In this document: in pieces, positions 1-64,000 of the stretch
Numbering within the stretch: position 1 is the stretch's first letter
Layout: each line of letters starts with the position of its first letter
Source: Lysobacteraceae bacterium
Lineage (GTDB): Bacteria; Pseudomonadota; Gammaproteobacteria; Nitrococcales; AK92
Assembly: GCA_012523465.1 (NCBI GenBank)
Contig: JAAYIK010000011.1
Location: 1-64,000 of the forward strand
Length of the DNA stretch: 64,000 bases
Reading direction: 5' to 3'
Notes under the pieces: model-generated
What the model was told of the DNA's origin: nothing
The model's input: the letters and a program-made list of their open reading frames with translations, nothing else
Database searches by the model: none
Made by a program: the position numbers and the translations under genes

Positions 1-922
1 ACCCCTGGCGACGAAGCCCAAAGAGCGCGAAACCCGCAAGGACGCCGAGCGGCGGCAACGGCAGCAGCGGCGGCAAGCCCTCTATGACGAGATCCACGAC
101 CTCTATGCAAAGACAAAGTCCATCCGGGCAGTGGCTGACCGTCTGGGCATCGATCGCCGGACCGTGCGCAAGTACCTCAATGCCCCTGAATGCCCACAGC
201 CCAAACCACGAGGCGGACGGCCGAGCATTCTCGACCCCTACCGCGACTACATCCTGGCCCGTTGGGCGGAAGGCTGCCACAACGCGGCGCAGTTGTACCG
301 TGAGATCGTCCAGCGAGGCTATCCGGGGTCGAGAACCATCGTCAAGGACTTTGTCGCCGCGCTGCGGCGTGGTACGCCAGCCGAACCTGTCGTCCGCCGC
401 GTGCGCCTGGGACCCAGGCGATTTCGCCGATGGTTCACCTGTCCGCCGGAGAAGCTTGGCGAGAACGAACGCCGTTTTCTCGACATGGTCCTAGAGGCGT
501 CACCGTCTGCGCGAGAGGCGTACTCCCTCCTGCAAGAGTTCAGAAGAATTCTCACGGAGAGAAGAGCCAATGCGCTAAGGTCGTGGCTTGAACAGGCCGC
601 CCGGTCTTCGTTGGCTCCGCTAAGAGGCTTTGCCAGGAGCCTGGAGCAGGACATGGACGCGGTGATGAATGCGCTGACGTACCCATGGAGCAACGGGCGG
701 GTCGAAGGCTACATCAACAAGTTGAAACTATTGAAACGGCAGATGTACGGACGGGCCGGAATCGAGCTGCTGAGACGACGATTCCTGGCGATGGGACGTT
801 GAGAGACGGGAGGAAGAAGCCTCTTCCCTGCGTCTCGGCGTCCCGATAGCAGCGCAAGTGAGGGAACCGAGTTTCGAAGCGGCCTTCACGCTTCAAAACT
901 GCACCTAAATTGCGGGAGAGCC
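1..922 (+). mobile_element. ISL3-family insertion sequence, 3' part
   Basis: The element enters from beyond the left edge. It consists of the C-terminal part of an ISL3-type transposase and about 120 bases of right-end non-coding DNA. The probable right terminal repeat is TGCGGGAGAGCC at 911-922; read inward it begins GGCTCTCCCGCA, the GGCTCT-type end usual in ISL3 elements. The left end and any 8-bp target duplication lie outside the window, so the boundary is inferred from this end motif and from where the neighbouring reading frame becomes foreign. Confidence 0.7.
2..802 (+). CDS. ISL3-family transposase, C-terminal part
   Basis: The frame is open from the first bases of the window, so the N-terminal zinc-finger and first catalytic segment are off the left edge. 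What remains is a basic linker, a helix-turn-helix (IRAVADRLGIDRRTVRKYL, encoded around 120-180), and the C-terminal end of the DDE domain with the family-typical stretch PWSNGRVEGYINKLKLLKRQMYGRAG near the stop, which holds the last catalytic Glu. A GTG at 131 could be taken as a start, but the upstream residues also match the family linker, so it is internal. Function: transposition of its own element. Whether it is intact cannot be judged from this part. Confidence 0.8.
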   Translation, partial: PLATKPKERETRKDAERRQRQQRRQALYDEIHDLYAKTKSIRAVADRLGIDRRTVRKYLNAPECPQPKPRGGRPSILDPYRDYILARWAEGCHNAAQLYREIVQRGYPGSRTIVKDFVAALRRGTPAEPVVRRVRLGPRRFRRWFTCPPEKLGENERRFLDMVLEASPSAREAYSLLQEFRRILTERRANALRSWLEQAARSSLAPLRGFARSLEQDMDAVMNALTYPWSNGRVEGYINKLKLLKRQMYGRAGIELLRRRFLAMGR

Positions 923-1392
923 AGTTTTACATCGGCGCTAACATCTTTTTGCTGATCAACGCCGTGATCGCCTGGTTCGCCCACAAGGCGATGAAGCGCT
1001 TCCCGTGGCTCCTGGGCTGGCTCGGGGCGGTGTACGCGCTGTTCATTGTCACGCCCGCTGTCAAGGGCGCGTTGGGCCTCTCCGCCGATATCGGTATCGC
1101 CGAGTTAATCGGGGTAATCCTGGCGCTCGTGATTCTCGGGCGCGCTGCCGTGTTGGCGGAGCGTCTGCGGGAGCGGGGGGAGCGGCACTGGCTGCTGGCG
1201 CGACTCTTCCGGCGCCGCGCGCAGCCGAAGGTCCCCCTCGCCCGCGCTAAGGTGCAGGCCTCCCGCCGCGTCGAGCGCGCGGCGGCCGCGGAGACCGAAG
1301 ACAACCCTTGGGATGATGGGATTTTGAACATCGCAATCCGCAGCGATTATTCCGATCCGCGGAACCCCGACTATTACCCGGATCTACTGTAA
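910..1392 (+). CDS. Membrane protein truncated at its 5' end by the IS
   Basis: This 160-residue frame can only start at a TTG (910) that lies within the IS terminal repeat, and no ribosome binding site precedes it. The native protein probably began upstream of the IS. It has two or three hydrophobic segments (about residues 8-25, 33-50 and 58-80), then a very basic Arg-rich stretch, then an acidic tail ending NPDYYPDLL. I do not recognise the family. The topology and tail suggest an inner-membrane protein with a cytoplasmic C-terminus. It is best regarded as an interrupted gene whose expression is uncertain. Confidence 0.55.
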   Translation: MRESQFYIGANIFLLINAVIAWFAHKAMKRFPWLLGWLGAVYALFIVTPAVKGALGLSADIGIAELIGVILALVILGRAAVLAERLRERGERHWLLARLFRRRAQPKVPLARAKVQASRRVERAAAAETEDNPWDDGILNIAIRSDYSDPRNPDYYPDLL

Positions 1393-1447
1393 ACTTAGGC
1401 TGGCTCCAAGCAGCGCGGCGGTTCCGCTGCCGCGCCGCTTGGAGCGC

Positions 1448-2506
1448 TCATCCCCGGAGCTGTTTGTTGAAGTTGATCACCGGCAGCAAGTAGTTATCGC
1501 CCTGCTCCCCCGCCCGGCCGCTCTCGAGCATCAGATCGGAGGCTCGGCGGGAGATCCGGTCGGCTTGCTCCTGGGTCAGCGGCTTGCCATCGCCCTCTTC
1601 CTTGGAGACGTACTGCGCGTAGTAATCCTGCACGTCCTCACGGAAGCGCGCGACGCGATCGTCGTGGGTTTCGAACCCGAGCCGCTCCATCACGAAATCG
1701 GCCCCTTCCCGGGCGACAGCACCGCCAGCGACCATGGACAGCGCGTCGCGCATCTTCTCATCGAACGCAAGGCGGTAGGCGGTCGCCGCAAGCTCCGCCT
1801 CCTCCTCGGACATGCCCTTGGCGATGAGCTGCTGCCGATAGTCGCTGACCACCTGCTCGCGAATCTCCTTCGCGACATCCCCGAGCGTCTCTAACTGCTC
1901 CCCATCGAGCGTCTTGCCCGAGGCCGCGACACCCACCCCGGCGGCCACCGCGGAGATCGCATCGTCCGCTATAGCGGCGATGTGGTCCTGGGTCAGGACA
2001 TCGCCACGCACGGCGTCATAGCGGGCCTTGGCCGCATCGATCGTCGCGCGCACGGCCTCGGAGACCGACATCGCGTTCTCACCCTCGCCGGTCACCCCCT
2101 GGTATAGGGCCTGAAGGCTCGCGGCTGCCGCGGCGATACCGCCCTTGACTGAAGCCCAGCCCCGGGTGAAGAGCCCGGCATTCTCCGCCCGCTCCTCCGG
2201 GGTCATCTCGCGCCGTGCGGCAAAGTCCTGCACGGCGGCGTCGAATCCGCCTTGTGCCCGGTTGGCGAGGAATCCGGCCGTTGCTTTGGTGGCCGATGCG
2301 AGATAGTCCGCATACTGCTGCCCGGTTCCGTACAGCGTATGCGCTTTACCGGGATCGACCGTTGTGGCCATCAGCTCTTCTTCGGCTTCGCGCAGCGCCT
2401 TGGTGTACTGCGGACCCCGCAAGGCCGCCATCATCTGCGCGTGCTGCTCCCGCAGGGTCTCGCCGTTTCGCGTCACGTAGCCGTTTGCGCCGATCGGGTC
2501 CGCCAC
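1448..2506 (-). CDS. Hypothetical protein, Ala/Glu-rich helical
   Basis: The product is about 352 residues, strongly helical by composition (Ala, Glu, Gln, Arg), with no signal peptide and one moderately hydrophobic Ala/Gly stretch near residues 185-200. It is not recognised. The GTG start at 2506 has no convincing ribosome site, and the frame stays open upstream to a stop at 2543-2545. The visible gene may therefore be the 3' part of a longer, rearranged gene. It sits alone between the IS-damaged membrane gene and tRNA-Thr, in what looks like accessory DNA. Composition alone would also fit a phage structural or polymorphic-toxin-related protein, but nothing specific supports either. Confidence 0.5.
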   Translation of the reverse strand: MADPIGANGYVTRNGETLREQHAQMMAALRGPQYTKALREAEEELMATTVDPGKAHTLYGTGQQYADYLASATKATAGFLANRAQGGFDAAVQDFAARREMTPEERAENAGLFTRGWASVKGGIAAAAASLQALYQGVTGEGENAMSVSEAVRATIDAAKARYDAVRGDVLTQDHIAAIADDAISAVAAGVGVAASGKTLDGEQLETLGDVAKEIREQVVSDYRQQLIAKGMSEEEAELAATAYRLAFDEKMRDALSMVAGGAVAREGADFVMERLGFETHDDRVARFREDVQDYYAQYVSKEEGDGKPLTQEQADRISRRASDLMLESGRAGEQGDNYLLPVINFNKQLRG

Positions 2507-2685
2507 CTTACTCGCCGAGGCGGCAAGTGCACCGCCGCACGGCTAGCGCCAGCGGGCGAATATCGCGCGCTCGCCGCCAGCGAGCTCGTAGAGATCGAGA
2601 TCGCCCTCGACCGGCGTTTGCCGACCAAGTCCGTTGAGGCAGCGTTCCCAGCAGGGCGGTCAGAACCGTGACAAATCCGGTGACA

Positions 2686-2722
2686 AGAAAAGAAAAAGGG
2701 CTTAGGCGGATACCTAAGCCCT
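2686..2722 (-). terminator. Rho-independent terminator of tRNA-Thr
   Basis: A perfect 9-bp stem (GGGCTTAGG/CCTAAGCCC) with a 6-base loop is followed on the minus strand by a T-rich run (TTTTTCTTTT). It lies about 10 bases beyond the tRNA 3' end. Confidence 0.9.
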
Positions 2723-2731
2723 TGATTTATC

Positions 2732-2807
<76 letters not shown>

Positions 2808-2821
2808 GCAATGGCTGGGGG

Positions 2822-2850
2822 AGTATATATAATCGCCGCGCCGCGGACAA
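2822..2850 (-). promoter_or_regulatory. Sigma-70 promoter of tRNA-Thr
   Basis: On the minus strand TTGTCC (2845-2850) and TATACT (2822-2827) are separated by 17 bp. This places the start of transcription a few bases upstream of the tRNA 5' end. Confidence 0.7.
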
Positions 2851-2974
2851 TGCCGCCGGCCCCGCCTCCCGGGGATCTCCCTAAGGTTTCGCACAGCTGC
2901 CGCTCGTCGGCGGGTCGGCAACGCTCGTCAGCTGACCCTTGCCCTCGCAGAACCTCCCTTTTATGAGTGAAGGC

Positions 2975-3490
2975 ATGCGGAAGAATCATGGATTTACACT
3001 CGTCGAGCTGCTGGTCGCGCTGGCCCTGGTGGCGATTCTGGCGACGGTCGCCGTCCCCGGCTTCAACCGCCTGATCACCAGCAATCGCCTCACCAGCGAA
3101 GCCAACGATCTGCTCTCCACCATTACCTACGCCCGCAGCGAGGCGATCCGCCGCGGCACGCATGTCAGTCTCTGCCGGGTCACGGTTGGATCGGGCTCGG
3201 TGGGATTCGAAGTGCGGGAAGGCGACAGCTGCAACGCCAGCGCCACCCTGATCCGCGCGGCAAGACAGATTCCGAGCAGCATCTTCACGACCAACTTCAA
3301 CAACACCCGGATCACCATCACCGCCCTCGGCCTGGTGGACATCAAGGCACAAAACATGCCCAAGGACGGCAGCGGCAATCCCACCGACATCGCCTTCGTC
3401 CTGACCAGAAGTAACGAGGCACGCACGATCTGCCTGGGCCGCACGGGCCGAGCCTTCATCAACAGGGGGGAAGGATGCAGCGGATCTTGA
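2975..3490 (+). CDS. fimU: Type IV pilus minor pilin, FimU/FimT (GspH) type
   Basis: A short leader (MRKNHG) is followed by the class III pilin signature F-TLVELLVALALVAILA with Glu at +5, so PilD should cleave after Gly and methylate Phe. The ~165-residue mature protein has the GspH/FimT-type globular half with two cysteines that could pair (SLCRV, DSCNA). ATG 2975 gives a leader of normal length; an in-frame ATG at 2963 is possible. First gene of a minor-pilin operon. Minor pilins of this set are thought to prime pilus assembly and sit at the tip with PilY1. The call rests on position before pilV, as in Pseudomonas fimU. Confidence 0.85.
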   Translation: MRKNHGFTLVELLVALALVAILATVAVPGFNRLITSNRLTSEANDLLSTITYARSEAIRRGTHVSLCRVTVGSGSVGFEVREGDSCNASATLIRAARQIPSSIFTTNFNNTRITITALGLVDIKAQNMPKDGSGNPTDIAFVLTRSNEARTICLGRTGRAFINRGEGCSGS

Positions 3491-3918
3491 GGCCAAGACA
3501 GCGCGCCCGCGGCTTCACCCTGATCGAAGTCCTGGTGGCATTGCTGGTGCTTTCCATCGGACTGCTGGGCATCGCGGGCCTGCAGCTGAAAAGCCTGCGT
3601 GACAGTCAGGACGCCTATCTGCGCTCCCAGGCCAGCATTCTGGCCGCGGACATCATCGAGCGCATGCGCGCCAACCGGCAGGAAGCCCGCTCTGGCAATT
3701 ACGACATCGGGCTGAACGACACCCCCGCCGCCGGCAGCTCGCGCAGCGCGCGGGACTTGACTGAATGGCGCAATCGCATCAGCGACACCCTTCCCGGCGG
3801 CACGGGAGCCGTCCAGACCAGCGCCGAGCGGGTGGTGGTCACCATCCAGTGGCAGACCAGGCGCAGCGAGGACGCGGACGACTCCAAGGACTCCTTTACC
3901 TATGAAACGCGGCTATGA
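3475..3918 (+). CDS. pilV: Type IV pilus minor pilin PilV
   Basis: The 147-residue product has a basic leader ending RARG, then FTLIEVLVALLVLSIGLLGIAGLQ, the PilV form of the prepilin signature with Glu+5. The segment after the helix (QASILAADIIERMRANR) is also typical of PilV. It overlaps fimU by 16 bases and has GGAAGG directly before the ATG, indicating translational coupling. It acts in the inner membrane and pilus tip as part of the PilVWX-Y1 priming complex. Confidence 0.92.
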   Translation: MQRILRPRQRARGFTLIEVLVALLVLSIGLLGIAGLQLKSLRDSQDAYLRSQASILAADIIERMRANRQEARSGNYDIGLNDTPAAGSSRSARDLTEWRNRISDTLPGGTGAVQTSAERVVVTIQWQTRRSEDADDSKDSFTYETRL

Positions 3919-4880
3919 ACGGCATTACTTGTCTTAATCGGCGTCAACGGGGCATCGGGCTGGTGGAAATCATGGTCGCGCTGGTCATCGGCCTGATCCT
4001 CCTCGCCGGGTTGTTCCAGATCTTCCAAAGCAACCGCACCAGCCACCGCATCAGCGAGGCGCTGGCGCGGGTGCAGGAAAACGGCCGCTTCGCCATGATG
4101 TTCCTGAGCCGCGACCTGCGCATGGCCGGTCACATTGGCTGCACGCGAGACTTCGGGCTGCGCAACACCCTCGGCAGCTCGAACTACCTCTACGATTTCG
4201 AGACCTATCTGGTCGGACACCGTGACGAGAACGGGACGGGCAACTGGCAGCCGGCGCTGCCCAGCGGCCTCTCCAACGTCGTCAAAGGCACCGATGTCGT
4301 CACCGTCCGCGCCGCCGACGGCAACACGATACTCATCGATCCCATGAACAGCGCCACCGACAACGTGGTCCCCAGGACCGTCCATGACCTGGCCGTGGGC
4401 GACACCGTCGTTCTCAGCGACTGCGAGATGGCGGCAGCCTTCAGGATCAACCAGATCGACGGCGCCGGCGCGCTCGTGCACGGCCAGAATCTCGGCAAGG
4501 CCTATCGCGGCGATGCCGAGCTGATGCGGATCGCCACCACGACCTACTTCATCCGCGAGAACGTCGCCGGCGAGCCCGCCCTCTGGCGCCGGATAGGCAA
4601 CAACCCGGCGGAGGAGCTGGTGGAAGGCGTCGACGACCTGTTCGTGCTGTACGGCATCGACACCAACGCCGACGGCGCTGCCGACGAGTACAAGCCGGCC
4701 GACGAGGTGGTGTCCTGGGACGACGTGGTCAGCCTGCAGGTGACCCTGCGCGTACGCAGCCGCGAAGACAATGTCACTGCGGAGCCCGACACCGTCAGCT
4801 ACGATGGCGCCCAAGTGACCGACCGCCGCCTGCGGCAGACCTTCACCAGCACCATCAGCATACGCAACAGACTCAAGTGA
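3915..4880 (+). CDS. pilW: Type IV pilus minor pilin PilW
   Basis: A 321-residue large minor pilin. The prepilin cleavage site is RRQRG/IGLVEIMVAL with Glu+5, followed by the PilW-typical ENGRFAMMFLSRDLRMAG segment at about residues 55-75. Its ATG overlaps the pilV stop (ATGA), and its end overlaps the pilX start. It contains an acidic stretch (DTNADGAADE) resembling a calcium-binding loop. Works with PilV, PilX and PilY1 to initiate pilus assembly. Confidence 0.92.
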   Translation: MNGITCLNRRQRGIGLVEIMVALVIGLILLAGLFQIFQSNRTSHRISEALARVQENGRFAMMFLSRDLRMAGHIGCTRDFGLRNTLGSSNYLYDFETYLVGHRDENGTGNWQPALPSGLSNVVKGTDVVTVRAADGNTILIDPMNSATDNVVPRTVHDLAVGDTVVLSDCEMAAAFRINQIDGAGALVHGQNLGKAYRGDAELMRIATTTYFIRENVAGEPALWRRIGNNPAEELVEGVDDLFVLYGIDTNADGAADEYKPADEVVSWDDVVSLQVTLRVRSREDNVTAEPDTVSYDGAQVTDRRLRQTFTSTISIRNRLK

Positions 4881-5404
4881 TGATGAGACAGCTTCGCTCA
4901 CCGAGACGCGCGCAGCGGGGCACGGCCCTGATCGTCAGCCTCGTCCTGCTGCTGGTCCTGACCATCCTCGGCATCAGCAGCATGCGCACCTCCGGGCTGC
5001 AGGAACGAATGGCCGGCAATTTGCACGACGCCCATTTGGCCTTCCAGGCTGCCGAAGCCGCGCTCCGGGAAGCTGAGCGTTTCCTGGGGTCCGCCAGCCT
5101 GCCCGAATTTACCAACAGCAACGGTCTGTATGTCTACGATCCGACCGATCCCACCAACCCGGATCCGGTATGGAAAGATCCCAACTGGCACCTGACCAAG
5201 GCCCGGGTCTACGAGGGCACCCTGAACGGCGTATCCACGCCGCCTCGCTACGTGATCGAGGAGCTGCCGACGGTCACGCTGCCAGGGCAGAGCGCCGCCG
5301 CCGACGAACCCCTGCCGGAGATGACCATCTACCGCGTGACGGCCTGGGCGCGCGGCGGCTCGGATGCGTCCGAGGTCATTCTGCAATCGACGTACATGCG
5401 TTAA
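4877..5404 (+). CDS. pilX: Type IV pilus assembly protein PilX
   Basis: A 175-residue PilX. The prepilin-like N-terminus is RAQRG/TALIVSLVLLLVLTILGIS; as usual for PilX there is no Glu at +5. The next segment, RMAGNLHDAHLAFQAAEAALREAE, matches the conserved PilX region. It starts 4 bases inside pilW and ends 18 bases before pilY1, so it belongs to the same transcript. It takes part in the priming complex that carries PilY1 to the pilus tip. Confidence 0.92.
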   Translation: MMMRQLRSPRRAQRGTALIVSLVLLLVLTILGISSMRTSGLQERMAGNLHDAHLAFQAAEAALREAERFLGSASLPEFTNSNGLYVYDPTDPTNPDPVWKDPNWHLTKARVYEGTLNGVSTPPRYVIEELPTVTLPGQSAAADEPLPEMTIYRVTAWARGGSDASEVILQSTYMR

Positions 5405-5422
5405 TCTGGAGCGAGGACAGTC

Positions 5423-8400
5423 ATGAACGATAAGATCAAAGCCCGCGCGCTCGCTTTCCTCGCCGCCTTCTCGCTGTCCTCGGCCAGCGGCATGGCCGCC
5501 GCCGAGATCGCGCAATCACCGCTGTTCGTCAGCGCCGGCGCCGAACCCAATGTCATGCTGCTGATCGACAACTCCGGCAGCATGGACAACGTCATCTGGC
5601 ACTCCGGCTACGATCCGACCAAAACCTACCCTGACTGGGGGTTCGACAGCACCAACGGCAACTATCAGTATTCCTCGCTGACCAAGTGCAGCGGCAACTA
5701 CCGCAACTACGTCCGCGGCCGCCGCGGCAGCACCACGAAGTGCCTCAAGCTGCCAACTCCCCGCGGCAACAGCACGCGCTATAACGGCAACTACCTCAAC
5801 TACCTGTTCGAAAATTTCGACAACGGCGCCGATCTGACCGACGGCAAAACGATCCCCAACGACTACCGAATGAACGTCGCCCGCGACGTGGCGACCGAAC
5901 TGGTAAGAAACACCACGGGCGTGCGGTTTGGCCTCGCGGCATTCAACCCCCCGACTACTAGCGACAGCGGCCCTGGCGGCAGCATCCTAGCCAGCTGCGG
6001 CAGCGCCCCTTCGGACATCATCCGGGAGATCAACGATCTCACCGCCTCCACCAATACGCCGCTGGCCGAGACCTACTACGAGATCACCCGCTACTTCCGG
6101 GGCCTGTCCCGTTACCACGGCAGCGGCCGGGGCAACTACCAGTCGCCGATACAATACCGCTGCCAGAAGAACTTCGTGGTCGTCATCACCGACGGCCTGC
6201 CGACCTACGACAAAACCTTCCCGAGCAACGATCCCGATGACCCGGACGGCCGCCTGCCGGATTGGGACGGGAGGCATGCGCCTTTCGGCCAGCCCTACTC
6301 CGACGGCAATCAACCCTACAGCGGCAGTGGCGCAGGCGAAGGCGACACGCTTTACCTCGACGACCTCGCCAAGTTCGGCTACGACATCGACATGCGCAAG
6401 GGAGGCTATGACGCCGCCGGCAAGAGCTACGACGACCCTCGCTTCCCCAAGCAAAACCTGCGCACCTACACGATTGGCTTTGCCATCAGCAACCAAATGC
6501 TGGAAGACGCCGCGGAATACGGCCACGGCCGTTACTACACCGCCGACGACGCCGACCAGCTCTCGCAGGCCTTGACCAGCGCCATCTCGGAGGTCATCGC
6601 CGCCTCCACCTCAGCGGCCGCGGTGGCCACCAACTCCACCCGGCTGCAGAGCAGCACCCGCCTCTACCAGGCCCGTTTCAACACTCTGACCTGGTCCGGC
6701 CAGCTACTGTCCTACCCCCTGGCCGAGGACGGCAGCGTGCTGCCGCCCGATGGCGATGCCGCCGACAGGATTCCGAGCCCCAACAACCGGCGCATCTTCA
6801 CCTGGCGTCCGGGAGCGGGCGATCAGAAAGGCCAGGGCGTGGAATTCGCTTGGGACAACCTGTCTCCCGTCCAGCAAAACGACCTTAACGTCGAAGACGG
6901 CCTCGGTCCCGAGCGGCTCGCCTACCTGCGCGGCGATCGCTCGCGGGAGTCGGCGGCCAGCAACCCGTTCCGCGAGCGCGCGAGCGTGCTGGGCGATATC
7001 GTCAACTCCAACCCCGCCTTCGCCGGCGACGAGAACTTCGGCTTCTACCTGCTGCCGGGCTCCGAAGGCAACAGCTACCGGAATTTCATCCGCAACACTA
7101 CCAGCAAGCGCCCGAAGATGATTTACGTTGGCGCCAACGACGGCATGCTGCATGCCTTTGATGCCGAGACGTTGGTCGAGCGCTTTGCCTATGTGCCCAA
7201 CGCGGTGTTTCCCAACCTGCACGAACTGACCAAGCCGGATTACGAGCATCGCTACTTCGTTGACGGCACGCCGCGCATCAGCGACGCCTATATCAATGGC
7301 AGCTGGAAGACCGTGCTAGTAGGCACCCTGGGAGCCGGTGGCCGCGGCGTGTTTGCCCTGGACGTCACCAACCCCACCAGCTTTTCGGCCGGCAACGTCA
7401 TGTGGGAATTCCCGCCCAACCCGGCCGGAGAAACTGCCAGTTACGATGCCGACCTCGGCACCGTGCTGGGAGAAGCGGTCATCGCCCGCCTGAACTCTGG
7501 CCACTGGGTTGCCATGTTCGGCAACGGACCGAACAGCGCCAACAAGAAGGCCGTACTGTTCATCATCGACCTCGCCACCGGCGAGCTGCTGAAGACGATA
7601 GACACCAGGTTCGGGAGCGCCAACGCGCCGAACGGACTCAGCACGCCGGTGCCGGTCGACGTCAATGGCGACCGCATTACCGACGTGGTCTACGCCGGCG
7701 ACCTGCAAGGCAACCTGTGGAAGTTCGACCTCTCGAGCAACAGCATCGATCAGTGGAAGGTCGCCTACGGCAGCAGCGACGATCCGCAGCCGCTGTTCCG
7801 GGCCGTCGATGGTGGCGGCAAGGCGCAGCCCATTAGCTCCAGGCCGGCCGTGTCCAAGCACCCTGACGGCGGCTACATGGTCTTTTTCGGTACCGGCACC
7901 TACTTCCGGACCAGCGACAAGGTCGTCGATCGACAGAACGATGCCCGCAACAGCTTCTATGCCATCCTCGACCAGGGTGTGCGGGTCACGGGGCGGCAGC
8001 AGCTACTCAGGCAGGAGATCATCTTCGAGGGACAGGTCACTTTTGAGACCGCGTCGGGCACCATCGTCCGCGAGGCGCGGCGGGTCTCCAACCACCAGAT
8101 GAACAACCAGCACAAGGGCTGGTACCTCGATCTGCTCTGGCCGAACGATAGTTACAACAACGGCTACCAGGGCGAGCGAGTGGTCTCGGAGCCGACCCTT
8201 CACTCCAGGCGGGTGATCTTCACTACCCTGATCCCGACCGAGGACCCCTGCTCGTTCGGCGGCAGCAGCTGGCTGATGGAGCTCGATGTCTTCACCGGCG
8301 CCCGCGTGGTGCACCCCGTGCTCGACCTCGACGGCGACGGGGTCATGGATGACTACAGCGGGGTCAAGTTCGATGAGATCGTCAGCCGGCCGCAAATCCT

Positions 8401-8527
8401 GGAAGACGACGATCCGGACAGCGAGAAGGAGTTCAAGTATCAAAGCGGCACCAGCGGCAACATCATCGTGACCGTGGAAAGGGCCGATACCACCGACGGT
8501 CGCCTGTCCTGGCGCCAGCTGCAGTGA
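5423..8527 (+). CDS. pilY1: Type IV pilus tip adhesin/biogenesis factor PilY1
   Basis: A 1034-residue secreted protein with a signal peptide (about residues 1-27). The N-terminal half is a von Willebrand A-like domain with an intact MIDAS sequence, DNSGS at residues 49-53. The C-terminal half is the PilY1 beta-propeller, with KMIYVGANDGMLHAFDA and a calcium loop of form DxNxDxxxD near residues 746-754 (DVNGDRITD). A second acidic loop, DLDGDGVMDD, lies closer to the end. In Pseudomonas the equivalent loop binds calcium and controls pilus extension/retraction, and PilY1 is also an adhesin and mechanosensor. Start ATG 5423 has a GGAG-like site upstream. Co-transcribed with the pilins. Confidence 0.95.
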   Translation: MNDKIKARALAFLAAFSLSSASGMAAAEIAQSPLFVSAGAEPNVMLLIDNSGSMDNVIWHSGYDPTKTYPDWGFDSTNGNYQYSSLTKCSGNYRNYVRGRRGSTTKCLKLPTPRGNSTRYNGNYLNYLFENFDNGADLTDGKTIPNDYRMNVARDVATELVRNTTGVRFGLAAFNPPTTSDSGPGGSILASCGSAPSDIIREINDLTASTNTPLAETYYEITRYFRGLSRYHGSGRGNYQSPIQYRCQKNFVVVITDGLPTYDKTFPSNDPDDPDGRLPDWDGRHAPFGQPYSDGNQPYSGSGAGEGDTLYLDDLAKFGYDIDMRKGGYDAAGKSYDDPRFPKQNLRTYTIGFAISNQMLEDAAEYGHGRYYTADDADQLSQALTSAISEVIAASTSAAAVATNSTRLQSSTRLYQARFNTLTWSGQLLSYPLAEDGSVLPPDGDAADRIPSPNNRRIFTWRPGAGDQKGQGVEFAWDNLSPVQQNDLNVEDGLGPERLAYLRGDRSRESAASNPFRERASVLGDIVNSNPAFAGDENFGFYLLPGSEGNSYRNFIRNTTSKRPKMIYVGANDGMLHAFDAETLVERFAYVPNAVFPNLHELTKPDYEHRYFVDGTPRISDAYINGSWKTVLVGTLGAGGRGVFALDVTNPTSFSAGNVMWEFPPNPAGETASYDADLGTVLGEAVIARLNSGHWVAMFGNGPNSANKKAVLFIIDLATGELLKTIDTRFGSANAPNGLSTPVPVDVNGDRITDVVYAGDLQGNLWKFDLSSNSIDQWKVAYGSSDDPQPLFRAVDGGGKAQPISSRPAVSKHPDGGYMVFFGTGTYFRTSDKVVDRQNDARNSFYAILDQGVRVTGRQQLLRQEIIFEGQVTFETASGTIVREARRVSNHQMNNQHKGWYLDLLWPNDSYNNGYQGERVVSEPTLHSRRVIFTTLIPTEDPCSFGGSSWLMELDVFTGARVVHPVLDLDGDGVMDDYSGVKFDEIVSRPQILEDDDPDSEKEFKYQSGTSGNIIVTVERADTTDGRLSWRQLQ

Positions 8528-8537
8528 GGATATAGCC

Positions 8538-8849
8538 ATGATGCGCACGTCCGTATTGCTAAGCCTGCTGCTGAGTGCGGTTCTCTCCACCGCTCAAGCG
8601 GCATCCGACCACCACCCGTCAGGCCAGGTCAAGGCAATCGACCCACAGAGGTACGAGATCAGCATCGGAGACACGCCGTACCGGCTGTCGGCCAACTTCG
8701 TGCTCCACATCGGCGACGACAGGCTGCACGGCCTGGGCGCCGTCCGCGCGATCGAAGCCGGCAGCCTGCTGCGCTACCGCGCCGTGCCGCTGTCCCAAGG
8801 CAGCGGCTACGCTGGCGAGATCCGAGAGGGCTGGTTGCTCCCACAATGA
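8538..8849 (+). CDS. pilY2: PilY2-like small secreted protein
   Basis: A 103-residue protein with a clear signal peptide (cleavage probably after AQA, residue ~21) and a small all-beta mature part. It lies exactly where Pseudomonas has pilY2, between pilY1 and pilE, and its size fits. It starts 10 bases after pilY1 with AGGATAT upstream. The assignment rests on position, size and export signal rather than on a recognised domain. The Pseudomonas protein is needed for pilus biogenesis, but its mechanism is poorly known. Confidence 0.7.
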   Translation: MMRTSVLLSLLLSAVLSTAQAASDHHPSGQVKAIDPQRYEISIGDTPYRLSANFVLHIGDDRLHGLGAVRAIEAGSLLRYRAVPLSQGSGYAGEIREGWLLPQ

Positions 8850-8866
8850 TCGCGAGGCATCCGACA

Positions 8867-9319
8867 ATGCAAACAAGACACCGGGGCGTGACCCTGCTCG
8901 AGCTGATCGTGGTGGTCGCCATCATTGGCCTGCTTGCCGCCATCGCCTATCCCAGCTACAACGAGCACGTGAAGAAAACCCGCCGGGCCGATGCCGCCGG
9001 CGCCCTGATGGGGCTGGCCAGCGCACTCGAGCGGCAGTACACCACCAAGTTCACCTACAAAGGCAATGCCGTCGGCAACGCCGATACCGGCACCCCTGCC
9101 ATCTACGCCTCCCAGGTGCCGGTCGACGGCGGCACCAAGTCCTACGATCTGCAGATCGTTGCCGCCGACGATTCGCACTTCATCATTCGGGCCATCCCCA
9201 CCGGCCCCCAGGTGGGCGACGGCTTCCTGCAGCTCAGCTCGACCGGCGAGCGCGGCTGGGATCGCAACAACAACGGAAAAATCGACGCCGACGAGAAATG
9301 CTGGGAGAAATCCTGCTGA
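8867..9319 (+). CDS. pilE: Type IV pilus minor pilin PilE
   Basis: About 150 residues. Leader MQTRHRG, then VTLLELIVVVAIIGLLAAIAYPSYNEHV, with Glu+5 and the YPSYxxxV continuation typical of PilE-type pilins. Two Cys near the C-terminus (EKCWEKSC) could form the small disulphide loop. ATG 8867 gives a 7-residue leader and has GAGG upstream; an earlier ATG at 8846 overlaps the pilY2 stop but would give an unusually long leader. Part of the minor-pilin operon. Confidence 0.9.
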   Translation: MQTRHRGVTLLELIVVVAIIGLLAAIAYPSYNEHVKKTRRADAAGALMGLASALERQYTTKFTYKGNAVGNADTGTPAIYASQVPVDGGTKSYDLQIVAADDSHFIIRAIPTGPQVGDGFLQLSSTGERGWDRNNNGKIDADEKCWEKSC

Positions 9320-9410
9320 CCCTGCAGGCTCGCTTGCCGCCCTATTTCTCAAGCAATCGCGACAAAAAAGGAGTCGAAGCCGGACTAGCGAAGGCAGGGA
9401 GGCCTCGCAC

Positions 9411-9983
9411 ATGCGCCGAGACGCTCAACTCGCTTTCTCCCTAATCGAGCTGCTCGTCGTCATCGCCTTGCTTGCGATTCTCGCACCGCTTGCCGTCGGC
9501 GGACTCGGGCGGCTGACCCAGGACGCGCGCATGGCTGCCGCCCTCAACGATTTTCACGGCGCACTGGAGCTAAGCCGCAGCCATGCCATCCGCTCCGGCC
9601 AGTCCACGGTCATTTGCAAATCGGCCGACGGCCGCCGCTGCACCCAAAGCGGCGACTGGGACCAGGGCTGGCTGGCGTTTGAGGATCGCAATCGCGACGG
9701 CAACTGCATCGATGCCGATGGCGACGGGCGCTGCGACGACGATGGCGGCCGCATTGTCCTGCAAGGCGAGGGAATACAGCGGTGGCGCTTGCGGCTAGTG
9801 GCTTCGGGTCAGTATCCGCGCTACCGGATCCGTTTCGAACCGTCCGGCCTGGCCCCGGGTCATGCCACCACCTTTTCTCTATGCGACCTGACCGGCCGCC
9901 ACCCGCCGCGCGGGCTGGTGGTGTCGATGCTGGGCAGGATCCGCCCGTCCCAGGAGGGCGACAACCACCGCTGCGACCGGTGA
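9411..9983 (+). CDS. fimT: Second FimT/GspH-type pseudopilin with acidic insert
   Basis: The 190-residue product has leader MRRDAQLA followed by FSLIELLVVIALLAILAPLAV, a class III pilin helix with Glu+5. Unusually the residue at -1 is Ala rather than Gly, which PilD tolerates less well. Residues ~91-113 form two successive acidic loops (DRNRDGNC and DADGDGRCDDDG) resembling calcium-binding repeats, with two Cys that could pair. The start at 9411 has GGGAGG eight bases upstream. It is the last gene of the pilin operon and runs convergently into ispH with a 15-base gap. In Pseudomonas fimT lies at the other end of this cluster. Confidence 0.82.
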   Translation: MRRDAQLAFSLIELLVVIALLAILAPLAVGGLGRLTQDARMAAALNDFHGALELSRSHAIRSGQSTVICKSADGRRCTQSGDWDQGWLAFEDRNRDGNCIDADGDGRCDDDGGRIVLQGEGIQRWRLRLVASGQYPRYRIRFEPSGLAPGHATTFSLCDLTGRHPPRGLVVSMLGRIRPSQEGDNHRCDR

Positions 9984-9998
9984 GGGCAGCCGGCCGGA

Positions 9999-10973
9999 CT
10001 AGCCCGCCACCTGCTGCCCCCGCGCCAGGCGCACCAATTCGCGCGGCAGGGAAAAGGTGATATGCTCCTCGCGCCCGCGCATCGGCTCGCCCAGCACCGC
10101 GCCCCAGCCCTGCAGCCGGGCCACGACCTCCTGCACCAGCACCTCGGGAGCAGAGGCGCCGGCGGTGACGCCGATGGCCTTGGCCTCCTGCACCCACTCG
10201 CGCCGAATGTCGTCGGCGCCGTCGATCAAGTAAGCGGGCACGCCACCGCGCTCGGCCAGCTCACGCAGGCGATTGGAGTTGGAGCTGTTGCGGGAACCGA
10301 CCACCAGCAGCACGTTGACCTTCCGGACCAGCTCCTTGACGGCGTCCTGACGGTTCTGGGTGGCGTAGCAGATGTCGTCCTTGCGCGGACCGCGCAGCTT
10401 GGGAAAGCGCTTGCGCAAGGCCTCGATGATCTTGGCGGTGTCGTCCATGGACAGCGTGGTCTGGCTGGAATAGGCCAGGTCGTCGGGGTTCTTGACCTCC
10501 AGCCTTTCCACGTCTTCCAGCGTTTCCACCAGATAAATCGCCCCGCGGCTGGCACCCTCGCCGACATACTGGCCGATGGTGCCCTCGACCTCGGGATGGC
10601 CGCTGTGGCCGATGAGGATGACTTCGCGTCCCTCCTGGGCGTGCTTGCGCACCTCGATGTGGACCTTGGTCACCAGCGGGCAAGTGGCGTCGAACACCCG
10701 CAGGCCGCGGCGGCGAGCCTCGTCCTGGACGGCACGCGACACGCCGTGGGCGGAGAAGATCACGGTGGCGCCGTCCGGCACCTCGTCCAGCTCAGCCACG
10801 AAGATCGCCCCCTTCTTGCGCAGCCCATCAACCACGAAGCGATTGTGCACGACCTCGTGGCGCACGTAGATGGGCGCGCCGAATAGTTCCAGTGCCCGTT
10901 CGACGATACTGATGGCGCGATCGACGCCGGCGCAGAATCCGCGCGGGCTGGCGAGCAGGATGGTCTGCTGCAT
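9999..10973 (-). CDS. ispH: 4-hydroxy-3-methylbut-2-enyl diphosphate reductase IspH
   Basis: The last enzyme of the MEP isoprenoid pathway, a cytosolic [4Fe-4S] enzyme converting HMBPP to IPP and DMAPP. The 324 residues include the three cluster cysteines in their family contexts: [11 protein letters not shown] (near residue 13), [10 protein letters not shown] (near 97) and CYATQNRQ (near 198). Conserved HxxVHN and SAHGVS segments are also present. ATG 10973 has CGGAG upstream. It begins two bases before the lspA stop region, so it is co-transcribed with ileS-lspA. Pseudomonas has fkpB between lspA and ispH; here it is absent. Confidence 0.96.
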
Positions 10974-10975
10974 TG

Positions 10976-11464
10976 TCAACTCCGTTGCTGTTCCGGCTTG
11001 ACCAGGAACATATGGGCGATCATGACGACGACGCCAACCGTGATGGCGCTGTCGGCGACGTTGAAGACTGGCCAGCTCCAGCGGTCATAGTACAGCCAAA
11101 TGAAATCGATGACGTGGCCGTACAGCAGCCGGTCGATCAGGTTGCCGACCGCTCCGCCCAGTATCAACGCAATGGACAGCGAAAGCCAGCGATCGCGGTC
11201 GTTGATTTGGCGCAGCCAGCGGATGAGGAATACGCTCACGGCCACCGCCAGCAGGCTGAAAAACCAGCGTTGCCAGCCGCCATGAGCGGCCAGAAAGCTG
11301 AAGGCAGCGCCGCGGTTGTAGCTGAGCGTCAGGTTGAAACCCGGCAGCACCGGCACCAGCGCATGCAGCTCCAGCCAACGCTCGGCGGCCAGCTTGGTCA
11401 GCTGATCGACGATCACCACCAAGCCGGCCACGCTCAGCCATTTCGCCGCCCAGCCGCGCACCAT
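10976..11464 (-). CDS. lspA: Lipoprotein signal peptidase LspA
   Basis: An inner-membrane aspartyl protease that removes the signal peptide of prolipoproteins after diacylglyceryl transfer. 162 residues with four hydrophobic helices. The two catalytic aspartates lie in [12 protein letters not shown] and FNVADSAI, and the conserved NxGAAFSFL segment is present ([10 protein letters not shown]). The ATG at 11464 overlaps the ileS stop (ATGA), so translation is coupled; longer in-frame starts would reach into ileS and are unlikely. Confidence 0.95.
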
Positions 11465-14280
11465 CAAGCGTACTTCCGCACCTCGCCGGCACCGTCGACG
11501 TTCTCGATGCAGCGGCCGCACAGCTGGGGATGCTGCGGGTTCGACCCCACGTCCTCACGCCGGTGCCAACAGCGCACGCACTTGGCGTACTCCAGCGGCG
11601 TCACACGGACATAGAGCTCGACGCCGCTGTCGGTCGTCTCCTGGGCCGCGTCATCGGGCCTGTCCTCCAGTGCATGTACCTGGGCGTAGGAGGTGATCAG
11701 CACGAAGCGCAGCTCGTCTTCCAGCTTGTCCAGGGTCTGCTTGAGCGCCGGCGGGCAATAGAGATCGACGGACGCCTCCAGCTCGCTGCCGATGAGCCCC
11801 GCGTTGCGGGCCTTCTCAATCTGCCGCGCCACGCACTCTCGCACCTCAATCACCTGATCCCAGAATGCCCTGTCCATGCCGCCTTCTGGCAGCTCAGCCA
11901 GGTTCTCGTACCAAGTCTCGAGGAAGACCGACTCGGAGCGCTGGCCGGGAATATGCCGCCATATCTCGTCGGCGGTGAAGCTCAGGATTGGAGCCAGCCA
12001 GCGCACCAGCGCCTCGATGATATGGTACATCGCGGTCTGCGCCGAGCGGCGGGCCAGGCTTGCCGCCTGGGTGGTGTACTGGCGGTCCTTGATGATGCTG
12101 AGATAAAAGCTGCCCATGTCGACCACGCAGAAGTTGTGGATCTTCTGGTAGATGACATGGAATTCGTAGTCTTCATAGGCGCGCTCAATGTGCGCCTGCA
12201 ACTGCCGGGTCCTGTCCACCGCCCAGCGATCCAGCGGCAGCATCTGCTTCGCCGGCACCAGATGTTGGGCCGGGTCGAAGCCGTGCAGGTTAGCCAGTAG
12301 GAAGCGCGCCGTGTTGCGGATGCGGCGGTAGGAATCGGCCAGCCGCTTGAGGATCTCATCGGAGACCGGGATCTCGCCGCTGTAGTCCACCGACGCCACC
12401 CACAGCCGCAGAATGTCGGCGCCGAGGGTATCCATGACCTTCTGCGGGGCGATCACGTTGCCCAACGATTTCGACATCTTGCGGCCTTCGGCATCCACCG
12501 TGAAGCCGTGGGTGAGCACGCCTCGGTACGGGGCATCGCCCCGCATGGCCACCGCGGTCAGCAGCGAGGACTGGAACCAGCCGCGGTGCTGGTCCGAACC
12601 TTCCAGATATAGGTCAGCCGGCACGCTGTGCCCTTCTCGATGCTCCAGCACGGTAGCATGGGTGGTGCCGGAGTCGAACCAGACGTCGAGGATGTCGGTG
12701 ACCTTCTCGTAGCGATCGGCCTCGTCACCCAGCAGCTCACGCGGATCCAGGTCGTCCCAGGCGTCAAGCCCGTCGCGCTCGATGCGCTGCGCCACCTCCT
12801 CGATCAGCCGCGGCGTCTCAGGATGTGGTTCGCCGGTCTTCTTGTCGACAAAGAAGGCAATCGGCACGCCCCAGTAGCGTTGCCGCGAGATGCACCAGTC
12901 GGGACGGTTACGCACCATGCCGTCGATGCGCGCCCGCCCCCAGCTGGGCGTGAACCGGACCCGCTCGATGGCGCTCAGGGCCTGCTCCCGCAGCCCTTCT
13001 TTGTCCATGCTGATGAACCACTGTGGGGTGGCGCGGAAGATGATAGGGGTCTTGTGACGCCAGCAGTTCGGGTAGCTGTGCTGGTAATCCTCGTTGTGCA
13101 GCAGCATGCCGCGCTCGCGCAGCACCCGGATGATCTCGTCGTTGGCCTTGAACACCGGCATGCCGGCAAACAGCGGCGTGTCCGGCAGGAAGCGGCCGTC
13201 GCCGCCGACCGGGTTCTCAGTCAGCAGCCCATAGCGCTGGCCGACGATGTAGTCCTCAAGACCGTGGCCAGGCGCAGTGTGGACGGCGCCGGTGCCGCTG
13301 TCGGTGGTGACGTGCTCGCCCAGCACCACCGGTACCTGCCGCTCGTAGAACGGATGCTGCAGCTTGAGGTGCTCAAGGGCGCTGCCGCTGAAGCGGGCCA
13401 GCACCGGCGCCTGCGCCAAGCCGTAGCGGCTCAGCGCCTCCTCGCGCAGGGCTTCCGCCAGCACCAGGCCTTCGCCGTCGCCAGCAGCGACCAGCACGTA
13501 CTCCAGCTCCGGATGCAGCGCGACCGCCTGGTTGGCCGGCAGCGTCCAGGGCGTGGTGGTCCAGATCACCACCGAGATGCGCTGCAGCTCGGCAGCGGCG
13601 TTCATGCGCCGCAACGCCTCCGCGACGTCCGTCACCGGGAAGCGCACATCGATGGCGGGCGAGGTGCGCTGCTCGTACTCGACCTCAGCTTCGGCCAGGG
13701 CCGAGCCGCAGTCGATGCACCAGTGCACCGGCTTGAAGCCGCGCGTCACGTGGCCACGCTCATAGATCCGACCCAGGGCGCGCAGGATGCCGGCCTCGAT
13801 CTTAGGATCCATGGTCAGGTACGGCCGCTCCCAGTCCCCGAACACGCCCATGCGAATGAAGTCCCGCCGCTGCCCTTCGATTTGCTTCTCGGCAAATGCC
13901 CGACAAGCGGCGCGGAACTCCTTGGCGGTCACCTTGTCGCCGACCTTGCCGACCTGCTTTTCCACCATCAGCTCGATGGGTAGGCCGTGGCAATCCCAGC
14001 CCGGGATGTACAGCGCGTCATAGCCGGCCATGTTGCGGCTCTTGACGATGATGTCCTTAAGGATCTTGTTAACGGCGTGACCGATATGGATGTCGCCGTT
14101 GGCGTAGGGCGGCCCATCGTGGAGCGTGAACCGCTTTCGGCCGGCGCGCGCCTGGCGCTGCTTGCGATAGATGTCGAGCTTCTCCCAATGTGCCAGCCAT
14201 TCCGGCTCGCGCTTGGCCAGATTGGCCCGCATTGGGAAGTCGGTCTGGGGCAGGTTGAGGGTATGCTTGTAGTCAGTCAC
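11464..14280 (-). CDS. ileS: Isoleucine-tRNA ligase IleS
   Basis: A class Ia aminoacyl-tRNA synthetase charging tRNA-Ile. With the GTG start at 14280 it is 938 residues, the usual bacterial length. HIGH is at residues 65-68 ([11 protein letters not shown]) and KMSKS is in [12 protein letters not shown]. The editing (CP1) domain contains [11 protein letters not shown] and the C-terminal zinc site is [10 protein letters not shown] with CGRC near the end. AAGGACGG precedes the GTG by about eight bases. Frames further upstream run into ribF-side sequence and do not match the family. It lies downstream of ribF and upstream of lspA, an arrangement common in Gram-negatives. Confidence 0.97.
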
Positions 14281-14353
14281 CTTGCTATTCCGTCCTTCTG
14301 AGGTCTCGCAAGCCGTGCTCTGCGAAACCCTCTTGCGCCCTGCCGGAACTCCG

Positions 14354-15286
14354 CTAGGGCCGAGCCGAAAAATACGCGCGGGCAGCCGCCGCGTCCCGAT
14401 CCATTTGTCGCCGTAAAGCGTCCAGCGAGTCGAATCGCTCCTCGCCGCGCAAAAACCGTAAAAACTGGACTTCCAGCCGCTTGCCGTACAGATCTCCGCT
14501 GAAGTCGAACAAATGCACCTCCAGCAGCACCCGGGTGCCGTTGACCGTGGGGCGCGTCCCCAGGCTGGCCACGGCAGGCCGGAACCGCTCCTCCCCATCC
14601 AGCCGCGCCTGAACCACGAAGATTCCCTGCAGGGGCGGGCGGTGCCGGAAGGCGATATTGGCCGTCGGGTAGCCGAGGTTGCGCCCCAGGGCCTGGCCGC
14701 GAATCACGCGACCACAAATGCCGTACGGCCGCCCCAACAGCCGGGCCGCCAAGTCGAGGTCGCCCGCTGCCAGCGCCTGCCGGATCCGGGTGCTGCTGAC
14801 GCGCTCCCCGCCATCGGCAACGGTCGGCATTCGTGCCACGGTGAAGCCGTGGCGCTCGCCGGCAGCCTGCAGCATGGCAAAATCACCGCGGCGCCCATGG
14901 CCGAAGCGAAAATCGTCCCCCACCATCAAGAAGCGCACACCGAGCCGCGCCACCAGCAGCTCATTGATGAAGGCCTCGGCCGACATTTGCGCCAGCCGCG
15001 GCCCGAAGCGCAGGCATAGCGCCCGGTCGATGCCGGTCCCTGCCAGGGCGTTGAGCTTGTCGCGCAGCTCAGTCAGGCGCGCCGGCGCGCTCTGCGGCTG
15101 GAAATACTCCAGCGGTTGCGGTTCGAAGATGACAACCGTGACCGGCAGCCGGCGGCTGCGCCCTTCCTGTTCCAGGCGGGCCAGAACGGCGCGGTGGCCG
15201 CGGTGGACCCCATCGAAGTTGCCGATGGTGGCCACGCAACCATGATGGTGCGCCCGGAGATTGTGCCAGCCGCGAATCAGTTCCAT
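14354..15286 (-). CDS. ribF: Bifunctional riboflavin kinase/FAD synthetase RibF
   Basis: Converts riboflavin to FMN and then FAD in the cytosol. 310 residues. The N-terminal adenylyltransferase half has [10 protein letters not shown] at about residues 22-31 and SSTRIRQAL near 165; the C-terminal flavokinase half has GYPTANI near 207, the ATP/riboflavin-binding PTAN motif. It lies 73 bases upstream of ileS on the same strand, matching the conserved murJ/ribF/ileS/lspA neighbourhood. Confidence 0.96.
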
Positions 15287-15358
15287 TCAGCCGCCAAAAT
15301 CCTAAAAGCGATCAATTATAAGGCAGTTGCATCGGATTGCATGGTTGCAGTCGCCGTT

Positions 15359-16912
15359 TTACGGCTCCCGCAGCGAATGCCAGCGCAGTCCCAGCAGCGT
15401 CAGCACAGCAAAGTAAACCAATACGCCGACACCCACGGTCAGCAGCAGCGCCCCGACCCGCAACCACAGCGAACCCTCCAGCCACAAGTCGGCCTGCGTG
15501 GCCGGCCAGTACAATGCCAGCGCCATTAGCAACGTGGCAATGGCCACCAGCTGACGCAACCGCCGCCACCCCGCACCAGGCCGATAAACCCCCAGCCGCC
15601 TTAGCCCGGCGAGCAGCATCAGGGCATTGACCCAGGCGGCAATGGCCGTCACCAGCGCCAGCGCAGCATGCCCGACCCCGGTATGGCGCAGCGCAAGCAC
15701 CGCAAGCGCGCTCAGCACCATGTTGAGCGCCATGCTGATGACCGCAAAGCGCACCGGCGTGCGCGTGTCCTGGCGGGCGAAATAACCTGGCGCCAGTACT
15801 TTCACCAGGATAAACCCGGTCAGCCCCAACGCATAGGTGGACAAGCTCATGCTGGCCGCCAACACGTCCAGCTGCTGAAACTCGCCGTACAGGAACAAGG
15901 TCGCCAGCATGGGCTGAGCCAGCATCACCAGTCCAACCGTGGCCGGTACCGAGATCAGCAGCACCCAGCGCAGGGCCCAATCGAGGGTCTGGGTGAAACG
16001 CTCGGGACTGGCCTTGGCATGCTCGCTCGCCAGCCGAGGCAGTATCACCGTCCCCAGCGCCACCCCGAAGATGCCGAGGGGAAACTCCACCAGCCGGTCG
16101 GAAAAATACAGCCAGCTGACGCTGCCGGTGACGAGGAAGGAGGCCAGCACGGTGTCGACCAGCAGATTGATCTGGGCCACCGAGGAACCGAAGACGGCCG
16201 GCCCCATCAGCTGAAGTATGCGTCGCACGCCGGCATCGGACCAGCTCGGCCGTGGCCAGCACAGCATGCGCAGGCGGGCCAGATAAGGCAGCATCAACGC
16301 CAGCTGCAGCGCACCGGCGACGAAAACCCCTATCGCCAGCGCTACGATGGGCCGGCTCGCATGCTGCGCTCCCCACAGGGCGGCAGCGATCAGCGTCAGA
16401 TTGAGCAGCACCGGCGCGAAAGCCGGCGGCCCGAAAATGCCGTAGCTGTTCAGCACGCCCGCAGCGCAGGCTGCAAGCGATATGAACAGCAGATACGAAA
16501 AGGTCCAGCGCAGCATGGTCGAGGCCAGCTCGAAGCGCACGGGATCGTCGAGGAAGCCCGGCGCGAACAGGCCCACGACATGGGGCGCGAACACGATGCC
16601 CAGCGCGGTGATAACCAGCAGCACCAGCCCCAACGATCCCGAGGCGGCGGCGACTAAGCGCCTCACGTCGGCCGGCTCGCGAGTCTCCTTATACTCGGTG
16701 ACGACTGGCACGAACGCCTGCGAGAAGGCGCCTTCCGCGAACAGGCGGCGCATGAAGTTGGGAATCTTGAAGGCGACGAAGAAGGCGTCGGTGGCAGCGC
16801 CCGAACCGAAGGTGGCGCCGATGATGACGTCCCGCGCCAACCCCAGGATGCGCGACAGCAGCGTCAGCGAGCCGAAGGTCGTGATTGCTCGAGCCAGACC
16901 TGTTTTCTTCAT
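15359..16912 (-). CDS. murJ: Lipid II flippase MurJ
   Basis: A polytopic MOP-superfamily transporter that moves the peptidoglycan precursor lipid II across the inner membrane. 517 residues with about 14 hydrophobic segments. The N-terminus (MKKTGLARAITTFGSLTLLSRILG) and FGSGAATDAFFVAFKIPNFMRRLFAEGAFSQAFVPV are strongly conserved MurJ segments with the essential Arg residues. The start at 16912 is chosen because the 25 residues upstream do not resemble the family. It is divergent from rpsT, sharing a ~150-base promoter region. Confidence 0.95.
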   Translation of the reverse strand: MKKTGLARAITTFGSLTLLSRILGLARDVIIGATFGSGAATDAFFVAFKIPNFMRRLFAEGAFSQAFVPVVTEYKETREPADVRRLVAAASGSLGLVLLVITALGIVFAPHVVGLFAPGFLDDPVRFELASTMLRWTFSYLLFISLAACAAGVLNSYGIFGPPAFAPVLLNLTLIAAALWGAQHASRPIVALAIGVFVAGALQLALMLPYLARLRMLCWPRPSWSDAGVRRILQLMGPAVFGSSVAQINLLVDTVLASFLVTGSVSWLYFSDRLVEFPLGIFGVALGTVILPRLASEHAKASPERFTQTLDWALRWVLLISVPATVGLVMLAQPMLATLFLYGEFQQLDVLAASMSLSTYALGLTGFILVKVLAPGYFARQDTRTPVRFAVISMALNMVLSALAVLALRHTGVGHAALALVTAIAAWVNALMLLAGLRRLGVYRPGAGWRRLRQLVAIATLLMALALYWPATQADLWLEGSLWLRVGALLLTVGVGVLVYFAVLTLLGLRWHSLREP

Positions 16913-16993
16913 CGCCAGACGCTGCCCGTTGTTGATTCGCTTGCTTGGCCGAGCGCCAATCATAATGATCGCACGCCTGGCTGACACCCCATA

Positions 16994-17022
16994 TTGACAA
17001 ACGCCGCCGGAATCAGGATATT
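16994..17022 (+). promoter_or_regulatory. Sigma-70 promoter of rpsT
   Basis: TTGACA (16994-16999) and GATATT (17017-17022) are separated by 17 bp, about 45 bases upstream of the rpsT start. A perfect -35 box fits a highly expressed ribosomal protein gene. Confidence 0.65.
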
Positions 17023-17065
17023 GTCTGGCCTTTCGATCAGCTTGGGCATTTCCAGGAGTTCACCC

Positions 17066-17338
17066 TTGGCCAATATCGCGTCCGCAAAGAAGCGCGCTCG
17101 CCAAGCCGAGAAGCGCCGTTTGCACAATAAAGCGCGCCGCTCCATGCTGCGCACTTACATCAAGAAGGTGGTGCGCGCCATCGAAAGCGGCGACAAGGCG
17201 CAAGCGGAAGCGGCGTACAAGGCGGCGGTTCCCATCATTGACCGGATGGCTTGCAAGGGCCTGATCCACAAGAACAAGGCTAGCCGACACAAGAGCCGCC
17301 TGAACGCTCGCATCAAGCAGATGCAGGCTTCCGCCTAA
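17066..17338 (+). CDS. rpsT: 30S ribosomal protein S20
   Basis: With the TTG start at 17066 the product is 90 residues and begins (M)[17 protein letters not shown], the canonical S20 N-terminus. CAGGAG at 17053-17058 is correctly placed for it. E. coli rpsT also uses UUG, which is part of its poor initiation and autoregulation, so the rare start is probably conserved for control. S20 is a primary 16S rRNA-binding protein. A longer frame exists upstream but would extend into the promoter. Monocistronic, with its own terminator. Confidence 0.96.
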
Positions 17339-17363
17339 AGGCAACGGCTTAGACGAGCACGAG

Positions 17364-17393
17364 AAAAGCCGGCTTCTGCCGGCTTTTCCTTTT
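17364..17393 (+). terminator. Bidirectional terminator between rpsT and proB
   Basis: Stem AAAAGCCGGC / GCCGGCTTTT with loop TTCT, followed by CCTTTT. The A-run on the left also gives a T-run on the minus strand, so it can serve the convergent proB transcript. Confidence 0.88.
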
Positions 17394-17437
17394 GCTGACA
17401 GGCGGGCAGCAAGCACCCTGCCCGCGTTGCCGGATCG

Positions 17438-19730
<2,293 letters not shown>

Positions 19731-19746
19731 CTAGCGTTCATACGGT

Positions 19747-20010
19747 TCAGGACGCGAGCGGAACAACGTTCACGTACTTGCGCTGACGCGGTCCCTTGAC
19801 CCGGAACTCGACCTGGCCGTCGACCAGCGCAAACAGGGTGTGATCCTTGCCAATGCCGACGTTCTCGCCCGGGTGGAAGCGGGTACCGCGCTGACGCACG
19901 ATGATGTTGCCGGCCCGCACGACCTCACCGCCGAAACGCTTGACGCCAAGTCGTTTGCTATGCGAGTCGCGGCCGTTTCGAGTGCTACCGCCTGCTTTTT
20001 TCTGTGCCAT
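19747..20010 (-). CDS. rpmA: 50S ribosomal protein L27
   Basis: 87 residues with the standard bacterial L27 sequence: [20 protein letters not shown] at the N-terminus (this tail reaches the peptidyl-transferase centre) and [21 protein letters not shown] in the middle. Directly downstream of rplU with a 12-base gap, so in one transcript with it. Confidence 0.97.
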
Positions 20011-20022
20011 GGCCTATACCTC

Positions 20023-20337
20023 TCAGCCGGCGCTGATGCCGGTGATCTTGATCTCGGTGAACTGCTGGCGATGGCCAAACTCACGCCGATAGTTCTTGCG
20101 CCGACGGAACTTCACCGCAGTGACCTTCTTGGACTTGCCGTGAGCCACCACTTCGGCGGTCACGCTGGCGCCGGCGACAACAGGCGTGCCGATCTTGACC
20201 TCACCGCCATTATTGACCATGAGCACCTGGTCAAAATCGACGGTCGTCCCCTGCTCGACGTCCAGCTTTTCGACGCGCAGGGTATCGCCCTCGGCCACGC
20301 GGTACTGCTTGCCACCGGTCTTGATGACGGCGTACAT
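20023..20337 (-). CDS. rplU: 50S ribosomal protein L21
   Basis: 104 residues beginning [18 protein letters not shown], the conserved L21 N-terminus, with [16 protein letters not shown] toward the C-terminus (23S rRNA binding). First gene of rplU-rpmA, with a strong promoter 45-70 bases upstream. Divergent from ispB, as in Pseudomonas and E. coli. Confidence 0.97.
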
Positions 20338-20381
20338 ATTCCGTTACTCCCAACGCATACGCGAATTCAGTAAGGCGCGAG

Positions 20382-20410
20382 ATTTTATCCTTTCCGAAAG
20401 ATGCGGTCAA
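20382..20410 (-). promoter_or_regulatory. Sigma-70 promoter of rplU-rpmA
   Basis: On the minus strand TTGACC (20405-20410) and TAAAAT (20382-20387) are separated by 17 bp, about 45 bases before the rplU ATG. Confidence 0.75.
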
Positions 20411-20478
20411 ACGGCATCCGCTGATGCGACCGAGACCGCGCCACGCCCCCATCTTAGCACGACTGGAGCCAGCCTAGC

Positions 20479-20507
20479 TTGACACCCGCCGGAGCGCTTT
20501 CTAGGAT
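20479..20507 (+). promoter_or_regulatory. Sigma-70 promoter of ispB
   Basis: TTGACA (20479-20484) and TAGGAT (20502-20507) are separated by 17 bp, about 30 bases before the ispB ATG. Confidence 0.7.
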
Positions 20508-20538
20508 GCTGCGACCATCCTGTGGACCTCCCTAGCCC

Positions 20539-21507
20539 ATGGATTTCAACGCCATACAATCCCTCATCGCGGACGACCTCAAGGCCGTCAACGCGTTGAT
20601 CCAAGCACGCCTGCGTTCCGATGTCGTGCTGATCAACCAGCTTGCCGGCTACATCATCAACAGCGGCGGCAAGCGTCTGCGTCCCATGCTCGTGCTGCTT
20701 ACCGGCCGTGCCAACGGCTTCAATCCGCAGGCGCACGCCCTGATGGCGGCCGTGATCGAATTCATTCACACCGCCACCCTGCTGCACGACGACGTGGTCG
20801 ACGACTCCGACATGCGCCGCGGAAGGGAGACAGCTAACAGCATCTGGGGCAATGAAGCAAGCGTCCTGGTCGGCGACTTTCTGTACAGCCGCGCATTCGA
20901 GCTGATGGTCGAGATCAACGAGATGCGCGTCATGGAGGTCATGTCCAAGGCCACCAGCGAGATCGCCGCCGGCGAGGTCATGCAGCTCATGAACTGCCAT
21001 GACCCGGACGTCACCGAAGAGGTCTATTTCGAGATCATCTATCGCAAGACCGGCGTCCTGTTCGAGGCCGGCTGCCGCCTGGCGGCCTTTCTTGCCGGCA
21101 GCAGCGAGGAATGCCAGGAAGCGATGGCCGCCTACGGCCGCCATCTGGGCACTGCCTATCAGCTCATCGACGACGTCCTGGATTACACCGGCGACAGCGA
21201 AGAAATCGGCAAGAACATCGGCGACGACCTGGCCGAAGGCAAGCCGACGCTGCCCCTAATCCAGGCCATGCAAGCCGGCACCGCCGAGCAGCGGCAACTG
21301 ATCCGCGAAGTCATCGAGCAGGGTGGCCTGGACCGCATTGCCGAGGTGCATGCGGCCGTTGAAAATACCGGCGCAATCTCTTATACTCGCCGCCTCGCAA
21401 GGCAAGAGGCCGATCGCGCCATCGCGTCGTTGCGCTGTATCCCGGACAGCGCGCACAAGGCGGCCTTGCTGGCGCTGGCCAACTTCGCCGTCGAGCGCCA
21501 ATCCTGA
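20539..21507 (+). CDS. ispB: Octaprenyl-diphosphate-synthase-type polyprenyl synthase
   Basis: A trans-prenyltransferase making the side chain of ubiquinone. 322 residues with both aspartate-rich motifs: HDDVVDDSDMRRG near residue 85 (DDxxD) and LIDDVLDY near residue 212. The GGKRLRPMLVLL segment near 54 binds isopentenyl diphosphate. Position divergent from rplU is the conserved ispB location. Chain length (C40 versus C45) cannot be read with certainty. Confidence 0.94.
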   Translation: MDFNAIQSLIADDLKAVNALIQARLRSDVVLINQLAGYIINSGGKRLRPMLVLLTGRANGFNPQAHALMAAVIEFIHTATLLHDDVVDDSDMRRGRETANSIWGNEASVLVGDFLYSRAFELMVEINEMRVMEVMSKATSEIAAGEVMQLMNCHDPDVTEEVYFEIIYRKTGVLFEAGCRLAAFLAGSSEECQEAMAAYGRHLGTAYQLIDDVLDYTGDSEEIGKNIGDDLAEGKPTLPLIQAMQAGTAEQRQLIREVIEQGGLDRIAEVHAAVENTGAISYTRRLARQEADRAIASLRCIPDSAHKAALLALANFAVERQS

Positions 21508-21511
21508 CAAT

Positions 21512-21588
21512 CGGGGTGTAGCTCAGCTTGGTAGAGCACTGTCTTCGGGAGGCAGGGGCCGGAGGTTCAAATCCTCTCACCCCGACCA
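21512..21588 (+). tRNA. tRNA-Pro (anticodon CGG)
   Basis: Acceptor CGGGGTG/CACCCCG, D-arm GCTC/GAGC, anticodon stem CTGTC/GGCAG with loop TTCGGGA (anticodon CGG, reading CCG), T-arm GGAGG-TTCAAAT-CCTCT and encoded ACCA. It starts five bases after ispB, so probably matures from the ispB transcript. Confidence 0.95.
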
Positions 21589-21597
21589 TCTTCATCG

Positions 21598-21637
21598 AAA
21601 GGGCCTGCGGTTATCCGCAGGCCCTTTTTTATTTCTT
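21598..21637 (+). terminator. Rho-independent terminator after tRNA-Pro
   Basis: A 13-bp stem (AAAGGGCCTGCGG/CCGCAGGCCCTTT) with loop TTAT, followed by six or more T. Confidence 0.93.
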
Positions 21638-21884
21638 CCTTTCCCGCCCAGCCCAGGACTGTCATGCATGCGACGGGCGTCGCGCGCATGGCAAGCGCCT
21701 ATAGCTGCCGCCTATCAAAGCAACAAAAACAATCAATTTCCCAAATAGGCCAACCTCCGCCAAGATTCATGCATGAAAGCTATCGAGCCAGAGTCTTAGA
21801 TAGTCTCTAAAAATGATCTCAGCCGACTTTTGGTCAGCCTGAGCAACGCTTGCCAAGGCAAGCAGCAAAAGAAGGAACGATGCC

Positions 21885-23336
21885 ATGAACGATACCAAGA
21901 TCCTCACCACCGTCGCCGGCGCTCCGGTGGGCGACAACCAGAACTCGATGACGGCCGGTCGGCGCGGCCCGGTCCTGCTGCAGGACGTCTGGCTGCTCGA
22001 GAAGCTGGCCCACTTCGATCGCGAGCGCATCCCGGAGCGGGTGGTGCATGCCAAGGGCTCGGGCGCCTACGGGGTGTTCCGGCCGACCCGCGACATCTCG
22101 CGCTACACCAAGGCCAAGGTATTCGCCCCCGGCACAGAGACGCCGGTGTTCGTGCGCTTCTCCACCGTGGCCGGCGAACGCGGCGCAGCCGACGCCGAAC
22201 GCGACGTGCGCGGATTCGCGGTGAAGTTCTATACCGAGGAAGGCAACTGGGATCTAGTGGGCAACAACACACCGGTCTTTTTCATTCGCGACCCGCTGAA
22301 GTTCCCCGACTTCATCCACACCCAGAAGCGGGATCCGCGCACCAACATGCGCGACAACGCCGCGGCCTGGGATTTCTGGTCGCAGAGCCCGGAATCGCTG
22401 CACCAGGTGACCATCCTCATGAGCGACCGTGGCCTGCCGCGCAACTACCGACAGATGCACGGCTACGGCTCGCACACCTTCTCGTTCATCAATGCCGAGG
22501 GCGAGCGCTTCTGGGTGAAGTTTCACTTTAAGTCCAACCAGGGCATCGCCTTCTATACCGACGCGGAGGCGGCCGAGGTGATCGGGCGCGACCGCGAGAG
22601 CTCGCAGCGCGACCTCTACGAAAGCATCGAGGCCGGCAACTTCCCGAGCTGGCGGCTGTGCGTGCAGATCATGCCGGAGGCCGACGCCAGGACCTACCGG
22701 ATCAACCCGTTCGACGTGACCAAGGTCTGGCCGCACGCCGACTATCCGCTGATCGAGATCGGCGTCCTCGAGCTTAACCGCAATCCTGACAACTACTTCG
22801 CCGAAGTCGAACAGGCCGCCTTCACGCCCGCCAACATCGTGCCCGGCATCGGCTTCTCGCCCGACCGCATGCTGCAGGGCCGGCTGTTTTCCTACGGCGA
22901 TACCCAGCGCTACCGGCTGGGCGTCAACCATCACCTGATACCGGTGAACGCGCCGCGCAGCCCGACCTACAACCCCTATCACCGGGACGGCGCCATGCGG
23001 GTGGACGGCAACGGCGGCGGCGGCCCCAACTACCAGCCCAACCGCTTCGGCCGCTACGCCGAGAACCCCGCCGTGCTGGAGCCACGGCTTGAAGCCGGCG
23101 CCTTCGTGGATCATTACGACCACCGCGAGGACGACGACTACTACAGCCAGCCCGGCGCGCTGTTCCGGCTGTTCAGCGACGCTCAGAAGCGGCGGCTGTT
23201 CGGCAACATCGCTCGCAGCATGGCCGGCATCCCGCGCGAGATCATCGAGCTGCAGCTGGAGCACTTCCGCAAGGCCGACCCGGCCTATGCCGAGGGCGTC
23301 CTCGCGGCGCTGCGGGAAATCGGGGCATACCGCTAA
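21885..23336 (+). CDS. katA: Small-subunit (clade 3 type) haem catalase
   Basis: Dismutates hydrogen peroxide in the cytosol. The 483-residue length is that of small-subunit catalases. Distal His lies in [11 protein letters not shown] (about residue 54), the active-site Asn in [15 protein letters not shown], and the proximal haem-ligand Tyr in [14 protein letters not shown] near residue 335. No signal peptide. AAGAAGGAACG precedes the ATG. An inverted repeat CTATC-N14-GATAG at 21780-21803 lies about 80 bases upstream and could bind a regulator such as OxyR, although it does not match the full OxyR pattern. Followed 52 bases later by an ankyrin-repeat gene. Confidence 0.93.
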
Positions 23337-23388
23337 TAAGCACACCCTTGCTGGCCGCCGGCACCGCACCGCGGCCTGGAGAACAGCC

Positions 23389-23907
23389 ATGCCGAACACC
23401 CCCCTTGTCATCGACGAAGAGCTCCTTGCCCTGGCCCAGCAGGTCTTTGACCTGGCGCGAAACGGCGATGCCGAAACCCTCGCCACGCTGCTGGCGCATG
23501 GGCTCCCTGCCAACATGTGCAACGACCGCGGCGATAGCCTACAGATGCTGGCCGCCTACCACGGCCATGCAGAAACCTGCCGCCTGCTGCTCGTACACGG
23601 CGCCGACCCCGAGTTGCGCAACGATCGCGGCCAGACGCCGCTGGCCGGCGCCGCCTTCAAGGGCGATGTGGACGTCGTGCGGGTGCTGCTGGCGCACGGC
23701 GCCGAGGTCGACGGCCGCTGCAGCGACGGTCGCACGCCGCTGATGTACGCCGCCATGTTCGACCGCACCGATATCGTCGCGCTGCTGCTAGAGCATGGCG
23801 CCCGGGCCGAGCTCAGCGACCGGATGGGCATCGACGCGCTGAGCCTGGCGCGTGCCATGGGCGCCACCAAAGCGGTGCAGCAGCTCGACGCTCCCCGCCG
23901 GCACTGA
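23389..23907 (+). CDS. Ankyrin-repeat protein, probable catalase partner
   Basis: 172 residues made almost wholly of four ankyrin repeats (DRGDSLQMLAAYHGHAETCRLLLVHGAD, then NDRGQTPLAGAAFKGD, SDGRTPLMYAAMFDRT and MGIDALSLARAMG). No signal peptide, so cytosolic. GGAG precedes ATG 23389. Ankyrin proteins encoded beside catalase genes are known: AnkB supports KatB in Pseudomonas aeruginosa and Cj1386 aids haem loading of KatA in Campylobacter. By position this one probably has a similar chaperone or haem-delivery role, which is inference. Confidence 0.85.
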   Translation: MPNTPLVIDEELLALAQQVFDLARNGDAETLATLLAHGLPANMCNDRGDSLQMLAAYHGHAETCRLLLVHGADPELRNDRGQTPLAGAAFKGDVDVVRVLLAHGAEVDGRCSDGRTPLMYAAMFDRTDIVALLLEHGARAELSDRMGIDALSLARAMGATKAVQQLDAPRRH

Positions 23908-24033
23908 GCCGGCGTTCCTCGCCGCACGGTTGCTCTCGCAAAACGGGGGACGCATGTATGAAGCAGTCCTTTAACGCCCCGCCCTGCCTGGCTCCGCAGA
24001 CAGGGCAGGCACGCCACGATCCAAGGAGTGGAC

Positions 24034-26877
24034 ATGGACAGCTTCGGCGCTCGCTCAGTCCTCCGTGTGGAGGACCGTGACTACGAAATCTTCCGTCTGC
24101 AGGCGCTCGAGAAGGAGGGAGTCGAGCTCGCCCGCCTGCCCTACTCCCTGCGCATCCTGCTGGAAAACCTGCTGCGCCACGAAGACGATGTGGCCGTGCG
24201 CGCGGACGACATCCTCGCCCTTGCCAACTGGGATCCCAAGGCAGAGCCGAGCCGAGAAATCTCCTTCATGCCGGCTCGCGTGCTGCTGCAGGATTTCACC
24301 GGCGTCCCGGCCATCGTCGACCTGGCCGCCATGCGCGACGCCATGGCAGCGCTGGGCGGCGATCCCCGCAAGATCAATCCCCAGCAACCGGTGGAGCTGG
24401 TCATCGACCACTCGGTCCAGGTCGACGCCTTCGCCTCCGAGCAAGCGTTCGACATCAACGAGCGTCTCGATTACCAGCGCAACGGCGAGCGCTACGCCTT
24501 CATCAAATGGGGCGCGCAGGCCTTCGACAACTTCGTCGCCACACCGCCCAACGCCGGCATCTGCCACCAAGTCAATCTGGAGTATCTGGCCCGGGTGGTC
24601 TTCGGCGACGGTCACGACAAAAGGGGCACGAGCGGCCTGGTGCAGGCCTACCCCGATACCCTGGTCGGCACCGACTCCCACACCCCCATGATCAACGGCC
24701 TGGGCGTACTGGGCTGGGGCGTGGGCGGCATCGAGGCCGAGGCGGCCATGCTGGGACAGCCGATCTCCATGCTGATCCCGCGCGTCATCGGCTTCCGTCT
24801 CACCGGCAAGCTGCCGGAGGGTGCCACCGCCACCGACCTGGTGCTAACCATCACCGAGATGCTGCGCAAGAAGGGCGTGGTCGGGCACTTCGTCGAGTTC
24901 TACGGCCCCGGGGTCAGCAACCTGGCGCTGGCGGACCGCGCCACCATCGGCAACATGTCGCCGGAGTACGGCGCCACCTGCTCCATCTTCCCGGTCGACC
25001 AGGTCACGCTGGACTACCTGCGCCTGACCGGACGCCCGGAGGCACGGATAAAGCTGGTCGAGGCCTATATGAAGGAGCAGGGGCTGTTCCATACTGCCGA
25101 CGCCCCCGAGCCGGAGTACAGCGACACGCTGGAGCTCGATCTCGGCACCGTGGAGCCAAGCATCGCCGGCCCGCGGCGGCCGCAGGACCGTATCCCCCTG
25201 TCACAGGCGCGCCAGGCATTTCAGCAGGCGCTGCCCAGCCTGCTGCCGCCCTCCGCGCCGGCCGCCGCCACGGCCACGGCCGCCTGCCGGATCGGCACGG
25301 AAGTCCACCAGCTCGGCCACGGTGCCATTGCGCTGGCCGCCATCACCAGCTGCACCAACACCTCCAACCCCTCGGTGATGCTGGCCGCCGGCCTGCTGGC
25401 TAAGAAGGCGGTGGAAAAGGGACTGAGCCGCAAACCCTGGGTGAAGACCTCGCTCGCGCCCGGCTCGCGGGTGGTGACCGACTACTACGAGAAAGCCGGT
25501 CTCACCCCTTTTCTGCAGAAACTCGGATTTCATACCGTGGGCTACGGCTGTACCACCTGCATCGGCAACTCCGGCCCGCTGCCGGCGGAAATGTCGGAAG
25601 CCATCGAGCGGCACGGCCTGGTGGCCGCCGCCGTGCTCTCCGGCAACCGCAACTTCGAAGGCCGCATCAACCCGCTGGTGCGAGCCAATTATCTGATGTC
25701 GCCGCCGTTGGTGGTCGCCTTCGCCCTGGCGGGACGCATCGACATCGACCTGCGCAACGAACCCCTCGGCAGCGACAGTGAAGGCAAACCGGTCTATCTC
25801 AGGGACATCTGGCCTAGCCAAGAGGAAATCCAACAAGCTACCCAGCAGGCGGTGGGTGCGGAGATGTTCGCCAACACCTACCGCGACATCTTCAAGGGCG
25901 ACGCCCGCTGGCAGCAGCTGCAAGCACCCGCCGACGAGCGCTTCCACTGGGATCCGCGCTCGACCTACATCCGCCGTCCCACTTTCTTCGACGGCATGAG
26001 CAAGAAAGCGCCGACCACGGTCGCGGACATCGAAGGCGCGCGCTGCCTCGCCAAGCTCGGCGACAGCATCACCACCGACCACATCTCCCCCGCCGGCACC
26101 ATCAAGGCCGACTCGCCGGCCGGCAAGTACCTGATCGAGCACGGTGTCGCACCCCAGGACTTCAACTCCTACGGCTCCCGCCGCGGCAACCACGAGGTGA
26201 TGGTGCGCGGCACCTTCGCCAATGTGCGCATCCGCAATCAGCTCGTGCCGGAGATCGAAGGCGGTTTCACCAGGCACATGCCGAGCGGCGAGGTACTGTC
26301 GATTTATGACGCCGCCATGCGCTACCGCGAGGAGGGCACGCCGCTGTACGTGCTGACCGGCAAGGAGTACGGCTCTGGCTCCTCCCGCGATTGGGCGGCC
26401 AAGGGGCCGTATCTGCAGGGCATCCGCTTCGTCATCGCCGAGAGCTACGAGCGCATCCACCGCTCCAACCTGATCGGCATGGGCATACTGCCGCTGCAGT
26501 TCAAGGCCGGCGAGAACGCCGACGCTCTGGGACTGGATGGCACCGAAATCCTGGCTGTCACCGGGCTCGCGGAGCGGATCAAAAACCGGCTGCAGGACGG
26601 CCGCACGGTGACGGTGCGGGCCGAGCGCGAGGATGGCAGCGCCAGAGAGTTCGAGGCCGTGATCCGCCTCGACACCCCCCAGGAGATCCTCTACTACCTC
26701 AACGGCGGCATCCTGCACTACGTGATTCGACACCTGCTGGGCGGCAGGCAGCCGGCCATCCCCGCAGGAGCGGCAACTGCAGCCCCGCCGCCCACCCGCG
26801 ACGCGCGCCCCGATGACAAGGCAGTCGAGGAAGGCTCCAGGGAATCCTTCCCGGCCAGCGACCCGCCAGCCTACTGA
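24034..26877 (+). CDS. acnA: Aconitate hydratase A
   Basis: A cytosolic [4Fe-4S] enzyme isomerising citrate and isocitrate, of the AcnA/IRP type. 947 residues, about 50 longer than typical AcnA because of a C-terminal tail. Cluster cysteines are in [11 protein letters not shown] and [37 protein letters not shown] and [13 protein letters not shown] are also diagnostic. AAGGAG at 24023-24028 fits the ATG at 24034 rather than the GTG at 24028. The last ~40 residues form a Pro/Ala-rich linker followed by an acidic [16 protein letters not shown] tail that is not part of the enzyme fold. Confidence 0.95.
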
Positions 26878-26880
26878 GGA

Positions 26881-26905
26881 CGGCAGCGCTGGCCCAGCGC
26901 TGCCG
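26881..26905. repeat. Perfect 25-base palindrome after acnA
   Basis: Twelve bases (CGGCAGCGCTGG) are exactly mirrored by CCAGCGCTGCCG around a single central C, three bases after the acnA stop region and just before the next gene. No T-run follows, so it is not a typical intrinsic terminator. It could stabilise the acnA mRNA 3' end or act as a processing or pausing site. Confidence 0.6.
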
Positions 26906-26918
26906 CAGCAGCCGCCCC

Positions 26919-27323
26919 ATGCCGTACGCCGTCCTGCTGCACTCGGCCTTCATCGCCGTCTGGGTGGGCGGCCTGCTGCTTCTGGGCAGCCTGTGCGCCG
27001 AGATCGCCCGTAAACGCCAGTCCGACGATCTGAAGCTGCGCCTCGCACTAGGCCTGTTCGCCTGGGCCGCGACGCTGGGCGCGGTGCTGGCCGTGCTGTC
27101 TGGCACCTGGCTAGCCTACGCCCGCGGCTTCACCGGCGGTTGGCTGCAAGTCAAGCTGTTCTTCGTGGTGCTGCTCACCTGGCTGCATGTCTACGCGGGC
27201 CGGCTGCTGGCCCAGCTGCGCGACGGCGTCATCCGCTCGCCCTGGCATTATCTCGCCGCCGCCGGCGGCCCTCTCCTGGTCTCGCTGCCCATCCTCTACC
27301 TGGTGCTTGGGAAGCCGTTCTAA
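26919..27323 (+). CDS. CopD/HemJ-like small membrane protein
   Basis: 134 residues with four hydrophobic segments. The first begins LLHSAFIAVWVGGLLLLGSL, carrying a His in the first helix as in CopD and HemJ families; the third contains WLQVKLFFVVLLTWLHVYAGRLL, resembling the KL...H...R segment of HemJ. It could be a haem-related oxidoreductase or a copper-resistance-type membrane protein. It lies between aconitase and the oxidase operon, close to a haem-copper oxidase. Family level is fairly likely; function is inference. Confidence 0.6.
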   Translation: MPYAVLLHSAFIAVWVGGLLLLGSLCAEIARKRQSDDLKLRLALGLFAWAATLGAVLAVLSGTWLAYARGFTGGWLQVKLFFVVLLTWLHVYAGRLLAQLRDGVIRSPWHYLAAAGGPLLVSLPILYLVLGKPF

Positions 27324-27331
27324 GCCGCTGG

Positions 27332-27829
27332 TCAGCCGACCTTGCCGCGCGCTTCCGGGGCGGCACGCTCCGGCTGGCCAGGCCCCAGATTGTGCTCGAA
27401 CACCATCTTGCCGCCCAGCCAGCCGGCCATACCCAGCATGATCACCGTCAGCGCCGACAATGCCAGCCCCCAGGGCAAGACGGCGATCTGGTGGTCGCCC
27501 AAGCGCTGCAGCAGGTTCACTGCCCCCAGCGCCATGGTGACGATGGCGGCGAGAAAATGGTTCCAGCTGCTTAGGTATCTGCGGATATCCCGCACCAGGC
27601 TGAAATCCGCCGCCCCCACCAGCGCCGCCAGCCCGCCCATGGCCACGCCAGCGGCCAGCAGCCAGAACGACATCCGGGCCCAGAAGGGATCGGCCAACCA
27701 GCAGAACGCCAGATCAGTCAGCGGCACGGCGCTGAAGAAGGCAATCGGAAAGGTCACCAGCATGGGATGGATGGGATGGCCGAACAGGGTCATCACGCTC
27801 TCGGCGCCGCCGCCGGGAAGATTGCGCAT
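27332..27829 (-). CDS. DUF2231 family membrane protein
   Basis: 165 residues. The opening FGHPIHPMLVTFPIAFF is the DUF2231 signature, with conserved His residues at the start of the first of four membrane helices. The C-terminal tail is hydrophilic. GGAG lies six bases upstream of ATG 27829. It is divergent from the coxB-like gene and converges on the CopD/HemJ-like gene. DUF2231 proteins often neighbour cytochrome or metal-related genes; the activity is unknown. Confidence 0.82.
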   Translation of the reverse strand: MRNLPGGGAESVMTLFGHPIHPMLVTFPIAFFSAVPLTDLAFCWLADPFWARMSFWLLAAGVAMGGLAALVGAADFSLVRDIRRYLSSWNHFLAAIVTMALGAVNLLQRLGDHQIAVLPWGLALSALTVIMLGMAGWLGGKMVFEHNLGPGQPERAAPEARGKVG

Positions 27830-27931
27830 GGCGCACTCCTTCGCTCTTGACTCCGCCGAACTGCCACTCCATGTCCAATGGGAGCCGCTTGCCTCCAGCG
27901 CAAGCCAGCCCGTCGCGCCGGCCGGAAGGAC

Positions 27932-28684
27932 ATGCTTGCGTTGCAATTACCCTGCCGTCATCCCAGCTGCCTGCCGTGCGGGGGCGTGCTTGCGCTCGCC
28001 GCCAGCGCCGGCTGCGCGCAGCCGCAATCCATGCTGGCCCCTGCCGGCCCCCGCGCCACCGTCATTGCCGAGACCTGGTGGCTGATGTTCTGGGGCAGCC
28101 TGCTCATTCAGGTGCTGGTGGTCGGGCTGGCGGTCTACGTGCTCTGGTGGCGCCGTCGGCGCGCCCAGGCTCGCGACCGTCTGTTCGTCCTGGGCGGCGG
28201 CCTGCTGCTGCCGCTGGTGGTGCTCAGCGCCCTGCTGCTCGACGGCTTTCGGGTCGGCGCGCTGCTGTCGGCCCCGGCGCCGACCCGACTCGAGATCGAG
28301 GTGGTGGGCCGCCAGTTCTGGTGGGAGATTCGCTATCCCGGCGAGCCGCCGGTGGCCGGCGTCGGCTTGCTGCGGATTCCAGCGGGCGAGCCGGTCGCGC
28401 TCGCCCTGCGTACGGAGGACGTCATCCACAGCTTCTGGGTGCCGCGGCTGGCCGGCAAGCTGGACCTGATCCCTGGCCGGGTCAACACCACCTGGCTGCA
28501 GGCCGACCGGCCCGGCGTCTACCGCGGCCAATGCGCCGAATTCTGCGGCACTGGCCATGCCCACATGGCGCTGACGGTCATCGCCGAACCCAGGGCGGAC
28601 TTCGAGGCCTGGCTGGCGCACCAGCGGCGGCTGGCCGCGGGAGCTGAGAGTGCCGACCCGAGTCCGCGCGAGGAGCAGCAATGA
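27932..28684 (+). CDS. coxB: Cytochrome c oxidase subunit II, lipoprotein form
   Basis: Accepts electrons from cytochrome c at the CuA site and passes them to subunit I. 250 residues. A lipobox (LAASAGC, Cys28) indicates a lipid-anchored N-terminus, then two membrane helices. The periplasmic cupredoxin domain has VGRQFWWEIRYP, the CuA His in VIHSFWVP, and GQCAEFCGTGHAHM, carrying both Cys, the Glu, the second His and the Met. The ATG at 27932 has GGAAGGA upstream. It overlaps the subunit I gene by 4 bases. Resembles the CoxM branch of alternative oxidases. Confidence 0.9.
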   Translation: MLALQLPCRHPSCLPCGGVLALAASAGCAQPQSMLAPAGPRATVIAETWWLMFWGSLLIQVLVVGLAVYVLWWRRRRAQARDRLFVLGGGLLLPLVVLSALLLDGFRVGALLSAPAPTRLEIEVVGRQFWWEIRYPGEPPVAGVGLLRIPAGEPVALALRTEDVIHSFWVPRLAGKLDLIPGRVNTTWLQADRPGVYRGQCAEFCGTGHAHMALTVIAEPRADFEAWLAHQRRLAAGAESADPSPREEQQ

Positions 28685-31134
28685 CCGCCGAGCAGCTGCA
28701 CGCCCGGCTGCACGCGATCTGGCGCAACCGCCCGGGACTGGGGGCACTCAGCGCCGTCAACCACACGACGGTCGGCCTGCGCTTCATCGTCACCGGACTG
28801 GTGTTTTTCGTCGTCGGCGGACTCCTGGCGATGGCCATCCGCACCCAGCTGGCCTACCCCGGCAACGACTTCGTCGGCCCCTCCGTCTACAACCAGCTCT
28901 TCACCCTGCACGGCACCACCATGATGTTTCTGTTCGCGGTGCCAACGCTGGAAGGGGTGGCGATGTATCTTGTTCCCAAGCTGCTCGGTACCCGCGACAT
29001 GGTGTTTCCGCGCCTGTCCGCCTATGGCTACTGGTGCTACCTGCTGGGCGGCCTGATCCTGTACTCGAGCCTGCTGTTCAACGCCGTGCCGGACGGCGGC
29101 TGGTTCATGTACCCGCCGCTCACTGGCCCGGTATTCACGCCCGGCAAGGGGCCTGACTTCTGGCTGCTGGGCATCACGCTGGCGGAAGTCTCCGCCGTCT
29201 CCGCCGCCGTGGAGCTGGTGGTCTCCATCCTCAAGACCCGGGCGCCGGGCATGGCGCTGCACCGCATGCCCATCTTCGCCTGGGCCATGCTGGTGGTGGC
29301 CTTCATGATCCTGTTCGGCTTCCCGCCGCTGATCCTGGCCAGCCTGTTACTGGAGCTAGAGCGCGCCTTCGGCTGGGCCTTCTTCGATGCCGCCCGCGGC
29401 GGCGACCCGCTACTCTGGCAGCACCTGTTCTGGCTGTTCGGCCACCCCGAGGTGTACATCATCTTCCTGCCCGCGGCTGGCCTGCTGTCGACCATGATTC
29501 CGGTGCTCGCAGGCCGACCGCTGGCAAGCTACACGGCGATCGTGGTGGCGCTGGTAGCGGTGGGCTTTCTTAGCTTCGGGCTGTGGGTGCACCACATGTA
29601 CACGGTGGGCATCCCGCAGCTCGCACTGGCCTTCTTCTCCGCCGCCAGCATGGCGGTGGCCATCCCGACGGGACTGCAGGTGTTCACTTGGATCGCCACG
29701 CTGTGGCCGGCCCGGCCACGGCTCACGGTGCCGGCGCTGTACGTGTTCGGCTTCTTCTTCGTGTTCACGCTGGGCGGCCTCACCGGGGTGATGGTGGCGC
29801 TGGCACCGTTCGACTGGCAGGTCCACGACACCCACTTCGTGGTCGCCCACCTGCACTACGTACTGATCGGCGGCATGGTCTTCCCGCTGTTCGGCGCGCT
29901 GCACTACTGGCTGCCGCACGCCAGCGGCCGACTGCCCTCGGACTGGCTGGGCAAGGCCGCCTTCTGGCTGATGTTCGTCGGCTTCAACCTGACCTTTCTG
30001 GTCATGCACCTGACCGGCATGCTGGGCATGCCGCGGCGGGTCTACACCTACCAGGCCGGTTTGGGCTGGGAATGGCCCAATCTCATCTCGTCGTTGGGCA
30101 GCTTTCTGCTCGCCATCGGCACAGCCGCGTTCTTCACCGACATCCTGCTACACTTCCGCTACGGTCGCCGGGCGCCGCCAAACCCCTGGCAGGCGGACAG
30201 CCTGGAATGGGCCATGCCGACGCCGCCACCGGTCTACAATTTCGCCGCAATACCGGAGGTGCGCTCACGCAATCCGCTGTGGGATCAGCCGCAGCTGGCG
30301 GAAGCCATACGGCAAGGCCGAGGCTACCTGGCCCACCCGCGGGCGACACGTCGGGAGATCCTCGGTACCTCGCTGGTGGACGCGGAACCGGAGCAGGTCA
30401 TCGTGGTGCCGGGCAACAGCTGGCTACCCTTGCTCTACGCCCTGGTCACGGCCGCCGTGTTCGTCGGCCTGCTGGCGCAGCGTTACTGGCTGTCGGCTGC
30501 CGCTGCCATGGGCGTGCTGGCGCTGGGGCTGCACTGGGCCTGGAGCAGCCAGCGGCTGCCAGCGGCGATGCAAGCAGCACCGGGCCTGGAGCTGCCGCTG
30601 CACCCAAGGCATCCACAGCGCCCCGGCTGGTGGGGGCTGCTGGCGACGCTGGCAGCCGATGTCACCATCGCCGTCTCCCTCCTGTTCGGCTACTTCTTCT
30701 ACTGGACGGTGGCGCCGCAGTGGCCGCCGCCGCGACCTTGGCTCGGCGACCTCCCGCTCGGTCTGAGCGGGCTTGCGCTACTGGCGGCAAGCGCGGTTCT
30801 GATCCGGCTCGGGGAAACCCGCGGCGGCACTCGCAGCACGCTGCTGGCGGCCTTGCTTGCCCTGCTGGCCTCGACCGCCATCCTGGGGATCGTGCTGGCC
30901 GGGGACGAACTGGCGCCGACCCGCCATGCCTATGACGCCATCGTCACCGCCTGCGCCGCCTGGCAGGGCCTGCATCTGACGGTCTGCCTGAGCGTCGGCC
31001 TGATCCTGCTACTGCGCCCGACCGGCCCGGAGCGGCGCAGCGAGTGGCAGATCGCCGCCCTGCTCTGGCATTACACCACCTTGCAGGGCGTGCTCATGGG
31101 GGGTGCGCTCCTGCTGTTTCCGCGGCTGCTGTGA
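28681..31134 (+). CDS. ctaD: Cytochrome c oxidase subunit I-III fusion (CoxN-like)
   Basis: An 817-residue fusion. Residues 1 to ~540 are subunit I with 12 helices: haem a ligands His77 and His392, haem a3 ligand His390, CuB ligands His255, His304 and His305, and crosslinked Tyr259. Residues from ~580 are subunit III-like (WWGLLATLAADVTIAV near 643, IAALLWHYTTLQGVL near 792). Proton-path residues: the D-channel Asp106 and Glu257 are present, but the two Asn of the NN pair after Asp (R. sphaeroides Asn139/140) are Ser-Ala, and the K-channel Lys (position 333, in IPTGLQVFTW) is Gln. Part of coxB-ctaD-small membrane gene operon; resembles Bradyrhizobium coxMNOP. Confidence 0.9.
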   Translation: MTAEQLHARLHAIWRNRPGLGALSAVNHTTVGLRFIVTGLVFFVVGGLLAMAIRTQLAYPGNDFVGPSVYNQLFTLHGTTMMFLFAVPTLEGVAMYLVPKLLGTRDMVFPRLSAYGYWCYLLGGLILYSSLLFNAVPDGGWFMYPPLTGPVFTPGKGPDFWLLGITLAEVSAVSAAVELVVSILKTRAPGMALHRMPIFAWAMLVVAFMILFGFPPLILASLLLELERAFGWAFFDAARGGDPLLWQHLFWLFGHPEVYIIFLPAAGLLSTMIPVLAGRPLASYTAIVVALVAVGFLSFGLWVHHMYTVGIPQLALAFFSAASMAVAIPTGLQVFTWIATLWPARPRLTVPALYVFGFFFVFTLGGLTGVMVALAPFDWQVHDTHFVVAHLHYVLIGGMVFPLFGALHYWLPHASGRLPSDWLGKAAFWLMFVGFNLTFLVMHLTGMLGMPRRVYTYQAGLGWEWPNLISSLGSFLLAIGTAAFFTDILLHFRYGRRAPPNPWQADSLEWAMPTPPPVYNFAAIPEVRSRNPLWDQPQLAEAIRQGRGYLAHPRATRREILGTSLVDAEPEQVIVVPGNSWLPLLYALVTAAVFVGLLAQRYWLSAAAAMGVLALGLHWAWSSQRLPAAMQAAPGLELPLHPRHPQRPGWWGLLATLAADVTIAVSLLFGYFFYWTVAPQWPPPRPWLGDLPLGLSGLALLAASAVLIRLGETRGGTRSTLLAALLALLASTAILGIVLAGDELAPTRHAYDAIVTACAAWQGLHLTVCLSVGLILLLRPTGPERRSEWQIAALLWHYTTLQGVLMGGALLLFPRLL

Positions 31135-31144
31135 GGGAGCGATC

Positions 31145-31498
31145 ATGGCAGCGACGACACCGAATCCATCCCCTACGCTCATCGTCGCCGCCCCCCTGCT
31201 ATGGGCCGTCCATTTCGTGCTCTGCTACGGCCTGCTGTCGATCGGCTGCGCCGCCGGCTGGCAAGCAGCCAGCTTCCTCGGGCTGGATACGATTCGCGCG
31301 CTCCTGCTGGCGCTGACGACGCTGGCGGCGGCCATTCTGCTGGTGCTACTGGCGCACGCCTGGCGTGCCCACCGTGGTCGCAGCGGCGGCTCGCAACAGC
31401 GGTTCATGGCCGTCGTCAGCGCAGGGCTGGCCGTGCTGTCCCTTACCGCCGTGGTTTGGCTCGGGCTGGCCGTGATCGCGATACCGCCCTGTCAGTAA
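31145..31498 (+). CDS. Small membrane protein of the oxidase operon
   Basis: 117 residues with three hydrophobic helices (about 13-33, 43-70 and 88-112) and a short tail IPPCQ. It follows the subunit I-III gene by ten bases with GAGGGAGCG before the ATG, so it is in the same operon. I do not recognise the family. Position suggests a small accessory or assembly subunit, comparable to the extra genes of coxMNOP-type clusters. Confidence 0.7.
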   Translation: MAATTPNPSPTLIVAAPLLWAVHFVLCYGLLSIGCAAGWQAASFLGLDTIRALLLALTTLAAAILLVLLAHAWRAHRGRSGGSQQRFMAVVSAGLAVLSLTAVVWLGLAVIAIPPCQ

Positions 31499-31511
31499 CC
31501 GTCCCGCCGGC

Positions 31512-31865
31512 TCAGCCGCCAAGGCCTTCCAGCCGGTACATCTCGATCATGCGGCGGATTTTGCCCTGCGCGACCGGCGTCACGTTCTCGAAACGGAAGC
31601 CGGTATGGTGAAACAGGGCATTTTCCTCTTTCTTGTCCCACACGCTGGCGGCTTCGATGACCAGCTCGCGACTGGGATCCAGCTCCTCCGGCAGCTCCAC
31701 CCGCAGCAGCATGCGCCGCTCCGGCTCGATCTGCTCGCGGCTCTGCAGCATGGCACCAAGCGGCGTGATATCGACCAGGTAGCCGATGAACTGATTGGTG
31801 TTGCGGTCGAATACCCGCAGGTACCGGTTGATTACCTCGCGCTGCTCGCGTCTTGCTACTGCCAC
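31512..31865 (-). CDS. PilZ-domain protein
   Basis: 117 residues, essentially one PilZ domain. The c-di-GMP signature is present as RREQR at residues ~5-9 (RxxxR) and DITPLGAML around 32-40, with Thr in place of the usual Ser of (D/N)xSxxG. The GTG start at 31865 has AAGGAG nine bases upstream; the longer frame reaches into the neighbouring protease gene. Probably a cytosolic c-di-GMP effector. Which process it controls is not evident; the pilus operon is 20 kb away. Confidence 0.82.
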   Translation of the reverse strand: MAVARREQREVINRYLRVFDRNTNQFIGYLVDITPLGAMLQSREQIEPERRMLLRVELPEELDPSRELVIEAASVWDKKEENALFHHTGFRFENVTPVAQGKIRRMIEMYRLEGLGG

Positions 31866-31905
31866 GGTCGCACTCCTTGTCAAGGTCACGGCTACCGCAG
31901 ACTCG

Positions 31906-32697
31906 CTAGCCGGGCGGGGAGCACCTGGGCGCCCGGCCCGCGGCCCTGGCCTGCTCATAAAGTTTCATGGCTCCCGGCATCTCTTTTTGCAAATTGCCGA
32001 TGCGGCTGCCATGCGACGGGTGGGTGGAGAGGAACTCCGGCGGCTGACCCTGGGCCGCCCGCTCCATGTTCTCCCAAAGGGCGATGGCTTCGCGCGGATC
32101 GAAACCAGCCTTGGCCATCAGCTGCAGGCCGATGACGTCCGCTTCCGCTTCCTGGGTGCGACTGAAGGGCAGGATGATGCCGACCTGCGCCCCCAGTCCC
32201 AGCAAGGCCAGCATGGTTTGCTGCTGCTGGGTACCGCTGCCGGCCAGGATCTGGAGCAGCTGCAGGCCGGTATTGGTCGCAAAGGCGGTAGAGACTCGCT
32301 CGTTGGAGTGCTGAGCCAGCACGTGCCCAATCTCGTGGCCGATGACGGCAGCGAGCTGCCCCGGCGTTTCCGCCACAGCAAGCAGACCGGTATGGACGCC
32401 GATCTTGCCGCCGGGAAGCGCAAAGGCATTGGCAGTCCCGTCATTGAACACCCGCACCTCCCAGTCGCGCTGCTCCGGCAGCGTGGCGAGCAGCGCATCG
32501 GCGACACACTGCACGTAGCTGTTGACGACCGGACTCTTGTCCACCGGCACCTGCTCCTGGATTTGCAGGAAGGCGGCCGCTCCCATTTCGTTCATCTGCG
32601 ATTCGGGAAACAACTGCAGCTGGCGGCGCCCCGTGGGTGACGTGGCACAGGCGGCTGCGACGGCGACTGCCAGGAAGATGACAAGCAGGCGGCGCAT
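31906..32697 (-). CDS. M48-family metalloprotease, lipoprotein
   Basis: 263 residues. A signal peptide ends in a lipobox (VAAAC, Cys17), so it is probably anchored to the outer membrane facing the periplasm. The zinc site is AVIGHEIGHVLAQHS (HExxH near residue 120), with the third ligand Glu in RTQEAEADVIGLQLM and the FLSTHPSHGSRI segment further on, as in LoiP/YcaL/BepA-like proteases. It lacks the TPR domain of BepA. Likely role: clearing misassembled outer-membrane proteins. It starts the unit ending near the PilZ gene. Confidence 0.9.
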   Translation of the reverse strand: MRRLLVIFLAVAVAAACATSPTGRRQLQLFPESQMNEMGAAAFLQIQEQVPVDKSPVVNSYVQCVADALLATLPEQRDWEVRVFNDGTANAFALPGGKIGVHTGLLAVAETPGQLAAVIGHEIGHVLAQHSNERVSTAFATNTGLQLLQILAGSGTQQQQTMLALLGLGAQVGIILPFSRTQEAEADVIGLQLMAKAGFDPREAIALWENMERAAQGQPPEFLSTHPSHGSRIGNLQKEMPGAMKLYEQARAAGRAPRCSPPG

Positions 32698-32811
32698 CAG
32701 TGTCTTCTCCGTCCTTATTCTCTCAACAGCTCCGCCGGGGACGTTCCCGGCTCACGCTGCAAGCATAACCGGTGCTAAACCCGCTTGACAGCTACTTCTC
32801 GCCAGCCGTGA

Positions 32812-33051
32812 TCACAGCTCTCCGTCCGCGGTCAATGGCCGGGCCTGGTAGTTGGTAGACGACAACGCGTTGATCAGGTCTTCCGGCTGCACCTCGCCAG
32901 CGACGGTGGCAATCCCGCGATCCAGGTCCACCTCGACCGCGTCCACCCCAGCCAGTCCGCGCAAAGCCTGCTCCACCTTGTCCTTGCAGGCCAGGCAGGT
33001 CATCCCCTCGATGCGCAGCCGTTGCGTGCGCTGAGGCGCAATGTCTGGCAT
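32812..33051 (-). CDS. Heavy-metal-associated (HMA) domain protein, CopZ-like
   Basis: A 79-residue single ferredoxin-like HMA domain. The metal site is GMTCLACKDKVEQAL (MxCxxC near residue 17), and VDLDRGIATVAGEV follows as in copper chaperones. ATG 33051 has GGAGAGG close upstream; an ATG at 33063 is possible. No P-type ATPase is adjacent, but the haem-copper oxidase genes are nearby, so copper delivery or sensing is plausible. Confidence 0.85.
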   Translation of the reverse strand: MPDIAPQRTQRLRIEGMTCLACKDKVEQALRGLAGVDAVEVDLDRGIATVAGEVQPEDLINALSSTNYQARPLTADGEL

Positions 33052-33236
33052 GTTCCTCTCCATCCCGCTTGCTTTGCGTTCTATAAATGGGTGCTGATGC
33101 AAGGCCTGCCAACGACGCGCGCATGCCAAGCGGGGAAAATGGCGGACAAGCCCCTCGTCCCAGGCGGAGGCGCCAGGCTATGCTAGTGCATGGTCTTGCC
33201 GTCGCTGGACTTCAAGCTCGCAGGCGAGTCTCGGAA

Positions 33237-34379
33237 ATGAACCTTGCATCCTGGCTGTCGCTGCTGGCGCTGGTCGCGGCCCTGCCGTTGGCGCTTGAGC
33301 TGCTCTGCGGCCTGCTGCGGCTGGGTCAGCTGCAGGATCAACCGGCACGGGGAGCCTACCCCGCCCTGTCGGTGATCATTCCGGCCCGCAACGAAGCAGC
33401 CACCATCGAACCCGCCCTGCGCAGCTTGCTGGCGGCCGATTACCCTGCGCTGGAGGTAATTGCGGTGAACGACCGCTCGACCGATGGCACCGGCGCGCTT
33501 CTCGACCGTCTGGCCGGCGAGGATGCGCGGCTCAAGGTCCTGCACGTCGAGGCCCTACCGCCCGGCTGGATGGGCAAGTCCCATGCCCTGCACCTGGGCA
33601 CCCGACAGGCTAGCGGCGAGTATTTGCTGTTCACCGACGCCGACGTACACTTCGCGCCGCAGTCCCTGCGGCGGGCGCTAGCCTATGCAGCGGCGCACGA
33701 ACTAGACCATCTGGTGGTGCTGCCGGAGCTGCAGGCGAAAGCGGCGCTGCTGCGGATGCTGCTGATACAGTTCCTCGCCGGCTTCCTGCTGATCTTCCGC
33801 CCCTGGCGGGTGCGCCGCTCCCGGCGACGCTACGTCGGCGTCGGCGCCTTCAACCTGGTGCGGCGCAGCGCCTATCAGGCCATCGGCGGCCACCAGGCGG
33901 TGGCCATGACGCCTCTGGACGACACCCTGCTCGGCAAGCGGCTCAAGCAGGCCGGTGCCAAGACGGACGCCCTGCTCGGCAACGGCTGCGTGATGGTGGA
34001 CTGGTACCCGTCGACCCGCGCCATGATCGACGGCCTGGCCAAGAACGGCTTCGCCGCCTTCGACTACCGGCTGAGCAAGCTGCTGGCCGCCACCGTCCTG
34101 ATCGGGCTGGTGGCGTGCTGGCCGCCGGTGGGACTGTTCCTGGGCACGCTGCCAGGCCAGCTGGCCAGTGCCGCCACACTGGGGCTGGGTGCGGCGACGC
34201 TGTACGTGCTGCTGCGCCAGACCGATTGGCCGCGCTGGATCCTGTTGCTGGCCCCCCTGGGCACGTTGCTCAGCCTCTACATGTGCTGGCGCTCGGCAGC
34301 GCTGGCACTCTACCACGGCGCGGTGATGTGGCGCGGCACGGCCTATCCGCTGGCAGAGCTGAAAGCCCGCCATTACTAG
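33237..34379 (+). CDS. Family 2 glycosyltransferase, membrane-bound
   Basis: 380 residues. An N-terminal membrane helix is followed by a GT-A domain: SVIIPARNEAATI, VNDRSTDGTG, LLFTDADVHF (the DxD-type metal site) and TPLDDTLLGKRLKQAG. Three C-terminal hydrophobic segments follow. The LPPGWMGKSHALHLG segment resembles transferases linked to hopanoid or carotenoid lipids, so a polyisoprenoid-type acceptor is possible but not shown. ATG 33237 fits the family start; upstream residues do not. Stands alone between divergent HMA and convergent aminotransferase genes. Confidence 0.8.
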   Translation: MNLASWLSLLALVAALPLALELLCGLLRLGQLQDQPARGAYPALSVIIPARNEAATIEPALRSLLAADYPALEVIAVNDRSTDGTGALLDRLAGEDARLKVLHVEALPPGWMGKSHALHLGTRQASGEYLLFTDADVHFAPQSLRRALAYAAAHELDHLVVLPELQAKAALLRMLLIQFLAGFLLIFRPWRVRRSRRRYVGVGAFNLVRRSAYQAIGGHQAVAMTPLDDTLLGKRLKQAGAKTDALLGNGCVMVDWYPSTRAMIDGLAKNGFAAFDYRLSKLLAATVLIGLVACWPPVGLFLGTLPGQLASAATLGLGAATLYVLLRQTDWPRWILLLAPLGTLLSLYMCWRSAALALYHGAVMWRGTAYPLAELKARHY

Positions 34380-34404
34380 GCGAGTCTCGCGCTGCCGCGG
34401 ACGG

Positions 34405-35814
34405 CTAGAACAGCGCCGCCTCCCACTCCTCAAAGGTTGCCTCCAGGCGCTGCATGATCTCGTCCACCTGCTCGCCGGTCACCGACAACGGTGGCGAGAT
34501 CCAGATCGGCAAGCCGCGCCGGAAGGCCGGCTGCCGCCGCGGCCCGTAGAGCGTGCCGTAGAGCACCAAGCCGTTCTTGAGCGCCAGCGACTGGAACAGT
34601 CGCTCGGCCTGCTGCTCGGGCTCGAAGAACTCCATGGTGCGCTTGTCGCGCACCACCTCCGCTACCAGGAACAGTCCCCAGCCGCGCACGTCAGCCACGG
34701 TGCGCCGCTGCAGCAAGCGCTCCCGGTAGCTAAACAGCCGCTCGCTTTGACGCCGGCAGTTCTCCAGCAACCCCTCGTCGCGGATGATGCTGATCACTTC
34801 CTTACCGGCCGCACAGGCCAGTCCGTGACCGCCCATGGTGAAACCATGGACGAAATGGGCGCGGCTTTGGAGAAAGGCCTCGTTGATCTCGTCGCTGACG
34901 GCCACCGCGGCAAGGGGCACGTAGCCGCTGGAGATCCCCTTGCCCAGCACCATGATGTCGGGAACGACGCCGAAGTGCTCCATGCCGAACCAGCGACCGG
35001 TGCGGCCGAAGCCGGTCACCACCTCGTCGGCTATCAGCAGCACCTCGTAACGATCACAAATCTCGCGGATGGTCTGCCAGTAGCTGACGGGGGGCACCAC
35101 CCCGTAATCCGGCCCGCAGCCATGCGGAGTGGCGATGAAGGCCGCCACCGTCTGCGGGCCTTCGTAGTGAATGGCGGTCTCCAGTGCCTGGGCGCAGTGC
35201 ACGCCCCACTCTTCCCGGCTGACGCCGGCAGGGCGGTCGAAATCGCTGTATTGGCGGATATGCGGCCACTGCGGGATCATGGGTACGAAGTGGCGCTGGG
35301 AGACGGGATTGTGGGATGCGCCCAGCGCGGCCAGCGTCATACCGTGATAGCTGTCGCGGACGCTGATGATCTTGTACTTGTCGCGGTTGCCGCGCACGAG
35401 CTGCGCCTGGCGCGCCAGCTTGAAGGCCGTCTCCACCGCTTCCGAGCCGCCCGAGACCAGATAGGAAACGTTCAGGCTGCCAGGCAGGATTTCCGCCAGC
35501 ATGCGACCGTACTCGGCCCGCTCGGGGTTGGCCAGCGTCGGATGAGGATAGGCGAAGCGTTCCAGCTGCCTGGTGATCGCCGCCTTCATGCGGGGATGGT
35601 TGTGTAGCAGGTTCATCACAAAGGGACCGCCGGAGGCATCGATATAGCGCCGCCCATCGCGATCGTAGAGGTAAATGCCGTCTGCCCGCTCCAGGACCAC
35701 ATCCATGGGATGGTAGGAAAACGCATGGCGCCAGTCCCCATGCGGCCGCAGGATATTTGCCAGCCGACCGCTTCCGATGCCGCCGTCCTGCGCCTGTTCT
35801 CTTGAGTCAGCCAT
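34405..35814 (-). CDS. Class III (omega-type) PLP aminotransferase
   Basis: 469 residues of fold type I class III. The N-terminus has GRRYIDASGGPFV and NLLHNHPRM; SGGSEAVETAFKLAR and DSYHGMTLAALGAS bind the cofactor phosphate and ring; LLIADEVVTGFGRTG has the conserved Asp; VLGKGISSGYVPLAA carries the Schiff-base Lys. Such enzymes use amines or omega-amino acids with pyruvate or a keto acid. ATG 35814 has GGAGG upstream. It is the last gene of the TetR-ABC importer operon, so it probably processes the imported amino compound. Confidence 0.88.
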   Translation of the reverse strand: MADSREQAQDGGIGSGRLANILRPHGDWRHAFSYHPMDVVLERADGIYLYDRDGRRYIDASGGPFVMNLLHNHPRMKAAITRQLERFAYPHPTLANPERAEYGRMLAEILPGSLNVSYLVSGGSEAVETAFKLARQAQLVRGNRDKYKIISVRDSYHGMTLAALGASHNPVSQRHFVPMIPQWPHIRQYSDFDRPAGVSREEWGVHCAQALETAIHYEGPQTVAAFIATPHGCGPDYGVVPPVSYWQTIREICDRYEVLLIADEVVTGFGRTGRWFGMEHFGVVPDIMVLGKGISSGYVPLAAVAVSDEINEAFLQSRAHFVHGFTMGGHGLACAAGKEVISIIRDEGLLENCRRQSERLFSYRERLLQRRTVADVRGWGLFLVAEVVRDKRTMEFFEPEQQAERLFQSLALKNGLVLYGTLYGPRRQPAFRRGLPIWISPPLSVTGEQVDEIMQRLEATFEEWEAALF

Positions 35815-35891
35815 GCCTCCGCCTCCCATCGTCGCCTGGATCTTCCTCCTAAAGGCTTAGTCAAGTCGGCGCCGGCGCGCCAGTCACGGCC

Positions 35892-37088
35892 TCAGTTGCT
35901 GCCGTCCATGGCCTGGCGGTAGGCGCCGGCGGCGCGGCGCCGATGTCGCCTGGCGGCCCATAGCCGCAGCTGGCCGACCACGCCCTGGGGAAAGAAATAC
36001 ACGCTGGCGACGAACAGCAGCCCGAACCACAGCAGCCAATGGCTGGGATGGAACAGCGCCGCCAACAGCGGCAGGCCTTCGGCCCAGCCACTCAACAGCC
36101 GCAGCAGATCCTGCAGATAATTCTCCGCGATCAGGAAGAGGCTTGCGCCGATCACGGCGCCATACAAGGTTCCCATGCCGCCAATGACCGTCATCAGCAG
36201 CACGAACACCATCAGGTCGAAGCTGACCGTGGTTTCCGGGTTCACGTAGCGGGTCGACAGGGCAAACAAGGCGCCAGCGAAGGCGGTGAAACAAGCGGCG
36301 AAGACCACGCTGGCGGTACGGTAGAGCACCGTCCGATAGCCCAGCGCCTCGACTCGGAACTCATTCTCACGGATGGCCTGGAGGATCCGCCCGAAGGGCG
36401 AGTTCATCATCCTCAGCATGAGCAAGAACAACAGCAAGGAGGAGCCGAACAGCAGGTAGTACATCAGCAGCCGCCCGGTAAGGCGCACGGTAAAGAAGGA
36501 TTGCTCCCAGGCCTCGTCAACCGGCTCGCCGCTCAGCACCTTGCCAATGAAGCCGAACAGGTTGAAGCCCTGCCAGGGGGACTCCGCCAGCCGGAAGGCC
36601 GGACCGAGCTCGGCCGGGGTACGCACCCGCACCCCATCCTCGCCGCCGGTGAAGTGGTAGAACTGGGTCAGCAGCTGCAAAAAGCTGTAGGCGACGGCTA
36701 GGGTGACGAGGGCGAAGAAAATTGCCCGCACCCGCAGCGACAGCAGTCCCAGCAGCAGGGCGAGCAGCAAGCTCAGCGCCTGCCCGACCAGCAGCCCCGC
36801 GGCCGCCGCCGGCCAGGTCGGCCCCAGCTCCCGCAGCAGGATGGCCATGGAATACGCGCCCAGGCCGAAGAACATCATGTGGGCGAACGACACCACGGCA
36901 GTGTAGCCGATCAGCATGTCATAGGACGCGACCACGATGATGAAGATGCAAATCATCGACATGGTGCGGAAGGCGACCGAGCCTTCGAACAGGAAGGGCC
37001 CGCCGGCCAGGCCGATGAGTATCGCCAGCAGGATCGCCGCCAGCAGGCGGCTGCGCGGCAAGTCGTCAGAAAGTAGCGCTCGCAACAT
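35892..37088 (-). CDS. livM: ABC importer permease, LivM type
   Basis: 398 residues with about ten hydrophobic segments, of the branched-chain amino acid (HAAT) permease family. Conserved segments include YDMLIGYTAVVSFAHMMFFGLGAY and the EAA-like loop NSPFGRILQAIRENEFRVEALGY. It lies 10 bases after livH on the same strand. The Trp/Pro-rich periplasmic insert near residues 140-190 is longer than in E. coli LivM, as in amide/urea-type members. Substrate not known. Confidence 0.9.
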   Translation of the reverse strand: MLRALLSDDLPRSRLLAAILLAILIGLAGGPFLFEGSVAFRTMSMICIFIIVVASYDMLIGYTAVVSFAHMMFFGLGAYSMAILLRELGPTWPAAAAGLLVGQALSLLLALLLGLLSLRVRAIFFALVTLAVAYSFLQLLTQFYHFTGGEDGVRVRTPAELGPAFRLAESPWQGFNLFGFIGKVLSGEPVDEAWEQSFFTVRLTGRLLMYYLLFGSSLLLFLLMLRMMNSPFGRILQAIRENEFRVEALGYRTVLYRTASVVFAACFTAFAGALFALSTRYVNPETTVSFDLMVFVLLMTVIGGMGTLYGAVIGASLFLIAENYLQDLLRLLSGWAEGLPLLAALFHPSHWLLWFGLLFVASVYFFPQGVVGQLRLWAARRHRRRAAGAYRQAMDGSN

Positions 37089-37098
37089 GGTGCTGCTC

Positions 37099-38142
37099 CT
37101 AGACCCGGATCACCGGAATCAGGCCTTGCGGCCGCCACATCAGCACCGCCACCAGCAGGCCGACGGCAGCAACGCCGGCCAGCGGCGGGATCAGGTAGCC
37201 GACGTACAGGTTAAGCAGGCCGACGCAGATGGATGCGAAGAAGCAGCCGGTCACCGAGCCCAGCCCGCCGATGATGATGACCACGATCACCAGCACCATC
37301 AGTTGTGCCCCGATCTGGGCGGTGATCAGCTCCTGGTACATGCCCCACAACACGCCGCCGAAGGCAGCCAGCGCCGACCCGACCACGAACACCGCCATGA
37401 ACAGCAAGCGGATCCGGTAACCGAGCACCTCCACCATCTCCGTACTCTCGACCCCGGCGCGAATCAGGATGCCGACCTTGGTGTGATGGATGACCCGCAG
37501 CATGACCCAGTAGATCGCTAGGCCCAGCACCACCGCCAGCAGCCGAAAACGCTCGATGGTCATGTCGCCGATGACGATGGCGCCGGCCAGGCCTTGGGGA
37601 CGTATCACCGGGAGCGGGCTGGCGCCCCAGATCACCTGGATCAGCTGCTCGATGATGATGGCGCCGCCGACGGTGACCAGGATCTGCTTGGGGTGGCTGT
37701 CATAGACCGGGCGGATGATGAGGCGCTCGAACACCAGCCCAAGGGCGCCGGCCACCAGCAGCGCCGCGAGCAGGGCGGGCACGATGGCGCCGAGGTTGGC
37801 GACGAGGCTAGCCGCGGCCGCCTTGCCGCCGAAGAAGGCCAGCACTGCTGCGCCCAGGTAGGCGCCCACGGCGATGAAGGCGCCGTGACCGAGGTTAAGC
37901 ACGCTCATCAGGCCGAAGGTCAGGGTCATGCCGGAGGCCATGATGAAGATCAAAAGTCCCATGGCGGCGCCGCTGATGGTCAGCATCAGCCAGATGTCGG
38001 GCCGGATGAACAGCAGCGGCACGAGGGTGATCAGTAGCAGCAGGAAATAATGCGGCTGCCGCTGCTGCAAGCGCTGCAGTCCCTGCAGCAGGCGCGCTGC
38101 CAGATTGCGCTTGGGTTGGATATCTTGATTCGGTGCCGTCAT
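37099..38142 (-). CDS. livH: ABC importer permease, LivH type
   Basis: 347 residues. A ~35-residue hydrophilic N-terminus precedes about eight membrane segments. The family segments GMTLTFGLMSVLNLGHGAFIAVGAYLGA and KVGILIRAGVESTEMVEVLGY (cytoplasmic coupling loop) are intact. It ends 10 bases before livM and starts 10 bases after livF. The permease itself looks functional, but its ATPase and binding-protein partners are damaged. Confidence 0.9.
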   Translation of the reverse strand: MTAPNQDIQPKRNLAARLLQGLQRLQQRQPHYFLLLLITLVPLLFIRPDIWLMLTISGAAMGLLIFIMASGMTLTFGLMSVLNLGHGAFIAVGAYLGAAVLAFFGGKAAAASLVANLGAIVPALLAALLVAGALGLVFERLIIRPVYDSHPKQILVTVGGAIIIEQLIQVIWGASPLPVIRPQGLAGAIVIGDMTIERFRLLAVVLGLAIYWVMLRVIHHTKVGILIRAGVESTEMVEVLGYRIRLLFMAVFVVGSALAAFGGVLWGMYQELITAQIGAQLMVLVIVVIIIGGLGSVTGCFFASICVGLLNLYVGYLIPPLAGVAAVGLLVAVLMWRPQGLIPVIRV

Positions 38143-38152
38143 GGTCGCCGCC

Positions 38153-38872
38153 TCACTGCTCCAGGCTCAACCCCAGCAGACGCGTCTGCAGCGCCAGGTC
38201 GGCAGCCAGCTCGGCCATGCTGCCGGTGTACACGATGCGCCCGCTATCCATCACTGCCACGCTGTCGCCCAAGGAACTGGCGAAATTGAAGTTCTGCTCC
38301 ACCAGCAGGATGGTGGTGCGGGTTTGCTTCAGCTGCAGGAAGGCATCCCGCATGTGGTTGACGATGGCTGGCGCCAGCCCCTTGGTGGGCTCGTCGATCA
38401 GCAGCAGCTCGCGCGGCTCGATGATCGCCCGGGCCACGGCCAGCATCTGCTTCTACCCGCCGGACAGGGCGCCGGCCGGGCTGTTCCAGAATTTCTTCAG
38501 GGCCGGGAACAGCTGAAAAATCCACTCCAGCCGGTCCTCCCGCATAGGACCGCCGGTGGCGGCCAGCTCCATGTTCTCGCGCACACTGAGCAGGCTGAAG
38601 ATGCCCATGTGCTCGGGCACAAAGGCGATGCCCCGGCGAGCGATGGCGGGCGTGCGCAGCCGCCCCAGCTCCTCGCCCTTAAAACGAATGCAACCGGCGG
38701 TGATCCGGCACAACCCCATGATGGTGCGCAGGGTGGTGCTCTTGCCTGCACCGTTGCGCCCCAGCAGCACGGTCAGCCCGCCGGCCGGCACCTGCAGATC
38801 GACTCCGTGCAGGATGTGGTACTGGCCGATGTTGCTGTGCAGCCCTCGAATGTCCAGCAGTGGTTCCATCAT
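38153..38872 (-). pseudogene. livF: ABC importer ATPase livF with in-frame amber codon
   Basis: The full frame would encode a ~239-residue LivF ATPase. Walker A (LLGRNGAGKSTT) is near residue 40, and past the lesion come Walker B (LLLIDEPTKGL) and the H-loop region (ILLVEQNFNF). At 38453-38455 the codon after LSGG is TAG, followed by KQMLAVARA. The expected residue there is Gln or Glu of the LSGG[QE] signature, so a single CAG-to-TAG change explains it. Termination would remove Walker B and the H-loop, so the product cannot hydrolyse ATP unless the codon is suppressed. A sequencing error is possible. Confidence 0.88.
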
Positions 38873-38899
38873 GCCCTCCTCCCCGCGCCGACTGTCGCT

Positions 38900-39682
38900 T
38901 CAGGGCGCCGCCGGCGCTGCGCCCAGATAGGCTTCCTGCACCACAGTGGAAGCGATCACTGTCTCCGGCTCACCGTCCTCCAGCAGCTCGCCGTTGTGCA
39001 GCACGATGATGCGGTCGGACAGCGTGCGCACGATGTCCATCTTGTGCTCCACCAGCAGGATCACCTTGTCCTTCTGCTGCTTGATCTCGGCGATCAGCTC
39101 GAGAATCACCGTCGCATCGTCCAGGCTCATGCCGGCGGTCGGCTCGTCGAACATGAACACCTTGGGCTCCAGCGCCAGCAGCAACCCCACTTCCAGCTTG
39201 CGCTGGTCGCCGTGCGGCAGCGCCGCCGCCGGCACGTCCGCCCGGTGCGCCAACCGCACCCGCTCCAGATAGTACATGGCTCGCTCGGTGATGTCGCGCC
39301 GCCTGGAGGCGCGCTGCCAAAAGTTGTAGCCAACCCGGTGGCGGGCGGCGACGGCGAGCCGGACGTTCTCCAGTACGCTCAGGCCGGGGAACAGGTTGGT
39401 CAGCTGGAAGGCGCGTCTCAGCCCCTTGTCGGCCCGGGCCGGCACGCTCAGATGGGTGATGTCTTCGCCTGCCAGGATGACGCTGCCGCCAGTGGCCCGC
39501 AGCTGTCCGGAGATCAGGTTGAAGTACGTGGTCTTACCGGCGCCGTTGGGACCGACGATGGAAGTCAGCGTGCCGCGCTCGAAAGCGCAGGAGACCTTGT
39601 TGACCGCCACATGACCGCCGAAATTGATGGTCAGATCGCGCGTCTCCAGCAGCACGCGCCTGGAATCAGTGGTGGTACGCAT
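38900..39682 (-). CDS. livG: ABC importer ATPase, LivG type
   Basis: 260 residues with Walker A (VGPNGAGKTTYF near residue 38), a LivG-type insert with the FQLTNLFPGLSVLENV Q-loop, and Walker B (KVFMFDEPTAG). The signature is LPHGDQRKLEVGLLLA, the form usual in LivG. C-terminal LVEHKMDIVRTLSDRIIVLHNG holds the H-loop His. Intact, and it would pair with the broken LivF. Confidence 0.92.
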   Translation of the reverse strand: MRTTTDSRRVLLETRDLTINFGGHVAVNKVSCAFERGTLTSIVGPNGAGKTTYFNLISGQLRATGGSVILAGEDITHLSVPARADKGLRRAFQLTNLFPGLSVLENVRLAVAARHRVGYNFWQRASRRRDITERAMYYLERVRLAHRADVPAAALPHGDQRKLEVGLLLALEPKVFMFDEPTAGMSLDDATVILELIAEIKQQKDKVILLVEHKMDIVRTLSDRIIVLHNGELLEDGEPETVIASTVVQEAYLGAAPAAP

Positions 39683-39737
39683 CCGCTCGTGCCCTCTCGC
39701 CGGCCCGCCTCCCGCCGTGGGAAGCGGGCCGATCGTC

Positions 39738-40935
39738 TCAGCGCTGGTTGCGAATGGGGATGTTCATCTCTTCCGGCTTGATCTCCCGCACCAGCTCGGG
39801 GATGGCCCATTCCACGTCGGGATCGACCTTGATGCGGAAGTGGTACATGGACTGCATCGCCTGGTGGTCCTGCTCGCGGATGCGCATGCGGCCCTTGGGG
39901 GTGTCGAATTCCAGGCCTTCGAAAGCGGCGATCAGGTCCTCCGTATCGGTGGAGCCGCCGGCGCGGCGAATGGCCTCGACGATGGCGACGGCCTCGGCGA
40001 AACCCTGCGCGGTGAAGAAATCCGGCGGCGTGCCGTGGCGCTTGAGATGCTCCTCGACGAACCAATCGTTGATGGGGTTGTTGGGGTTTTCGTAGTAGTA
40101 ATAGCCGGCCCCCTCCATGCCCGGGAAAGCCTTGTAGCCGACCAGTGCGGAGAGGATGTTGCCCCCCGTGGCCAGCTTGATCCCGTAACGCTCAGGCTGC
40201 ATGTCCTGGATGCGGCCGAAGGGGTTATTGGCCCCGGCCCAGATGCCGAAGATGAACTTGCCGGCACCGCAGTCGCTGCGGTCCTTGAGCACGTCGAGCA
40301 GGCGCTGGCCAGCGGCGGTGAAGTCGGTAGCATCCATCGGCAGGTATTCCTCGTGCACCACCTTACCGCCCTGCTCCTGCAAGGCCTCCTTGAACGCCGC
40401 CACGCCGTCGCGGCCGAAGGCGTAGTCCTGGGCGATGGTCGCGACGCAAACGCCGGGCTTGCCGATGGCGACGGCATTGGAGACGGCGTCCTGCGACGAG
40501 TTGCGGCCGATGCGGAAGACGTAGCGGTTCCAGTCGGCGCCGGTGATGCTGTCGGCCACACCCTGGGCGATGATGATGCGCTCGTAATTCCTCCGCCAGC
40601 GGCAGCACCGCCAACGCCACCCCAGAGGAGATGGTGCCGATCACGATGTGGGAATCGTCCTCGGCGAATGCCGCCTCGACCAGCGCCCTGGCCCGCGCCG
40701 GGTTCATCTGGTCATCCTTCTCGATCAGCTTGATCGGACGGCCTTCCACCGTCATGGTGCCGTCGGTGGCGTACTCGAAGCCCATGCGCAGCCCGATGTG
40801 CAGTTGCTCGCCATAGGCCCGCAGCGCGCCGGTGAGGGTGTTGACGTGGGTGATGATTACGGGCTCCTGCGCCTGGGCCAAGAGGCTGGTGCCCAGCCCT
40901 AGAGCCGCCAGCAGGGACAGCGTCCTTCTTTTCAT
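39738..40935 (-). pseudogene. ABC importer substrate-binding protein gene with frameshift
   Basis: The first part (from 40935) has a signal peptide (MKRRTLSLLAALGLGTSLLAQAQ) and the start of a HAAT-family binding protein (TLTGALRAYGEQ, RPIKLIEKDDQMNPARA). After PLAEE the frame is lost; the homologous continuation YERIIIAQGVADSITGADWNRYVF is in another frame and runs to 39738. One extra T in GAGGAATTACGAG (plus-strand 40586-40589) accounts for it. The downstream part is otherwise intact (~273 residues), so the lesion is recent or is a sequencing error. The product would be the periplasmic receptor for the importer. Confidence 0.88.
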
Positions 40936-41001
40936 GACTTCTCCTCCTCGGTGCTTCTTCGCCGCCGGGTCGGTCGGCGGGCCGGCCTTGCCGGCCGCCG
41001 C

Positions 41002-41598
41002 TCAGCCCAGCCTTTTTTGCATGCCGTTGCGAATCAGGTCGGCCGCGGCCGCCACCACCTGCTCGAACGGCGCGTCCTGATCCCACAGGGCGTAGCGCAT
41101 GCCCAGAAAATGGCCGATCCCCATCAGGGCCCAGGCCCGCACTTGGTTATCGCCAGCCGCGATCTCGCCCTTGCTCTGCGCCTGGCGCAACAGCCGCTCG
41201 TAGGCCGCTGCGAAGGTTTGGTAGTACTCGCGATAAATCGACTCGTCGACGAACAGCGCTTCCTGCAGGATGCGGTACAGGCTCTGGTTCTCGCGGACGA
41301 AATGCAGGAAGGCCAGCAGCCCCCGCTGCTCCGCCTCCAGCCGGTCCTTGCTGCCGGCCACCCGCTCGGCGACGTACAGGCGCAGATCGCGGCCCAGCTG
41401 GCGCACCAGCTCACGCAGCGCCTCTTCCTTGCTGGAAAAGTGGAAATAAAACGTGCCCTGCGCGATGCCAGCGGCACGCGTGATATCAACGATGCCGGCA
41501 CCATGGAAGCCGAGCCGGCCGAAAGTCTCTTCCGCCGCCTTGAGGATGCGGCGCCGGGTGCGCTTGCCGCGCATCGTCTTGGGCCGGACCGCGCTCAT
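41002..41598 (-). CDS. TetR-family repressor of the ABC importer operon
   Basis: 198 residues. The N-terminal helix-turn-helix is TRRRILKAAEETFGRLGFHGAGIVDITRAAGIAQGTFYFHFSSKEEAL, a standard TetR DNA-binding domain; the C-terminal ligand domain is all-helical. ATG 41598 has GGGGAG upstream. First gene of the unit TetR-binding protein-livG-livF-livH-livM-aminotransferase, 66 bases before the binding protein. A palindrome overlaps its own promoter, so autorepression relieved by the imported compound is likely. Confidence 0.9.
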   Translation of the reverse strand: MSAVRPKTMRGKRTRRRILKAAEETFGRLGFHGAGIVDITRAAGIAQGTFYFHFSSKEEALRELVRQLGRDLRLYVAERVAGSKDRLEAEQRGLLAFLHFVRENQSLYRILQEALFVDESIYREYYQTFAAAYERLLRQAQSKGEIAAGDNQVRAWALMGIGHFLGMRYALWDQDAPFEQVVAAAADLIRNGMQKRLG

Positions 41599-41636
41599 GC
41601 CGCCTGCTCCCCGCTGCCCGTCGATCAAATTCGAAT

Positions 41637-41647
41637 ACCGATTCGGT
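41637..41647. promoter_or_regulatory. Probable TetR operator palindrome
   Basis: ACCGATTCGGT is a perfect 11-base palindrome. It overlaps a second one (CGAAT-ACCG-ATTCG, 41632-41645) and lies just downstream of the -10 box, where a repressor would block initiation. Confidence 0.5.
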
Positions 41648-41657
41648 TTTCACTTAA

Positions 41658-41685
41658 AACATAGAAGCAGGCCGCGAAATGTCAA
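41658..41685 (-). promoter_or_regulatory. Sigma-70 promoter of the TetR-ABC operon
   Basis: On the minus strand TTGACA (41680-41685) and TATGTT (41658-41663) are separated by 16 bp, immediately upstream of the operator-like palindrome. Confidence 0.6.
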
Positions 41686-41701
41686 ACCGGAGCCTTTACG
41701 C

Positions 41702-42766
41702 TCAAAACAGCGCGAGTTGGCGCTCGACCTGCTGGGCCGGCTGCAGGCCCGAGCCGGTCACGCCGAGCAAGCGTACCGGGCGGGTGGCCGCCTCGGTGCG
41801 GGCCAGCAGGGTTTCCAGCAGCTGCATGAGGTCGGCCAGCTCGGTGATGGGATGGAGCGTGGTATGGCTGCGGGTGATGAGCTGGAAATCGTGGTAGCGG
41901 ACCTTGAGCGTCCAGGTGCTGGCCGTGAGCCGGAGCGACGCCAGCCCCGACAGAACTTCCTCGGCCAGCGGTCGCAGCGCCGCCAGCATGTCCTTGGGGT
42001 CGCTCAGATCGCGCTCGAAGGTGGTCTCGGTGCCGTACGACTTGCGCTCGCGGCTGGGTCGCACCGGCCGCTCGTCGATGCCGCGGGCGATGTTGTAGAA
42101 GAACTCGCCGCTCTTGCCGAAGACCGCCTGCAGCTCCGGCAAGCTCCAGCGCGCCAGATCGGCGCCGGTGCGGATGCCGAGCTCGTGCATCCTGGCTTCG
42201 GTGGCGGGCCCGACGCCGTGAAAGCGGCCTATCTCGAGCCCGGCCACGAATGCCGGCCCTTCCTCCGGCGTGATCACGTACAACCCGTCGGGCTTGTTGA
42301 CCTCGGAAGCCAGCTTGGCCAGGAACTTGTTGTAGGAGACGCCGGCCGAGGCGGTCAGTCCCGTCTCCTCGAAGATCTCGCGCTTGATCTGGCGGGCGAT
42401 CAAGGTGGCCGCGCCCCGGCAGGCCCTGCTATCGGTCACGTCCAGGTAGGCTTCGTCCAGTGACAGCGGCTCGACTAGCGGCGTATAGCGGCGGAAGATG
42501 GCCCGGATCCGCTGCGACTCGGCGCGATAGACGTCGAACCGGGGCCGCAGAAAGATGGCATGCGGGCAAAGGCGACGCGCATGGGCAGACGGCATGGCCG
42601 AGCGAATGCCGTAGCGGCGCGCCTCATAGCTGGCGGTCGCCACCACGCCGCGGCCGTCCGGCGAGCCGCCCACCACCAGCGGCTTGCCACGCAGCTCGGG
42701 GTTATCGCGCTGCTCCACCGCGGCATAGAATGCGTCCATGTCAATATGTATGATCTTTCGTGACAT
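41702..42766 (-). CDS. dinB: DNA polymerase IV (Y family)
   Basis: An error-prone translesion polymerase. 354 residues. Catalytic residues are in KIIHIDMDAFYAAVEQRD (first Asp) and VEPLSLDEAYLDVT (SLDEAYLD, the second acidic pair). The thumb has a helix-hairpin-helix (GRFHGVGPATEARMHELGIRTGADL) and the little-finger domain follows. The C-terminus (QPAQQVERQLALF) ends in a QLxLF-type clamp-binding motif. ATG 42766 matches the family start. No clear LexA box was seen upstream. Confidence 0.95.
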   Translation of the reverse strand: MSRKIIHIDMDAFYAAVEQRDNPELRGKPLVVGGSPDGRGVVATASYEARRYGIRSAMPSAHARRLCPHAIFLRPRFDVYRAESQRIRAIFRRYTPLVEPLSLDEAYLDVTDSRACRGAATLIARQIKREIFEETGLTASAGVSYNKFLAKLASEVNKPDGLYVITPEEGPAFVAGLEIGRFHGVGPATEARMHELGIRTGADLARWSLPELQAVFGKSGEFFYNIARGIDERPVRPSRERKSYGTETTFERDLSDPKDMLAALRPLAEEVLSGLASLRLTASTWTLKVRYHDFQLITRSHTTLHPITELADLMQLLETLLARTEAATRPVRLLGVTGSGLQPAQQVERQLALF

Positions 42767-42861
42767 AGCTGGCAGCAGCGACACCGGGCGAGCACGCTCA
42801 TTTTACCCAAGCAGGGCGTGGAGCCACTGCCGTCAAGCACGAACGCCTCCGACGGGCTACC

Positions 42862-44250
42862 ATGGCCCGTCCACCCATCGACCTTCAGGCTTTCATGACA
42901 TCATCAAGGCAACGCGGCAGCCTGGGCCGGGCGCTGTTCGACATGACCTGGCCCATGATCTTCGGCGTCGTTTCGCTGATGAGCTTCCAGCTGGTCGACA
43001 GCATCTTCATCAGCATGCTGGGCGTGGAACCGCTAGCCGCCTTGGGCTTCACCGTCCCCGTCAACCAGCTGTTCATCGCCATCCAGGTCGGCATCGGCAT
43101 CGCTGCCACCGCGCTGATCTCCCGCGCTCTCGGTGCCGGCAATCCGGAGCGGGCCAAGCGCCTCGGCGGGCTGGTGATCGCGATCGGCGGGGTAGCCATG
43201 CTGACCCTATGCGTCCTGGTCTGGGTCGTGCGCCGACCGCTGCTGACCGCGCTGGGAGCCGATCCCGCACTGCTGCCAATGATCGGCCAATACTGGCTCC
43301 CCTGGCTAGGCAGTGCCTGGGTAGGCGCCATGCTGTATTTCGCTTACAGCATCTGCCGCGCCAACGGCGACACCCGCTTGCCAGGCTTAATGATGGTAGT
43401 CACCAGCTTGCTCAACCTGGCGCTGGATCCGCTGTTCATCTTCGTTTTCGGCTGGGGGCTGCCGGGCGCTGCGCTGGCGACCCTGACTGCCTTCGGCCTG
43501 GGCGCGGCAGTGACCTTCATGCGGCTGCAACGGCGCGCCTGGCTGCGCCTCGACCCCCACGGCCTGCCGCCGCTGCCGGCCCTGCGCCAGCTCGCTGGCA
43601 TCAGCCTGCCGGCCATGGTGAGCCAACTGATGCCGGCCGTGTCCGCCCTGCTGGCCACCAATCTGGTGGCCGGCTTCGGCGCCGGGGCAGTGGCAGCCTG
43701 GGCGCTGGGGACGCGGCTGGAGTATTTCTCCATCGTCACCGTACTGGCGCTCACCATGTCGCTGCCACCGATGGTCGGGCGCTTCCTGGGCGCCGGCCAG
43801 CTGAAGCGGATACGTTCCTTGATCAAGATCGCCGCCCGTTTCGTGCTCGGCCTGCAGCTGATCATCGCCCTGGCCTGGATGGCCGGCAGCGGAATGCTGC
43901 CCGGCCTGCTGGCGCCGGAGCCCGAGGTGGCCGAGCTGCTGCATGCCTATCTGCTGCTGGTGCCGCTCAGCTATGGCCCGCTGGGGGTGTGCATGATCAT
44001 GGTCTCGGTCTGCAACGCCTTGGGCCTGCCAGCACGGGCGGTGCTGATCTCCTTCATCCGGCTATTCGTCTGCTACCTGCCGGGATTGTGGCTAGGCGCC
44101 AGGCTGGGCGGCATGCCCGGCCTGTACGCCGGCGCCCTGGCCGGCAATCTGGCTGCCGGGGCGATCAGCTGGCTGCTCTACAACCAGGCCATAGAGCGCC
44201 TGCAAGGCAGCGCACCCGGGCTCGCGAGGTCAGCGCGGCAGCAGGCGTAG
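42862..44250 (+). CDS. MATE-family efflux transporter
   Basis: 462 residues with 12 hydrophobic segments and the MATE repeat structure. The first segment has LFDMTWPMIFGVVSLMSFQLVDSIFISMLG, and the second half repeats this pattern (GISLPAMVSQLMPAVSALLATNL). Members export cationic drugs or metabolites in exchange for Na+ or H+. ATG 42862 is used; a second ATG at 42895 is equally possible, as neither has a strong ribosome site. Its 3' end overlaps the convergent SDR gene by 21 bases. Confidence 0.88.
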   Translation: MARPPIDLQAFMTSSRQRGSLGRALFDMTWPMIFGVVSLMSFQLVDSIFISMLGVEPLAALGFTVPVNQLFIAIQVGIGIAATALISRALGAGNPERAKRLGGLVIAIGGVAMLTLCVLVWVVRRPLLTALGADPALLPMIGQYWLPWLGSAWVGAMLYFAYSICRANGDTRLPGLMMVVTSLLNLALDPLFIFVFGWGLPGAALATLTAFGLGAAVTFMRLQRRAWLRLDPHGLPPLPALRQLAGISLPAMVSQLMPAVSALLATNLVAGFGAGAVAAWALGTRLEYFSIVTVLALTMSLPPMVGRFLGAGQLKRIRSLIKIAARFVLGLQLIIALAWMAGSGMLPGLLAPEPEVAELLHAYLLLVPLSYGPLGVCMIMVSVCNALGLPARAVLISFIRLFVCYLPGLWLGARLGGMPGLYAGALAGNLAAGAISWLLYNQAIERLQGSAPGLARSARQQA

Positions 44251-44970
44251 CGGCAGCCGCTGCAGCAGAAACCCGACCAGACGCCACGGCCAGGCAGGAA
44301 CGAAAACGGCGGCGGGCTCGCGCTCGATGGCTGCGACCAACGCCCGCACGCCGGTTTCCAGGTCCACGGCGAACGGCAGCCGCTCGGCGCCGGCATTGAG
44401 CGGCGTGCGGATGTAACCAGGATAAAGAGTGGTGACCTTGATGGGCGTACCCAGTAGCTCGGCCCGAATGCCTTCCGCCAGGGTAGCTAGGCCGGCCTTG
44501 CTGGCCGAATAGGCGGTCATGCCGCCGGGAAAGCCGCGCAAGGCGGCCACTGAAGAGACCACCACCAAATGGCCGCGGTTCTGGCGACGGAAGATCTCCA
44601 CCGCCGCCTCGCACTGCGCCAGCGCGGCGATCAGATTAGTCTGCAACGTTGCCAGGTTGTCGGTGAAGCCGCCGCAGCCGATGGGACGCCCACTGCCGAT
44701 GCCGGCGTTGACGATGACCCGGTCCAGTCCGCCCAGCTCGGCTGTGCAATCGGCGAATACCTCGAACACCTGGGCATGGTCGTTCACGTCCAGCTGGCGC
44801 ACCACAATGCGGCGTTCGGGATGCCGGGCAAGCAATTCGTCGCGCAGCGCCTGCAGCTGCTCACGGCGCCGGGCGCACAGCGCCAGATCGTGGCCACGCT
44901 CGGCATAGGCGCGCGCCATGCCTGCGCCCAGCCCCGAGCTAGCACCGGTGATGAGAACGTTCTTGCGCAT
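44230..44970 (-). CDS. Short-chain dehydrogenase/reductase
   Basis: 246 residues, classical SDR. The cofactor site is VLITGASSGLGAGMAR, followed by CARR (NADP preference); NAG is at 88-90, Ser in VVSSVAAL, and the catalytic pair is YSASK (Tyr154, Lys158). The C-terminus has a hydrophobic amphipathic stretch (WPWRLVGFLLQRLPLRLLP) suggesting membrane association, as in lipid-acting SDRs. Substrate unknown. Converges with the MATE gene. Confidence 0.88.
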   Translation of the reverse strand: MRKNVLITGASSGLGAGMARAYAERGHDLALCARRREQLQALRDELLARHPERRIVVRQLDVNDHAQVFEVFADCTAELGGLDRVIVNAGIGSGRPIGCGGFTDNLATLQTNLIAALAQCEAAVEIFRRQNRGHLVVVSSVAALRGFPGGMTAYSASKAGLATLAEGIRAELLGTPIKVTTLYPGYIRTPLNAGAERLPFAVDLETGVRALVAAIEREPAAVFVPAWPWRLVGFLLQRLPLRLLPR

Positions 44971-45119
44971 TGCCTCCCCCCAATGCTTGCAAGCCGCGCC
45001 TTGCGCACGGCCGTGCCAAAGATAGGCAAGCCGCCGCCAAAGCTCCAGCGACCACCTTGTTTGTCGGCCCCGCCGCCGTCATCTGCCCCTGAGTCCTGGG
45101 AACCGCGGAAGCGAGCGAC

Positions 45120-45278
45120 ATGACCTCCAAACGCAAACACCCCGAGCAGAAACGGCGCCCCGAGCTGGAGCCCTATGCGCCACCCGACCATCCCGACGTG
45201 CACGTGCCGGAGCAGCAGCTGCCGGAAGAACCGCCGCCGAAACAGCGAGAGAAGCGGCCGCAGGCAAAGCCCTCATAG
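45120..45278 (+). CDS. Small Pro/Glu/Lys-rich protein (52 residues)
   Basis: Runs from ATG 45120 to a TAG at 45276, with GGAAG eight bases upstream. The sequence is all hydrophilic: a basic start (TSKRKHPEQKRR), a central YAPPDHPDVHVPEQQLP, and a Pro/Glu-rich then basic end (PPPKQREKRPQAKPS). No domain and no membrane segment; predicted disordered. It is too short for a length test, so its reality depends on conservation. It occupies the gap upstream of the FAH gene. Confidence 0.4.
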   Translation: MTSKRKHPEQKRRPELEPYAPPDHPDVHVPEQQLPEEPPPKQREKRPQAKPS

Positions 45279-45383
45279 GCGGACCAATGGCGTAACAATA
45301 AAGAGCAATCCAGGCTGCTCGACAACTGATATTTACCGCACCCACAAGAAAATATCGAAAGCCTCAAAAGTCTTGATTCCCCA

Positions 45384-45412
45384 TTTATGACCGCCGCAAT
45401 AAATGATATAAT
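45384..45412 (+). promoter_or_regulatory. Likely promoter of the FAH-family gene
   Basis: A perfect TATAAT at 45407-45412 with a weak TTTATG 17 bp upstream (45384-45389). It lies about 30 bases before the ATG, in a locally AT-rich segment of a GC-rich region. Confidence 0.5.
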
Positions 45413-45445
45413 GACGGTCCTTTCGCATACATTCGAGGGGCTATT

Positions 45446-46315
45446 ATGCGAGTCGTATCATTTCGTCAGAACGGCAAGACTGACTGGGGAATCGTCAGCG
45501 AAGACCGAATCAGGGTCGCCGGCGACGGCTATCCGGCGACGGTGCTTCAGCTGTTGGAGCAAGATGCGCCGATGGACATTTTGTCACGGCTGCAGGCCGA
45601 CCCCGACGCTACCAGCGTCCCGCTGAACGAAGCAGAGCTGTTGGCGCCGATTCCACGACCACGCAAGAACGTCATCTGCCTCGGCTTGAACTACGCCGAG
45701 CACGCGCGTGAATCACTGCAGACGAAAGGGCTGGCAGTGGAAATGCCGGAGCACCCGGTTGTCTTCACCAAGAGCACGACCACCATCACCGGCCCCTATG
45801 CCGACATCCCGCTGCGCAGCCAGGTCACCCGGGAACTCGACTGGGAAGCGGAGCTGGCCGTGGTAATCGGCCGCGGCGGCCGCGACATTCCCGAGGCTGA
45901 AGCCCTGCAGCACGTCTTCGGCTACATGGTGCTCAACGATCTTACCGCCCGTGATCTGCAGCGCCGTCACAAGCAGTTCTTCCTGGGCAAAAGCCTGGAC
46001 GACAGCTGCCCCATGGGGCCCTGGATCGTCACCGCCGACGAGGTTCCCGACCCGCAAAACCTCAATGTGCGCTGCTGGGTCAACGGCGTGCTCAAGCAGG
46101 ATGGCCATACCAGCCAGCAGATCTTCCCAGTGGCGCGCACCATCGCCCTGCTGTCGCAAATCATGACGCTGGAGCCGGGCGACATCATCTCCACCGGCAC
46201 GCCCGAGGGTGTCGGCTTTGCCCGGCAGCCGCCAGAGTTTCTATCTGCGGGCGACGTGGTGGAATGCGAAATCAGCGGAATCGGCCTTATCAGCAACAGT
46301 ATCGTAGCCGTCTGA
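45446..46315 (+). CDS. Fumarylacetoacetate-hydrolase-family enzyme
   Basis: 289 residues. The C-terminal FAH fold begins near residue 70 (NVICLGLNYAEHARES). Metal-binding acidic residues lie in RELDWEAELAVVIGRG and in GYMVLNDLTARDLQ, with FLGKSLDDSCPMGPWIVTADEVPD and TGTPEGVGFAR also family-typical. Members hydrolyse or decarboxylate 2,4-diketo acids such as fumarylpyruvate, or act on oxaloacetate. It stands on the plus strand, convergent to the RraA-family gene, at the edge of a catabolic cluster. The exact reaction cannot be read from the sequence. Confidence 0.9.
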   Translation: MRVVSFRQNGKTDWGIVSEDRIRVAGDGYPATVLQLLEQDAPMDILSRLQADPDATSVPLNEAELLAPIPRPRKNVICLGLNYAEHARESLQTKGLAVEMPEHPVVFTKSTTTITGPYADIPLRSQVTRELDWEAELAVVIGRGGRDIPEAEALQHVFGYMVLNDLTARDLQRRHKQFFLGKSLDDSCPMGPWIVTADEVPDPQNLNVRCWVNGVLKQDGHTSQQIFPVARTIALLSQIMTLEPGDIISTGTPEGVGFARQPPEFLSAGDVVECEISGIGLISNSIVAV

Positions 46316-46330
46316 TTGAGGCATGCTGAT

Positions 46331-46372
46331 TTTTTTAAAAAAAGAAGCCGGCAAGGATATTACCTTGCCGGC
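46331..46372 (-). terminator. Terminator between FAH and RraA-family genes
   Basis: A perfect 10-bp stem (GCCGGCAAGG/CCTTGCCGGC) with a 6-base loop, followed on the minus strand by TTCTTTTTTT. It serves the leftward transcript ending with the RraA-family gene; the rightward FAH transcript meets the same hairpin without a T-run. Confidence 0.82.
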
Positions 46373-46494
46373 CATCCCTAAGGACAGGACTAAACAAGAC
46401 CAGACCCGGCCCCAAAATCTCTGTCGATTAATGTCACAAATAACCAAAAAACGATGTAGTCTCTCGAAGGGTATTGCGGAAGCCAGGGCCGTCA

Positions 46495-47172
46495 TCAAAC
46501 ATTGCCGTACTTGGCCAGAGCATCCGCCAACGTAAGCCCGTTCGACAGCTCCTTGCGAATCTGTTCCTCCTGCCGGGTAAGGGCTTCCGTCTTCTCCAGG
46601 ACCTCCTCGACCAGGTGAGCTGGAATGACGATCGCACCATCCTCGTCGGCCAGGATGAAGTCGCCGGGCTTGACCTCGACATATTTCGTCGTCGCTCCGC
46701 GAATGGCGACCGGAACCTGATAGCCATTGACTTTCCAGCGGCCAATGGACTGCACGGGAGAGCGATAACGGGCATAGACCGAGAAACTGTGGTGCTTGAG
46801 CCAACGCACGTCGCGCACCCCGCCGTCGATCAGGGCCCCCACGCAGCCGCGCTCCTTGAGGCCGACAGCGATCAGCTCTCCGATGTAGCAGACTCCCTCG
46901 CCGTCACCCGACCAAACCGTCACCTCGCCAGGAGAAACGCCCGCACAGGCCTGCATTTTCTCCGGATCACCGCTGCCGTGCTTATAAGGCGTCATCTGGC
47001 CTCGGATCGTATAAGCCCAGCCAGCCAGACGACCGTTGTCAGGCGGGAAAGGGGCAAAATCCGGGTGCAGTCCCTGATGGTGATAGCCCAGCGTGTCAAG
47101 AACGTCGGAAACGTTGGCCGTATCGAGCACAGCGAAACGCTGGCGAATGCTGTCTTTCTTGGCCTGGTCCAT
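46495..47172 (-). CDS. RraA-family aldolase/decarboxylase-like protein
   Basis: 225 residues. The family active-site segment is GALIDGGVRDVRWL (GxxDGxxRD) near residue 115, with the metal-binding Asp next to the Arg-Asp pair; the N-terminal TANVSDVLDTLG and C-terminal DEDGAIVIP are also conserved. Enzymatic members are 4-hydroxy-4-methyl-2-oxoglutarate aldolases that also decarboxylate oxaloacetate; others (RraA) inhibit RNase E. The catabolic neighbourhood favours the enzyme. It follows the SDR gene by 12 bases. Confidence 0.88.
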   Translation of the reverse strand: MDQAKKDSIRQRFAVLDTANVSDVLDTLGYHHQGLHPDFAPFPPDNGRLAGWAYTIRGQMTPYKHGSGDPEKMQACAGVSPGEVTVWSGDGEGVCYIGELIAVGLKERGCVGALIDGGVRDVRWLKHHSFSVYARYRSPVQSIGRWKVNGYQVPVAIRGATTKYVEVKPGDFILADEDGAIVIPAHLVEEVLEKTEALTRQEEQIRKELSNGLTLADALAKYGNV

Positions 47173-47184
47173 AATCGAACTCCT

Positions 47185-47970
47185 TCAGATGCTGGAGATG
47201 TAACCGCCGTCCACCCGAACAATCGAGCCAGTGATGTAGGCGGCTTTGGCGCTGGCCAGGAAGGCAACGGCGTCGGCATACTCTTGCGGGGTGCCGTAGC
47301 GACCTACCGGTATGGACCCCGTGCTTTCCGCCACCACGCTTTCCAGCGAGCGGTTTTCGCGCTTGGCCTTGGCTTCATCCAGCGCCCTGATGCGAGCGGT
47401 GCCGATCCGGCCAGGAACGATGACGTTGACGGTAATGCCGTCGGCGGCAACTTCGCGGGCAAGCGTTTTCGACCATCCCACCAGGCTGGCGCGTAAGGCG
47501 TTGGACAGACCCAAATACGGAATCGGCGCGATCACCCCCGAGGAAGCACTGGTAATCACTCGCCCCCAGCCCCGCTCCCGCATGCCTGGAAGCACCCGGT
47601 CGGTAATCTTGATCACCGACAGCACCATGGCGTCGAAATGACGGCGCCAGTCTTCCGCAGGGACCCCAACGATCGGAGAAGGCGGCGGCCCGCCGGTATT
47701 GTTCACGAGAATGTCGACCCTGCCGAGCTCCGCCTCGATTGCCGCAATCTGTGCGTCGATCGACTCGATGTCTGCTAAGTTCCAAATCAGCTTCTGCACC
47801 GTGCCGCCCGCATCGGCAATGCGTTGCGCCGTTGCCTCTAGCGCGTCGACATCGATATCGGCAATCGCGACCTTTGCCCCTTCGCGAGCCAGGGTGATCG
47901 CCACGGCACCGCCAATGCCGCCGCCGGCTCCCAGCACCAACGCTACGCGCCCGCTCAACCCGAGATCCAT
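47185..47970 (-). CDS. SDR-family protein lacking the catalytic Lys
   Basis: 261 residues. The cofactor motif [14 protein letters not shown], Asp at the NAD-specifying site (ADID) and NNTGG are present. Ser142/143 and Tyr152 are in place, but the Lys expected four residues after Tyr is Ser156 ([12 protein letters not shown]). Related SDRs with an LSN...R pattern exist, so this is a subfamily trait rather than damage. ATG 47970 has AAGGAAGG upstream. Operon with the RraA-family gene; divergent from the LysR gene, with 247 bases between them. Confidence 0.88.
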
Positions 47971-48217
47971 ATCGCCTTCCTTCGTCTGTTCAAGAATTCT
48001 CAAGCGTTCTGTAGCCCAACGACCTCGGCCGTATCTTGCTTGCCGCTGCCCGGCGGAGCTGCCAGCACCGCTGATAAGAGCGTCGGATGCGCCATAAGCG
48101 GCCAATCCAGCTCAACCTTAGAAAGAGAACGAGCCGCTTACAAACGATCTTTACAGCCGGGATGCATGAGGTAAGCTCAAGCAAAATGATTCACCAGTGA
48201 CAAATCCCCGGATACCG

Positions 48218-49177
48218 ATGTCTCGTCGACTACCTTCGTTGAACGCGCTCAGGACCTTCGAAGCCGCGGCGCGCAACCTGAGCTTTCGCCTGGCAGCGGA
48301 AGAGCTGTTCGTCACCCAGGGGGCCGTCTCTCGCCAGATCAAGGCGCTGGAGGATTACCTGGGCGTGCAGCTCTTCAACCGCCTTACCCGGGCCGTCGAG
48401 CTCACCGAGCACGGCATGGCGCTGCTGGGGCCGGTGCGCGACGCCCTGGACCAGATCGAGCAGGCCGTCAACCGAATCATGGCGCGCAGGGGCGGCGGCA
48501 TCCTCACGGTCAGCACATTGCCGACCCTTGCCATCAAATGGCTGGTTCCCCGCCTGGTCTCCTTTTCCGAGCAGCATCCCGAGATCGAGGTGCATCTGGT
48601 CAGCAGCATCCGCCCAGTCGATTTCGCTCGGGATCAAATCGACGTCGGCATCCGGGTTGGCCAGCCGGTCGGTGCTGGCAGCGGCAAGAGCGGTCCGCGC
48701 ATTGATCTGAGCATGGTGGAAAGCTGGGAAGGCATACGCGCCGAGCAACTGACCAGCGATGATCTGGTGGCGGTCTGTGCCCCGCACATGCTGCCGGGCG
48801 GTCGGCCTGTACGGTCGGCCGAAGAATTGGGTGAATTTACGCTGCTCCACATGGCGACTCGCCCCAACGCCTGGCCGGACTTCCTCGATGCAATCGGCTG
48901 GTCAGTGCCCGAACCACGCAAGGGGCCATCTTTCGGCCACTTCTTCATGGTCCTGGACGCTGCCTCGCAGGGGCATGGCATCGCTCTGGTCCCGCGCATC
49001 CTGGCTGAACAGGATCTGGCTGCCCGACGGCTGGCGATCGCCATTGATCACAAGGTTAAAAGCAGCGGCGCCTATTACTTCTTGTGCCGCCACCACCACT
49101 GGGACATGCCCAAGGTGCGCGCTTTCCGCGAGTGGCTGCTCGAGGAAATCGCCAAAGACCAGGCAAATAGCGCCTAG
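48218..49177 (+). CDS. LysR-family transcriptional regulator, GcvA-like
   Basis: 319 residues. The N-terminal winged helix is LPSLNALRTFEAAARNLSFRLAAEELFVTQGAVSRQIKALED, very close to the GcvA subgroup, followed by the linker and periplasmic-binding-like effector domain. ATG 48218 fits the family; a GTG at 48197 is also in frame. The divergent arrangement with the SDR-RraA pair is the classic LysR layout, so it probably controls them and perhaps the FAH and TRAP genes. The effector is unknown. Confidence 0.92.
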   Translation: MSRRLPSLNALRTFEAAARNLSFRLAAEELFVTQGAVSRQIKALEDYLGVQLFNRLTRAVELTEHGMALLGPVRDALDQIEQAVNRIMARRGGGILTVSTLPTLAIKWLVPRLVSFSEQHPEIEVHLVSSIRPVDFARDQIDVGIRVGQPVGAGSGKSGPRIDLSMVESWEGIRAEQLTSDDLVAVCAPHMLPGGRPVRSAEELGEFTLLHMATRPNAWPDFLDAIGWSVPEPRKGPSFGHFFMVLDAASQGHGIALVPRILAEQDLAARRLAIAIDHKVKSSGAYYFLCRHHHWDMPKVRAFREWLLEEIAKDQANSA

Positions 49178-49239
49178 GGCCACGGCGGCTCGGCAGAACC
49201 CAGGGCCATCGCCCAACCTGTCGAGCCGCCGCCACGCCG

Positions 49240-50064
49240 TCAGGTGCCGATAACCAGGGGAACCGCCATCTTGCGCAGCGTCGCGACGATGCTGAGAGCG
49301 GTGATCCGACCGGTTTTTGGATTCTCGTCGGTCGGAATGTTGCGGATCACTAGATGCAAGTCGGCGCTGTCCGAGCGGACATTGATGATGTGGGTATTGC
49401 GATCTACCGAAGGATCTGCCCAGACTTGCAGCCGCGTGTTCTCCGGCCCCACCCCCGCCAGTCCCAGGGCGACCGCCACGTTCAGGTTAGCCGGAAAGCC
49501 CTCGATGGCTTCCGCCGCACTCCCTTCGAACAACTTCAGCGGTTCCTCGACCTGGCTGAGATCGATTTGCCGGCCTTCGACATAGGGAGCCCCTGCGAGG
49601 CCGCGCAAGGGCTTGCGGGTCTCCATGGTGACTTCATAGATTTCGCCAAGCGCGGCAGCCTGGACTGCATCCAGCCCCAGCAAGGCGCCGGATGGTACAT
49701 GGATTCGTCCGCCGTGCTCCCTAGCCAGATCCACCAGCTCCGGCGCCTTCAGCAGGGCACCGACGCTGACGGTAACCAACACCTTTCCCGCGCGGAGCAC
49801 GGGCGTGGCGATTTCCGGCAACAAATGGGCAGGGGCGCATTCGACGACGACATCAGCGACCTCCGCAAGCTGCGCCAAAGGCAGCACCGGAACCGGCTGC
49901 CTTAAGGTCGCGACATGCTGTTCTGCGCGCGCTGCGTTATTGGCCGAAACGGCCACGAGACGCAGTCCTTCGATTCCCTGATCCAGCAGCGACGCGACCC
50001 TTTTTCCAATCGCGCCATAACCCGCCAACGCGACTCGCAATTCAACTGCTTTTCTTGACCTCAA
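49240..50064 (-). CDS. Aspartate-dehydrogenase-like protein
   Basis: 274 residues with an N-terminal Rossmann fold (VALAGYGAIGKRV) and the AspDH C-terminal domain (GRIHVPSGALLGLDAVQAA, NLNVAVALGLAGVGPENT, DPSVDRNTHIINV). Family members convert L-aspartate to iminoaspartate with NAD(P), feeding either NAD synthesis or oxaloacetate. The TTG start at 50064 has AGGAG six bases upstream. It lies downstream of the isochorismatase-fold and TRAP genes on the same strand, after a 152-base gap. A catabolic or substrate-related role is inferred from context. Confidence 0.85.
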   Translation of the reverse strand: MRSRKAVELRVALAGYGAIGKRVASLLDQGIEGLRLVAVSANNAARAEQHVATLRQPVPVLPLAQLAEVADVVVECAPAHLLPEIATPVLRAGKVLVTVSVGALLKAPELVDLAREHGGRIHVPSGALLGLDAVQAAALGEIYEVTMETRKPLRGLAGAPYVEGRQIDLSQVEEPLKLFEGSAAEAIEGFPANLNVAVALGLAGVGPENTRLQVWADPSVDRNTHIINVRSDSADLHLVIRNIPTDENPKTGRITALSIVATLRKMAVPLVIGT

Positions 50065-50216
50065 TTCTGGCTCCTACAACCATCTTTCATTGCTGCAATT
50101 CATATGAGCAGCATGACAGATGGCAAGGAGGCGGACAAACGATCATTTTACAGCTTTTGCTTGATTTACAGTCATATGTCACGCCAGTTTTAGAGGCGCA
50201 AAAGCTTGATTCCGAA

Positions 50217-50924
50217 CTAACTGGCCACCGGCGCCTCAACCGACCTCCAAACCCTGGCGAGCTCTTCCACTGTAGCCGTCAGCCCGTAAAACCGTTCGTG
50301 AGTGGCGAGAAAGGCATCCTGAATGGCCGGTTCGGCCGTAGCGCAGGCGTCGCTGCAAAGCACGGGGTACCAACCCTGGAAAAAAGCGTCCGCCGCCGTG
50401 GCATGAATGCATACGTTCGTATTGACCCCTGCCAGGATGATGGTCTCAAGTCCCAGCGCCGTTAGAATCTGCGCCAGCGGCGTGCCGTAGAAGGCGGAAT
50501 AGGTGCGCTTGACCACCACCAGCTCGTCCTCACGCGCTGGCACCACCTCCGGATGTGGCTCGGCGCCCGGACTTCCCTCGCAGGCCGGCAGCTCGCCTTC
50601 GTCCCACCGGCCTTCCCGGCCAGCAGGCATGTACATCGCCAGGTAGGGAGGGGGCGAATCACTCAGGCGGTGCGTGGTGCGAATCCAGATCACCGGAATG
50701 CCAGCGGCTCGCGCCTCGTCAACCAGGGCGTTGACCCGGGGAATGACCTGCCGCGCCGCAGCCATGTTCACGCCCCGACGACCGAGCACACCGTCGTCGG
50801 CCACGAAATCGACCTGCATGTCGACGATCAGCACCGCGGCAGCCCCTGGCGATACCTGCTCCGCTAGCGTCCAGCGAATGGGCGGCCCCTTGTAATCTGC
50901 CGATGACGCTTTTCGATTCAGCAT
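50217..50924 (-). CDS. Isochorismatase-fold cysteine hydrolase
   Basis: 235 residues. The catalytic triad is visible: Asp in LIVDMQVDFVADDGVLG (near residue 35), Lys in VVKRTYSAFYGTPL (near 139) and Cys in GVNTNVCIHATAADAF (near 172), with the cis-peptide region just before it. The pattern is that of amidases acting on small C-N compounds (N-carbamoylsarcosine, maleamate or ureidoacrylate type), rather than true isochorismatases. It follows dctM-type TRAP permease genes by 49 bases, so probably hydrolyses the imported compound or a product of it. Confidence 0.88.
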   Translation of the reverse strand: MLNRKASSADYKGPPIRWTLAEQVSPGAAAVLIVDMQVDFVADDGVLGRRGVNMAAARQVIPRVNALVDEARAAGIPVIWIRTTHRLSDSPPPYLAMYMPAGREGRWDEGELPACEGSPGAEPHPEVVPAREDELVVVKRTYSAFYGTPLAQILTALGLETIILAGVNTNVCIHATAADAFFQGWYPVLCSDACATAEPAIQDAFLATHERFYGLTATVEELARVWRSVEAPVAS

Positions 50925-50973
50925 CCTCCCCTCTCCTCAGTCTTCGCCCCCTTGAATCGAAAGGCCTTTCTGA

Positions 50974-52248
50974 TCAGTGCAAGAGATCAACCAAGGCCAT
51001 GCTAAGCCAGGACACATAAGTGACGAGCAAAACAATCAAAACGCTTATCCAGACGAATGGCATCAACCCTGGCACGATACGGTTGATGGGCATGTTGGCC
51101 ACGCCAGAAGCGACGAACAGATTGAACCCGAAAGGTGGCGTGAACATTCCCAGCGCGCCATTGACCACGATAATGAGACCAAGATGGATCGGGTCGATTC
51201 CAAACTTCAAGGCCAGGGGCATGAACAAAGGCGCAAATATCATCGTCACCGAGGTGGGGTCCAAAAACATTCCGGCAACGATCAAGATGATCGTAAAAAC
51301 AAGCAGAATGCCGGCCTTGCTGTCGGCAAGTGCGGTCAGGGCTTCGCCAACCAGAAGCGGCACCTGCTGCATGGTCAGCAGCCAGGACAGCGCCGATGCC
51401 GCCCCGATCAAAATCATGATCTGAGCCGTGCTGACGGCAGACTCGACGGACACGTCCAACAGCTGCTTCATGCTCATTTCCCGATAGACCAGCATGGTCA
51501 CCAGAATGGCATACACGGCCGCCACTGCCGCGGCCTCCGTTGGAGTGAAGATGCCTCCATAGATGCCGCCCAGGATAAGCACAGGTATTCCAAGCGCCCA
51601 ACCGGCTTCGCGTGCGGCCGCCAAGGTTTGCCGCAAAGTCGATCGTTCCGCGCTCATCAGGCCGTGCTTGCGACCGTAGTGATAGGCGTATGCCATGAAT
51701 GCCAGCCCGAACAGGACGCCGGGGATAATGCCAGCGATGAACAGCTTGCTCACCGAGGCGCCGACCACGGTGCCATAGACGATCATCCCGATGCTGGGCG
51801 GAATGATGGCCGCCAAAGCGGCGCTGGAGGTAATCAGGCCGACCGCGAATTTTCTGGGATAGCGCGACTCCTGCAGCGCAGGCAGCATGATGGAGCCAAC
51901 CGCAACCACTGTCGCCGGACTGGAGCCGGAGACGGCCCCGAACAGCATGCATGACACCACCGTCGCCAGCGACAGCCCGCCGGGCAGATGCCCAACCAAG
52001 GAGCGGGCAAGATTGATGATGCGTTTCGACAATCCCCCGCTACGCATGACGTTTGCGCCGAGGATAAACAACGGCACAGCCAGCAGAGGGAATTTGTCGA
52101 TGCCCGAGAAAACCCGCTGAACCACCACGTCCAGCGGAATGGCGGTAAACGCGTACATAAAAATCAGCGTCGCCGCCATGAAAGCGATGTAAAGCGGCAC
52201 GCTGAGCAAAATCAAAAAAATTAAGATAAACAAAAGAATACTGATCAT
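50974..52248 (-). CDS. TRAP transporter large permease (DctM type)
   Basis: 424 residues with about 12 hydrophobic segments: MISILLFILIFLILLSVPLYIAF at the start, LFILGANVMRSGGLSKRIINLARSLVGHLPGGL near residue 80, and GSSPATVVAVGSIMLPALQE, all typical of DctM. Its ATG overlaps the small permease stop (ATGA). It uses the Na+ gradient to drive uptake of a (usually carboxylated) solute delivered by the DctP-type protein. Confidence 0.94.
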   Translation of the reverse strand: MISILLFILIFLILLSVPLYIAFMAATLIFMYAFTAIPLDVVVQRVFSGIDKFPLLAVPLFILGANVMRSGGLSKRIINLARSLVGHLPGGLSLATVVSCMLFGAVSGSSPATVVAVGSIMLPALQESRYPRKFAVGLITSSAALAAIIPPSIGMIVYGTVVGASVSKLFIAGIIPGVLFGLAFMAYAYHYGRKHGLMSAERSTLRQTLAAAREAGWALGIPVLILGGIYGGIFTPTEAAAVAAVYAILVTMLVYREMSMKQLLDVSVESAVSTAQIMILIGAASALSWLLTMQQVPLLVGEALTALADSKAGILLVFTIILIVAGMFLDPTSVTMIFAPLFMPLALKFGIDPIHLGLIIVVNGALGMFTPPFGFNLFVASGVANMPINRIVPGLMPFVWISVLIVLLVTYVSWLSMALVDLLH

Positions 52249-52727
52249 GTCAGCGTTTCCTTGCCGCGCAGTAAACGCCACGCCTGCTGGGCATATCGCA
52301 GCGTCATCAGGGCACCGCCAACCGGCATGGCGCCATAGACGTAGAGCATCGGAATGCCAAGCGTGGTGCTCATTTGACCGAACTCGGCGATGCGTAGCGT
52401 CAGCCGCAATGACAGGATGGTGAAGACACAGCAAAAGAGAATGCTGAAGAAGGTGACGCCAAGGGCAAAAGGACGTTGCCAGCGGGCGCTCAGCTTGGCG
52501 GTCAAGGCATCGACGACAATATGCGACCCTTTACAAACACAGATGCTGGCACCGATGAAAACGATCCACACCACCCCATAGCGCGACGCCTCCTCGGCCC
52601 AGCTTAAGGTCGAGGAAAAGAAGTAGCGCAGGATGACATTGATGAAAAGCAGCGACGTGATCGCCAGCAAAGCGAGGCCGACGAAAATCTGTTCGACGCG
52701 GTCGAGCAGCTTGCCTAGAAAACGCAT
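52245..52727 (-). CDS. TRAP transporter small permease (DctQ type)
   Basis: 160 residues with four membrane helices. The segments LFINVILRYFFSSTLSWAEEASRYGVVWIVFIGASICVCKG are the DctQ signature. Second gene of the TRAP operon, 102 bases after the binding protein gene and overlapping the large permease start by four bases. Confidence 0.93.
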   Translation of the reverse strand: MRFLGKLLDRVEQIFVGLALLAITSLLFINVILRYFFSSTLSWAEEASRYGVVWIVFIGASICVCKGSHIVVDALTAKLSARWQRPFALGVTFFSILFCCVFTILSLRLTLRIAEFGQMSTTLGIPMLYVYGAMPVGGALMTLRYAQQAWRLLRGKETLT

Positions 52728-52829
52728 GACTTCAACCTGGATCGACCGCCTGCCAGTAGGCAGGCAGCTCCGGTGGGCAAGCAGAATGCCGGCAACGGAA
52801 ACGCTGCCGGCCCTGCCAGGTGCGCGGAC

Positions 52830-53819
52830 TTATTCAACCTCTTGATAGATCCGCCGCAGGATCTGATCGCCATACTTCTGGGCATACACTTCGTGGGCCT
52901 TCAGCATGGCGGTTCGCAGCGTTTGCTTCTCCTCCGTCGTCAACCGGACGACGTTGATTCCGGAGTCTTCGATGGCCTTCAGATTGGCCGCCTCGACCTC
53001 GCGCGCACCTTTACGCTGCTCTTGCAGCAGCTTGCGTCCGGCTTCGAGCAGGATCTGGCGATCTCTTTCCGACAGCCCCTGGAACCAGGACGTGCCATAC
53101 AGCAGCACGCCGCCCAGCACGGCATGGTCGGAGACCATCAGATACTTCTGGACCTCATAGAACTTCATGTCGTGGATAAGGATGATCGGATTCTCATGGC
53201 CGTCCACCACCCGCATCTGCAACGCGTTGTAGACCTCGGCATAGTCCAGCGCGACCGGATCCGCACCAAGGGCTCGGTACTGGGCCATGATGATGTCGCT
53301 TTCCATGGTGCGGAACTTGAGACCGCGAAAATCCTCCGGCTGGCGCAGCGGCTTGTTGGCCGTCAGCTGCTTGAAGCCGTCGATGTAAAAGCCCACACCC
53401 GTAACACCCTGCGGCTCCATGGTCTTGAGCAAATCCTGGCCGATGGGCCCGTCCAATACCCGTTCGACGGTTGCAACGTCCGGGAAAAGAAACGGCAAAT
53501 CCAGAATCTGCATTTGCGGCGCAAACCCGCTGATGCGGGCCCCCGGAACCATGGTGATCTGCAAGCTGCCCAGCTGCAGCCCCTCGAACATTTCACGGGC
53601 GCTACCCAGCTGGCCAGAGTGGAAAATGTTGACTCTTACCCGGCCCTCGGTTCTTTTCTCGACCTCCTCCTTGAAGCCCAGCGCAGCTCGATGATGCGGC
53701 GAGTCCGGCATGAACCCATGCCCGAAGTTGACGACCGCTGCCAGCGCAGCCGGACCAGCCATGCCGACGGCTGCTGCGACAACAGCCTTCAGGATCAAGC
53801 TTATTAGCGGCTTCACCAC
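52830..53819 (-). CDS. TRAP transporter substrate-binding protein (DctP type)
   Basis: About 329 residues: a signal peptide (VVKPLISLILKAVVAAAVGM..., cleavage after ALAA) then the DctP fold. SGQLGSAREMFEGLQLGSLQITMV, LPFLFPD and the ligand-arginine segment FRGLKFRTMESDIIMAQYRALGADPVALDYAEVYNALQMRVVDGHEN are recognisable; the Arg in LKFRTM is the usual carboxylate contact, indicating an organic-acid ligand. The GTG at 53819 is preferred because GGAGGAG lies eight bases before it; an ATG at 53834 would put the ribosome site inside the gene. First gene of the TRAP operon. Confidence 0.92.
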   Translation of the reverse strand: MVKPLISLILKAVVAAAVGMAGPAALAAVVNFGHGFMPDSPHHRAALGFKEEVEKRTEGRVRVNIFHSGQLGSAREMFEGLQLGSLQITMVPGARISGFAPQMQILDLPFLFPDVATVERVLDGPIGQDLLKTMEPQGVTGVGFYIDGFKQLTANKPLRQPEDFRGLKFRTMESDIIMAQYRALGADPVALDYAEVYNALQMRVVDGHENPIILIHDMKFYEVQKYLMVSDHAVLGGVLLYGTSWFQGLSERDRQILLEAGRKLLQEQRKGAREVEAANLKAIEDSGINVVRLTTEEKQTLRTAMLKAHEVYAQKYGDQILRRIYQEVE

Positions 53820-53837
53820 AAATCTCTCCTCCATGCT

Positions 53838-53867
53838 TTCAGCCTTTTCACTATGCTTTCGGCTGAA
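53838..53867 (-). promoter_or_regulatory. Hairpin in the leader of the TRAP operon
   Basis: TTCAGCC (53838-53844) and GGCTGAA (53861-53867) form an inverted repeat just upstream of the ribosome site, and a direct repeat ATGCTTTC (53833-53840, 53853-53860) overlaps it. It might be an operator for the LysR protein or a translational hairpin. Evidence is only the repeat structure. Confidence 0.35.
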
Positions 53868-54096
53868 GAAAGGCGATTTTTTTGGGTTGTTTCTGCAAGT
53901 CGGATGCTGCCCCCGGGCACCGACAGTGACAAGTGACTTTTTTACGCCCGGTCGGTGAGGCTTGCTCATTGATCAACGATCCGGAGCCGATTTTTGGCAT
54001 CCGGCGACCGGCGAAACGGGCAGGCGGGAACGAAGCAAGGGGTTGGTTGCGGCTCCCTCGGGCCGCAACCACGCCAAGGCAGAGAAGCTGGCAGAA

Positions 54097-54759
54097 TCAG
54101 GCGGGCAGCGCGCCCCAGATCAGCAGATGATGGTCGTCGCAGGTTTCGACCGACAGCAGCAGCTTGGCCTCGGTCAGCTGCTGGCGTATCTCCTCGACCT
54201 TGAATGCGGCCCGCAGGGATTGGAGAAAGTCACGCTTGACTGGCTCGGGCTTGTCGCCGGCATGGCGTTCGACGAGCTCCCGGGCTTGCGCTTCCGAGCC
54301 GGGGCGGTGCAGGTCCATCATGCAGACGCAAGCGCCGGGCCGGCCCAGCTCGCTCAGCGCCTGCCAGAGTGAGGCGGTTTCCGGTAACCGGTGCAGCAGG
54401 CTGTTGCTGATGATGGCATCGTAGCTTCGCCGTGGCAGCACTGCCTCCGGCAGCCTCCCCTGCACGAAACGCACCCGGCTACGCAGATCCGGCGCCCGCG
54501 CCAGTGCATTTTGCGCATAGCGCAGCATAGCCGCGGAGCTGTCCAGCCCATGCACGGTCGCCTCGGCGTAGCGACGGGCGAAGCGCAACGGAACGTCGCC
54601 TGGACCGCAGCCGACGTCGAGCACCAGGCCGCGGCAGAAATCCGGAAACTTCTCCTGGAAATGCGCCAGAAAGCGCCGGTTGGAATCGAAGAAGTCGGCC
54701 TGGGCATACCGTGCCCGCTCTTCGTCTGCCATCCGCTCCGATTCGAAAATGCGTTGCAT
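54097..54759 (-). CDS. Class I SAM-dependent methyltransferase
   Basis: 220 residues. Motif I VLDVGCGPGDVPLRFA near residue 46, the acidic post-II residue in VHGLDSSAAML, and IISNSLLHRLPE (motif IV region) define a Rossmann-type methyltransferase. ATG 54759 has AGGAGG five bases upstream. Substrate not evident; it is on its own between the TRAP operon and a membrane-protein gene. Confidence 0.88.
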   Translation of the reverse strand: MQRIFESERMADEERARYAQADFFDSNRRFLAHFQEKFPDFCRGLVLDVGCGPGDVPLRFARRYAEATVHGLDSSAAMLRYAQNALARAPDLRSRVRFVQGRLPEAVLPRRSYDAIISNSLLHRLPETASLWQALSELGRPGACVCMMDLHRPGSEAQARELVERHAGDKPEPVKRDFLQSLRAAFKVEEIRQQLTEAKLLLSVETCDDHHLLIWGALPA

Positions 54760-54864
54760 CCTACCTCCTGTGGTTGTGACGGGCGGATTTCTCCGTCCTG
54801 CCATCAGAAACAGAATGGCGGCTCAGGAGCAGACGTTCTGATCGGTGCGACCGTAGCGGCTGAC

Positions 54865-55674
54865 TCAGGTGGCTGCTTCGGCCACGCCGAGCCCAGCCGT
54901 CGCTCGAGCCGGGCTATTTTCGGCTTGACCTAAGAACACCTCTCGATAGGAGACGTAGAGCATTGCCCCGAGAAAAGGCGCCGCCAGCACGGCGGCTAGT
55001 CCCAGACTAAGCAAAACCAGTGCTGCCATGGCGGCCAGCGTCGCCACGCTGGCCAATCCGATGCGATGAGCGTTGAGCCGATACGCCGAGAAGCTCAGTC
55101 GCAGCGCCGGCAGCGTCGGCAGCCCGCACAGCTGGCTCAGCGGAAGAGCGAACCAGGCAAAGGCCACCAGCAGGATACAGGCAAATGCCGCCAGCGAGAT
55201 TCCGAACAGCACTCCCTTTACCGCCAGCGCCACCGGCAACCCCAGCATCGTCGCCGCGGCATCGACGTAGTTGCGCCAGCGCTCATCGGCCAGCGTGCCC
55301 GGTTCCAGCGCCCAGCCGCCGGCGCTCGCCGCCACGATCAGCGCGAAGACGAAACCGTACCCCAGCACCATGATCCCCAGGATCTGCACGACCTCGCGAT
55401 TGGTCGGCAGCAACTCCAGGGGCGTCACGGGGCGCGATCGATCGGCGGCCTCCGCTAGGCGCAAGCAGCTGCCAATGCCGAAAGGCGGTAACAGCAGCGC
55501 AATTAGAAAGCGCAGCTGCGTCTGCTCCACCTCGAGCGCGGCAAAGAACAGCGCCAGCATAACCAGGCTGGTCAAGCCGAATGCGGCTGGTCGGCGCCCG
55601 ATCAGGGCGAAGGCTTCGCGGACCCAGCGCCAGGGCGCATTGGCCTCGACGCGGCGGGGTTGCAATAGGTTCAC
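54865..55674 (-). CDS. Multi-pass membrane protein, BPSS1780-like
   Basis: 269 residues with six hydrophobic segments. An N-terminal cytoplasmic stretch (RRVEANAPWRWVREAFALIGRRPAAF) leads into the first helix, the usual opening of the BPSS1780-type uncharacterised family. The GTG at 55674 has AAGGA seven bases upstream, preferable to the TTG/ATG starts further out. Function unknown. It stands alone on the minus strand. Confidence 0.65.
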   Translation of the reverse strand: MNLLQPRRVEANAPWRWVREAFALIGRRPAAFGLTSLVMLALFFAALEVEQTQLRFLIALLLPPFGIGSCLRLAEAADRSRPVTPLELLPTNREVVQILGIMVLGYGFVFALIVAASAGGWALEPGTLADERWRNYVDAAATMLGLPVALAVKGVLFGISLAAFACILLVAFAWFALPLSQLCGLPTLPALRLSFSAYRLNAHRIGLASVATLAAMAALVLLSLGLAAVLAAPFLGAMLYVSYREVFLGQAENSPARATAGLGVAEAAT

Positions 55675-55768
55675 AGACGTTCCTTGTCGCGGAGCGCGAC
55701 AGTGATTCAATGTATTGAGATTATAAGAAAAATTTACGCTCAATGTCTGTGAAGCAGATACCCGACGG

Positions 55769-55993
55769 TCACGCTTTCGCCAAGGCCGACTGCGCCGCCT
55801 GCAGGAAGTGACCGCGGCCGATTTCGATCAGATAGCGCGGCTCCGGCTCCAGCTCGGTCAGCAGCACGATGGTGCCGGCGCACACCCGGTTGTCGCGGGT
55901 ATGCACCATGACCTGCTCGCCAGCAAAGAACGCCACGCCCCCGGGACCGCACCCGGCCAGCCAACATTCCGTTTCGCGCCCGGAGAGTTTCAT
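55769..55993 (-). CDS. Small hypothetical protein (74 residues)
   Basis: Begins MKLSGRETECWLAGCGPGG, mainly beta by composition, with two early Cys and no membrane segment or signal. The start lies eight bases after the stop of the YihY-like gene, on the same strand, indicating co-transcription. Not recognised. Confidence 0.6.
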   Translation of the reverse strand: MKLSGRETECWLAGCGPGGVAFFAGEQVMVHTRDNRVCAGTIVLLTELEPEPRYLIEIGRGHFLQAAQSALAKA

Positions 55994-56001
55994 GGCCGGC
56001 C

Positions 56002-56973
56002 CTACCGCTGTTGCTCGCCGACGGTATCGGCAACATGGGCGCCGCGCCGGCCGCGCGGCTTGTCGGTCACTTCGGTGGTATCAAGCGCGGTCTGGTGCTC
56101 GATCTCGGCGTTGAGCTCGGCACCCAGTAGCACCGAATAGGCGGTCAGATAAAACCACATCATCAGAATGACAATGGCGCCGACCGAGCCGTAGGTCTTG
56201 CCGTAGTTGCCGAAGTTGGCCACGTAAACCGAGAACAGCACGGAGCCGGCCAACCACAGCGCCGTGGCCACGCCCGCCCCCCAGCTCACCCAGCGCCAGC
56301 GCGGCTCGTTGCGGCTGGGACCGAAACGGTAGACTACCGCCAGCCCGACAACGATCATGGCCAGCAGCAACGGCCAGCTGGCCAGCGAAGCGATGGCTGC
56401 CGGCAAGCCGTCCAGGCCAAACAGACGTATCGCTGCCGGCAGTACGGCGATCAGCCCCAGCGCGAAAATCATGAACAGGACGCCGCCCAGCGTCAGCAGC
56501 AGCGCGATGGCGTTGAGCTTGATGAAGCCGCGCTGCTCGGCTTCGCCGTAGGCGATGTTCAGCCCTTGGATCAGCGCCTTGACGCCGGCAGAGGCGCTCC
56601 ACAGGGCCAGCAGGATGCCTGCCGCCACGCCCAGGCTCAGCCCGCCGCGCGGCTGGCTGGCCAGGCTTTGCAGCTGCTGCTGCAAAACGCCGGCGGCCTC
56701 GGCCGGGATGATGTGGATGACGGCCTGGACCTGGCGCTCAATGGCAGCCGGGTCTGCGACCAGACCATAAATCGAGATCAGCGCGGCCAGGGCGGGAAAG
56801 ATCGCCAGCAAGGAATAGAATCCCACCCCGGCCGCAACCAGGCTGATGGAATCCCGCTCCGCTTCCCGTCTGGTGCGCAGCAGGATGTCCTTCCAGCCGG
56901 CACGCGGGATCTCGCCGGGGCTGCGCGCCAGGCGTCCTCTGCGACGCTCCTCGATGCTGATGCGTTTCGCCAT
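56002..56973 (-). CDS. YihY/BrkB-family inner-membrane protein
   Basis: 323 residues with six hydrophobic helices. ERDSISLVAAGVGFYSLLAIFPALAALISIYG at residues ~40-70 is the family hallmark, with NFGNYGKTYGSVGAIVILMMWFYLTAYSVLLGAELNAEIE near the C-terminus. Although once called ribonuclease BN, the family is membrane-embedded with unproved function. ATG 56973 is the family-consistent start; the frame extends upstream with an Arg-rich stretch not expected to be coding. It follows the DUF3618 gene by 43 bases. Confidence 0.9.
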   Translation of the reverse strand: MAKRISIEERRRGRLARSPGEIPRAGWKDILLRTRREAERDSISLVAAGVGFYSLLAIFPALAALISIYGLVADPAAIERQVQAVIHIIPAEAAGVLQQQLQSLASQPRGGLSLGVAAGILLALWSASAGVKALIQGLNIAYGEAEQRGFIKLNAIALLLTLGGVLFMIFALGLIAVLPAAIRLFGLDGLPAAIASLASWPLLLAMIVVGLAVVYRFGPSRNEPRWRWVSWGAGVATALWLAGSVLFSVYVANFGNYGKTYGSVGAIVILMMWFYLTAYSVLLGAELNAEIEHQTALDTTEVTDKPRGRRGAHVADTVGEQQR

Positions 56974-57016
56974 CTGCCGCCCCGTCCCGTCGCATGCGTC
57001 TGCCCGCCTGCGGCCA

Positions 57017-57958
57017 TCACAAGCCTGGCTGCGGCTGCGAGCCCGACTGGCGGGCCTCGGCTGCCGCCGCATGCGCTGTCTCGCTCGGCTGTCCCTCGGC
57101 TTCGGCCGCCGACTGTCCCAGCTCTTCCTCGCCGGCCTGCCGGGCCGCATCTCCCGCTGCCTGGGCGATACGCTTGCCCTTGCGCAGCTGCAGCCGCGCC
57201 TGCCGCTCGACCTCACCGGTCAGGCGGTCGCGGGCTGCCCCCATGGCCTCGTCTTCCTGCCGCGTCGGCGGCAACAAGGAACCGAGAGTGGCGCCGACGG
57301 CGATGCCCAGCGCTCCCACCAGCAGCGGCTGCTCCTGCAGCAGGGCGTCGAAGTTGCCGCGGGCGCGCTGCATCCCGTGGCGGGCGCTGTCGCTGAGCCG
57401 GGCCGCCCGCTCGCGGGCCGTGTGGCGCAGCCGGTCGGTCCGCTCATGCAGGCTGCTGCCGGCAGCAGCCGTCCCCTGAGTGGCCCGGTCCGAAGCACGG
57501 TCGAAACGCTCGCGCATGCTGCTGCCAGCGCTGCCTATGCTTTCCCCCGCCCTGCTCAACTGCTCGCGGCTGGCCGCCACCATGCCACCCAGCGTCCCAG
57601 CCATATCGCTCATGCGCTCGCCGAGACGGCTGTCGGCCGCCCGATCCGGCGCATAGCGTCCTTCCCGGCCCGACAGCATCAGCCAGGCCAGGCCTATCCC
57701 CATCAACGTGATGGGCACCGGGTTGCGCTTGACCGCCTCGTTCAGGTTGTGAGCGAACTCGCGACCGCCACTATGACGCAGATAATCCAGCGCCTCGTCC
57801 ACCAGACCGCCCGGCGACAAGCGCTGCAGAATCGCTTCCAGGGTATGATCCAGCTGCGAGCGGGTGTGGCGGATATCGAGCTGGATTTGTTCCGCGCTGC
57901 GCCCAGCCGGGTCCGTGCCAGCGGCCACCTTGGATCCGCCATTGACTCCGTTGCTCAT
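57017..57958 (-). CDS. DUF3618 protein
   Basis: 313 residues. The N-terminal DUF3618 segment RSAEQIQLDIRHTRSQLDHTLEAILQRLSP (residues ~20-48) is followed by a single membrane helix (NPVPITLMGIGLAWLML, near 90), a long Ala/Arg/Ser-rich helical region, a second hydrophobic stretch (LLVGALGIAVGATLGSLLPP, near 240) and a basic/Gln-rich tail. Domain makeup is like YqjD/ElaB-type ribosome-tethering proteins, though it is longer. Its start overlaps the holin-like gene by 4 bases. Confidence 0.85.
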   Translation of the reverse strand: MSNGVNGGSKVAAGTDPAGRSAEQIQLDIRHTRSQLDHTLEAILQRLSPGGLVDEALDYLRHSGGREFAHNLNEAVKRNPVPITLMGIGLAWLMLSGREGRYAPDRAADSRLGERMSDMAGTLGGMVAASREQLSRAGESIGSAGSSMRERFDRASDRATQGTAAAGSSLHERTDRLRHTARERAARLSDSARHGMQRARGNFDALLQEQPLLVGALGIAVGATLGSLLPPTRQEDEAMGAARDRLTGEVERQARLQLRKGKRIAQAAGDAARQAGEEELGQSAAEAEGQPSETAHAAAAEARQSGSQPQPGL

Positions 57959-58380
57959 TGCACTCTCCTCGCTGCCACGTCCGCATCTCGGCGCAGCGAC
58001 TCGAACGTGCGCTGCGGCATCATGTTGCGCGCCTTGAGCCGGCTGCGGCCGGCCGCCATTGCCAGCAGCCCCACCAGCAGCGCTGCGCCACCCACGATCA
58101 GGGCGGCCCAGCCCGGATGCATCAGTTCGGACAGCCCGTACACCCCCGCCATCAGCAAGACGAACAGCGATGCGAAGGCGATGACGCCGCCGGCAACCAG
58201 CCACGTCACCCCGCTGCGGGCCTGAGCGATCTTCTCGGACGTCTCCGCCCGCGCCAGCGCCACCTCCTGGCGAAACAGCATGGAGAGCTGGGCGGTTAGC
58301 TCGCCAAACAAGGCGCGCAGCGGCGGCTGATCGCTCTCGCCCCGGCGGGCATGCTCGCGGCGAATATCGTGCACAGCCAT
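57955..58380 (-). CDS. Phage-holin-like (DUF1469/YqjE type) membrane protein
   Basis: 141 residues. PPLRALFGELTAQLSMLFRQEVALARAE is the characteristic pre-membrane helix of the family, followed by two membrane helices (GVTWLVAGGVIAFASLFVLLMAGVY and AALIVGGAALLVGLLAMAAG). Despite the holin name, chromosomal members such as YqjE are envelope proteins of unknown role. It shares one base with the upstream gene (TGATG) and four with the downstream gene, so the three are translationally coupled. Confidence 0.88.
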   Translation of the reverse strand: MAVHDIRREHARRGESDQPPLRALFGELTAQLSMLFRQEVALARAETSEKIAQARSGVTWLVAGGVIAFASLFVLLMAGVYGLSELMHPGWAALIVGGAALLVGLLAMAAGRSRLKARNMMPQRTFESLRRDADVAARRVQ

Positions 58381-59021
58381 CAGAAATCCCTCCCGCCAGG
58401 CATGGCCGAATCGGCCGCTCGGTCGCCGGCAGCGACCTCATCCGGGTCGGCATGGGCGCCGGTGACATAGCGCCGCGATGCCTCCTCCTCGGGCGTGGCT
58501 GCCATTCCTTCGTAGGCCTCGTCGTACTCGCCCCGGTCACGCTGGCGAACGCCGGAGCTCTTGAAGAAGCGCGACAGCAGAAAGCCGACCGCGACGGCAC
58601 CGCCGACGAACAGCGCCGGCTGCCGGCGCAACAGGCTGCCGGCCTGGTCGAACAGGCTGTCAACGTCGCGCTGGCGTAGCATGTCTGACAGCTGCTCCAG
58701 CCCCGTCGCCGCCTGCTCCAGCACGCGTCCTGCGGCCTGTTGGCCTTCCTGCTGCCTGCACTGCTCGGCCGACTGTTTCAGGGCGCGGGCAATGCCAGCC
58801 AACTGCTCCGCCGCGCTGCGGGTACGCTCCTGCAGCAGCTGGCGGCTGCGGCTCCTGGCCTCCTCGGTCAAACTACCGATTTGTGCGCCAAGTCCTGCGG
58901 ATTGCTCTCCCGACGGCCGTGCGCTGCCGGACCCGCTCTGGCTTCCTTGCATGGCCCCGCCAGGACTGGCCGCCGCTGGCGGCGTTGCGCCGGTCGTCCG
59001 TCGCTCTGGCGTATCTGGCAT
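58380..59021 (-). CDS. Hypothetical membrane-anchored protein of the DUF3618 cassette
   Basis: 213 residues. A Ser/Gly/Pro-rich N-terminus is followed by an amphipathic coiled-coil-like region (about residues 45-120, Gln/Arg/Glu rich), one membrane helix (PALFVGGAVAVGFLLSRFF, near 140) and an acidic tail with repeated Asp-Pro/Glu (EGMAATPEEEASRRYV, ADPDEVAAGD). GGGAGG precedes ATG 59021. First gene of a three-gene coupled cassette. The ARRQPALFxxGAxxxGFxLSRFFKSS segment resembles a common linker-membrane module in nutrient-stress proteins; function unknown. Confidence 0.75.
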   Translation of the reverse strand: MPDTPERRTTGATPPAAASPGGAMQGSQSGSGSARPSGEQSAGLGAQIGSLTEEARSRSRQLLQERTRSAAEQLAGIARALKQSAEQCRQQEGQQAAGRVLEQAATGLEQLSDMLRQRDVDSLFDQAGSLLRRQPALFVGGAVAVGFLLSRFFKSSGVRQRDRGEYDEAYEGMAATPEEEASRRYVTGAHADPDEVAAGDRAADSAMPGGRDF

Positions 59022-59236
59022 CGTCCTCCCTCCCTGTTCATTGGCCTTGCACGCAGACGCCGGCACCGTCGGTCGTGCCGAGACGAACCGGACGATCGAC
59101 GCATGCGCCGCGCATCTTGCCTAACTGGGGACAGGGACAGAGGGCCGCAAGGTCCGAATGTTCTAAGACAATGAATTTACTATGGAGCAGGGTCGGACCA
59201 GGCTACCGCCCCGGCAGAAGGTCGCTAACCGGCTCG

Positions 59237-59659
59237 CTAGTCGTCGAGAACGGGCCGGCCGCGGCTGGCCTTGAGGGCGCTGCGCCGGCGCTTGGCCTGC
59301 AGCCGACGCAACTTGGCCGCCCGCGTGGGCTTGGTCGGACGGCGCGGCTTGGGTGCCGTTGCCGCGGAGGCGATGAGAGCGATCAGCCGCGCCCGGGCAT
59401 CGTCGCGATTGCGTTCCTGGCTGCGAAAGCGGCTGGCCTCGATCAGCAGCACGCCGTTGGCGCTGATCCGCCGGCCCGCCAGCCGAATCAGCCGCTGCTT
59501 GACCGCGGACGGCAGGCTGGGGCTGGCGGCCACGTCAAAGCGCAGCTGGACCGCGCTGGCCACCTTGTTGACGTTCTGCCCGCCTGGCCCCGAGGCGCAC
59601 ACGAAGCGCTCCTCCAGCTCGACTTCGGAAATGGCAATGGTAGGCGTGACTTGCAGCAT
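59237..59659 (-). CDS. arfB: Ribosome-rescue peptidyl-tRNA hydrolase ArfB
   Basis: 140 residues. CASGPGGQNVNKVASAVQLRFD carries the GGQ catalytic motif near residue 28 in the RF1-like fold, and the C-terminal tail is strongly basic (RRPTKPTRAAKLRRLQAKRRRSALK), which enters the empty mRNA channel. It hydrolyses peptidyl-tRNA on stalled ribosomes. ATG 59659 matches the family N-terminus; a GTG at 59680 is also in frame. Confidence 0.94.
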   Translation of the reverse strand: MLQVTPTIAISEVELEERFVCASGPGGQNVNKVASAVQLRFDVAASPSLPSAVKQRLIRLAGRRISANGVLLIEASRFRSQERNRDDARARLIALIASAATAPKPRRPTKPTRAAKLRRLQAKRRRSALKASRGRPVLDD

Positions 59660-59709
59660 CGGTAGGACTTGCGGTAGCACGGCCCCAGGCTGCCGGCGCT
59701 TGCCCCGTG

Positions 59710-60522
59710 CTAGGCCTCCAGCTGTTCCAGTGCGGCCAGCTCTTCGGCGGAAAAGCCAGCCGCCAAGCGGGCGTCCGTGTTGAAGGGACCCCGCAGGCGC
59801 CCCCGCATATAGCGGCTCAGCAGCTCGCGGAAGGTCGGCTCGGGATCGAGCCCACGCTGGGCGCAGGCGTACTTGAACCAGCGCGAGCCGATGGCGACGT
59901 GGCCCACCTCCTCTTCCAGAATGATCTCCAGCAGCCCAACCGTCTCGAGGTCGCCGACGGCGCGCAGCCGCTCCAGCATGCCTGGGGTCACGTCCAGGCC
60001 GCGGGCCTCCAGTACCCGCGGCACCAGCGCCATGCGCACCAGGTAGTCATGGGCGGTCTGCTCGGCCATCTCCCAGAGTCCGTTGTGAGCGGGGAAGTCA
60101 CCATAGTCGTAGCCAAGGGCGCGTAGCCGGTCGCGTAGCATACGGAAATGCCGCCCCTCCTCTTCTGCCACCCGCAGCCAGTCGCCGTAATACCAGGCCG
60201 GCAACCCGCGGAAGCGATAAACGGCATCCAGCGCCAGGTTGATGGCGTTGAATTCGATGTGAGCGATGGCATGGATCATCGCCGCACGCCCCTGCAGCGT
60301 GGTCAGGCGCCGCTGCACCAGCTCCCGCGGCGCCACCAGCTGCGGTCGCGGCGGCCGGCCGGGCGCGGCGATCGGCTCGGGGCCTGCCGCAGCCAGATCC
60401 AGCCGCAGCCGGCCAGCCAGCCAATCGGCGCGCAGCACGCACGTGAGCTCGATCTTGTGCTCCGGATCGGCGGCGGCGAGCGCTTCCAGGACGCGGCCGA
60501 ATAGGTCTGATCGGTTCTTCAT
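59710..60522 (-). CDS. DUF455 ferritin-like protein
   Basis: 270 residues with a C-terminal di-iron-type four-helix bundle. Metal ligands are probably Glu and His in IHAIAHIEFNAINLALDA, in RVAEEEGRHFRMLRDRL and in IILEEEVGHVAIGSRWFKY. Full length for DUF455 proteins. Distant relatives include tRNA hydroxylase MiaE, but the activity is not established. Lies 50 bases from arfB and 31 bases after the glycerate kinase gene. Confidence 0.88.
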   Translation of the reverse strand: MKNRSDLFGRVLEALAAADPEHKIELTCVLRADWLAGRLRLDLAAAGPEPIAAPGRPPRPQLVAPRELVQRRLTTLQGRAAMIHAIAHIEFNAINLALDAVYRFRGLPAWYYGDWLRVAEEEGRHFRMLRDRLRALGYDYGDFPAHNGLWEMAEQTAHDYLVRMALVPRVLEARGLDVTPGMLERLRAVGDLETVGLLEIILEEEVGHVAIGSRWFKYACAQRGLDPEPTFRELLSRYMRGRLRGPFNTDARLAAGFSAEELAALEQLEA

Positions 60523-60553
60523 GCTCGGGCTCCTCTTGTCGATAATGCGGCCG

Positions 60554-61777
60554 CTACTGCCGCCAGCCGATCACCAAGTCCATCACGTTGGTGCCAGTCG
60601 GCCCAGTGGCGATCAAATCGCCGCTGGCCGCCAACGCCGTGCCCGCATCGGCAGCGGCCAGCGCCTGCACCGGATCGTGGCCTGCGGCGCGACAGCGGTC
60701 GATGGTACCGCCGTCCACGAGGGCGCCGGCGTCTTCAGTCGGCCCGTCGCTGCCGTCGGTACCGGCAGCCAGCAGCAACGCGTCCTGGCGCCCAGCGAGC
60801 ACCTGCGCCGCCGCCAAGGCCAGGGCCTGCATGCGACCGCCGCGGCCTGGTCGCGCCGGCAGCGTCACCGTCGGCTCGCCGCCCCACAGGTGGACGCCCG
60901 GCGGCCCGGCCAGCAGCTGCTGCGCCAGCAAGACGCCCAGCTCCGCCGCCTCGCCGCGCAGAAACTCGGGGTGCTGGTACACCGGTAACCCCAACGCGCG
61001 GGCCCGCTCCGCCGCGGCGCGTAAGGCATCGGCATTGCGAGCGACGATTTCCAGCTCGATCCTGCCGAAGACGGGATCATCCGGCCGCGGAGCCGGTTCT
61101 GTCACCAGCAGGTGCCGCAGCTCGGCAGGCAGCTCCTCGGGCGCGACCGGCGCATCACTGCTCGCCGTCACCGGCCCCGAGCCGATGACCGCCGGATCGT
61201 CGCCCTCCACGTCCGAGATCAGCAAGGCCAGCACCGGTCGCGGGGCCAACCACTGCGCCAGCCGCCCCCCCTTGATAAGCGAGCAGGCCCGCCGCAGCCG
61301 GTTGATGGCCCGGATGTCCAGGCCCGAAGCCAGCAGGTGGTGGTTGAGACGTTGCAGATCGTCAACCGTGGCCCCGGATGGCAGCACCTCCACCAAACTG
61401 GACGCACCGCCGGACAACAGCAGGAGGCACTGCGCATCCGCGGGCGTGGCAGCGATGAACTCCAGCAATGCAGCGCCAGCAGCCAGACTGCTCTCGGCAG
61501 GGACAGGATGCGCCGCCTCCAGCAGCTGCACCGGCCGCTGGCGCCAGACGGCGGGATCGGCGTGGCCGTGCTTGGTGACGATGAGCCCGCGAACAATGCG
61601 CTCCTCCAGCTGGTCGAAGGCGCCTTCCGCCATCGCTTGCGCGGCCTTTCCCAACGCGATCAGGTGCACTGGCCCGGCGAAATCCCGCCGGGCCAGTGCC
61701 TCGCGCACGCTGCGGCGGCCGCTGACGGCGTCAAGGCCGCTGCGGTAAATGCGAAGCAGTTGCCGGCGCGGGCTCAT
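60554..61777 (-). CDS. Glycerate 2-kinase (MOFRL/DUF4147 type)
   Basis: 407 residues. The N-terminal DUF4147 domain has ALGKAAQAMA, KHGHAD, LLLLSGGASSLVEV (phosphate-binding) and LISDVEGDDPAVIGSGP; the C-terminal MOFRL domain has LWGGEPTVTLPARPGRGGRMQALAL and AAGTDGSDGPTEDAGALVD. Makes 2-phosphoglycerate from D-glycerate; older annotations call it hydroxypyruvate reductase TtuD. Start ATG 61777 has GAGGACTGG upstream and lies ten bases after metZ. Other glycerate-pathway genes are not adjacent. Confidence 0.92.
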   Translation of the reverse strand: MSPRRQLLRIYRSGLDAVSGRRSVREALARRDFAGPVHLIALGKAAQAMAEGAFDQLEERIVRGLIVTKHGHADPAVWRQRPVQLLEAAHPVPAESSLAAGAALLEFIAATPADAQCLLLLSGGASSLVEVLPSGATVDDLQRLNHHLLASGLDIRAINRLRRACSLIKGGRLAQWLAPRPVLALLISDVEGDDPAVIGSGPVTASSDAPVAPEELPAELRHLLVTEPAPRPDDPVFGRIELEIVARNADALRAAAERARALGLPVYQHPEFLRGEAAELGVLLAQQLLAGPPGVHLWGGEPTVTLPARPGRGGRMQALALAAAQVLAGRQDALLLAAGTDGSDGPTEDAGALVDGGTIDRCRAAGHDPVQALAAADAGTALAASGDLIATGPTGTNVMDLVIGWRQ

Positions 61778-61787
61778 GGTCCAGTCC

Positions 61788-62981
61788 TCAAGCGCTCGCC
61801 TGCAGACCGCGGGCCAGATCCCGCTGCAGGTCGCGCACGTCTTCCAGCCCCACCGAAACGCGCAATAGGCCTTCGGTGATCCCAGCCGCGGCACGCTGTT
61901 CGGGCGCGATGCGGCCGTGGGTGGTGGTGGCCGGATGGGTGATGGTGGTCTTGACATCCCCCAGGTTAGCGGTGATGGAGATCAGCTCCAGCGCGTCGAT
62001 CAGCCGCCAGGCAGCTTCCCGCCCCCCCGCGATTTCGAACGAGAGCACGCCGCCGAAGCCGGACTGCTGGCGCCGCGCCAGTTCATGCTGAGGATGCTCC
62101 GGCAACCCTGGGTAGTGAACCTTCAGCACCTGGGGCTGCGCCTTGAGCCACTGCGCCAGCACCATGGCATTCTCGCAGTGCAGCCGCATGCGCAACGGCA
62201 ACGTCTCCAGCCCCTTGGCAAACACCCAGGCGTTGAATGGGCTCATGCTCGGCCCGGCGGTGCGCAGAAAGCCGAAGATCTCCTTACCCACCCGCTCGCG
62301 GTCGCCGACCACGGCACCGCCGACGCAGCGCCCCTGGCCGTCGAGATATTTGGTCGCGGAATGGATGACGATATCCGCCCCCAGCTCCAGTGGGCGCTGC
62401 AGAATCGGCGTGCAGAAGCAATTGTCGACCACTAGCAGACAGTCGTGCGCCTTGGCCACCGCTGCCAGCTGGCGGATGTCGCCCAGCTCCATCAACGGGT
62501 TGGACGGCGTCTCGACAAACAGCATGCGCGTGTTGGGACGGATGGCCGCTTCCCAGGCCGCGCCGTCGCTCAACGGCACGAAGGTGGTCTCGACGCCGAA
62601 GCGCGGCAGAACCTTGTCGAACAGCGACACCGTGCTGCCGAATACCGAGGACGAGCAGACGATGTGGTCGCCGGCGCGCAGCAATGACATGCAGGTGGCC
62701 AGGATAGCGCTCATGCCGGACGCCGTGGCGACGCAGCACTCGCCGCCTTCCAGGGCGGCCAGCCGCTCCTGGAACAAGCGTACGCTGGGGTTGGTGAAGC
62801 GCGAGTAGATGTTTCCCGGCAATTCATCGGCAAAGCGCGCCGCCGCCTCGGCCGCGCTCTTGAAGACGAAGCTGGAGGTCATAAAGATGGGCTCGTTGTG
62901 CTCGGCCTCGTCGGTGCGCTGCTGGCCGGAACGAATCGCCCGTGTTGCCAAACTCCAGCTGCAATCGTCTTCCTGGTGCAT
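61788..62981 (-). CDS. metZ: O-succinylhomoserine sulfhydrylase MetZ
   Basis: 397 residues, Cys/Met-metabolism PLP family. NEPIFMTSSFVFKSAAEAAARFA and YSRFTNPSV are the MetZ-type N-terminal region; the PLP-Lys is in HSATKYLDGQGRCVGG near residue 210; LLRVSVGLEDVRDLQRDL ends the protein. It makes homocysteine directly from O-succinylhomoserine and sulfide, bypassing cystathionine. Directly follows purF, the order seen in Pseudomonas. Confidence 0.94.
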   Translation of the reverse strand: MHQEDDCSWSLATRAIRSGQQRTDEAEHNEPIFMTSSFVFKSAAEAAARFADELPGNIYSRFTNPSVRLFQERLAALEGGECCVATASGMSAILATCMSLLRAGDHIVCSSSVFGSTVSLFDKVLPRFGVETTFVPLSDGAAWEAAIRPNTRMLFVETPSNPLMELGDIRQLAAVAKAHDCLLVVDNCFCTPILQRPLELGADIVIHSATKYLDGQGRCVGGAVVGDRERVGKEIFGFLRTAGPSMSPFNAWVFAKGLETLPLRMRLHCENAMVLAQWLKAQPQVLKVHYPGLPEHPQHELARRQQSGFGGVLSFEIAGGREAAWRLIDALELISITANLGDVKTTITHPATTTHGRIAPEQRAAAGITEGLLRVSVGLEDVRDLQRDLARGLQASA

Positions 62982-63096
62982 CGAATTCTCCGTATCTGTT
63001 CAACAAAAACCCGAAGGGGTATTTCATCACAGCAGCGCCAACCCCGCTGCCATGGGTTGGGAATAAGCACATAACCGTCCGTGGCGGCAGCGGCGG

Positions 63097-64000
63097 TCAA
63101 GGCTGGGTCGGCAGCGGAGTGACCACGCTGTCGTTGATCACCGCCTCGTCGGCCAGCGCCCCGACGCGGCGCAACCGCAGCTGCTCCAGCAGTTCCTCGG
63201 TCACGCCTCCGGTGACGTACTTGCCATCGAAACAGGAGCAGTCAAACTGGGTTATGGACTTGTTGCCCTGCCGGACGGCAGCGATCAAGTCCTCCAGGTC
63301 CTGGTAAATCAGACGATCGCAGCCAATGTATTCGCGCACCTGCTCCTCGCTGCGGCCGTGGGCGATCAGCTCGCTGGCATCCGGCATATCGATGCCGTAG
63401 ACGTTGGGATAACGCACCGGCGGCGCGGCCGACGCCAGATAAACTTTCTTCGCTCCCATGTCACGGGCCATTTGCACGATCTGCTTTGAGGTCGTGCCAC
63501 GAACGATGGAGTCGTCCACCAGCAACACGTTCTTGCCACGGAACTCGAGCTCGATGGGGTTGAGCTTGTAGCGCACCGATTTGGTCCGCTGCTTCTGCCC
63601 GGGCATGATGAAGGTTCGGGCGATATAGCGGTTCTTGATAAAGCCTTCGCGATAGGGCACGTTGAGCCGATACGCCATCTGCAGCGCGGCAGTGCGGCTG
63701 GTGTCCGGCACCGGGATGACCACATCGATGTCGTGATCCGGCCACACCCGCAGCAGCTTCTCCGCTAGCTTCTCACCCATGCGCAAGCGGGATTTGTAGA
63801 CGGCGATGTCGTCGATGATGGAGTCAGGGCGGGCCAGGTAAACGAACTCGAAGATGCAGGGTGAGAGGACGGGATTCTCGGCGCACTGGCGGGCATGCAC
63901 GTTGCCGTCCTTGTCGATGTAGATGGCCTCGCCCGGCGCGATATCGCGCATCAGCTCGAACCCCATCACGTCCAACGCCACGCTCTCGGAGGCGATGCAA
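63097..64000 (-). CDS. purF: Amidophosphoribosyltransferase PurF, C-terminal part
   Basis: First committed step of purine synthesis. The gene runs off the right edge; what is visible is the C-terminal phosphoribosyltransferase half from about [22 protein letters not shown]. The PRPP loop [18 protein letters not shown] and [15 protein letters not shown] are intact, and [15 protein letters not shown] and [15 protein letters not shown] match gammaproteobacterial PurF. The glutaminase half with its Cys nucleophile is outside the window. Confidence 0.95.

Follow-up and report, generated by a model that had tools for sequence, protein, structure and literature searches.

The oxidase locus and its setting

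In the window, by which we mean the whole 64,000-nucleotide stretch of Lysobacteraceae bacterium DNA analyzed here, a cytochrome c oxidase operon lies beside genes for membrane proteins. The neighbor counts given below refer to a set of 84 related loci; contig edges cut off many of these.

26919..27323, + strand, CopD/UPF0093-like membrane protein, upstream neighbor (44 of 84 loci)
27332..27946, − strand, DUF2231 membrane protein, divergent neighbor of coxM (57 of 84 loci)
27878..28684, + strand, subunit II (CoxM/CoxB), with a CuA motif and a lipobox-like ASAGC but without CXXCH; CoxB match 164 bits above cutoff
28681..31134, + strand, cytochrome c oxidase subunit I+III fusion (COX1-3/CtaD type), 817 amino acids; matched by NCBIfam CtaD_CoxA and Pfam COX1
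31103..31498, + strand, small membrane protein 3' of subunit I+III (near 55 of 84 loci)

The real start of subunit II is probably the in-frame ATG at 27932. Profile searches of the 31103-31498 product against NCBIfam and Pfam gave no family match; it sits in the subunit IV slot and is a probable subunit IV-like protein.

The fusion scores 697 bits above the curated CtaD_CoxA cutoff and has the hallmarks of an A-family heme-copper oxygen reductase, namely the COX1 profile match, the six His ligands of heme and CuB (H77, H255, H304, H305, H390, and H392), and the helix VI Tyr in HPEVY. A sequence-only reading of this DNA had listed the heme and CuB ligands, the cross-link Tyr (Tyr259), Asp106, and Glu257 as present, and we found all of them in the protein, within a retained set that also takes in the CuA motif, the propionate Arg pair, and all residues of the heme a, heme a3, CuB, and Mg sites. 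An AlphaFold2 model (pLDDT 86.4, pTM 0.91) has as its best full-length PDB match 2yev, the Thermus thermophilus caa3 subunit, which is likewise a I+III fusion (TM 0.85/0.88; 30% identity) and which we take to be a canonical A-family oxidase with the K-channel Lys. The metal-ligand His residues are His in all Gln-type sequences (defined below) that cover those positions, and Tyr259 is Tyr in 146 of 146; with ligands invariant and codons varying synonymously, the protein is under selection. A sequencing error or pseudogene is ruled out by the open frame, the identical residue in independent genomes, and the use of both Gln codons. Motifs rule out a NOR, which would lack the cross-link Tyr, and also an A2 enzyme, in which Tyr replaces Glu278, whereas Glu257 is kept here (PMC3084760).

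With its I+III fusion and separate subunit II, the window enzyme very probably belongs to the COX operon type a (COX1-3) group, the same Proteobacteria fusion of ∼840 residues that is described in the relevant parts of the 2014 study of Degli Esposti (PMC4013037) and of the 2019 alphaproteobacterial survey (PMC6431628); the published example is from Rhodopseudomonas palustris BisA53 (841 amino acids). In the same accounts this operon type often goes with a Caa3_CtaG assembly protein, and type a-II is its non-fused relative. The order CopD-like gene, DUF2231 gene on the opposite strand, coxB, ctaD fusion, and small membrane protein gene recurs in Roseomonas and Alteromonas plasmids, where a gene annotated as a cytochrome c oxidase assembly protein adjoins the operon; the window genome has a single Caa3_CtaG gene, away from the operon (C27).

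The window genome has four COX1-family genes, including one canonical A1 enzyme; judging from size and score, the remaining two are probably C-family and NOR-like. Because a canonical A1 enzyme is also listed in 14 of the 15 same-class genomes that have the Gln type, the Gln-type enzyme looks like an accessory oxidase. Upstream of the operon lie a catalase gene (21885-23336), a gene for an ankyrin-repeat protein (23488-23907), and an aconitase A gene (24028-26877). A catalase partnership is ruled out, with catalase near only two of the 84 related oxidase loci.

Glutamine at the K-channel lysine position

The sequence-only reading had proposed that the K-channel Lys is replaced by Gln, and it named two ways in which this could fail: a misaligned position, with a Lys one turn away filling the role, or a branch that normally carries Lys. 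Neither holds.

29677..29679, + strand, Gln333 (codon CAG) at the K-channel Lys position (K362 in Rhodobacter sphaeroides, K354 in Paracoccus denitrificans, K319 in the bovine enzyme)

The window motif PTGLQVF aligns with PTGIKFF of solved A-type oxidases, with no gaps around the site against the PDB chains, which rules out misalignment. A displaced Lys is likewise excluded by sequence: membrane helices VI, VIII, and IX are free of Lys and Arg in 147 members, the sole exception being position 313 in a P-side loop, occupied in 11 of them. In a starting sample of 80 loci from GTDB species genomes plus 15 same-class genomes (the window's own included), Gln is present in 95 of 95 I+III proteins, and Lys in 16 of 16 canonical A1 enzymes, including that of the window genome. 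With a wider sample (phylum-wide loci, one alphaproteobacterial family, and plasmids), Gln is uniform in 147/147 clade members and Lys in 19/19 canonical A1/bo3 enzymes. The clade comprises 130 fusions and 17 shorter members, a few of them fragments, the shorter ones mostly being rhizobial coxB-ctaD enzymes whose COX3 is separate. In a maximum-likelihood tree of 80 sequences, all Gln sequences fall on one side of a single branch (support 100/98). Gln333 is thus, on the sequences compared, a trait of a whole bacterial lineage and not a quirk of one gene. The relatives use both codons (CAG in 137, CAA in 9) at a mean pairwise identity of ∼61% (minimum, 43%), with no more than 88 invariant columns among 501, so the Gln is kept by selection.

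Other parts of the K-channel are unevenly retained. Thr351, Ser291, and Tyr280 of the published K-channel fingerprint (PMC3084760, P. denitrificans numbering) correspond to Thr330, Ser270, and Tyr259, and only Lys354 is unmatched. Across the Gln clade, Ser270 is retained in 120 sequences and is Ala in 24, the Thr330 position is Thr or Ser in 141 of 147, and the S365 position is mostly Ala, Val, Cys, or Leu. The entry Glu of the channel, which lies in subunit II (E101 of R. sphaeroides), is a hydrophobic residue in the window; it is present in 17 of 17 Lys-type enzymes and in none of the 128 scorable Gln-type ones.

A rebuilt D-channel

The sequence-only reading had also noted Ser-Ala in place of the Asn pair after the D-channel Asp. 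This is correct and is no side detail: the first Asn is a gate residue at which Ser is reported to decouple pumping with normal turnover (PMC12901375), so one would not expect turnover to be lost. Related changes that it had missed are those of N121 to Met95 and N207 to Glu178, together with the loss of the subunit II Glu.

28951..28953, + strand, Glu91, an acid new to helix II, one turn away from the N121 position; Glu in 135/144
28963..28965, + strand, Met95 at the asparagine-gate position N121 (bovine N80)
28996..28998, + strand, Asp106, D-channel entry (D132); Asp or Glu in 132, Asn in 11, and Ala in 1 of 144 Gln-type sequences
29017..29022, + strand, Ser113-Ala114 at N139-N140 (bovine N98-N99)
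29185..29187, + strand, Glu169 in place of an invariant Gly (G198); Glu in 144/144 of the Gln clade
29212..29214, + strand, Glu178 in place of the D-channel Asn N207 (bovine N163); Glu in 141/144
29449..29451, + strand, Glu257 (E286), retained

The gate changes extend through the Gln clade: the N121 position is Ile, Val, Met, Leu, or Ala in nearly all members versus Asn in 19/19 canonical enzymes, the N139 site is Ser, Thr, or Gly, and the N140 site is Ala. Among the A1 D-channel features (PMC3084760, P. denitrificans numbering), Asp124 and Glu278 are matched by Asp106 and Glu257, and the other six are replaced (Asn113, Asn131, Asn199, Tyr35, Ser134, and Ser193 by Met95, Ser113, Glu178, Phe35, Gly116, and Ala172). 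With two of eight D-channel and three of four K-channel features, the window sequence is, as judged from these residues, of the A family but not of fingerprint A1; COX operon type a is classed as A1 in the part of PMC6431628 that treats it, whereas most of the A1 fingerprint is missing here.

In the fusions the D-channel retains both its entry acid, Asp or Glu, and its terminal Glu. In a non-fused sub-branch the D132 position is Asn in 11 sequences and Ala in one, and among these twelve Glu178 is kept in ten and Glu169 in all; the deeper acids therefore outlast the entry acid. Non-fused enzymes of the coxMNOP (CoxN) or type a-II kind, represented here by Bradyrhizobium sp. 195 and Mesorhizobium japonicum pMLb, share the Gln, Glu169, and Glu178, and their relatives fall in the same clade; they differ in that subunit III is not fused and in having Asn or His in place of the D-channel Asp (His in pMLb). 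On a helical wheel, Glu178 lies on the channel face with S200, and Glu169 some 160 degrees away. Since this places Glu169 off the D-channel face, it may serve something else, and although it is the most strictly conserved of the new residues it is the weakest link of the mechanism that we propose below. Further acids are fixed in the fusions: Glu225 (29353-29355), at the end of helix V, is Glu in 95/95 versus Leu or Ile in canonical enzymes, and Asp487 and Asp159 are likewise fixed.

Proton supply and relation to other oxidases

The sequence-only reading had supposed that the enzyme either loads protons differently or has an unusual function. The direction of this is supported, but the trait belongs to a lineage, and the Lys-to-Gln change is one part of a rebuild of two channels. 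In canonical enzymes, K319M blocks the O-to-E step and D-pathway mutants block E-to-R, the D-path taking all other substrate protons and the pumped protons; N98D, N98T, and N98S retain O2 reduction and lose pumping (PMC12901375). The window residue at the bovine N98 site is Ser, the same change as in N98S. The R. sphaeroides N207D variant has also been reported as decoupled. Another such D-pathway mutant, from P. denitrificans, is represented by PDB entry 3ehb, whose title calls it decoupled. Decoupled laboratory mutants of the D-channel (bovine N98S/T/D and 3ehb) have a natural counterpart here in the Ser at the N98 site, with the difference that the mutants carry single changes and still have the K-channel Lys.

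The reading that we favor, with slightly more doubt than confidence, is that these residues describe a catalytic A-type cytochrome c oxidase that has abandoned the canonical K-channel, takes in nearly all of its protons by a D-type path rich in acids, and has probably weakened or lost pumping. Substrate protons, among them the one or two that in canonical enzymes enter by way of the Lys during the reductive phase, would reach the active site by a carboxylate-rich path of Asp106, Glu178, and Glu257, perhaps joined by Glu91 and Glu169. Without its Asn gate such a path would conduct but would fail to separate pumped from chemical protons, and O2 would be reduced with lowered or zero pumping. The enzyme would still be electrogenic, because chemical protons and electrons arrive from opposite sides, and, alongside the canonical aa3 and the remaining heme-copper oxidases of its genome, it could play an accessory, weakly coupled role.

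A rather unlikely alternative is that the K-path works without its Lys, waters at Gln333, Thr330, Ser270, and Tyr259 carrying protons as in the B and C families, with roughly normal pumping. The retention of Ser270, Thr330, and Tyr259 in the window makes such a path possible; in the clade Tyr259 and the Gln are invariant and the other two positions mostly conserved, and the Lys position is Thr and Gly in the B and C families (PMC12901375, Table 2). Against it stand the absence of the subunit II entry Glu from every scorable sequence, Ala, Val, Cys, or Leu at the S365 site in most members, Ala for Ser270 in 24 sequences, and gate changes that equal the published decoupling ones (PMC12901375). 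The likeness to ba3 and cbb3 goes further, to a hydrophobic residue at the ba3 N121 position and Phe at the Y33 position (PMC12901375), yet these families dropped the D-channel and use a K-analogue, and the window enzyme is the opposite, with Asp106 and Glu257 kept and the K-path entry lost.

We consider it improbable that the enzyme turns over little O2 and instead serves as a peroxidase, as a sensor of redox state or O2, or as a scavenger of NO. The O-to-E block caused by loss of the K-channel Lys in canonical enzymes (PMC12901375) points this way, as does the inactivation of Cupriavidus necator coxMNOPQ without a fitness effect (PMC11540253), although that operon may lie outside the Gln clade. 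The catalase gene nearby in the window would also fit, but catalase adjoins just two of the 84 related loci, a NOR would have no Tyr, and all of the heme, CuB, Mg-site, and CuA residues are retained, as are the propionate Arg pair and the cross-link Tyr. Quite improbable is a new proton route on Glu169, with Glu91, that replaces the K-channel and preserves two inputs and pumping. Glu169 is invariant alongside Gln333 (144/144), survives the loss of Asp106 and, in two members, of Glu178, and lies off the D-channel face, as a separate route would have it; nonetheless, the origin is single. The same limit applies to the favored reading: every channel change maps to a single branch of the tree, with no repeated origin by which their association might be judged.

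If the favored reading holds, the A family may include a large clade of natural oxidases that reduce O2 without any K-channel, drawing every substrate proton through one ungated, carboxylate-rich path, a generalization that we offer tentatively. To the known proton-input architectures, D plus K (A family) and K only (B and C), it would add a third, possibly a naturally decoupled oxidase, with one sub-branch lacking even the D-channel entry Asp. The need for two proton inputs and the role of the Asn gate as the enforcer of pumping have been argued from laboratory mutants; a clade with a fixed Gln, a mostly Ser/Thr/Gly gate, Glu for N207, and a broad range in Proteobacteria offers natural enzymes in which to test both questions, and an active enzyme of this kind would amount to nature's own test of proton feeding and pumping in oxidases. 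CtaD naming, and the one H+ pumped per electron assumed in metabolic models, may mislead for these proteins.

The operon type is already known, and the channel rebuild is without prior description in the literature that we searched. That search, which was not exhaustive, turned up no account, for the Gln clade, of the Gln at the Lys position, the Glu residues, or the channels; the descriptions of COX operon type a seen in PMC4013037 and PMC6431628 do not mention the Gln or Glu residues. In the text of Degli Esposti 2021 available to us (PMC8239418), repeated K-channel loss is inferred for archaeal A-family oxidases under one hypothesis, and the bacterial Gln-clade group is not treated.

Other departures from the canonical channels were seen as well. 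The sister clade of the Gln clade (L139-L143, L154, and L155), with named relatives in Paraburkholderia, Caballeronia, Burkholderia, and Mesorhizobium, has Trp for the D-channel Glu (HPWVY) and Ala or Thr for the K-channel Lys, retains Asp132 and the Asn gate, and has two conserved acids, Glu49 of helix I and Asp271 following helix VI. Within the Lys clade, a canonical-looking A1 subunit I (L147) has separately lost the Lys, with Ile at that position and Val for Thr359 (PVGLIIF). The two Gln-type operons lacking the D-channel Asp in M. japonicum pMLb (L179) and Bradyrhizobium sp. 195 p195_2 (L180) are on plasmids typed as conjugative.
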